Source: a virus
Reading direction: 5' to 3' (one strand)
Length of the DNA: 30,276 nucleotides
IMG/VR virus record: IMGVR_UViG_3300029319_000116
Span: 13,188 to 43,463 of that record
Part shown: in pieces, positions 1 to 30,276 of the stretch
Layout: each line of letters opens with the position of its first letter
Position numbering within the stretch: position 1 is the first letter of the stretch
The notes under the pieces: generated by a model
What the model was told of the DNA's origin: nothing
Databases searched by the model: none
The model's input: only the letters and a program-made list of their open reading frames with translations
Program-made: the position numbers and the translations under genes

Positions 1-52
1 TTTTTGGTTCTGCCGTTTTATTAGCCCAAAATTTTGCTCCGTAATCAACCAT
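1..52 (-). CDS. 19: Probable tail tube protein (gp19-like), 5' end only
   Basis: Only the first 17 codons are in the window, reading MVDYGAKFWANKTAEPK; the gene continues past the left edge. An AAAGGA ribosome binding site lies about 10 bases before the ATG. In T4-type phages the tail tube gene directly follows the sheath gene, which is the case here, and I recall that related marine phages have similar N-termini containing NKTAEP. The assignment rests mainly on synteny. A copy of the intergenic ACTATTTA motif sits 21 bases before the start. Confidence 0.55.
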   Translation of the reverse strand, partial: MVDYGAKFWANKTAEPK

Positions 53-73
53 AGTGTTATATTCCTTTTAATA

Positions 74-81
74 TAAATAGT
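74..81 (-). promoter_or_regulatory. ACTATTTA motif before the tail tube gene
   Basis: Sense-strand ACTATTTA followed by TATT, in the 43-base gap between the sheath stop and the next start. It is one of seven intergenic copies in this window and a candidate late promoter element. The plus strand here also reads TATAAATA, the T4 late consensus, but pointing against the genes. Confidence 0.4.
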
Positions 82-95
82 GTTTTGATTTATTT

Positions 96-3000
96 TTAAT
101 CTTCAAATCCTGCACCAGAGTTTGTAATTACAAAATCTATCGCAAAGAATTCTACGGCTCTAGCTGGCTTTAAGAAAATCTTAGCATAAATTGTGTTTCT
201 GTCAATCATATCTGGAGTTGTTGTTGTCTCGTCCAAGATAACTCTAAAGTCTGTTAGTCCGAAGTTGTTCTTAATGTTTGTTAAGAAAGGACCGACTTGA
301 CCTGTAAATCTTGACCAAGTTTGCTCAACGTTTTGATCGAACAAGAGATTAGATGCGATTCTAGAGATTTCCTTTTTCACAAAGATCATCAACCTTCTAA
401 CATTGATTCGATCCAAAGCAGAAGGAGTAACTTGTAGTGTCTTCTGCCCGAAGATTACAATTCCTTCGTTCGGGAAAGATGCAATTGGATTGATGTTTCT
501 CTCGTACAAGAAGTCTCTCTCGGCGGAAGTCAATCTGCTTCTTACGTTTGTTACAGGGATTCCTGCTGCTCCATCGCTAAGTCCACCTCTGTTAAATCCA
601 GCAGGCGCAAACCATAGTGCAGCGTTGTTCTCAGAGAAGGACATTGCCCCAAGAGCAGCAACAGAAGGTGGTGCCCACAAGTTCTTACCGCTGATGGTGT
701 CGGAAATTCTGACCCAAGGGTAGTAGACCGCTCCGTAACTTGAGTTTAAGTTTCGGTCTTCAAGATTTTGCCCAACCTCTACAACGTGTTGTGAGACCCC
801 ACCGCGACCAGATCCGGGAGTAATTCTATCTTTTTCAGAATCTGAATTTTCCGAGGATGGTTTATAGCCACCTCTTGGATCGATAATAGCCAAAGAATCT
901 CCACGTTGTTCACAAGTGGTGAGTAAGTGAGTTGTAAGACCTTCGTTTACAATACCGGGAGCCACAAGAATGTTTCCTTCGATAAACTCTGGATCAGAGA
1001 ACATATCGATGGATTTCTTTACAGAGTAGAACATCGCGCTAGATGTTTCTGTGGATCCAGCAGACAATGCGTTTCTGTCATTAAACGGCTCTGCTTCTGT
1101 GATATCAAAACCATTGAATCCTCCGTAGAGTGGCGCAGTAAATCTGTCATATCCTCTATCAAGAATGTCCTTGTAGGATCCTGATCTAGCAGTAACAGAG
1201 TCACCATCTGCTCTAGAGCCTGAGCGATAGAACACGATGTTCTTGGTGCCTGATTTGAAAACCAAATCATCCAATGAGAAGTACCAAGATGTTTTAGCAA
1301 CATTCGCTGTAGGTGCTCCGGGATCTCCAGATGGAAGAGGGTATGATAAGTCGTATACACTCTCGTCAAATACCAGCGAACTTGCGGTTCGATTTGTGCT
1401 AAGTCCAAAGAATGCATCAGTTGGATCTCCTAAGTCTCCATCAGAAGAACTCAATCTCAACTGCATGCTTGGGAAGGTAACAGAGCCAGTGAATGCAATA
1501 TCTCCCTCTGCTCTTGCTTCGTATTGAAGTCTAACTCCAGTTGGAGCATCTCCAGACCCAGTTGCTGCGATAAACAAGCTGTCAGCTCCACCAGAACCTG
1601 TTCCTGCAAGAACTTCTGCTGTGGTTGTGATTCGACCGTTGACCTTGTTATCATCAGGATCAGAACCGCCAGCAAAAACGCCATTTGCACCGCCACCGCC
1701 GCCGAAGTTATAATTGTCAGCATTGCTGGTGATTGTTGTGTCACCAGCCACACCTGCAACGGCTTGTGTAAGCGTGAAAGTAAATGTGCCTGAGCTGGGC
1801 TCCGCAACGGCACTAACAGTGATTTTTCCAGCTAGGGCACTTGCCTCAATCATAGCTTTAAAATCAGCAAGACCGTGTGCAGTTCCAGTTTTGTTGAACG
1901 TGATTGGATCAGAACTAGAGTTGTTAGCTGCCGCAGCTTTAAACTGAACCGAGGTTCCGTCTGTTGATACCAGAGTAATTAGCTGATCTGTAGCTGGCTC
2001 TCCTACGGCTGTCAAAAGGCGGGTAGATCCAGCTCCACCAGATCCATCAATCACATTAACCATTGTGAAGTCAGTCAACTTAAGTGGACCTTCAACACCG
2101 AATGGAAGCAACTCTGGATCTGCTGTGCCTGCATCGATTGCGGATGCCATCTCCACCCTAATGATGGAAGAGCGGTTGTCATAGCTACCGTATTCGATTA
2201 GTCTTCTTTGATCAGAGTCCCATTCGTAATACTTGTCACCGATTTGCTTTGCGATGTAGTTTTCTGAGCTAGGATCTAGGGAGAGGTTTGCGTACTTCTC
2301 AACATATTGTCTAGCATTATCTGTATCTTTAATATCTCTAATACCCAACGAGAATGATCCGTAAGGAGTTGCGTCGTTTCTAGAGTATTTCAAATCTTCA
2401 ATTGTGATTTTGTAGTTTCTTTGTGAATCCTCGCCTTGAGAAATACTGTGTACCTTAAACAACCTTGTAACTGTACTCAAGTCTTCTGGGTTGAATTCAG
2501 GGCTGAGTGTGTTTGCACCGGGCTCTGTGGTGTTTCCTGCTGTGTTTCTCAAATCCTGCGAGAAAACCCAACCGGTTTTAGCGCCTTTGGCTGCAAATTT
2601 AAAATCTCCGCCGTTTGCAATTGTTCCGCCAGTCTTTCCAAGACCGAGGATAATCCCATACTGACCGCCCGAAGTAATCTTCTGTGCAACTTCAGATTCG
2701 AATGTCTGACCAAGGAAATACGTCTTTGCACTTGTATTGGCATCCACCAAGTTTGAATTGGTCAATGTTGGGTCAGTGTTGAAAACTTTTCTGATGTATG
2801 TCTTGGAACCTCTGCTAAAGTTGAAAGAGGTCTTTTCTTTTAAGACTGGGGATGTGTTGCTGCTTCCGTCAAAAATCTGCGCGTGGAACGTTCCATCTGA
2901 GGAGTATACCAAGGCGGAACTTTTCCCATAAATCATAGCTGGTGAGTCGCCAGAACCATCATCTGATCCGTTTCCTCCTCGGACAGATCCAGACAGGGTA

Positions 3001-3494
3001 ACGATACCTTCAGTGGTATAGAAAACAGCAGCCAATGTTCCGTCAACAACCTCTGGGCTAGCCGATGATGAATTGAAAAGGAATAGACCATAAGCGCCTC
3101 CCCCTGTACCTCCGCTTCGATCAGCAGATTTCCAACCAGCCAACGCAGTGTCAGATGAAGAGTCAGCGTCTGGAGATTGGTCTCCTAGAAGTCTAATGAA
3201 AGTGATTGGTGATGAATTTTTAAGCCAAGCCTGTGCAGCATAGGCAGCAAAAGTAGGAGCGCTAGGGATTCCAAATCTCCATTTATCTGAACCTTCTTGA
3301 CCTCCGACTGGATTCCCGAAGATTGTTACAAACTCTGAAAAAGAGTCAATTCTTACAGGTTGAAAGGCTGGTCCTTTGCGGGATCTACCAATGACAACTG
3401 GTCCAATAGCGATTGGAACTTTAGGCAGTTGTGAATTATCAATTTCCTCAATGAAAACGCCGGGGGAAACAAATTTAAAATCTTTTGCTGACAT
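96..3494 (-). CDS. 18: Tail sheath protein (gp18-like), enlarged
   Basis: Contractile tail sheath subunit, 1132 aa. The N-terminus (FVSPGVFIEEID, then VVIGRSRKGPA) and the C-terminus (RRLMIFVKKEISRIASNLLF, then WSRFTGQVGPFL) are typical of myovirus sheath proteins, whose C-terminal domain forms the inner contacts with the tube. T4 gp18 has 659 aa, so several hundred extra residues lie in the middle; they are rich in Gly, Ser, Thr and Asp and probably form surface-exposed domains. I chose the ATG at 3494 (MSAKDF) because AAGGAG lies 9 bases before it. A TTG two codons upstream is too close to that site. The gene follows gp15 and precedes the probable tube gene, as expected for a tail module. 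Confidence 0.95.
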   Translation of the reverse strand: MSAKDFKFVSPGVFIEEIDNSQLPKVPIAIGPVVIGRSRKGPAFQPVRIDSFSEFVTIFGNPVGGQEGSDKWRFGIPSAPTFAAYAAQAWLKNSSPITFIRLLGDQSPDADSSSDTALAGWKSADRSGGTGGGAYGLFLFNSSSASPEVVDGTLAAVFYTTEGIVTLSGSVRGGNGSDDGSGDSPAMIYGKSSALVYSSDGTFHAQIFDGSSNTSPVLKEKTSFNFSRGSKTYIRKVFNTDPTLTNSNLVDANTSAKTYFLGQTFESEVAQKITSGGQYGIILGLGKTGGTIANGGDFKFAAKGAKTGWVFSQDLRNTAGNTTEPGANTLSPEFNPEDLSTVTRLFKVHSISQGEDSQRNYKITIEDLKYSRNDATPYGSFSLGIRDIKDTDNARQYVEKYANLSLDPSSENYIAKQIGDKYYEWDSDQRRLIEYGSYDNRSSIIRVEMASAIDAGTADPELLPFGVEGPLKLTDFTMVNVIDGSGGAGSTRLLTAVGEPATDQLITLVSTDGTSVQFKAAAANNSSSDPITFNKTGTAHGLADFKAMIEASALAGKITVSAVAEPSSGTFTFTLTQAVAGVAGDTTITSNADNYNFGGGGGANGVFAGGSDPDDNKVNGRITTTAEVLAGTGSGGADSLFIAATGSGDAPTGVRLQYEARAEGDIAFTGSVTFPSMQLRLSSSDGDLGDPTDAFFGLSTNRTASSLVFDESVYDLSYPLPSGDPGAPTANVAKTSWYFSLDDLVFKSGTKNIVFYRSGSRADGDSVTARSGSYKDILDRGYDRFTAPLYGGFNGFDITEAEPFNDRNALSAGSTETSSAMFYSVKKSIDMFSDPEFIEGNILVAPGIVNEGLTTHLLTTCEQRGDSLAIIDPRGGYKPSSENSDSEKDRITPGSGRGGVSQHVVEVGQNLEDRNLNSSYGAVYYPWVRISDTISGKNLWAPPSVAALGAMSFSENNAALWFAPAGFNRGGLSDGAAGIPVTNVRSRLTSAERDFLYERNINPIASFPNEGIVIFGQKTLQVTPSALDRINVRRLMIFVKKEISRIASNLLFDQNVEQTWSRFTGQVGPFLTNIKNNFGLTDFRVILDETTTTPDMIDRNTIYAKIFLKPARAVEFFAIDFVITNSGAGFED

Positions 3495-3548
3495 TACCAA
3501 TATCTCCTTTAGGTCTATCTTTGCAGAAAGACGATATTATTTCTTAAA

Positions 3549-3556
3549 TAAATAGT
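3549..3556 (-). promoter_or_regulatory. ACTATTTA motif before the sheath gene
   Basis: Sense-strand GCACTATTTATTTAAG in the 86-base gap between the gp15 stop and the sheath ATG, 54 bases before the start. Nothing else stands out in this gap and I see no terminator hairpin. Candidate late promoter for the abundant sheath and tube. Confidence 0.4.
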
Positions 3557-3580
3557 GCTGGGTTCTATGAAAGTCCAAAA

Positions 3581-4525
3581 TTATTCTCTATACTTGCCGT
3601 CCACTCCAACATTTCTTTTACTAGCTTTATCAGATCCTCTCGTATCGAGCGGATCACCATATACAACATGCTCTCGGGGTATCCTTACTTGCACAGCATT
3701 TTCTCTTATGGAAATTTTAGGAGTATCTTGGTTGTTGCCTTCTCCTATTAAGTACCCAAGCACCTTAATTTGTATAGTGGTTTGGAACCTTCTCTCCTCG
3801 TTCTCCATAGAAGAAATATTGTTGTCTAATGAAAAGTCACTCTGCACAAATGCTTCATACCTGTGTCCATCTCGCTCAATCATAAAGCTGTTAATTGATC
3901 CCGGTCTTGTAATGAATGGCTGCAACAAGTCATTCATCTGCTGTTGATACTCCGTTCTCAACAATATGCTGTAGGTTATGTCCGTGTATACGATTGGTGG
4001 TATGGATATTGTTTCGTAAACTACCTTGTTTGTCTTTTGACGAACAAACTTTGGTGCTGACCCATCATTAATCCTTCTGTTGGCATCTGCGTTGGCAAAA
4101 TTTGAAGTTTTATCTTGTTTAATCCTTCTGGCAATTACAATTGCTCCACCCTTTTCTGGCTGGCTCTGGAATGGGTAAACGTGCCCATAGTAGGCACCCC
4201 TAGTTGTCAAGTCTTTTACAACTGAAGTCCTCTCTATTGTAATTGCTGGAAGGATTATAAGACCTTCATTATCTCTGTATTCCTTGTCATTTTTGATCTG
4301 GTAGGCTCTTTCGGCTGAAGCCCAGATAACTGGTACTTTTTCCTCGCCTTTGTTTGTATTTGTTCTTAGTGCTAGTTCGTCGTTGATGTAGTCGTAGATA
4401 GCATAGTCCACAGTCTCCAGAGTTGACGGAGCAAAGGTCATATCTTGGAATTCTTTGTTATCCTCTTGGGGAATTCCAGTATAATTCGTATTGCTTTTTT
4501 TGTCATTGCCTCTAAAAGTTGACAC
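3581..4525 (-). CDS. 15: Tail sheath stabiliser / tail completion protein (gp15-like)
   Basis: 314 aa; T4 gp15 has 272 aa. In T4, gp15 forms a hexameric ring that caps the finished tail and joins it to the head neck. Landmarks follow the T4 protein in order: PVIWASAERAYQ matches T4 PITYASKEHF, ILPAITIERT matches ILPRINLHLV, ITYSILLRTEYQQQMNDLLQ matches the YELSIFTRYEDDMFQIVEQ region, and RRFQTTIQIKVLGYLIGEG matches RRRIEWSLTFEVNGWM. The start is a GTG (MSTFRG) with TTAGGAG 8 bases upstream. The gene lies just after gp14, as in T4. The disordered C-terminal tail is charged. Confidence 0.88.
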   Translation of the reverse strand: MSTFRGNDKKSNTNYTGIPQEDNKEFQDMTFAPSTLETVDYAIYDYINDELALRTNTNKGEEKVPVIWASAERAYQIKNDKEYRDNEGLIILPAITIERTSVVKDLTTRGAYYGHVYPFQSQPEKGGAIVIARRIKQDKTSNFANADANRRINDGSAPKFVRQKTNKVVYETISIPPIVYTDITYSILLRTEYQQQMNDLLQPFITRPGSINSFMIERDGHRYEAFVQSDFSLDNNISSMENEERRFQTTIQIKVLGYLIGEGNNQDTPKISIRENAVQVRIPREHVVYGDPLDTRGSDKASKRNVGVDGKYRE

Positions 4526-4536
4526 TTTGCTCTCTC

Positions 4537-5025
4537 CTAATAAGCATCAAAGGAGCCTTTTCTTGCTCTTCTGCACGTTGCTGCGATTTCATATTTATAT
4601 TCCACTTGACCAAAAAGCTGTTTTGGCTCATTCAAGGTGACAATTTCATAATGGAACTTTCCATATAGAACAAAATCGCCCTCTCTAACATAGAGATTCT
4701 GGTCTTCGGTCAATCTTCTTTTGTGGAAGTATATGTTGATGTTCGATCTCTTGTCAACACCCAACGAACTATTTGTTGATTCTTGTCCTTCCCATCCGAT
4801 CAAAGCATACACTCTAATTGGAGGCAGAGATGTTTTGTTTATTGCTTCTCCGTAAAGCGGATGAAAGCTAGTTTTATCCTTACTTATCGGGTAATATAGG
4901 ACGGTTTGACCAATGACCCTTTCGATGACCTCATCATTGATCTGCTTGACTAAATTACGCTCTTTCTCCCCAGTAAATAATGGGGGTGGTGGAGCATCAG
5001 GTTGTGACCATTTGTTATCTGCCAT
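4537..5025 (-). CDS. 14: Neck protein (gp14-like)
   Basis: 162 aa, against 256 aa for T4 gp14, which together with gp13 forms the head completion (neck) complex that receives the tail. The segment VLYYPIS...PLYGEAINK resembles the T4 YYVPREY...FGEDL stretch, and REGDFVLYGKFHYEIVTLNE with the following QLFGQ resembles T4 EGDLIYFPMDNSLFEI...FYQLGQ. The protein is shorter than T4 gp14, mainly at the C-terminus. The ribosome binding site AGGATA overlaps the stop of gp13, so translation is probably coupled. Order 13-14-15 supports the call. Confidence 0.85.
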   Translation of the reverse strand: MADNKWSQPDAPPPPLFTGEKERNLVKQINDEVIERVIGQTVLYYPISKDKTSFHPLYGEAINKTSLPPIRVYALIGWEGQESTNSSLGVDKRSNINIYFHKRRLTEDQNLYVREGDFVLYGKFHYEIVTLNEPKQLFGQVEYKYEIAATCRRARKGSFDAY

Positions 5026-5030
5026 TTATG

Positions 5031-6332
5031 TTATCCTACAAATACAGAGGGTGGAATATTCTTCAAAACGTTTTGTGCTGAATCGCTCATACCGCTATCT
5101 GTTTCTGCTAATTTTGCATAAGTCAGTTCGTCAAGAACAGTCTTTAGTTCATCTCTTAGTGCCTGTTGTTCTGCTTTTGCTTCTGTTACAAGCGAGGGAC
5201 CATTTAAGGTTACATTCTCGTTAGGAATTGGTATGGTTGCAAACTTGCTTCGAACCAAGCCAAGCATCTCCTTGGACAATGCCAAAGCAAACCTTCTAAT
5301 CCACTGCTTACCAATTGAGTTAATGTTGTCATAAGCAATGTTCTCAAATGGAAGTGTGTTCATATTGTTGACACCTGTTCGTCCGTCTGAGTTGTTTCCT
5401 TGTCCCTCCCAAGGATCTTCCTCTAAACTAAACTCCACCCAATATTTATCTGGTCCGCCTTCAAATGGCTTTGGGAACAACCTTAGCATATTTGCTTTAA
5501 GCTCGTATGAAAAGTGAGAATTTCTAGTATAAATTGAATCCTCAAATGCCATCGCTTGAGACTTGTTTTGCCAAGTTGGTATTAACTCAAATGTAGAGTC
5601 GTCTGAATACTGCCCATAGTAAGACAGGTTTCCTACTGTGTTTAGACCCCCGTAGTAGCCAAAGAATCTCCACATTGCATTAGGAGTCTTGTAATAGACT
5701 TTTCTAACAGTTACCCTTTTGTCTCCTGCTGTTCCAAGTTTATTGTAAAAAGGGCTAGTTGAGTCTGTTAAGGAGGTGTTACTTATTATTTCTTGTAGAT
5801 CATAGTCCTGTTGACCGGCGACAGTATCCAAAGAAGCAGAGTAAATTGGTATCTCTCCGCCAAGCCCTGTCTCTGTTGAAACTGCATTACCAACCGTTTT
5901 TGCGTGTTGGAAATCAAACTTGGGATATCGCAATTCAATATTGGATCCGCTTAGAGCGTGGGAGCCGGACATTTGCCCGTCGCTGTCAAACGATCCTGTA
6001 GATGCGCCCAAGGTGCTGCCTAGAACATTCTTTGCCTGATGCACATTCACAAGGTATGAATATTCAAGACAAGCCTCTTCATAGGCAGAGTACACTTGAT
6101 ACTCAGTAATCTCAATATCTAATATAGCACCGCCGAGCTTTTGATATACATAAGCCACCTGATCTACAGCACCTGTCATAAATCCGGCAATTGCATGGTG
6201 CGAGGAAGCCCGAGCTGTATACACTCCGTATGGAAGTGGATTGTCTGAACTGTCAACATTGTCTAGGTTTCCAGTTGCAGGCAATCTAGAAACACTAGTA
6301 GTGCTTGATGGTGTTAGCGTTGGGTAAGCCAT
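5031..6332 (-). CDS. 13: Neck protein (gp13-like)
   Basis: 433 aa; T4 gp13 has 309 aa. Role by homology: head completion and neck assembly with gp14. The region around residues 45-100 (VYQKLGGAILDIEIT, YSAYEEACLEYSYLVN) and the C-terminal QWIRRFALALSKEMLGLVRS followed by GPSLVTEAKAEQQALRDEL have the pattern I associate with gp13 homologues of marine T4-like phages. The PPSVFVG C-terminus also fits. The ATG has AAGGAG 9 bases before it. The gene follows the major capsid terminator and has its own copy of a variant intergenic motif, so it may begin a transcription unit 13-14-15. Confidence 0.78.
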   Translation of the reverse strand: MAYPTLTPSSTTSVSRLPATGNLDNVDSSDNPLPYGVYTARASSHHAIAGFMTGAVDQVAYVYQKLGGAILDIEITEYQVYSAYEEACLEYSYLVNVHQAKNVLGSTLGASTGSFDSDGQMSGSHALSGSNIELRYPKFDFQHAKTVGNAVSTETGLGGEIPIYSASLDTVAGQQDYDLQEIISNTSLTDSTSPFYNKLGTAGDKRVTVRKVYYKTPNAMWRFFGYYGGLNTVGNLSYYGQYSDDSTFELIPTWQNKSQAMAFEDSIYTRNSHFSYELKANMLRLFPKPFEGGPDKYWVEFSLEEDPWEGQGNNSDGRTGVNNMNTLPFENIAYDNINSIGKQWIRRFALALSKEMLGLVRSKFATIPIPNENVTLNGPSLVTEAKAEQQALRDELKTVLDELTYAKLAETDSGMSDSAQNVLKNIPPSVFVG

Positions 6333-6365
6333 TCAATTTGTCTCCTTGGCACAATCGTATCATAG

Positions 6366-6373
6366 TAATTAGT
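6366..6373 (-). promoter_or_regulatory. Variant motif ACTAATTA before gp13
   Basis: The sense strand reads ACAACTAATTACTATGA, closely matching ACAACTATTTACTACGA before gp22. It lies just downstream of the gp23 terminator and 33 bases before the gp13 start, where a new promoter would be expected. Confidence 0.35.
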
Positions 6374-6403
6374 TGTAGATGTTAGATAAAGCAAATAGAA
6401 AAG

Positions 6404-6434
6404 AAAAAAGCCCCGCCAAATTAATGACGAGGCT
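6404..6434 (-). terminator. Intrinsic terminator after the major capsid gene
   Basis: On the sense strand AGCCUCGUC pairs with GGCGGGGCU (9 pairs, two or three of them G-U) around an 8-base loop and runs into six U. It starts 27 bases after the gp23 stop codon. Ending the very abundant capsid message here is typical of T4-like phages. Confidence 0.88.
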
Positions 6435-6460
6435 CTTTGTTTGTTTAGATCGTGCTAGGA

Positions 6461-8278
6461 TTATCCGAGCATGTCTTCACAGATAACAAGACCGTACATA
6501 TCAGGTCTTACCATTTCCTTGGCGTAGCGTGTCATAACACCCTTACGAGGTACGAAGTCCTCAACACCGAAGATGGTTGGAGTTACCTGAAGTGGTACAT
6601 ACGGAGCGTAAACATATCCGCTCTCAAGGAACGATCCACCTTTACGTCCAACAAGAACGAGATTACGTGGGAAGTAAGGATCCACATAAACGTCAAACTT
6701 CTTGCTCAAAGATCCAACATTGACTGCACCAACAGATCCGTTTGCATAATCGTTTCCGATGCTTGCGCGGAATCCAGCGGTGAACTCAAGAATGTTAGCA
6801 ACTTCTGGGGAACAAACAACGAAGTTAGCTCCACCACGAAGTGTCTTTCTGTGGATAGAAGCCGAAACATCATTAATAGTTTCCGCAAGAGTCTCATACC
6901 ATTCAGAAACAGTACCAGTGAAGTCAGCACCCAACAACGATTCGTTGTTTGCATTGCTGATTTGGCGACCGTTGTCTCTGTTTAAGAACTTACCCGGACG
7001 ACGTGACCAGTAAAGCTTGTCTGCTGTCGCGCCGTTAACGAGGTCTTCAAGAATCTCTCTGTCGATTTCAAGAGCAATCTGCTCAGAAAGAATGCTTGTA
7101 AGCTCAACTTCTGCATCAAGGTTGTGATAAGCGTTGAGATCTTGTCCCAATTCTGGAGTCCACTTAGCCTTGAGCTTCTTGGTCTTAGCAGTAACTGCAA
7201 TGGAATCAACTTTGATGTCGATCTCAGGAATCTGAGTTTCGTTTTCAAGCTGCCATTCTGTAGTACCTTTAACACCACCGAGAGCATCAGCAGTTGTGAA
7301 GTTATCAGTAACTGGGAAGTTAAGCAGGAAGGGATCAGTATCCCCGAAGAGTTGCTCGAAAGAGTTCTGCAAGTCGGCTGCTGCTTTTGCCTCAGTGTAG
7401 CCAGCTTGTCCAGCAGAGCCAGTAGTCACATAAACAACTCTGATCTTCAAATTAGTGTTTGCAGGGTCGTACTTGTCGCCACTAGAACCAGAGTGAATTG
7501 TAGTATGGCGGCGAAGCTGACGAGCGGTTTCTACAGCGGCGGCTCCCCTCTCAGTGAGTGGCGCAGAGCCCGAGAAAGCAACGAGGTTCAAAAGATCAGC
7601 CTGATTGTTTTGCAAATTGTTTTGATTCTTAAGGCTGAATGCAAGAACAGCGGAACCAGAAAGGTCTGGATCCCAGTTAACAAGCTCATCAATCTCGTAT
7701 GTTCCAGAACCAACAACACCAGCAACCACGTCATCATGCTCAACAATCCAGTTACCAGAACCAGTTGGGCTAGCATAGCCGTTGTTCAAGTTGTATGGAC
7801 CTTTGTCCGAGTTTGCTGGACCTACAGCACCAGCCAAGCTGGAATCATCAAGGTCAACTCCGTCTCTGATTCCCTTAGCGACTTTTCCGCCACCATAGAG
7901 AGAATCACCAACTTCATATCCAAGTCTACCAGCACCACCGTCTCCTACAGTAAAATCGAGGAAGAAGATGAGTCCTGATGGAAGGCTCATTGGCTGAACG
8001 CTTACGAGATCGTTAGCGATCAAATTACCGAATACACGGCGAACGATTGGAAATGCGACTGCTGAAAAGCCTTCAACATCTCCGGCAGCCATTGTGGATG
8101 CCTCACGGAGTAGTTCTTTTGCTTGGTTTTCAAGCAAACGAGCCATTCCGTCTTTTTTCTGGTCACTGTCAAGTCCCTCTAAAAGACCGGTCTTTTCCCA
8201 CTTGTTAAGTAGGGCTGCACCTTCTTTCTGGAGGTCACGATTAACAATGCCTTCTGTTAATTTATCTAAAACTGACAT
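6461..8278 (-). CDS. 23: Major capsid protein (gp23-like)
   Basis: 605 aa; T4 gp23 has 521 aa. Forms the hexamers of the head. Residues 62-105 (MAAGDVEGFSAVAFPIVRRV, then NLIANDLVSVQPM and SLPSGLIFFLDF) match the T4 segment around PAVMGMVRRAIPNLIAFDICGVQPM. A prohead protease site of the T4 type, LRE followed by A, lies at residues 57-60, close to the T4 cleavage position (after residue 65), so the first 59 residues are probably removed by gp21. The C-terminal third (VVCSPEVANILE, VYVDPYFPRNLVLVGRKG, GVMTRYAKEMVRPDMYGL) is also characteristic. Extra Gly/Asp/Ser-rich sequence around residues 115-300 explains the greater length. AAAGGAG precedes the ATG. Confidence 0.97.
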   Translation of the reverse strand: MSVLDKLTEGIVNRDLQKEGAALLNKWEKTGLLEGLDSDQKKDGMARLLENQAKELLREASTMAAGDVEGFSAVAFPIVRRVFGNLIANDLVSVQPMSLPSGLIFFLDFTVGDGGAGRLGYEVGDSLYGGGKVAKGIRDGVDLDDSSLAGAVGPANSDKGPYNLNNGYASPTGSGNWIVEHDDVVAGVVGSGTYEIDELVNWDPDLSGSAVLAFSLKNQNNLQNNQADLLNLVAFSGSAPLTERGAAAVETARQLRRHTTIHSGSSGDKYDPANTNLKIRVVYVTTGSAGQAGYTEAKAAADLQNSFEQLFGDTDPFLLNFPVTDNFTTADALGGVKGTTEWQLENETQIPEIDIKVDSIAVTAKTKKLKAKWTPELGQDLNAYHNLDAEVELTSILSEQIALEIDREILEDLVNGATADKLYWSRRPGKFLNRDNGRQISNANNESLLGADFTGTVSEWYETLAETINDVSASIHRKTLRGGANFVVCSPEVANILEFTAGFRASIGNDYANGSVGAVNVGSLSKKFDVYVDPYFPRNLVLVGRKGGSFLESGYVYAPYVPLQVTPTIFGVEDFVPRKGVMTRYAKEMVRPDMYGLVICEDMLG

Positions 8279-8299
8279 AGTTTTATTTCTCCTTTAAAG

Positions 8300-9331
8300 T
8301 TAGTTTAATCCAGCCAACCTACGCATTCTATTAATACGAGGATCTGCTGGGTTTTTAGCCTCTTTAGTTTGTGGTAACAAAGTAGATTTCCTACTGACCG
8401 CTTCGCTTAGTGTTTTCGGGGACTCTTTTTGAGTGCCACTCACCGTGCTTTGAAGGGTTTCAAAGATTACCTTAGCCTCTTCAACTGAGTTTGCATTTGA
8501 GATAGCTTCGACAAGTTTTGTTTTTTGTCGCCCATTCAACGAGTCGCTAGACAATGCTTCGTTAGTGTAAAGTAGCTTTGCGTTCTGAACGGAGGTTTCG
8601 TTCAAAGCGTCTTTTAACTTGAGAACAACGTCCTCAAAGTGTTTGGTTTTAGATTGAAAAGTTTGAAGCGCTTCTTGAAGCTCTTTCTTGTCTGCTTCAA
8701 GTGCTTGGACAGATTCTCTTAGTTTGCCTACTTCTTTAGCAACCTCGTCGGATGCTTCCTCTTCTTCATCAATATGTGCGTTGAGAGCTTCAGCCTCTTC
8801 GTAAGCCATATGCTTTTGTGTATCTGGCATTCCAAACCATCCAGATTTTTCTGGGCTGAAGTCAAGTGTGAGCTTTTCTGCTAGCTCTTCGATTTGTTTC
8901 TCGTCTAAATTAATTTCTTCGTCTTCAAATAAGCTGCTTAGATCAATCTCATCGGATTCTTTAAGTGCATCGTCGGTAGGTGCCTCTGGAGTTTCAAGCT
9001 CCTCTGCAAACTCGCCTCTATCTGTCATCTCTCCTGAGTCTGCCTCTTTAGCCATTTCTTGGTCCACAAGCTCCTCCAATTCTTCGAAATTCAATTCGAC
9101 GACTTGCTCTGGTCCTTCTTCAGGAGGGTTACTTACATCTGAAGATGCCATTGGAATATTGTCTGCCACTCCATCTGCTTCTTCTATAACCTCTTCTTGG
9201 TTAAGCATTGTATCAACTGCTTCTCTAATTTCCTGAGAATATTTCTCTATGATTGTTGACTCTGCGCTCTTAATAGCGGCTTCCTTAAGGGCTTTAGCAT
9301 CGACGATTGCTTGATCTAACATTGATGACAT
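8300..9331 (-). CDS. 22: Prohead core scaffold protein (gp22-like)
   Basis: 343 aa from the ATG at 9331 (MSSMLDQAIVDAK), chosen because TAGGAG lies 8 bases before it; a longer reading frame upstream lacks a ribosome binding site. The protein is very acidic and mostly helical, with a coiled coil near residues 195-245 (EVGKLRESVQALEADKKELQ). It ends in NRMRRLAGLN, a C-terminus typical of T4-family scaffolds. T4 gp22 (269 aa) forms the prohead core and is later degraded by gp21. The position immediately before gp23 agrees. Several (L/I)xE triplets are present that could be cut by the protease. Confidence 0.88.
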   Translation of the reverse strand: MSSMLDQAIVDAKALKEAAIKSAESTIIEKYSQEIREAVDTMLNQEEVIEEADGVADNIPMASSDVSNPPEEGPEQVVELNFEELEELVDQEMAKEADSGEMTDRGEFAEELETPEAPTDDALKESDEIDLSSLFEDEEINLDEKQIEELAEKLTLDFSPEKSGWFGMPDTQKHMAYEEAEALNAHIDEEEEASDEVAKEVGKLRESVQALEADKKELQEALQTFQSKTKHFEDVVLKLKDALNETSVQNAKLLYTNEALSSDSLNGRQKTKLVEAISNANSVEEAKVIFETLQSTVSGTQKESPKTLSEAVSRKSTLLPQTKEAKNPADPRINRMRRLAGLN

Positions 9332-9379
9332 TATATAATCTCCTAATATTTGGTCGCAAATAGACGTTTTGCGTCGTAG

Positions 9380-9387
9380 TAAATAGT
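9380..9387 (-). promoter_or_regulatory. ACTATTTA motif before the scaffold gene
   Basis: The sense strand reads ACAACTATTTACTACGA, 48 bases before the gp22 ATG. A small GACG/CGTC hairpin follows at about 9364-9376. This gap (9332-9426) contains no other feature I can support. A promoter here would drive gp22 and gp23 after the upstream fibre terminator. Confidence 0.4.
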
Positions 9388-9426
9388 TGTAAAAAAAGCA
9401 AAAATACAAAAAAATAATAACTTATT

Positions 9427-9681
9427 TTATGAAATCACCAAGTTACCTTCTTCATCCCAAGAAAGTTTGTTATTATCTTGCAAAAAACCCTCAATAGACA
9501 TTAGATAAAAATCCATATCACTTGGTTTCATCTTTTTTGTTTTCAATTGATTGTAGCACCATTGAATGATGGTGTTAATAAGAAAAGCTTTTGGGGCAAA
9601 CACAATATTTCCTTCGATACGATAGCTCGGATCGTTTTCTTCTAAGTATCGAATAATGTCTGCTCTTGTTTGGACTTTCAT
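9427..9681 (-). CDS. Small protein of unknown function (84 aa)
   Basis: Begins MKVQTRADIIRYLEENDPSY and ends in a negatively charged stretch. It looks like a small mixed alpha/beta soluble protein; I do not recognise it. The ATG at 9681 comes directly after the U-tract of the fibre gene terminator and has no visible Shine-Dalgarno sequence. A TTG-initiated form from 9732 would have to be translated through that hairpin, which is unlikely. The frame is intact for 84 codons and fills the space between fibre and scaffold, so it is probably real but weakly translated, or translated only from read-through transcripts. Confidence 0.55.
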   Translation of the reverse strand: MKVQTRADIIRYLEENDPSYRIEGNIVFAPKAFLINTIIQWCYNQLKTKKMKPSDMDFYLMSIEGFLQDNNKLSWDEEGNLVIS

Positions 9682-9684
9682 AAT

Positions 9685-9723
9685 AAAAAAGGTGAGGGCA
9701 GAGACCCGTAGATCCCTGCCCTC
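9685..9723 (-). terminator. Intrinsic terminator after the S74 fibre gene
   Basis: On the sense strand GAGGGCAG pairs perfectly with CTGCCCTC (8 pairs, extended by two more after one mismatch), followed by ACC and six T. It begins 15 bases after the fibre stop codon at 9739. It overlaps the region immediately before the next small gene. Confidence 0.9.
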
Positions 9724-9738
9724 GGTTATCAAAAAGTA

Positions 9739-12027
9739 TTACTTCTTGAGGAGTGCTTTCAATTCTTCGATCTGAACTTGTTGAGCCTTTACAGCCTCCA
9801 CGAGAACAGAAGTAAGTCTTGAGTAGTCAACCCCTTGTACGCCGTCTCCGCCAGTGTGAACTGCCTTTGGAACGACTTTCTGAACATCTTGAGCGATGAA
9901 ACCGAAGTCTCTTTCACCGGAATCTTTCCAAGTGAACTCAACACCGTTCAAAGACATAACAGCATCAAGAGCAGTGTTGCCCATAGAGGTAACATCAGAC
10001 TTGAGGCTTTCGTCTGAGTAAGTGACAAATGCAGCAGCCTTGATCTTGTTGATGTTATCACTACCGTTTGCAACTTCAATAGCGAAATCAGTGTTTTCAT
10101 CACCACCAAGAGACATAATAGTCTCTTGGCTTCCACTTTCATCTTTCTTGAATTGCAATTTGTTCTCAGCAGCAACATAGATCATCTCTTCGTTTGCAGC
10201 AGCACCGTGAACTCTAAGACCTGCTCCAGATCCATCCTGTCCTACAAAAACACCGCCGTCAAAGTTACCAGTACCATCTACACCGATGGATGCACCACCA
10301 GCACCAGCACCACCGCCAGTGCCAAAACCATTTGCAGTTAATGATGCTCGTAATCCATTGTTTGCGTAGAAGTTAATCTGATCTGCTGTCTCGAAGTCAA
10401 TCTTTGTTTGATCATCTTCACCGATTTTGATATCAGTTGCAAGAAGGGAGGTGACATTGGTCTGAGCAGCAGCCAAAGTCACAGCACCACCGTCAGCAAT
10501 GGATGCATCTCCGGAAACGTTTCCAAAGTAGTGGTTTTGAAGACTATCAACACCAACTTTTTTAAGAGTTCCACCATCGGAAATCATCAATTCGTCAGCA
10601 TCAACAATGTCAGCGTGGGCTAATTCTGTTTGACCAGAAATAACATTGTCGTTAAGCATTGAACCTTCAACAGCGTCAGCTTGAATAGTGGCAGCACCAC
10701 CAGCAGCAACTAAGACATCGCCAGAAACATTGCCGAAGATTGCATCTTCAAGGTTGGAGAAAGTAATTTTCTTTTCTGTTCCGTTGTCAGACACCAAGAA
10801 GTTATCTTGTGTCTGGTGAAGGCTAGCGTCACCCTTAGCAGTAAGCTCATCGATGTCGAGAGCGAGTGTTGCGATGCTGTTTATTCCACCAGTGAAGGTA
10901 AGACCAGTTCCAGCAACTGAACCAGAGAGACCAACTTTGTCACCGTCAAGAACAACAGATCCAGAAACTCCTACAGAAAGAACTCCAGAAGCAGCCGCAA
11001 GACCGTTACCAGCCATGTTACCGACAACATCAGAAAGTTGCTCTTTTTTAGTTTCGCCAGAAGCTCCGCCATCAAGGAAGAGAATGTAGTCATCTCCAAC
11101 TGCCAAAGCAGCTTCATCTACTAAAGCGCCAGAGTCTTTTGCAAGACTGTCAACACCGTATCTTTTGATTACTCCGCCATCGGAAAGCAACAACTCATCA
11201 GCAGCAGCGAGAGATCCCTGTGCCAATTCTGTTTGACCAGAAATAACATTGTCGTTAAGCATTGAACCCTCAACAGCGTCAGCAGCGATGGTTAAAGCAC
11301 CACCGTCAGCGACAGTTGCATCACCAGAAACATTTCCGTAGTAGTGGTTTTGAAGACTGTCAACGCCAACTCTCTTAAGAGTTCCGCCATCACTGATCAA
11401 AAACTCATCAGCGTCAGCAATGTCTGCGTGAGCCAACTCATCTTGTCCAGAAATAACATTGTCGTTAAGCATTCCCTCTTCAACAGCACCAGCACCGATG
11501 GTTAAAGCACCACCAGCAGCAACTGTAGCATCACCAGAAACATCAGCGAATACAGCATCACGAACAACGCTGAAGTCTACTCTCTTGAGAGCGCCACCGT
11601 CGTTAATCAACAACTCGTCGGCATCATCTAGATCGCCAGTCATTGCAGTCTGGTTAGTAATAGCTGCAACACCAAGAGACAAATCACCGCCAGCAGCAAC
11701 TGTAGCATCACCAGAAATGTTTCCAAAGATTGCATCTTCGAGGTTAGAGAAAGTAATTTTCTTTTCTGTTCCGTTATCAGAAAAGACGAAGTGGTCTTGT
11801 GTTTGATGAAGACCAGTTCCACCGAGCGCATCAAATGCATCGATGTCAAGAGACTTTGCAACGTCGGTGATCACACCACCTTCGTTTTGCATGAAAAGTC
11901 TAGCAGAGCCAACAGCACCAGAAGCGAAGAGGTAGAGACCTCCAGCAGGGGCTTCGGCATTTGCAGATCCAGAATTGTTCTGGAGAGAAATAAATTTCCC
12001 GTATTCAGATAGAGAAATATTAGCCAT
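9739..12027 (-). CDS. Repeat-built tail fibre / virion spike with S74 chaperone domain
   Basis: 762 aa. The last 92 residues are an intramolecular chaperone of the peptidase S74 type: AFVTYSDESLKSDV, then FTWKDSGERDFGFIAQDVQK, then a C-terminal coiled coil (LVEAVKAQQVQIEELKALL). In this family the domain trimerises fibres and then cuts itself off before the Ser of the SD..LK motif, here Ser671 with Lys676. The body is made of repeats of about 70-80 residues containing NGTEKKITFSNLEDAIFGN, VSGDATVA(A/D)GGALTI, GSMLNDNVISGQTELA and ADE(L/F)(L/M)ISDGGTLK. GGGAGG lies before the ATG. The gene is flanked by terminators on both sides, so it is probably its own transcription unit. Its position inside the head gene cluster is unusual for a fibre; a head fibre or whisker-like role is also possible. 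Confidence 0.85.
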   Translation of the reverse strand: MANISLSEYGKFISLQNNSGSANAEAPAGGLYLFASGAVGSARLFMQNEGGVITDVAKSLDIDAFDALGGTGLHQTQDHFVFSDNGTEKKITFSNLEDAIFGNISGDATVAAGGDLSLGVAAITNQTAMTGDLDDADELLINDGGALKRVDFSVVRDAVFADVSGDATVAAGGALTIGAGAVEEGMLNDNVISGQDELAHADIADADEFLISDGGTLKRVGVDSLQNHYYGNVSGDATVADGGALTIAADAVEGSMLNDNVISGQTELAQGSLAAADELLLSDGGVIKRYGVDSLAKDSGALVDEAALAVGDDYILFLDGGASGETKKEQLSDVVGNMAGNGLAAASGVLSVGVSGSVVLDGDKVGLSGSVAGTGLTFTGGINSIATLALDIDELTAKGDASLHQTQDNFLVSDNGTEKKITFSNLEDAIFGNVSGDVLVAAGGAATIQADAVEGSMLNDNVISGQTELAHADIVDADELMISDGGTLKKVGVDSLQNHYFGNVSGDASIADGGAVTLAAAQTNVTSLLATDIKIGEDDQTKIDFETADQINFYANNGLRASLTANGFGTGGGAGAGGASIGVDGTGNFDGGVFVGQDGSGAGLRVHGAAANEEMIYVAAENKLQFKKDESGSQETIMSLGGDENTDFAIEVANGSDNINKIKAAAFVTYSDESLKSDVTSMGNTALDAVMSLNGVEFTWKDSGERDFGFIAQDVQKVVPKAVHTGGDGVQGVDYSRLTSVLVEAVKAQQVQIEELKALLKK
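10501..11779. repeat. Internal DNA repeats of the fibre gene
   Basis: The coding repeats are still visible as DNA. The block at 10622-10680 matches 11225-11283 over 59 bases with one difference, and a third partial copy lies at 11447-11473. The block at 10741-10789 matches 11731-11779 with three differences. The block around 10527-10556 (GTAGTGGTTTTGAAGACT and on) recurs from 11339. Such near-identity suggests recent duplication or continuing recombination that could change fibre length. Confidence 0.85.
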
Positions 12028-12077
12028 TTATAAATCCTCCCATAGATTTAATGTTTAAATTTTAGAATGAAGTTAAA

Positions 12078-12098
12078 GAAAAAGCGCCAGAAGGCGCT
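12078..12098 (-). terminator. Intrinsic terminator between the unknown structural gene and the fibre
   Basis: The sense strand reads AGCGCC-TTCT-GGCGCT followed by five T and then CTTT. It lies about 120 bases after the stop at 12217 and 50 bases before the fibre start, so it either ends the gp21-bS21-166 aa transcript or acts as an attenuator in the fibre leader. Confidence 0.8.
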
Positions 12099-12099
12099 G

Positions 12100-12120
12100 T
12101 GAGCACACAATTGTGGCTCA
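12100..12120. repeat. Palindrome in the fibre leader
   Basis: TGAGC and GCTCA flank the perfect 10-base palindrome CACAATTGTG, with a single extra A. It touches the terminator on one side and an ACTATTTA motif on the other. It could be an RNA hairpin that protects the 5' end or an operator site; the sequence alone does not decide. The rest of the gap 12028-12216 holds only these elements. Confidence 0.6.
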
Positions 12121-12124
12121 TATA

Positions 12125-12132
12125 TAAATAGT
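12125..12132 (-). promoter_or_regulatory. ACTATTTA motif before the fibre gene
   Basis: Sense-strand AAAACTATTTATATATGAG, 97 bases before the fibre ATG. Unlike the other copies it lies upstream of a palindrome and a terminator hairpin. If it is a promoter, its transcript would meet the terminator within about 40 bases. Confidence 0.35.
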
Positions 12133-12216
12133 TTTGAGGATTGGATTTGGTGCTTAAATTGCAGACAATCTTAACAAATTGCCCACAAACACTTGGAAGG
12201 ATAGGTTAAATTAGTT

Positions 12217-12717
12217 TTAGTGAACGCCGTCACTAGTGTTGGATACGCTGATTCCAGAACCACTAAGTGCATACATTTCTGTTGCAGGGATGCCAGTTAA
12301 TTCTGCCGATACTCCGAACGCACCTGCATTTGTTCCCGCTTCCAGCGCCGGTTGAAACAGGGTAATTGCATCATTCGCCGCTACAGCGCCGGGGGTAATG
12401 TATAGTTCAGTGCACTTTACATTCAACTCTAAAGAGCCACTAGTGTGTCTAACTATAGCATAATGGTTTCCAGTCACAACTGAAGGGGATGTAGCTTTAG
12501 GGGAAAAGTATACAGCGATGTCGCTCGAACTGCAATAATTGAATATTGTCACTTTTTTTGTAACAGTTGGGAAAGTGACCTTGTATTCTTTTCTAGCAAA
12601 CCAATCATTGCCACTGGTTGGCTCTCCCTCAATTCTGGATCCTGTCAAGAATGGTTTTCCTGCCACTTGATATGCTGCTGAGTTTCCTAATCCGCTTGAT
12701 TTTGGATAATATGCCAT
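12217..12717 (-). CDS. Unknown protein in the head module (166 aa)
   Basis: I do not recognise this protein. It begins MAYYPKSSGLGNSAAYQVAG and alternates short beta strands with polar loops (KVTFPTVTKKVTIFNYCSS, HYAIVRHTSGSLELNVKC, ELYITPGAVA), like a small beta-sandwich. There is no signal peptide or membrane segment. It lies between bS21 and the fibre, downstream of the prohead protease, with AGGAG before its ATG and a terminator after it. A capsid decoration or other minor virion protein is plausible from context only. Confidence 0.7.
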   Translation of the reverse strand: MAYYPKSSGLGNSAAYQVAGKPFLTGSRIEGEPTSGNDWFARKEYKVTFPTVTKKVTIFNYCSSSDIAVYFSPKATSPSVVTGNHYAIVRHTSGSLELNVKCTELYITPGAVAANDAITLFQPALEAGTNAGAFGVSAELTGIPATEMYALSGSGISVSNTSDGVH

Positions 12718-12728
12718 TTTATTTTCTC

Positions 12729-12965
12729 CTAGTCTTTATACTTAGCTTCGTATTCTCTCTGAAGTCTTTTTAATACTCTTTTACGCTCTTTCTTTTTTCT
12801 GCGGCGCTTATCAGTTGGCTTCTCAAAGAACATATGTTTTTCTCGCCATTCATCTTGAATGCCTTCTTTTTTAACCTTTTTGATAAATCTCTTGATCATT
12901 CTTTCGGGAGATTCATTTTTTCTTGGTGTCACTTCTACATGAACTGGTTTTGCTTTCTTTCTCAT
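12729..12965 (-). CDS. rpsU: Phage-encoded small ribosomal subunit protein bS21
   Basis: 78 aa, very basic. The alignment with bacterial bS21 is clear: NESPERMIKRFIKKVKKEGI (17-36) corresponds to E. coli [20 protein letters not shown], and FFEKPTDKRRRKKKERKRV (46-64) corresponds to FYEKPTTERKRAKASAVKR. Bacterial bS21 sits on the 30S platform near the mRNA Shine-Dalgarno/anti-Shine-Dalgarno helix and helps initiation. Phage copies of bS21 are known, especially in aquatic phages, and are thought to replace or supplement the host protein. Here it lies in the late head gene operon, between a small head-module protein and an unknown structural protein, with AAGGT before the ATG and 11 bases to the next gene. 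That suggests expression when virion proteins are made. Confidence 0.92.
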   Translation of the reverse strand: MRKKAKPVHVEVTPRKNESPERMIKRFIKKVKKEGIQDEWREKHMFFEKPTDKRRRKKKERKRVLKRLQREYEAKYKD

Positions 12966-12973
12966 CTTATACC

Positions 12974-13390
12974 TTACTTAATTAGCTGTCTCCAAGCATT
13001 GACGCCGCCGAGCAAACTCGAAATATCAACTCCTGCATCATTTGGGTCAACACCTTCTAGTGCAGAGGAAGGCGAGGGGGATGATGAGGGTGTTCCTGCT
13101 TTTTTCAACGGCGTAGTGCCCTCAAACAAATCAACTCCCCCATATGAATCTTTCCCTATAGCGTCTAACATTTTTTTTCTAGTTTCAGCTAGTTTTTGCT
13201 TTTGCTTTTCTGCTGCCTCTAAACTAGCCTGTTGTGTGAAGGTCTGCTGAGTAGCCGTTGGCTGCTGAACTGCTTGCGTTTGCCCCACTGCCTTTACTAC
13301 TTCTGAAATGACACTTTTGAGAACCCCCTCTTCTACGAGGACTTCTTTTACGCTCTCCTTAATCATTTCTTTAAATTCGCTTTTCTTCAT
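12974..13390 (-). CDS. Small helical, low-complexity protein of the head module (138 aa)
   Basis: The N-terminal third is a charged helix (MKKSEFKEMIKESVKEVLVE), the middle is Gln/Ala/Thr-rich (QAVQQPTATQQTFTQQ) with a short coiled coil, and the C-terminal third is Pro/Ser/Gly-rich. I recognise no family. It follows gp21 with coupled spacing (AAAGGAT of the gp21 end serves as ribosome binding site). T4-like phages carry small prohead core proteins in this neighbourhood, so a core or internal head role is possible but unproven. Confidence 0.7.
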   Translation of the reverse strand: MKKSEFKEMIKESVKEVLVEEGVLKSVISEVVKAVGQTQAVQQPTATQQTFTQQASLEAAEKQKQKLAETRKKMLDAIGKDSYGGVDLFEGTTPLKKAGTPSSSPSPSSALEGVDPNDAGVDISSLLGGVNAWRQLIK

Positions 13391-13391
13391 T

Positions 13392-13988
13392 TTAATCCTT
13401 TACAATATCGTTTAGAAGTCTATTAATCTTATCCGCCTTAGTCCAAACATTCGGCTCTTTGTTCTCTTTCATCATAAAAGCACCAGTTGTAGATGGTTCT
13501 GATACCATATCAAAACAAATTAGCTGAAAGTCGTCGTTTACTCTTGCGGCACCATTACTTTCATCAACAGTGCCAAGACCGCGAGAGGAAATGCCAACTT
13601 GACAGCCACCCTCAACGAGGGCTCTTAGGGTTTTACCTGCTGGTGTTTCAAGCACTTTAATTTTGCCCATCACATCCTTGCCCTCAAACCACACGTCTGT
13701 CACTAGGTGAGAAGCATTGGCGAGATTAACGATAGACGATTCTGGATGGTCTAGTTCTCCTAGTGCTCTTTTTTCCTTGACAAGTTTCTTGTAATTCTCC
13801 ACTTCTCTCTCTAAAACTCGCATAGGATAAACTCTGCCATTTCCGTTTTGCGCTTCTGCCCTCTGCATCACGCCGGAAAGAATGAGCCCACCATTTGCGA
13901 CATAACGCTTTTCCTCTTCCGTTAGAAGATCTTGACATGTCCCACCTTCACATAGTTGGTAAAATTCTGTTAATAACATTCTTGACAT
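13392..13988 (-). CDS. 21: Prohead core protease (gp21-like, peptidase S77)
   Basis: 198 aa; T4 gp21 has 212 aa. This serine protease matures the prohead by cutting scaffold, capsid and internal proteins after (L/I)xE. Conserved landmarks are NGNGRVYPMRVLEREV near 48-63, GELDHP with the probable catalytic His81, and VGISSRGLGTV with the probable catalytic Ser at 134 or 135. The fold is the herpesvirus-type assembly protease fold. AAAGGA precedes the ATG. Its specificity matters for this window: LRE in gp23 and the (L/I)xE ends of six N-terminal tags in the accessory block are all suitable sites. Confidence 0.95.
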   Translation of the reverse strand: MSRMLLTEFYQLCEGGTCQDLLTEEEKRYVANGGLILSGVMQRAEAQNGNGRVYPMRVLEREVENYKKLVKEKRALGELDHPESSIVNLANASHLVTDVWFEGKDVMGKIKVLETPAGKTLRALVEGGCQVGISSRGLGTVDESNGAARVNDDFQLICFDMVSEPSTTGAFMMKENKEPNVWTKADKINRLLNDIVKD

Positions 13989-14003
13989 AATAATAATCCT
14001 TTG

Positions 14004-14018
14004 ACGGGCATTACCCGT
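14004..14018 (-). promoter_or_regulatory. Hairpin directly before the gp21 ribosome binding site
   Basis: The sense strand reads ACGGG-TAATG-CCCGT, ending one base before the AAAGGA of gp21. There is no U-tract, so it is not a terminator. A second inverted repeat, GTTAGG/CCTAAC (14050-14045 with 14028-14023), covers the end and stop codon of the 17-codon reading frame upstream. The pair could regulate gp21 translation. Confidence 0.4.
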
Positions 14019-14023
14019 GCGAG

Positions 14024-14077
14024 TTAGGAGCCTCTACAGCAACGCCTAACTGGTTGTAACATCCATTTTGCATTCAT
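14024..14077 (-). CDS. Candidate 17-residue leader peptide upstream of gp21
   Basis: Encodes MNAKWMLQPVRRCCRGS. The ribosome binding site AAAGGAGG, 5 bases before the ATG, is among the strongest in the window and overlaps the stop codon of the preceding membrane protein gene. The stop codon lies in an inverted repeat. The product is basic, with adjacent cysteines, and too short for family assignment. It may be a leader whose translation couples the membrane protein to gp21, a true micro-protein, or a remnant. Confidence 0.4.
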   Translation of the reverse strand: MNAKWMLQPVRRCCRGS

Positions 14078-14088
14078 AAGAACCTCCT

Positions 14089-14403
14089 TTACTCGTGAAT
14101 ATTGTTTATTTTTATACCACTATCGCTAATAACAACATTTAAAGCATATGAGGTAGCTGATGATAAGCACCCCAAGATTAACAAATTAGCGATATTATAC
14201 TCAAAATTAAATAGTTCTGTTAAACCATTTATTCCGAACAAAAATACTCCCACCCAAAAACCCGTACACATAGGGCAGTGGATAAGTGTGCCAAACCAAT
14301 CAGATTTTTCCATTATCCAATTTCGTTGATTCTCAAAAATTGTTCCGTAAACTAAGATTTGGGTCATGCCCCAAGAGGCGAGAATAAAATATAAAAGTTC
14401 CAC
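14089..14403 (-). CDS. DUF1360-like small membrane protein
   Basis: 104 aa with about three membrane segments: residues 2-20, 47-62 and 70-90. The motif IHCPMCTGFWVGVFLFG (41-57), with Cys43 and Cys46 next to a membrane helix, fits the DUF1360 family of phage and bacillar membrane proteins of unknown function. The start is a GTG that overlaps the stop of the upstream gene (TAGTG). Its place between portal-linked genes and gp21 is odd for a membrane protein, although T4 proheads do assemble on the inner membrane. A role there is speculation. Confidence 0.7.
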   Translation of the reverse strand: MELLYFILASWGMTQILVYGTIFENQRNWIMEKSDWFGTLIHCPMCTGFWVGVFLFGINGLTELFNFEYNIANLLILGCLSSATSYALNVVISDSGIKINNIHE

Positions 14404-14951
14404 TATTCGTACCTATACATCCCTGCTAGTCCATAATAATAACCCGGATAACCCGGACTTAAAGTTCCCTTCTTTTCTTCCTGCGGCACTTCTCCAAGTT
14501 CAGTGCTGTCTTTTTTGTCTGGGTGGAGTAGTCTTTCGTCTTCTTCGTCCTCTACAAACTCAAAAGAAGATATATAAGATTGCTCTTCTTGCATAAAACC
14601 AGCGATATTAAAAAGAACAATCTCTGTTAAATTTTCAATCTTTTGATCTTTTGGATAAATTGCCTCAATTGCTCCAAATACATTAGAGCCTTTTACGCTC
14701 TCAGGCAATACGACGCCTTTTCGGAAAAGAAAATCAAAAAATCTGTTTTGACTTTTATATACTAACTCACCGAAGTCTTTTTTTGTGTAAGCGGTAATCT
14801 TGCCTTTTTTTTCGTCCAAAACAATATCCATATCAATATGATTAAAAACCATAATTTGTCCAGAAAGAGAGCGCTTCATATCAAGCTTCTTAATTTCGCC
14901 CTCCATCACTTCTAATGGTAACTGATTTTTAATTGTAATTTTAACAGTCAT
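14403..14951 (-). CDS. Unknown protein of the portal-protease interval (182 aa)
   Basis: No recognised family. Residues 1-110 look like a folded mixed alpha/beta domain (KITIKNQLPLEVMEGEIKKL, FDFLFRKGVVLPESVKG, LTEIVLFNIAGFMQEEQSYI). The C-terminus is acidic and then Gly/Tyr-rich (GYPGYYYGLAGMYRYE). It lies between gp20 and gp21, where T4 has the prohead core genes 67 and 68, so a prohead role is possible by position only. The stop of the previous gene overlaps the start region (TAAAATG), suggesting coupling. Confidence 0.75.
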   Translation of the reverse strand: MTVKITIKNQLPLEVMEGEIKKLDMKRSLSGQIMVFNHIDMDIVLDEKKGKITAYTKKDFGELVYKSQNRFFDFLFRKGVVLPESVKGSNVFGAIEAIYPKDQKIENLTEIVLFNIAGFMQEEQSYISSFEFVEDEEDERLLHPDKKDSTELGEVPQEEKKGTLSPGYPGYYYGLAGMYRYE

Positions 14952-14952
14952 T

Positions 14953-15783
14953 TTAGTTTTTTATTTCCCTAGCCAACTCTTGGATCTTCAAGATCTTTTT
15001 TAAGTCTCCGTCTTCTAGAGGCTTTTGGCTAAAGCCTTCTAAAATATTCAAAACTTGATTTGCTTTTTCAAGCATATCTGAATCTTGTATAAACTCTGGT
15101 GCTTGTTTTGCCTCAAATACTTGTTCCTTGAGCCTGCCTATTTCCTCGTCTAAATACATCTGAAATTCCAAGCTGTTACCAATCCCAGAACCGATAAATT
15201 TAGAAAGCAATGTTTTTTGCTCCTCCAAGAGATTAACATATTCTGTATTGAATCTCTCAACAAAAGATTTGAACACAAGGCTGTCGATGTGCTTGAGTTC
15301 TTTTGTTTCATTATTTTTTGAAGCCTCAGTCATAAGTTGCAACGCTTCCTCTTCTAGTAAAACTCTTTGTTTAGCTGAGAGGTCAAGATTATTAAAAACT
15401 TGATGCAATGTGGCTAAGTTTTTATAATTTGGAACAAAAGTTGTAAAAACATCCTTTGACAGTTCTTTGTTGATCTTTGAAATCATTTGGCTTTGTTCTG
15501 AAAAGATTTGCCTTTTATCGAGAACAGAATACTCAATTTTAGATTCGGAAAGAATTTTTTCAGCAATGGTGTGTTTTTCATCTTTTGTTTCTAGAATATT
15601 TTTGTAAATACGAACTTCTCTTCCCATAAGAGTTTTGCCGCTAAAGTGCTCTTTAACAATATCTAAAATTATTTCTCTCTTGTTTTCATTTTTCTCAACT
15701 GTTGCCTTTGTTAATTCTCTAACAAGAGCCTCATAAAGAAAAATTGTGTTTCTTTTCTTATTGTGCTTAATTTTCGTTGACAT
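14953..15783 (-). CDS. Helical protein following the portal; possible prohead core protein
   Basis: 276 aa from the ATG at 15783 (MSTKIKHNKK), which has TTGGAG 10 bases before it; an ATG 21 bases further upstream has no ribosome binding site. The segment NKKRNTIFLYEALVRELTKA followed by KNENKREIILDIV is a pattern I remember in proteins next to the portal of marine T4-like phages, where it is sometimes compared with T4 prohead core protein gp68. The protein is almost entirely helical and charged. It overlaps the end of gp20 by 17 bases. Confidence 0.75.
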   Translation of the reverse strand: MSTKIKHNKKRNTIFLYEALVRELTKATVEKNENKREIILDIVKEHFSGKTLMGREVRIYKNILETKDEKHTIAEKILSESKIEYSVLDKRQIFSEQSQMISKINKELSKDVFTTFVPNYKNLATLHQVFNNLDLSAKQRVLLEEEALQLMTEASKNNETKELKHIDSLVFKSFVERFNTEYVNLLEEQKTLLSKFIGSGIGNSLEFQMYLDEEIGRLKEQVFEAKQAPEFIQDSDMLEKANQVLNILEGFSQKPLEDGDLKKILKIQELAREIKN

Positions 15784-17734
15784 TTTGTTTTGTCTCCAAT
15801 TCATTGATCAATCTTTTTACTTCATTGTTAATTTCAAAGATTTTTTCTTCTTCTTTCTTATAATTAGAATCTTGTTCTTCTTTAATCCCTCTTGCTAAAC
15901 GGGAAAGGTCTTGATAGCCCTTATTAATGTTTCTGCTCGTACTGCTTGCAAGATTGCTCCCTGCATCAGCAGACATCTGTCTTTGCATAGCTCTTTTGCC
16001 GGATAAGTCTTTTCTAGGTTCGTAAAATTTTCCCTTAGACTTGGGAGTTGTTGTAAAGGTTTTGCCCTTTACTTTCTTTTCCATTTTATCATCTCTATTG
16101 GCGGGGGGGACTGCTAACAAATTCGTATCTGGCTCTTCGGCTGCCGGTGTCTCACCTGCTGGTTCTGCCGCTGGATCATCTGCTGGTGGCGGCATATCAT
16201 CTCCAGTTGCGGTATCTAGTTCTCCGGCAGGCTCATCGCCGCCCAAGAGACCGCCTCCGCCGCCGCCGAGTCCAGTGTCGGTCGCTTCAGCTGACTGATC
16301 CATCTCTGCTGTGATCATTCGATCATAAAACATCTCACGCTGGTTACGCAAAAACTCTTCCTCTGAAATGGAAAATAAGTTTTCTGCGATCCAGCGCTTT
16401 GAGAAGAAACCTTCCGCCGCTGCCGAAGCAACGTCAAACTTTGTTCTCCACTGTTCTAGATCTTGGAGTTCAGCAATCTTAGAGGGGTTGTTCATCGAGA
16501 GCTTGAAAGAAATAAGATCGTTCTCTCTGTATCCCAAAGTGAAAAGGTGGATAATAGCAATCTTTTCTAGCTCTGTGATCACAACTCTTTGTAATCTTTG
16601 GATTGTTCTTGCAAAACGAATGTCTTTTTGGGCGAGTGTTGCCTTGTCTTCATCGGCACCTTCGCCACGGAAAAGGTAGGATTGTGGAATCTTAAGTGCC
16701 GAAAATAGTTTATCTTTTAGGTATTTAACATCGTCGATGTCGCCTGTGTAAGTCCCTCCGGGCAAACTCTCAACTCTTGTTGATTGACCACCACGGGTGG
16801 GAATAAAGTAGTCCTCGTCAACGGACATTGGATTGTATCGAAGGTCAACGCGACCAGTATCGGCATCAACAACTTGGTTGCGCTTCATAGATGTCATAAC
16901 CTTCTGCATATATTGCTCAACATCGTTAGGAGCCATATTTCCAACGTCAACGTAAAAAACCCGACGTTCTGGCGAACGAACAATTCGATATGCCATCATT
17001 GCATCTTCTAATAGAGTAAGTTGCCTAAAAATTCTTCTAGATGGATCAAGGACTGAAGTTCCATACGGTGCGTGTTTATCATTTCCCAAAATGCGAAAAT
17101 GGGCGATTTGCCAGTTCTCAAAAGTCATACCAGCAGAATTCCACTGATATTGGACGTAATTTGGATTTGTTTTATCTTCGCCTTCTAGTCTTTCTACTTC
17201 TCGGAGGGGAAGGCTAATTATGTTTTCAATACCGTGCTTCTCGTCAATATCAAGATAAACAATGTAGTCGCCATACTTGCAAAGAGTCCTGCACCAATTG
17301 AAAATGTTATGCTCGATGTTTAACACATTGTGAAAAAGAGAGTTAAGAATGATTTTGATCTCTTCGTTTTGACAGTGGATGTTTAACAGCGGCTGCATTT
17401 GGGAAGAGGTTGTCATTTCATCCGCGTAAATATCCAAGGCAGATGCAATGATTGGCTCATACTCCATCTGATCAAAGTCGATATACCGCTGAAGTCTTGA
17501 CTGATTTTGATATATATTTGCTGTCAAATCAGAGAATGGATCATATCCCATTCTTTTGAATTGCTTTCCCGATGCTGATTGAAACTGATTAGCATATTTC
17601 TCGGTGTCGCGGCGTCTGTTTTGATTTACGTTTTGTGCTCTATAATTTACGATAGGACCAGAGAAAAGCCTAGTCAATCTCTTAAAAAGAGGAGATGCGG
17701 GATTTCTTACATTCTTTCCGTTTTTGGCAGCCAT
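15767..17734 (-). CDS. 20: Portal vertex protein (gp20-like)
   Basis: 655 aa; T4 gp20 has 524 aa. Twelve copies form the DNA entry and exit ring and dock the terminase. Characteristic segments: YRAQNVNQNRRRDTEKYANQ near the N-terminus, YEPIIASALDIYADEMTTSS, LCKYGDYIVYLDIDEKHGIE, RSPERRVFYVDVGNMAPNDV, SLPGGTYTGDIDDVKYLKDK, and LFSALKIPQSYLFRGEG. The extra length is mostly a C-terminal extension: six Gly in a row, then Pro/Ala/Asp/Glu-rich low complexity, then a charged helical end. The extension could be disordered inside or below the ring. The start is set by AAAGGA, which also forms the last codons of gp17. Confidence 0.96.
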   Translation of the reverse strand: MAAKNGKNVRNPASPLFKRLTRLFSGPIVNYRAQNVNQNRRRDTEKYANQFQSASGKQFKRMGYDPFSDLTANIYQNQSRLQRYIDFDQMEYEPIIASALDIYADEMTTSSQMQPLLNIHCQNEEIKIILNSLFHNVLNIEHNIFNWCRTLCKYGDYIVYLDIDEKHGIENIISLPLREVERLEGEDKTNPNYVQYQWNSAGMTFENWQIAHFRILGNDKHAPYGTSVLDPSRRIFRQLTLLEDAMMAYRIVRSPERRVFYVDVGNMAPNDVEQYMQKVMTSMKRNQVVDADTGRVDLRYNPMSVDEDYFIPTRGGQSTRVESLPGGTYTGDIDDVKYLKDKLFSALKIPQSYLFRGEGADEDKATLAQKDIRFARTIQRLQRVVITELEKIAIIHLFTLGYRENDLISFKLSMNNPSKIAELQDLEQWRTKFDVASAAAEGFFSKRWIAENLFSISEEEFLRNQREMFYDRMITAEMDQSAEATDTGLGGGGGGLLGGDEPAGELDTATGDDMPPPADDPAAEPAGETPAAEEPDTNLLAVPPANRDDKMEKKVKGKTFTTTPKSKGKFYEPRKDLSGKRAMQRQMSADAGSNLASSTSRNINKGYQDLSRLARGIKEEQDSNYKKEEEKIFEINNEVKRLINELETKQNVNEN

Positions 17735-17739
17735 TATTT

Positions 17740-19314
17740 TTATCCTTTAAGAATCCAATTATATTGTTGTTGCTCTCTTATCTTAGCACTTTTTGCAATA
17801 GGTTTATAGCCCTGTTGACCCGGAATTGTTGTATTTAACTCACTCCTTGTCCTAGTCATTGTGCTGAGAAATGTTTTTGTGTATTCTATATCGCGCTGGT
17901 TTGTTTCCAAGGCTGTATCTCTAACCCAGCAACCAATAGCAAAAGCCATTACAAGATCATCATTATACATTCTCATTGCTTGTGGGCGACCATTTTGCCA
18001 CACAAATGTTTCTAACTCATTAAATAGTCTAGTAGAATATATTGTAACTAGTTTATTTCTAATGAATTCTTCCATTTTTGCTACAATCAAAGGTCTGGTC
18101 TTTGAGGTTGTGGAAAATCCTGCAACAGCATTCGACTGAGTTTCTCCGAGATATTGTTCAACGTATTCGTGGGTGGACTTAATTGAGTAGTAAAGGTTGG
18201 GATAAGCCAAGTCTCTCAGTTTATCAAGCACAGCAAAGCCAACTGAGTTGTTCTCGATTACCATTAGGCACTCTCCAAACTCTTTACCCACTTCATTTAG
18301 CATATTAGCAAAAAGATCTGGTGTGATTTTAGACTTGTACTCTCCGACAATTTCCATTGTCTCTAGCTTGAATATGTGGAACACCGAACTATCTTTATCA
18401 TCTCCTCTAGCAACATCAGCCACAAGAAGATAGGACGCTCCGGGTTGATATTCTTCCCAAATCCAAAAATTCCTATCAAAGCCTGTTTTATATTTTGGGT
18501 CTTGTAACCCAGACTTTATCAAAGCCATATCATCCGGATGGATGACTGTTTCGCCCGACATATTAAAATTGCATTCGTACTCTTGGGCAACTTGTCGTTG
18601 TGACATATTTTTGGTTTCTTCCTCAAACCATTCTTGGTCTCGATCAGGATGAACGTGCCAAGGTAGAATAGTGGGAAAGAAGTCATTGATACCTGCCTCG
18701 GCATCGGTGTATGTTTGGTGAAACCAGTTCCCTACACCATTTGGGGTAGATAGAGCGATACAGCGTCCACCTGTGGATAGGGTAGGGTAAAGACCTGTCC
18801 AGAGTTCGTCAAGTCCTTCTACGTGTGCAGCCTCGTCAATAACAAGGAGAGATAGAGCTTCCGAACGACCTGCATCGCCGGAAGTTGTAGAGGCTTTGAT
18901 CTGGGAACCATTGTTCAACTCGAATGAGGCTCTGTTATCAATAGAGATAGTGGCAATCTGCATCCAGTCTGGTAGATTCTTGATGATTGCTTTCACTTTT
19001 TTGACCAAGTTAGCTGCTGTCTGGAACTTGGTTGCCATAACGAGAATGTTTTTGTCTCGGTGGAAAAGCATCATCCAAGACACATAGGCAGCGGTGATGG
19101 TAGAAATACCCAACTGTCGCCCTTTCAGAATCACATTGAAGCGGTGATCATTAAAATCTTTTAGGAGTTGTGTTTGGAAATCGTAGGTATTGAAAGGTAC
19201 AGTGCCGTGGATTGGGTGGGAGATCCTAGCATAACTATTGATAAAGAAGTCCGGGTCTTTGCCGCACTTCACTATTTCAGCGAGAATCTCTTTTTTTGAT
19301 AGTTTGTAAGCCAT
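17740..19314 (-). CDS. 17: Terminase large subunit (gp17-like)
   Basis: 524 aa; T4 gp17 has 610 aa. Motor that pumps DNA into the prohead and nuclease that cuts the concatemer. ATPase: Walker A region VILKGRQLGISTITAAY (61-77), Walker B LLVIDEAAHVE (157-166) with Asp160/Glu161, and coupling motif ALSTPNG (187-193). Nuclease: LLVADVARGDDKDSS with Asp300, MVIENNSVG with Glu354, and YNDDLVMA with Asp452/453 give the expected acidic triad. The Walker A lacks Lys at the usual place (GIST instead of GKT/GKS); Lys64 at the start of the loop may replace it, as in lambda-type terminases. No Shine-Dalgarno sequence is visible before the ATG. Confidence 0.96.
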   Translation of the reverse strand: MAYKLSKKEILAEIVKCGKDPDFFINSYARISHPIHGTVPFNTYDFQTQLLKDFNDHRFNVILKGRQLGISTITAAYVSWMMLFHRDKNILVMATKFQTAANLVKKVKAIIKNLPDWMQIATISIDNRASFELNNGSQIKASTTSGDAGRSEALSLLVIDEAAHVEGLDELWTGLYPTLSTGGRCIALSTPNGVGNWFHQTYTDAEAGINDFFPTILPWHVHPDRDQEWFEEETKNMSQRQVAQEYECNFNMSGETVIHPDDMALIKSGLQDPKYKTGFDRNFWIWEEYQPGASYLLVADVARGDDKDSSVFHIFKLETMEIVGEYKSKITPDLFANMLNEVGKEFGECLMVIENNSVGFAVLDKLRDLAYPNLYYSIKSTHEYVEQYLGETQSNAVAGFSTTSKTRPLIVAKMEEFIRNKLVTIYSTRLFNELETFVWQNGRPQAMRMYNDDLVMAFAIGCWVRDTALETNQRDIEYTKTFLSTMTRTRSELNTTIPGQQGYKPIAKSAKIREQQQYNWILKG

Positions 19315-19329
19315 TTTTGCAACGGTAAG

Positions 19330-19827
19330 TTATTGGTTTTTGGCAGTCTTGATCCAGTTCCTGATGCTTTCATTGACATCTTTGGGTGCATCTGCCTCCA
19401 AGACTCCCTCAACTGACCCAATCTTATAAATGCAACTAGACTGGTACCAAGTTCGGAAGTTTGACATTTTTTGCACTAGAATGTCTGCTTCACCCTCCCT
19501 TGTCAAACTAAGATTTTTTCCTGCTGCGCCACGATACTCTTTTTGAATAAAAGAAATAATATCAGCGATCTTTTGCTCAACCATATCTTGAAAGTTTGAC
19601 TTTTGAACTTGCTTAATGTTGCACTCTGAGGAATAAGTCAAGATCATCTTATCTGACTGAAAACGGACGCCGAATCCGTCAACAAGTCTACTATCAGTCA
19701 CAATGTTGTCAACCTCTCTCTTAAGACCAATCTCAACTGGCTTGCCGTCCTCGTCAAGTGCTCCGTCGTATCCTTTTGTAGCAACGATGTTTTGAATTGT
19801 TTGTACAACATCTAAAATATTAGCCAT
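19330..19827 (-). CDS. Conserved unknown protein upstream of the terminase (165 aa)
   Basis: Mixed alpha/beta protein: N-terminal YDGALDEDGKPVEIGLKREV, a strand region VRFQSDKMILTYSSE, a helix, then LTREGEADILVQKMSNFRTW and YQSSCIYKIGS. I recall similar proteins next to the terminase of marine T4-like phages but know no function. The length is close to T4 gp16 (164 aa), yet I see no helix-turn-helix or other gp16 feature, so I do not call it small terminase. It starts inside the end of the previous gene (8-base overlap), indicating translational coupling. Confidence 0.75.
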   Translation of the reverse strand: MANILDVVQTIQNIVATKGYDGALDEDGKPVEIGLKREVDNIVTDSRLVDGFGVRFQSDKMILTYSSECNIKQVQKSNFQDMVEQKIADIISFIQKEYRGAAGKNLSLTREGEADILVQKMSNFRTWYQSSCIYKIGSVEGVLEADAPKDVNESIRNWIKTAKNQ

Positions 19828-20236
19828 TATCTTTCCCCTTATAAAAGTTTCCTAAAAACTCTACTCTTTGGTCTATGTTCATCCAGCGCTCTTCTCTGTC
19901 CTCAACAAATTGCACATAGCATTTCCAGCAACAATCATACTTGTTCATATACAAATCGTCTTTCAAATCAAACGAATACTCAAAGCATGCTGGGCAAACA
20001 CGATCTTCGTCTTTAGTAAGTAGTTTTTTTGAAAGCAAAAAACCATCTTTGTTAATCTTTTCGGTGCCTTCCCTTCGCCTGAGTTCATTTTTGTGTTGAA
20101 CCTTGATCTGTTGAAGATATTCTAGCTCTTTTTCTTTCGACCAACGAGACTTTGGATTTATGATTGTTTCAGGACCATATTTTTTTGATATTGCTTGTTC
20201 AATTTTTGCAACGGTATTTAAATCAGGTTTTTTCAT
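19820..20236 (-). CDS. Zinc-ribbon protein upstream of the terminase (138 aa)
   Basis: N-terminal helical part (NTVAKIEQAISKKYGPETII, then NPKSRWSKEKELEYLQQIK), then a Cys4 zinc ribbon: CPAC at 81-84 and CWKC at 103-106, followed by YVQFVEDREERW. Homologues of this pattern occur near terminase genes of marine T4-like phages as far as I recall, without a proven role. Binding of DNA or of the packaging complex is plausible, and it is the better of the two local candidates for a gp16 substitute, but that is inference. No clear ribosome binding site; translation may be coupled to the S74 gene that ends 9 bases earlier. Confidence 0.72.
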   Translation of the reverse strand: MKKPDLNTVAKIEQAISKKYGPETIINPKSRWSKEKELEYLQQIKVQHKNELRRREGTEKINKDGFLLSKKLLTKDEDRVCPACFEYSFDLKDDLYMNKYDCCWKCYVQFVEDREERWMNIDQRVEFLGNFYKGKDNG

Positions 20237-20245
20237 TTAGCACCA

Positions 20246-21142
20246 TTATACATCTAATTTGTCTATTTTTTCAGTCAAAAGATCTATTTTCTTTTGCTGC
20301 TCCTTTACTGCTTCAACCAAAAACGAAATAATTCTTGTATAGTCCATTGTGTTTGCATATTGCGGATCTTGACTCCACTCAACAATCTCAGGTATTACTT
20401 TCCCAACATCTTCTGCGATAAAGCCAAAGTCTTTCTTCCCTGTATCTTTCCAATTATAAGAAACGCCTTGCAACTTACTGATTGTTCCAACGGCAGACTC
20501 AAGCGGCTGAACATCCTTCTTGTATCTTATAGAGGAATATGAAACAAAAGCATTTGCCTTTACTTTTCCAGAGGCGTTGCTTGTGTCTGGGAGGGTTATA
20601 GCATGGGTTGCCTCTCTTGTCCCTATCGAAAGAAATTTATCTATGTGAATAGCTGAACCCGATAGGATTAGCCCCGAAGTTCCAGAGCCAGATACCACTA
20701 AGACCCCACTATCTGCGCTGTCGAAAAATAATTTTGCCTCATTGTTTGGACCAAAATTAAAAGCGGATGCATCACCTTCGCTGCCAACAAATTGAATTGC
20801 TCCTCCAATCTTTAGGGGTGACGCCCCTTCCAGTGTTCCATCTATCTGGATTGTGGTCCCAGACAAAGCAATGCCCTTCGCCGAGCCGGAAATTGTCATA
20901 AACTCATCAGCGCTTCGATAGTGTACATATGAGTCACCAGAGTCTCCAAAAAATATCTTTCTTCCATCCGCCACTTTCATATCAGAACCATCAAAAGTGA
21001 ACTGTGGAATTCCGCCAAGGGCTCCGTTATTGTTAAATTGTAACTGTGTGTTAGAGCCGCCTGCTTCTCCTGCCGGTGTGGCCTCTTGCTGTTGTCTGAT
21101 TAGGGCTAAGAGCCTGCTATGACTATAATTGCCTATCGCCAT
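20246..21142 (-). CDS. Small virion/fibre protein with S74 chaperone domain
   Basis: 298 aa from the ATG at 21142 (MAIGNYSHSR), which overlaps the stop of the preceding gene as TAATG; a longer frame upstream lies inside that gene. The N-terminal part has a Gly/Ser-rich beta pattern typical of fibre shafts (STQLQFNNNGALGGIPQFTF, SGSGTSGLILSGSAI). The last 96 residues are a peptidase S74 chaperone: AFVSYSSIRYKKDV, YNWKDTGKKDFGFIAEDVGK, and a C-terminal coiled coil. The probable self-cleavage Ser is residue 203 with Lys208; the usual SD is SS here. The domain is clearly related to that of the 762 aa fibre. Probably a trimeric short fibre or appendage. Confidence 0.82.
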   Translation of the reverse strand: MAIGNYSHSRLLALIRQQQEATPAGEAGGSNTQLQFNNNGALGGIPQFTFDGSDMKVADGRKIFFGDSGDSYVHYRSADEFMTISGSAKGIALSGTTIQIDGTLEGASPLKIGGAIQFVGSEGDASAFNFGPNNEAKLFFDSADSGVLVVSGSGTSGLILSGSAIHIDKFLSIGTREATHAITLPDTSNASGKVKANAFVSYSSIRYKKDVQPLESAVGTISKLQGVSYNWKDTGKKDFGFIAEDVGKVIPEIVEWSQDPQYANTMDYTRIISFLVEAVKEQQKKIDLLTEKIDKLDV

Positions 21143-21579
21143 TACTTTGTGGTCCCCATAGCAACTACAAAGATGCTTGTTGTTAGGATTATTCCGCCGA
21201 CAACTCCACCAGTAAGCCACCAGAGAGTATAGTCGTTGGGTCTATCTAATGCTAAATCTTGTAGTCGCCCGATTTCTTCATTTTTTATTTCTAATATCTG
21301 CGCTAATCTCTCTTCGGAGCCAGCCAACTTTGCATTGGTTATTTTTAGATCTAACTCTAGCTTTGCTCTGAGTAGTTCTATCTCCCTATCCATTTCCAGC
21401 CTACACTCTTCTGCCGTGTATTTCTGATCTGTTAGAACTTTGGCTGCTGCTTTGGCGTCCATTAGGACGCCAGTAAAGGGTGCTTGTTGCCCTTTCTGTA
21501 TTTCAGTTATAACTCCCTCTTGCGCCCAAGCAGGGAAAGCAAAGAGTATAACTAAAAATATGGATAGTAGTTGTTTCAT
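21142..21579 (-). CDS. Exported coiled-coil protein with C-terminal membrane anchor
   Basis: 145 aa. The N-terminal signal peptide (MKQLLSIFLVILFAFPAWAQ) has a likely signal peptidase I site after AWA. Residues 60-110 form a coiled coil (EMDREIELLRAKLELDLKI and on), and residues 118-141 form a membrane helix (LWWLTGGVVGGIILTTSIFV). The mature protein would thus span the periplasm from a membrane anchor. Such topology is reminiscent of spanins, but there is no lipobox cysteine and the pattern is not canonical. The start overlaps the previous stop as ATGA. Role in lysis or envelope change is a guess. Confidence 0.78.
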   Translation of the reverse strand: MKQLLSIFLVILFAFPAWAQEGVITEIQKGQQAPFTGVLMDAKAAAKVLTDQKYTAEECRLEMDREIELLRAKLELDLKITNAKLAGSEERLAQILEIKNEEIGRLQDLALDRPNDYTLWWLTGGVVGGIILTTSIFVVAMGTTK

Positions 21580-21944
21580 CGCCCGTCCCTCACATAAAAA
21601 TAATGGATATCCTCGGCTGCATCATAAATCATATATACATCGTTTGCTTCATCATAAAGATAATGAGGCTCATCTACCGTCAGCATGTCGTCTACTTTGG
21701 CTTGAAAATCTTCAGCAGATATTTCAGAAGCATTTTCTTCTGCTTGGGCGAATTCGGTTGCATCTGTGTATGGAAGTGAGTCTATCATACAGTAACCACC
21801 TTCATCAAAGTTTTTACAGTTGCCCACAAGAGAATAACTCTCGTTCTCGTTTGACAGCCGATCATCAAGCTCTTTTTCATTGCCCAACTCAATATTTATA
21901 CCTTCTTTTAAATACTGTCGCCAGTTTTCAAGCAGTTGTTTCAT
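21576..21944 (-). CDS. Unknown acidic protein with capsid-targeting-like N-terminus (122 aa)
   Basis: Begins MKQLLENWRQYLKEG, the tag shared by six proteins in this block, with the putative gp21 site LKE before Gly15. The rest is acidic; the C-terminus has a repeated Tyr/Asp/Ala beta-hairpin look (HYLYDEANDVYMIYDAAED). No family recognised. AAGGGA from the end of the upstream gene is the ribosome binding site. If the tag works as in T4 internal proteins, about 108 residues would remain in the head after cleavage. Confidence 0.78.
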   Translation of the reverse strand: MKQLLENWRQYLKEGINIELGNEKELDDRLSNENESYSLVGNCKNFDEGGYCMIDSLPYTDATEFAQAEENASEISAEDFQAKVDDMLTVDEPHYLYDEANDVYMIYDAAEDIHYFYVRDGR

Positions 21945-21947
21945 TTG

Positions 21948-22772
21948 TTAATCCCTTCTCAAATATGGGCTATATACATGCTCTCTAGTTCGACTCGGGT
22001 GTCCGTCATCGTAATAAAAATGCTTTTTCATGATGTCTATCGTAAGATCTTCTGGTTTGATCGGATATGGAACCTCTGAATATTTACGCTTTTTTGGATC
22101 CCAAGTGCCATCCAACCGATCCCAACCAAATATGTCTTCTACCATATCCTCAAAATCGCTTTTTGCGTCGTCCCTATCATCTCTGTTGGTGCTAGACATT
22201 CCGTCCTGTATTTGCTTTATTAATCCCTCTAGTGTCCCAAGCACAACTGGCTCGTATGTATCTGGGTTGAAAATGGCTGTCGATTCTATGTCCACCGTGC
22301 TTATATAAGGAGGAATATTCCCATCAAAGTGAACAGCATCGTAATCTTTCGCTATGCCCTCCCAGTTAAGAAAACCTTTTTTTGATCCCTCGCCGTACTT
22401 TTTTAACAACTCTTCGTAGTTTGAACCATCAATATGAAGTATTTTTGCCGATACTGGTTTTAATAATATTGCTCCGTGTGCTGTTTTAAAATTTCTTTTG
22501 CCACCACCCATTTCTAAATTGTGTTCATCCCATTCAGAGGTGTAATTGCCTTTACCGGTTGGGATCGCTGTGCTTGTCCAAAGCACTCCATCTGGTTCAT
22601 TTCTGTCTTTATGATTTTTAACATTAGTATCAGCATTATACTGCAAATCGCCACCTTCGTAAGTGACGAGATAATGTGCATTAGGGTTGTGAAAAGTATG
22701 AAGTTGCATGTCTTGACCAGTTTTTAACTGCTCATTTATGAACCTTTTCCAATTTTCAAGTATTAGTTTCAT
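21948..22772 (-). CDS. Tagged protein with possible ADP-ribosyltransferase-like fold (274 aa)
   Basis: Begins MKLILENWKRFINEQ with the putative protease site INE before Gln15. After the tag: HYLVTYEGGDL (33-43), GVLWTSTAI (62-70), Trp81, AILLKPVSAKILHIDG (101-116), WEGIAKDYDAVHFDG (137-151) and DIESTAIFNPD (161-171). The spacing of an aromatic strand, a (S/T)-T-S-like strand and a late Glu strand faintly recalls ADP-ribosyltransferases, and I remember uncharacterised bacterial proteins with the LW.S / KYDA / NPD pattern. T4 packages the ADP-ribosyltransferase Alt. This is a hypothesis, not an assignment. The start overlaps the stop of the Cys-rich mini-gene (TAATG). Confidence 0.75.
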   Translation of the reverse strand: MKLILENWKRFINEQLKTGQDMQLHTFHNPNAHYLVTYEGGDLQYNADTNVKNHKDRNEPDGVLWTSTAIPTGKGNYTSEWDEHNLEMGGGKRNFKTAHGAILLKPVSAKILHIDGSNYEELLKKYGEGSKKGFLNWEGIAKDYDAVHFDGNIPPYISTVDIESTAIFNPDTYEPVVLGTLEGLIKQIQDGMSSTNRDDRDDAKSDFEDMVEDIFGWDRLDGTWDPKKRKYSEVPYPIKPEDLTIDIMKKHFYYDDGHPSRTREHVYSPYLRRD

Positions 22773-22867
22773 TACTGTTCCTTACAACAGCAAGTACAGC
22801 AGCCGCAACAGCAGCAGCAGTGTGCGTCGTTAAACAAGTTCTTTAATCTGTGTAATACCTTTTTCAT
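22772..22867 (-). CDS. Cysteine-rich 31-residue mini-protein
   Basis: Encodes MKKVLHRLKNLFNDAH followed by CCCCCGCCTCCCKEQ: ten cysteines within twelve positions, after a basic amphipathic helix. GCGGAGG lies 8 bases before the ATG, inside the last codons of the upstream gene, and the stop overlaps the next start (TAATG), so the frame is well placed in the operon. No family recognised. A poly-cysteine tail could bind metals or an iron-sulfur cluster, or could anchor to a membrane through modification. All of these are inference. Confidence 0.72.
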   Translation of the reverse strand: MKKVLHRLKNLFNDAHCCCCCGCCTCCCKEQ

Positions 22868-22870
22868 TTT

Positions 22871-23272
22871 TTATTCCTCCGCTTTTACGCAGTTTCTGTA
22901 TGTCTTGCCATACATCTTTTTTGTTTTTCTCTTTGGATGAGTCTTGTAGCCTTTTTGGCAGCGCTCTTCCAAGTCATTTTCCTCTGGTTCTGGGAATCTT
23001 TCTTGGTCGTATGGGGCGTCTTCTTGTCTAAAGCGTTCGGCATCTTGCAAATGCTTAAGGGCTGCGGCTGCAAGGTCTCCTCCCGCATCTTGGTGCATAT
23101 AGACCATTGCTTCTCCGCTTGATGGATTATACTCGACAATATACGAGTCGTCGTTTTCCATTATCATTTCAAAGTATTCTAAATCGCCAGCAGGCGTCAT
23201 CTTTCTTACAGTAAGATCCTCTCTTTCATTTTCGTTGAGAAACTCTTTCCATTCATTCAACATCTTTTTCAT
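22871..23272 (-). CDS. Tagged protein with basic Cys/Lys-rich C-terminus (133 aa)
   Basis: I chose the ATG at 23272 (MKKMLNEWKEFLNEN) because AGAGG is 9 bases before it; the ATG 6 bases upstream is too close. This start also aligns exactly with the N-terminal tag of its neighbours, with putative protease site LNE before Asn15. The middle is acidic. The end (residues 105-130) is strongly basic: CQKGYKTHPKRKTKKMYGK followed by TYRNCVK, a motif I recall at the ends of other marine phage proteins and possibly nucleic acid binding. The gene begins inside the previous one (20-base overlap). Confidence 0.78.
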   Translation of the reverse strand: MKKMLNEWKEFLNENEREDLTVRKMTPAGDLEYFEMIMENDDSYIVEYNPSSGEAMVYMHQDAGGDLAAAALKHLQDAERFRQEDAPYDQERFPEPEENDLEERCQKGYKTHPKRKTKKMYGKTYRNCVKAEE

Positions 23273-23918
23273 TTTCATTTTCCTCTGGCTCTGGCTCTTC
23301 GCCTTTCTTTACCAGTTCTTTATCTACAATATCATAGCCTTCCACAACTCCTACATTTTCGTAGTCAAAACCGGGAAGTATGGCAATCTTTTGTTCTGGG
23401 AACTCTCCATTTACAATAAACGAACAAGCCTGACCTACCACTTCTGTAAATAGTGCTGGGTATGCCGCTGGTGGCACGGTCTTTATGTGTCTATTGTAAG
23501 AAGCGATCTCGCCTCTGCCATCAAAGTTTGTGTTGCCCTGAATATGGGTCATATAATCATGGACTGCCCTAAACTTCTGGTTTGTTTCCGGGTCGAATAC
23601 ATCGTGTTCAGAGTCAAGTGTAGAAATTTTTAAGACTTTGTTTTGATTAACATCTTGCCTTAACTCATCAGCAGTTTCATATGGGTGATCATCTATAAAT
23701 TCAATATTCACCTTTTTGCTAATTTTATCAAACATATTATTGATAAAAGGAATCATAGCTTCAAACGAATCAACGGCCTCTTTCTGATATGGGGGAGCAG
23801 CAGCATAAGCCTCTGCAACCAACTGGCAATACTTATCCCAACCGTTTGGTCCGGGCTTTAGCATTAGGGCTTCATTTAGGGCGACGAACTTTCGCCATTC
23901 TGCTAGAATCTCTTTCAT
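23253..23918 (-). CDS. Tagged protein with HDxxxH / RGE / TEVxGQ motifs (221 aa)
   Basis: Begins MKEILAEWRKFVALNEA; the tag is two residues longer than in its neighbours, with putative protease site LNE at 14-16. The core matches a phage protein family I remember from diverse large phages: FRAVHDYMTHIQ (117-128; His120, Asp121, His125), FDGRGEIASYNRH (132-144), FTEVVGQACSFI (157-168) and EQKIAILPGFDYENVG (175-190). The conserved His/Asp/Glu set suggests a metal-dependent enzyme, but I know of no proven activity. The end is a Glu-rich tail. It overlaps the upstream gene as ATGA. Confidence 0.8.
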   Translation of the reverse strand: MKEILAEWRKFVALNEALMLKPGPNGWDKYCQLVAEAYAAAPPYQKEAVDSFEAMIPFINNMFDKISKKVNIEFIDDHPYETADELRQDVNQNKVLKISTLDSEHDVFDPETNQKFRAVHDYMTHIQGNTNFDGRGEIASYNRHIKTVPPAAYPALFTEVVGQACSFIVNGEFPEQKIAILPGFDYENVGVVEGYDIVDKELVKKGEEPEPEENENEKDVE

Positions 23919-24337
23919 TCTTCTCCACTCTCCACATAGGTGACCCCAAACCTTTCTGCTAGCAACCTAGACAAAGTAGCAGGATCTTCCCTGTATTTTG
24001 ATACGAGCTTATTGACCTCTGCCCTTTTTTCTTCGGAGAGTTCTTCTTTTCTTTCCTCGTATTTCTTTTCTATCTTGGCGATGATTTGCTGGTATTTATC
24101 CAAAGCCTCATCACGCAAAGCTATCTCTTCTGCATGAGAATCATTAAGTGTGTCGATTTCTTTCTGGTGGGTGTCTTTTTCTACCTCTAGGACTTCTTTG
24201 ATATTATCAACCTTGCCTTTAAAGTAGACCCACACACAGATTGCATAGACCGCTCCGGCAAAAACTTGCCAATACTTCTTTATAAAAGCCCAAGTCTTTG
24301 ATGCCCAGACTTTAGCAACTAACCAAAACTCTATCAT
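23915..24337 (-). CDS. Membrane-anchored coiled-coil protein, Rz/i-spanin-like topology
   Basis: 140 aa from the ATG at 24337, which overlaps the holin-like gene stop (ATGA); two upstream in-frame ATGs lie inside that gene. One N-terminal membrane helix (residues 24-44, WQVFAGAVYAICVWVYF) is followed by a long coiled coil (48-115) and a short C-terminal domain (ATLSRLLAERFGVTYVE). This layout, directly after a holin-like gene, resembles inner-membrane spanins (lambda Rz). No outer-membrane partner or endolysin is seen nearby, so the lysis role is tentative. Confidence 0.72.
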   Translation of the reverse strand: MIEFWLVAKVWASKTWAFIKKYWQVFAGAVYAICVWVYFKGKVDNIKEVLEVEKDTHQKEIDTLNDSHAEEIALRDEALDKYQQIIAKIEKKYEERKEELSEEKRAEVNKLVSKYREDPATLSRLLAERFGVTYVESGEE

Positions 24338-24537
24338 TTGCCGTGCTTCCATTGTGTAGCAAGATCTGTTAAGCCTTGCATTCCTATATATGCTAACGAA
24401 ATAGCAACCCAATCACTAGAGTCTAGTGGTGTTCGCTCTGATAGCATTAGCCCCGTGGCTGTTAACCATACCATAAGTTTCCTAGAAACTAACTTTACTA
24501 ATAGTCTATCCAATCCGTGTTTAATAGCAGACATCAT
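24334..24537 (-). CDS. Small holin-like membrane protein
   Basis: 67 aa from the ATG at 24537 (MMSAIKHGLD), placed 5 bases after GGAGG; the next codon is also ATG and is equally possible. A basic N-terminus is followed by two hydrophobic segments (KLMVWLTATGLML and WVAISLAYIGMQGLTDLA) joined by a polar turn, ending in WKHGK. Size and topology fit class II holins or similar phage membrane proteins. The following gene has spanin-like topology. No sequence-level family match is claimed. Confidence 0.65.
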   Translation of the reverse strand: MMSAIKHGLDRLLVKLVSRKLMVWLTATGLMLSERTPLDSSDWVAISLAYIGMQGLTDLATQWKHGK

Positions 24538-24538
24538 A

Positions 24539-24733
24539 TTATCCTCCATCCGGTGTCTTAAATTTTAGGTTTTCTACTGGGGAGGCTGATATATTCTCCC
24601 AGTCTGGGTGTAGTTCTTGGAATATTTTTAGTATCTTTTCTTCATCATACCATTTGCGACTTGCTTCAATATGGAATATATGCTTTGTTTTGTCCAAATA
24701 ATACTTAACTACCCAGTAATCTTGGGATTTCAT
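24539..24733 (-). CDS. Unknown small protein (64 aa)
   Basis: Begins MKSQDYWVVKYYLDKTKHIF; one beta hairpin, a helix (YDEEKILKIFQELHPDW) and a short tail. Soluble, no recognised family. TTAGGAGG, overlapping the stop of the preceding mini-gene, is a strong ribosome binding site. Its last codons supply the ribosome binding site of the holin-like gene. Confidence 0.68.
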   Translation of the reverse strand: MKSQDYWVVKYYLDKTKHIFHIEASRKWYDEEKILKIFQELHPDWENISASPVENLKFKTPDGG

Positions 24734-24741
24734 CTAGCCTC

Positions 24742-24900
24742 CTAACCTAACAAATCTGTGCTTTCAAAAAAAGCCAACGAAATAAACACCCCTGAAAGTA
24801 TCCAAAGTGCTGTGTCCATTGGCTCTAACACAACGAAACCAAAGCAGAAGAAAATCAAAGCCTTTAATAAATTAGACTGAAAGAATCTTTTTGGTTCCAT
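24742..24900 (-). CDS. Small two-helix membrane protein (52 aa)
   Basis: Begins MEPKRFFQSNLLKALIFFCF and ends FFESTDLLG. Two hydrophobic stretches (about residues 11-25 and 31-45) suggest a helical hairpin. The stop codon overlaps the ribosome binding site of the next gene, which supports it as a real coding unit. There is no Shine-Dalgarno sequence before the ATG; an ACTATTTA motif lies only 4 bases upstream. If that motif is a promoter, this start would be used only on longer transcripts, or an internal start would be used. A holin or antiholin role is possible. Confidence 0.6.
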   Translation of the reverse strand: MEPKRFFQSNLLKALIFFCFGFVVLEPMDTALWILSGVFISLAFFESTDLLG

Positions 24901-24904
24901 ATTG

Positions 24905-24912
24905 TAAATAGT
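24905..24912 (-). promoter_or_regulatory. ACTATTTA motif between the exported protein and the membrane mini-gene
   Basis: The sense strand reads CCAACTATTTACAATATGG in the 30-base gap after the exported protein's stop. It is one of seven intergenic copies and would start a transcript covering the small membrane genes and the tagged block. Confidence 0.4.
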
Positions 24913-24930
24913 TGGAATTTGTAAATGATA

Positions 24931-25167
24931 CTATTTGAAGGTTCTTTCTTTAGAAGATTCTTCGATCTCTGAAATGAAGGACTTTTTAAGTTTTAGCAGT
25001 CTATCAAACTTTACTTTGTTTTTGCTGTCTGTGTAAAGAGCAGTTGGCTTTTTAATTTCACCATCAATTACTTGCTCGCCAAAATCATAAAACTTAGACT
25101 TCGGCTGTTGTGCCAAGGCAGTTGATGCAAAAAGTGTGATTGCTACGACAACGAGAAACTTTTTCAT
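24931..25167 (-). CDS. Small exported protein behind a host-type promoter (78 aa)
   Basis: Signal peptide MKKFLVVVAITLFASTALAQ with a probable cut after ALA leaves a mature protein of about 59 residues. The mature part (FGEQVIDGEIKKPTALY, then VKFDRLLKLKKSFISEIEES) resembles, from memory, small proteins of Myxococcota and related groups with an (E)GE..(K/R)P ... F..L..L+..F..E...S pattern; this is uncertain. AGGAGG lies 6 bases before the ATG. It has a near-perfect sigma-70 promoter of its own, unlike the virion genes, so it may be expressed early or be a morон-type accessory gene. Confidence 0.8.
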   Translation of the reverse strand: MKKFLVVVAITLFASTALAQQPKSKFYDFGEQVIDGEIKKPTALYTDSKNKVKFDRLLKLKKSFISEIEESSKERTFK

Positions 25168-25199
25168 GGTGACCTCCTAAGTCATTAAGTTATGTATAT

Positions 25200-25228
25200 A
25201 ATATACACCACAATAAATCACTTGTCAA
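25200..25228 (-). promoter_or_regulatory. Sigma-70-type promoter
   Basis: The sense strand has TTGACA (25228-25223), a 17-base spacer and TATATT (25205-25200). The -35 box is perfect and the -10 box has one change from TATAAT. It overlaps the stop codon of the upstream gene and faces the exported 78-residue protein, whose start is 33 bases beyond the -10 box. Confidence 0.85.
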
Positions 25229-26196
25229 GCCATTTGTGAAGTTTTTTGCGTAACATTTTGTGGAGAAACTCTTGCTATCTGATCTAATACTTTACCGATG
25301 TCTTCTAATTTTTGAATATTCAATATGCGTATAATCTCATGCCTGTCTTTATTTCTTGGATTCTCTAGATAGCTCTTTAAGTGTCTTAGCACTATTCTAC
25401 CTTCATCATCAAAAAACAACTCTCTATTAACGCCTTGAAGTTCAGTTTTGATCACTTTTAATTTTGCATATAACTCAATTGGCTTTTTAAGATAATCATA
25501 AAATTTTTCTTGTTCTATACCAGTATCTTTTTGCTGTTTAGCTATTTTTGATAGATCAGACTTTAACATTGTAGAAAATGGCACTTCTAATGTAAGATCA
25601 ATAGCATGTGCAAACTCTTCTAGTAAAATATTATTAATTGTATTAACATTGGGTATGCCGCTCTGATCCTCTATCGCTGAATACGGGTTTATGCCAACAA
25701 ATGGAGGGAGTGCCCCAAATCTTTTATCATAAGCATAAAACCCCAACAAATTACGATTATTAGCCCAAGATTGAGCAGCATATTCTACACCGTCTTTCCA
25801 CATATTCTCTGCCTCCTTTGAGGCTAAATTCACAACCGGCAGTTCCTCCAGCATTTTCTTAATCTCTGGAAGAAGCTCATTATTATAATATTGCAAAATT
25901 TCTTCATCTGGTGTTTTTTGGTTGACATGTTTTGTCCACTTGCCGGATTTAACAAGTCTAACAAAAGACGATTCGCCAGCGACAGTTTTGAAGGTATTAT
26001 AAATTTTATTTTTCATAGCATCAGATATTTTTTTTAAATTATAATTTTCTGCTATCTTTTTTATTTGCTGCCATTTAGATGGGGATTTAATGTTAAACTT
26101 TTCTCTTACTATATCATGAAGAGAAGCATGTGATTCTTCTTTTTTATCACTTTGCTCACTTATGAATTGTTTCCAATTATCTAGTATTTCTTTCAT
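25225..26196 (-). CDS. Tagged zincin-like protein B (323 aa)
   Basis: Begins MKEILDNWKQFISEQ; putative gp21 site ISE before Gln15. It is a diverged paralogue of the upstream gene. Shared blocks: INPY/INPF near 169, LLEEFAHAIDLTL (191-203) against FYEELAHAVDLQL, YLKKPIELYAKLKVIK against YMRDPKELYAKLRTLK, and a C-terminal block NIQKLEDIGKVLDQIARV against DIKKVDDLKKVIDQLVKV. The centre resembles a zincin metalloprotease, HExxH with a downstream Glu, but the first His is Glu (Glu193-Glu194-x-x-His197, Glu241). It may be an altered or inactive protease or bind another metal. The start overlaps the upstream stop (ATGA). Both paralogues end in MA. Confidence 0.82.
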   Translation of the reverse strand: MKEILDNWKQFISEQSDKKEESHASLHDIVREKFNIKSPSKWQQIKKIAENYNLKKISDAMKNKIYNTFKTVAGESSFVRLVKSGKWTKHVNQKTPDEEILQYYNNELLPEIKKMLEELPVVNLASKEAENMWKDGVEYAAQSWANNRNLLGFYAYDKRFGALPPFVGINPYSAIEDQSGIPNVNTINNILLEEFAHAIDLTLEVPFSTMLKSDLSKIAKQQKDTGIEQEKFYDYLKKPIELYAKLKVIKTELQGVNRELFFDDEGRIVLRHLKSYLENPRNKDRHEIIRILNIQKLEDIGKVLDQIARVSPQNVTQKTSQMA

Positions 26197-27170
26197 GCCA
26201 TTTTTGATCCCTTTGACATCTTTTTATCAACCTTTACCAATTGGTCTATAACTTTCTTAAGATCATCTACTTTTTTAATATCAAAAAAATCTAATAAAAA
26301 TCCTGCCTCGGTAGGGTCATCAAATCCTTTCTCTAGAAAATCTTTTTTAATTGTTCCATCTGGGTTGAACGCCTTTTCGCCGTATTCCTTTTCATAATAT
26401 GCCTTAAGTGTTCTCAATTTTGCATATAACTCTTTTGGGTCTCTCATATATTTTATGTATTCGGGGAAGGGCGCATATCCCAACTTCTTTAGATCGGCAA
26501 CGGGCGTAAATAGTTTTTGTAACTCTGGTCCAAAAACATCAGATAACTTGCTCGGCTTTCCTTTGAACATGTCTCCTGCCGTTCTAAAATCTAATTGCAA
26601 ATCAACAGCATGTGCAAGCTCTTCATAGAATACTAACTGCAACATGTTGGGCGAGCCCTGCAATTCTTTGTGGAATGGATTAATAACGATTATTTGTTCG
26701 TCCCAAAAATAAGTGGCAACATCCCCGGTCTCATATACTTGCATCGCTTCAGCTGCCGGTACATCTGGGTGATAAAAAGCATAGATAGGGACATTATTTA
26801 TTATTTTTCTAATCTCTGGTAATAGCTTCTCTTTATAAAATCGTCTCACTTCTTTTTCTGGTGTGAAAAAGTCTATGAATCCTGTGGTGCCTTTCTTTTT
26901 CCGGGAATGCGCGATAAAAGATTTTATTGCTCTTTCGCTAGCAAAGTCTTTAAAAAAATCGGCTTTTTTATCATTCCCAATTGCCTGAACTTCTTCCGCT
27001 CTGCGTATCCATTCGAGGGGGCTGCTAATCCCCTCATTTTTGTAGTGATCATAAATTTTGATTGGTATTGAGCCTATTCCGGGCAAATTGACTGTCTCCT
27101 CGTTGCCCCACTTGCGGCTTTGCCTTTGTTCTGCTAAAAACTGATTCCAGTTGTCTAGTATTTCTTTCAT
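26193..27170 (-). CDS. Tagged zincin-like protein A (325 aa)
   Basis: Begins MKEILDNWNQFLAEQ; putative gp21 site LAE before Gln15. The first 17 bases of both paralogues are identical, so duplication of the tag or of the whole gene is likely. The putative active region is FYEELAHAVD (181-190) with Glu183, Glu184 and His187, plus Glu247 in DPKELYAKL. Upstream helices contain FYKEKLLPEIRKIINNVPIY. No signal peptide or membrane segment. The start has no Shine-Dalgarno sequence; an ACTATTTA motif lies 7 bases before it. It follows the recombination nuclease gene by 20 bases. Confidence 0.82.
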   Translation of the reverse strand: MKEILDNWNQFLAEQRQSRKWGNEETVNLPGIGSIPIKIYDHYKNEGISSPLEWIRRAEEVQAIGNDKKADFFKDFASERAIKSFIAHSRKKKGTTGFIDFFTPEKEVRRFYKEKLLPEIRKIINNVPIYAFYHPDVPAAEAMQVYETGDVATYFWDEQIIVINPFHKELQGSPNMLQLVFYEELAHAVDLQLDFRTAGDMFKGKPSKLSDVFGPELQKLFTPVADLKKLGYAPFPEYIKYMRDPKELYAKLRTLKAYYEKEYGEKAFNPDGTIKKDFLEKGFDDPTEAGFLLDFFDIKKVDDLKKVIDQLVKVDKKMSKGSKMA

Positions 27171-27177
27171 AACATTC

Positions 27178-27185
27178 TAAATAGT
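27178..27185 (-). promoter_or_regulatory. ACTATTTA motif before zincin-like gene A
   Basis: The sense strand reads AAGACTATTTAGAATG in the 20-base gap after the gp46/47 stop. It would separate expression of the tagged virion candidates from the recombination gene. Confidence 0.4.
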
Positions 27186-27190
27186 CTTAA

Positions 27191-30100
27191 TTATTGGTTA
27201 ACGCATGCAAAACCATTTACTTTGTCAATCTCAATTGTCATGTCAGCAATATCCTTCAAATGATCTACATGCGAGATGAGCAACACAGTTTGGTAGTAGG
27301 ACTTTACCATATCTAGGATGCGAATGAAGCCTTCCATATTTTCTGCGTCCAAAGCCGTTGCTGGTTCATCCAAAATGAAGATAGAACCCTTTGGTAGCGA
27401 AGACACAGACAACAAAGCCAGCCTAATTGCCATGGCAGCGATAGTTTTCTCTGCCCCGGAACCCATTTCGATAGGTCTAGCCTCATATTTGGGGTGTTTG
27501 ATGAAAATATCTAGTTTATTACCCTCAGATTCAAAGAATACCTCAAAATCAACGACATTAGCCAAGATTTTGCTTACTTCTTCGTTAATAACTGGTAGTT
27601 TCTTTTTAATAACATCTAGGGAGATACCATTAGTGTGCATGCAGCGCATAAAAAGGTCATATGCAGCAAAATTGTCCCTCAAAGTTTCCATTTCTTGCTT
27701 TTGGGCAATCAAATTCTCCAATCTTTGCTCCAAAGAGCCTCTTTCTTTGATTAGGCAGACAATTTCTTCGTTACATTCCTCTAATATTCCCTGCTGGGCT
27801 TTAAGATTGTTTTGTTGTTCGACCTTTTCGCCAACTAATTGCTCTAAATTCTCAATTGCCTCTCGGTTTTCTTCATATTCCTCTATTTTTCCTTGAAGTT
27901 TTTCTATTTCTAGGTTAAGAGTGGTAATTTTACTCTCGTTCCTCTCCACCACAAGCTCATTTTGGCTTATAGTGCCAATAATCTGCTCTCGCATTTCTAA
28001 AACTTCTTCATATTTTTGTATCTTTTTCTCAATCATTAACGGATCTAAGTCTTCAATGTTCTTAAACAAAGACTCGCACTCATCCCGGAGTTCTCTGAGG
28101 TTCTGTTCTATAACTGTGATATTGCCTTGGGCTTTATAGGCGTCTTTGATAAACTTACAGGATGAATACTCGTCTCCGCATGGAACTTCAAGTAAAAGCT
28201 TTACTTTGTTCTTGTTTTGAGTTAGACGATATTCTTGTTGTTCTATGGTTTGATTTGTGCCATCAAGGGTAGTTCTCTTCTTTTCTATCTCATCCCTTTG
28301 GCTTTTGATAGCTTCAATATCAAAACCTTCCAACACCTGATTGATATGCTTGTGGTCAATCCGCTTTGACCTGTTTTCATCTTTCAAATCAGAAATTTGC
28401 TGATTTAACACTGATGTTTCATGCTGTTTTGATATCTGCTCTTCTTTTACTTCAACTATGTTGATGATGTCAGCAGGGATTGATTCTATTTTTCTGGTGA
28501 TTTCAGAGATGGTGCTTTCGGTTTTTTCGACTGCACTAGAGTATTTCCTACATTTATTCTCTTGTTTTCTCTTTGCAGAAGTGTTTTGTTCAAGTGCTTG
28601 TTCGACTTCTTTAATGTCTGTATCATATTCTTTTCCTTCTAATAATTTTAGCGCTCCCTTCATGTCGGAGGCGTCTTCTTTGGCTTTCTTAAATTTCTTG
28701 TCAAATATCTCTAGGTCAAGGAATTTTCCTAGTATTTCTTTTCGTTTAGTTGATCCTTCGTTGATAAAAGATAGGCTATCAACCTGCGAAGCCATCGAAG
28801 TAAGTAGAAAGTCCTCCACTGTTCCGAACATTTTTCTTATGTTTTTGTCAGTTCCGTTGCGACTGTCTCCGTTTAGTTCTGTATCTTCTTCCATTACATG
28901 ATCATAAAAAGAGAAGTTTGTATCTGTTTTCGCTTCTACAGTTTCAGTTCCTTTTAGCTTCTTTATGTATTTTGTTGAACTTCTTTCAATAGAGTAGTCT
29001 CGGTCTCCGATTGCTATCTCTAGCCTTCCCCGACCCTCTTCTTTGTTTTGATTAATAACATTTAGATTTTTTCTTTCATTTTTGCTGGTGGAATTGAATA
29101 AAGTATACAAAAATGCGTCAATAATAGAAGACTTACCAGAGAAGTTTTTACCAAAAATCCCTACAATTCCATTAAGTTTTTCAAAATCTATCTTATTTCC
29201 CTCGCCATAGTTGAATAGGTTGTCCCACTCAAAGGACTTGAGCGACCAATTAACATTCCTTGACACCTCTTCCTCTTCCTCTGCCATGGTATTGTATTTG
29301 CGATTGAGGGCGAATACTCTTTCGAGGGTATCTGGTGTTGCTTCATAGTCCTTTAGATACTCGTCAATAAGTTCTTCTTGGACTTTTGGATCTCGCAAGT
29401 CTTCTATGTTAATGCCATCCGTTAGATCTTGGACAGACCCTCGCTCACCACTAGACCTATTTAAGAAAGTCACGCTCTCGGGCTTAAATCTACCTTTAGC
29501 AATATCAATAGCCCTTCGCATAACATCTAGGGGAAGATTGTTCTGCGATACTAGTCGCAGCCTTGCGCCGGAAGAAACCTCGATATTCTTAGGCATTTTG
29601 CCCTTTGGTGTCAACTCAATCGTAACAAAAGGCTTTGGGTTTGTAAGGGGATAGTGTTCGCAAGTAAAGTTGTCTTTATCTTGTATATCCCAAAGCAAGA
29701 ATCCCTTATCCATGCTCTCACCAAAGTTCTGCTGAACCAAAGAGCCGGGATATCTAACTCTACCTTCATCGTCGAGTAGCTGGTTTGTCTTGTGAATATC
29801 GCCTAACAAGGCATAGTCAAAAGGGGCAAGAGAATTAATATTAATATCCCCATGTTCCATGACCCAGCCAGTATCAGTTGTAACACCAGCAACAGAGCCA
29901 TGAAAAACAGCAATATTTACCTTGCTTTCGTCTGTTGGGTCAACCCACTTGTCCTCATCTACAATAGAAAGAACATTTAAAACAAAGCCATTACCCAAGT
30001 CTACCTCTTGCGAGAACTTGTGGAAATGAATGTCCTTGTGATCTAATGCCTCAACAATAGGGGTTACAGCGTCAATTCGTCCCGGATTACGCAGGTTTAG

Positions 30101-30276
30101 GTCATGGTTCCCAAGGATTACATGGAGAGGCGCTATATCTGCTAAGTTCTCAAAAAGCTTGGCTGTCATGTGAAAATAAGCAGGGCTTAGTTGTAGTTTA
30201 GTGTGAGCCGTATCGCCTGTGTTTACAATAATGTCTGGCTTGAGTTCTCGTAGCTTTTCATAGAGTTCCTCAAATA
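27191..30276 (-). CDS. Fused recombination nuclease-ATPase (gp47-gp46; SbcD-SbcC/Mre11-Rad50), 5' truncated
   Basis: The open frame runs past the right edge; 35 codons precede the Met at 30169. Numbering from that Met: the phosphoesterase has DIIVNTGDTAHTK just before it, LGNHD at 19-23, VFHGS at 88-92 and LLGDIH at 121-126. After an acidic linker (near 296-301) the ATPase begins NVNWSLKSFEWDNLFNYGEG, with Walker A GKNFSGKS (340-347), long coiled coils, a hook region PCGDEYSSCKF (663-673; Cys664 and Cys671), ABC signature GSGAEK (903-908), Walker B IFILDEP (930-936) and H-loop ISHVD. In T4 these are two proteins that resect ends for recombination-dependent replication. No stop, restart or ribosome binding site is seen at the junction. 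The metal-binding DxH motif lies outside the window. Confidence 0.93.
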   Translation of the reverse strand, partial: FEELYEKLRELKPDIIVNTGDTAHTKLQLSPAYFHMTAKLFENLADIAPLHVILGNHDLNLRNPGRIDAVTPIVEALDHKDIHFHKFSQEVDLGNGFVLNVLSIVDEDKWVDPTDESKVNIAVFHGSVAGVTTDTGWVMEHGDININSLAPFDYALLGDIHKTNQLLDDEGRVRYPGSLVQQNFGESMDKGFLLWDIQDKDNFTCEHYPLTNPKPFVTIELTPKGKMPKNIEVSSGARLRLVSQNNLPLDVMRRAIDIAKGRFKPESVTFLNRSSGERGSVQDLTDGINIEDLRDPKVQEELIDEYLKDYEATPDTLERVFALNRKYNTMAEEEEEVSRNVNWSLKSFEWDNLFNYGEGNKIDFEKLNGIVGIFGKNFSGKSSIIDAFLYTLFNSTSKNERKNLNVINQNKEEGRGRLEIAIGDRDYSIERSSTKYIKKLKGTETVEAKTDTNFSFYDHVMEEDTELNGDSRNGTDKNIRKMFGTVEDFLLTSMASQVDSLSFINEGSTKRKEILGKFLDLEIFDKKFKKAKEDASDMKGALKLLEGKEYDTDIKEVEQALEQNTSAKRKQENKCRKYSSAVEKTESTISEITRKIESIPADIINIVEVKEEQISKQHETSVLNQQISDLKDENRSKRIDHKHINQVLEGFDIEAIKSQRDEIEKKRTTLDGTNQTIEQQEYRLTQNKNKVKLLLEVPCGDEYSSCKFIKDAYKAQGNITVIEQNLRELRDECESLFKNIEDLDPLMIEKKIQKYEEVLEMREQIIGTISQNELVVERNESKITTLNLEIEKLQGKIEEYEENREAIENLEQLVGEKVEQQNNLKAQQGILEECNEEIVCLIKERGSLEQRLENLIAQKQEMETLRDNFAAYDLFMRCMHTNGISLDVIKKKLPVINEEVSKILANVVDFEVFFESEGNKLDIFIKHPKYEARPIEMGSGAEKTIAAMAIRLALLSVSSLPKGSIFILDEPATALDAENMEGFIRILDMVKSYYQTVLLISHVDHLKDIADMTIEIDKVNGFACVNQ

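What the first reader, a model, noticed from the sequence alone, without database searches (positions are those of the whole stretch)
21576..27170. Six proteins share a capsid-targeting-like N-terminal tag ending in a gp21 cleavage motif
The starts at 21944, 22772, 23272, 23918, 26196 and 27170 encode MKx(L/I/M)Lxx WxxFLxE-type N-termini: MKQLLENWRQYLKE, MKLILENWKRFINE, MKKMLNEWKEFLNE, MKEILAEWRKFVALNE, MKEILDNWKQFISE, MKEILDNWNQFLAE. The proteins otherwise differ, except for the last two, which are paralogues. Each tag ends in (L/I)xE at residue 14 (16 in one). T4 IPIII begins MKTYQEFIAEA: a capsid-targeting sequence removed by protease gp21 after (L/I)xE, and the packaged protein is injected with DNA. 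This genome encodes gp21, and gp23 has a matching LRE site. Together they suggest a battery of injected internal proteins.
Basis: partly seen in the sequence, partly recalled or inferred. Interest (0 to 1): 0.88.

Follow-up and report, generated by a model that had tools for sequence, protein, structure and literature searches.

The report
Marine phage tag for head-packed proteins
Six neighbouring genes of an uncultured marine relative of phage T4 start with the same short peptide, which matches the T4 address label that loads proteins into the virus head and is then cut off, and related viruses carry it on well over a hundred unrelated proteins that are probably injected into the host with the DNA.

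Summary
Confirmed, and larger than reported. All six N-terminal tags are at the stated starts. They score 10-41 bits on a profile trained on other viruses; the next of 690 window starts scores -9.6.

In related marine contigs the same tag (consensus MKLLxENWRKFLNE) sits on 250 non-redundant proteins of 143 mutually unlinked families, 6-10 per large genome. A permuted pattern finds nothing in IMG/VR. The real pattern finds one match in 257 Gb of GTDB genomes, beside a gp21 gene.

The last seven residues, W-x-x-F-L-x-E, align without gaps to T4 IPII/IPIII Y-Q-E-F-I-A-E. They place W, F, L and E on the four T4 residues shown by mutation to direct capsid targeting (4, 7) and gp21 cleavage (8, 10). 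When spacing drifts, the [LIVM]xE drifts with it. Homologous domains occur with this tag, a T4-length tag, a different tag also ending in LxE, or no tag, joined at the predicted cut.

Best reading: a cleavable capsid-targeting propeptide, an enlarged variant of the T4 internal-protein system. Targeting plus cleavage is well supported; injection is inferred. There is no virion proteomics, and gp21 co-occurrence alone is uninformative (one clade).

The parts
21903..21944 (-). Tag 1, MKQLLENWRQYLKE
   Evidence: profile 39.7 bits; ends in LKE
21576..21944 (-). Tagged protein 1, 122 aa; acidic 12.4 kDa mature part of unknown fold
   Evidence: no Pfam or PHROG family
22731..22772 (-). Tag 2, MKLILENWKRFINE
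   Evidence: profile 40.7 bits
21948..22772 (-). Tagged protein 2, 274 aa; unknown, by eye possibly ADP-ribosyltransferase-like; homologue in L199 is also tagged (32% identity)
   Evidence: the ART suggestion is untested inference
23231..23272 (-). Tag 3, MKKMLNEWKEFLNE
   Evidence: profile 15.2 bits; alternative upstream ATG at 23278
22871..23272 (-). Tagged protein 3, 133 aa; homologue in L007 has this tag, homologue in L020 has the second tag type
23871..23918 (-). Tag 4, MKEILAEWRKFVALNE, cleavage motif displaced to residue 16
   Evidence: profile 10.2 bits; the E is invariant and P3 is I/L/M in 9 aligned homologues
23253..23918 (-). Tagged protein 4, 221 aa; phrog_3170-like domain, predicted fold shared with domains of phage polyvalent proteins
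   Evidence: phrog_3170 E=8e-26; AlphaFold pLDDT 76.7; BFVD hits E 2.5e-10 and weaker
26155..26196 (-). Tag 5, MKEILDNWKQFISE
   Evidence: profile 22.3 bits
25225..26196 (-). Tagged protein 5, 323 aa, paralogue of 6, conserved EExAHAxD motif
27129..27170 (-). Tag 6, MKEILDNWNQFLAE
   Evidence: profile 23.0 bits
26193..27170 (-). Tagged protein 6, 325 aa
   Evidence: fold prediction failed (pLDDT 46)
27178..27184 (-). Late-promoter-like CTATTTA just upstream of tagged gene 6; same motif before gp22 (9380-9386) and gp18 (3549-3555)
   Evidence: 10 sense vs 1 antisense in the window; 20-47 vs 1-11 in six related genomes
13392..13988 (-). gp21 prohead protease (Peptidase_S77), N-terminus MSRMLLTE
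   Evidence: Pfam PF03420 E=1.2e-33, phrog_207 E=4e-54
6461..8278 (-). gp23 major capsid protein
   Evidence: Pfam PF07068 E=1.6e-75
8102..8110 (-). gp23 residues 57-59 LRE, predicted gp21 site (LL[RK]E in nearly all relatives listed)
12974..13390 (-). Small core-type protein next to gp21 (gp68-like by position only), N-terminus MKKSEFKEMIKESVKEVLVEEG, resembling the second tag type
8300..9334 (-). Acidic coiled protein before gp23, gp22 scaffold by position
   Evidence: no family hit, positional inference

Best explanation
The shared N-terminus is a cleavable capsid-targeting sequence (CTS) of the T4 internal-protein kind. During late expression each tagged protein is drawn into the assembling prohead core by the amphipathic tag, chiefly its W8 and F/Y11. 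The prohead protease gp21 then cuts after (L/I/V)-x-E, releasing the mature protein into the head lumen. The released proteins are then probably expelled with the DNA into the new host. The mature parts are unrelated proteins, most without a known family. Where assignable, across related viruses, they are enzymes of nucleotide, nucleic-acid, protein-modifying and cell-wall chemistry, as expected of a mixed takeover and counter-defence payload. Shown here: the tag, its spread over unrelated families, its match to the functional residues of the T4 CTS, co-drift of the cleavage motif, tag exchange at the predicted cut, and linkage to gp21-encoding T4-like viruses. Inferred: packaging, cleavage in the virion, injection, and the activity of each payload.
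For: (1) T4 mutational data assign targeting to IPIII CTS residues 4 and 7 and processing to residues 8 and 10; gp21 cuts after L/I-x-E (PMC9026906). T4 IPII/IPIII read MKTYQEFIAE. Ungapped from the E, T4 Y4/F7/I8/E10 fall on tag W8/F11/L12/E14, which in 136 unique training tags are W 133, F/Y 136, L/I/V 130 and E 136 (these tags were collected with a pattern that already favours those residues). (2) Selecting tags on residues 2-11 only, in loci not chosen by the tag pattern, 73 of 76 have [LIVM]xE ending at residues 13-18, against 4-16 of 76 in four downstream windows; in 11 of the 14 not at residue 14 it has moved to 15-18. (3) 250 tagged proteins fall into 143 families with the tag removed. 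(4) Tag exchange...FINE|SKLRVFDFDDT vs MLKKWKQFLSE|SKLRIFDFDDT...YLKE|DKDIDSVVKV vs MKYTWNRFLTE|GELKTVGIVV...FINE|NEQTEED... vs MKITKTQLKQIIKEEISKVLSE|GEYDID... (67% identity); untagged MGGNVF... vs tag-E|GGNVF.... (5) All 10 tagged contigs over 115 kb hold gp21 and gp23. (6) The only match in GTDB genomes lies about 400 bp from gp21. (7) Tagged genes share the late-type CTATTTA promoter motif with gp18 and gp22. (8) Payload families include SAM lyase, Zeta toxin kinase, C5 DNA methylase, NUDIX, SET, M23, LigT and kinase/phosphatase. Protein 4 has the fold of polyvalent-protein domains, a class predicted to be injected (PMC5512222).
Against: No virion proteomics and no cultured host exist for this clade. 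Co-occurrence with gp21 is confounded by ancestry, because every tagged contig that can be placed belongs to one T4-like clade. The residue after the cut is not small-biased (E, G, Q, S, A are commonest), and about 10% of tags have V at P3. The first seven residues (MKLLLEN) have no T4 counterpart. Mature parts are mostly acidic (median pI 5.0), unlike the basic T4 IPs (pI 9.0-9.7). Counts are not phylogenetically independent.
Confidence: 0.86

Rival explanations
1. The tag is a docking peptide that holds proteins in the prohead core or virion as structural or scaffolding parts, without injection; the LxE may or may not be cut.
For: [quoted passage not shown] One large tagged family (about 810 aa, 10 members, several encoded close to gp23) could be a structural core protein.
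Against: 143 unlinked families including SAM lyase, NUDIX, methylase and kinases are odd as structural parts. The cleavage motif is under separate constraint.
Confidence: 0.08
2. The tag targets proteins to a non-virion site in the infected cell (membrane, replisome, transcription complex) and the LxE is incidental.
For: The tag is a short amphipathic N-terminal helix, a form shared by many localisation signals (general knowledge; weak helix prediction).
Against: W, F, L and E match T4 CTS functional residues. LxE moves as a unit when spacing changes. The tag is exchanged at the E for other N-termini that also end in LxE. Tagged genes carry late-type promoters.
Confidence: 0.05
3. Chance or gene-duplication relic without function.
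For: Two of the six are paralogues.
Against: A permuted pattern gives 0 hits against at least 120. 143 unlinked families. Six of six large genomes hold 6-10 tagged genes.
Confidence: 0.01

Closest known systems
T4 internal proteins IPI, IPII, IPIII with capsid-targeting sequence, processed by gp21
   Same: N-terminal propeptide of 10-19 residues on otherwise unrelated proteins; aromatic-x-x-F-(L/I)-x-E core; S77 protease in the same genome; several per genome
   Different: Tag is usually 14 residues with a MKLLLEN extension and W in place of Y; 6-10 per genome over 143 families; mature parts mostly acidic, many enzyme-like, rather than small basic proteins
T4 Alt, head-packaged injected ADP-ribosyltransferase
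   Same: Enzyme packaged in the head after removal of an N-terminal propeptide (MELITELFDE in the T4 record)
   Different: Alt has its own N-terminus and also C-terminal processing (PMC9026906); no tagged protein here was shown to be an Alt homologue
phiKZ/SPN3US inner-head ejection proteins cleaved at x-x-E by a gp21 homologue
   Same: Head proteins with propeptides cut after a short motif ending in E; injected payload
   Different: Propeptides there are mostly over 100 residues, motif A-x-E or S-x-E (PMC5694885)
Polyvalent proteins (Iyer et al. 2017)
   Same: Protein 4 shares its predicted fold with domains of these proteins; both are mixed effector payloads predicted to be injected
   Different: Here the domain stands alone and carries a CTS instead of being part of a giant multidomain protein

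Membership tests
T4-type CTS internal proteins | short N-terminal propeptide shared by otherwise unrelated proteins | tested here: met
   143 unlinked families
T4-type CTS internal proteins | targeting residues equivalent to T4 IPIII positions 4 and 7 (aromatic, F) | tested here: met
   W8 in 133/136, F/Y11 in 136/136 unique training tags (collected with a pattern favouring them); T4 positions from PMC9026906
T4-type CTS internal proteins | propeptide ends in L/I-x-E | tested here: met
   six of six in the window; 73/76 with V and M also allowed, in an unbiased set
T4-type CTS internal proteins | genome encodes a gp21 (S77) protease and a gp23 with L-x-E site | tested here: met
T4-type CTS internal proteins | late expression with head genes | tested here: inconclusive
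   late-type CTATTTA motif before tagged genes, gp18 and gp22; expression not measured
T4-type CTS internal proteins | propeptide removed in the mature virion | not testable with these tools
   needs virion mass spectrometry
T4-type CTS internal proteins | protein injected with the DNA | not testable with these tools
   needs infection experiment
T4-type CTS internal proteins | mature part basic (T4 IPI-III) | tested here: not met
   median pI 5.0, 18% above 7; T4 IPs 9.0-9.7. Typical of the T4 examples rather than part of the CTS definition
Polyvalent proteins | two or more effector domains in one polypeptide | tested here: not met
   protein 4 is a single-domain 221 aa protein

The most novel reading that the evidence does not exclude
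Uncultured marine T4-like phages use a modular head-import code with at least two interchangeable cleavable N-terminal addresses: the W-x-x-F-L-x-E tag (long and T4-length forms) and a second tag, MKITxxxLxxIIKEEL...LxE, that resembles the N-terminus of the core-type protein next to gp21. Through it they deliver well over a hundred families of virion-packed effectors, swapped as cassettes at the gp21 cut.
Probability: 0.55. Interest if true: 0.87.

Novelty: new variant of a known kind. Interest (0 to 1): 0.74.

Why it matters
What a phage injects with its DNA is normally learned only by proteomics of a cultured phage. The tag gives a sequence-only way to list the predicted virion-delivered proteins of phages that nobody has grown. 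T4 Ip1-3 turned out to be injected inhibitors of type IV restriction enzymes (PMC12373910), so the 143 tagged families form a ready candidate list for early counter-defence and takeover functions, most of them with no known family. It also widens the CTS principle from a few small basic proteins to a general cargo system.

Tried and rejected
AlphaFold of protein 6 with three sequences failed (pLDDT 46), so the EExAHAxD motif could not be interpreted. The fold of protein 4 has no PDB match. tblastn of the tag against cultured phages found nothing at E up to 10; the query is so short that imperfect copies would be missed. A random 16-mer was used to draw background viral contigs; too few were long enough to give a fair background rate for gp21, so co-occurrence is argued from clade membership and not from enrichment. 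Search for relatives of protein 2 found only tag matches; its one homologue, L199, came from another scan. phmmer against PDB for protein 2 and two tagged relatives found nothing. T4 TATAAATA late promoters are not strand-biased here; CTATTTA is. Chance and relic explanations were rejected by the permuted pattern and family counts.

Full report
What is there. The window is part of a 43.5 kb record of an uncultured T4-like virus. It carries terminase (gp17), portal (gp20), gp21 (Peptidase_S77), gp23 and gp18; gp21 and gp23 are assigned by Pfam, gp17, gp18 and gp20 by homology to T4, and gp22 by position. Its coordinates and peptides are right. The 23272 gene has an alternative ATG two codons upstream.

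Is it more than chance? A position-specific profile was built from tags in other viral contigs, the window excluded. The six window tags score 10.2-40.7 bits; the seventh-best of 690 window starts scores -9.6; the best of 6,602 starts in randomly drawn viral contigs scores 4.8. The same codons in permuted order gave none. In 257 Gb of GTDB genomes the true pattern gave one match, on a contig of a Flavobacteriaceae MAG that is viral, with gp21 starting about 400 bp downstream.

How widespread? Scanning terminase relatives, tag-pattern loci and six large genome records gave 250 non-redundant tagged proteins. With the tag removed they form 143 families that BLASTP at 1e-5 does not link; more sensitive methods would merge some. 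Near-complete records of 172-203 kb hold 6-10 tagged ORFs each (one weak hit in G015 is probably spurious). An alignment of one protein per family conserves only M1, K2, E6, W8 and E14 at 90% or more, as expected of a shared leader on unrelated proteins.

Is it a capsid-targeting sequence? In T4, IPII and IPIII begin MKTYQEFIAE (read from the T4 record). Published suppressor mutagenesis found targeting to depend on residues 4 and 7 and processing on 8 and 10, and gp21 to cut after L/I-x-E (PMC9026906). Aligning from the E without gaps, T4 Y4, F7, I8 and E10 coincide with W8, F/Y11, L/I/V12 and E14 of the tag. Cyanophage records from single cells carry intermediate forms (MKTFKEFLEE, MKSFSQFLTE, MKSFLNFISE).

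Is the E a cleavage site and not just part of a helix? Tags were re-collected using residues 2-11 only, in loci not chosen by the tag pattern. Of 76, 73 have [LIVM]xE ending at residues 13-18, against 5, 4, 6 and 16 of 76 in four downstream windows. Of the 14 without it at residue 14, 11 have it at 15-18. In the protein-4 family the E is invariant in nine sequences while the spacing from W and the residues before it vary (FVALNE, FIALNE, YLITE, FLMNE, YLLTE, FLLTE, FVMSE). The clade's gp23 carries LL[RK]E at the expected place in almost all relatives.

Tag exchange. Homologues of tagged proteins were examined for other N-termini. HAD phosphatases occur as MKLLLENWRKFINE|SKLRVFDFDDT and MLKKWKQFLSE|SKLRIFDFDDT. 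NUDIX proteins occur with the long tag and as MKYTWNRFLTE|GELKTVGIVV, MSIKSNWNTFLTE|KELKTVG and MKFKQWNQYLTE|GELKTVG. These short forms have the T4 length and spacing. One domain (67% identical) occurs with the long tag and with MKITKTQLKQIIKEEISKVLSE|G, a different leader that also ends in LxE. Another occurs untagged, starting MGGNVF where the tagged form reads E|GGNVF. Replacement at the predicted cut is what a cleavable module predicts.

Protease linkage. Of 40 tagged contigs, 13 have S77 and 11 have gp23, including all 10 over 115 kb. The 97 kb and 112 kb contigs without gp21 (G017, G024) carry this clade's terminase and portal and are incomplete. G007 repeats the tag positions of G022, which has gp21 beyond G007's end. 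All tagged contigs that can be placed are therefore one clade, so this is consistency and not an independent test. No tagged virus lacking such a protease was found.

Expression context. CTATTTA, usually ACTATTTA, is strongly strand-biased in six genomes (20-47 sense, 1-11 antisense) and in the window (10 vs 1). It precedes gp22, gp18 and many tagged genes, including tagged gene 6 at 27184. It is probably this clade's late promoter (inference).

Payload. Across families Pfam finds Zeta toxin/AAA kinases, SAM lyase, DUF192, M23 peptidase, SET, NUDIX, protein kinase, C5 DNA methylase, dual-specificity phosphatase, LigT phosphoesterase, ParB and nucleotidyltransferase domains, each in one or two families, some at weak E-values. 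Most families match nothing. Protein 4 belongs near phrog_3170. Its homologues in mycobacteriophages align only from residue 31-34 on. Its model (pLDDT 77) matches viral proteins annotated as polyvalent-associated, a class argued to be injected (PMC5512222). Unlike the basic T4 IPs, the mature parts are mostly acidic.

Verdict. Cleavable head-targeting propeptide: well supported in silico. Injection of the payload: likely by analogy with T4 Ip1-3 and Alt, not shown. The kind is known; the extended tag, the breadth of cargo and the exchangeable second leader were not found in the papers searched, which cover open-licence papers only.

Noticed in passing
L183:959, L164, L020:6846 and 137 distinct N-termini in clade loci; window 12974-13390 resembles it: A second recurrent leader, MK(I/L)TKxxLxxIIKEEL, usually followed by LxE (104 of 137, against 20-23 in downstream windows), absent from 387 kb of random viral DNA; it replaces the first tag on some homologous domains.
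   Followed up: partly
immuto phage NC_055915: L250:1803, L252:3806, 17631, 18632: The cultured Flavobacterium phage immuto, which has gp21, lacks this tag but has its own repeated leader M(E)NFDLKKFLVENKLT on several proteins, also with F-L-x-E.
   Followed up: partly
L254:32221, L254:23064, L255:2059, L257:30187, L258:36767: Single-cell marine Kyanoviridae records carry T4-like leaders MK(T/S)FxxF(L/I)xE on several different proteins, candidate internal proteins of cyanophages.
   Followed up: no
window 27184, 24911, 14214, 12131, 9386, 3555 and six related genomes: ACTATTTA is a strongly strand-biased, late-promoter-like motif in this clade, in place of T4 TATAAATA.
   Followed up: partly
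L260, L275, L285, L292, L299: A third recurrent N-terminus, LL(T/S/N)E-x-x-(I/V)RRFMKLANIGAL, appears about once per large genome.
   Followed up: no
window 25225-27170: The two paralogues conserve EE(L/F)AHA(V/I)D, reminiscent of a zinc-peptidase helix with the first His replaced by Glu.
   Followed up: partly
window 9739-12027 and 20246-21220: Two fibre-like proteins end in an S74-type intramolecular chaperone-like stretch (DESLKSDVTSMGNTALDAVMSLNGVEFTWKDSGERDFGFIAQDV; SIRYKKDVQPLESAVGTISKLQGVSYNWKDTGKKDFGFIAEDV), read by eye.
   Followed up: no
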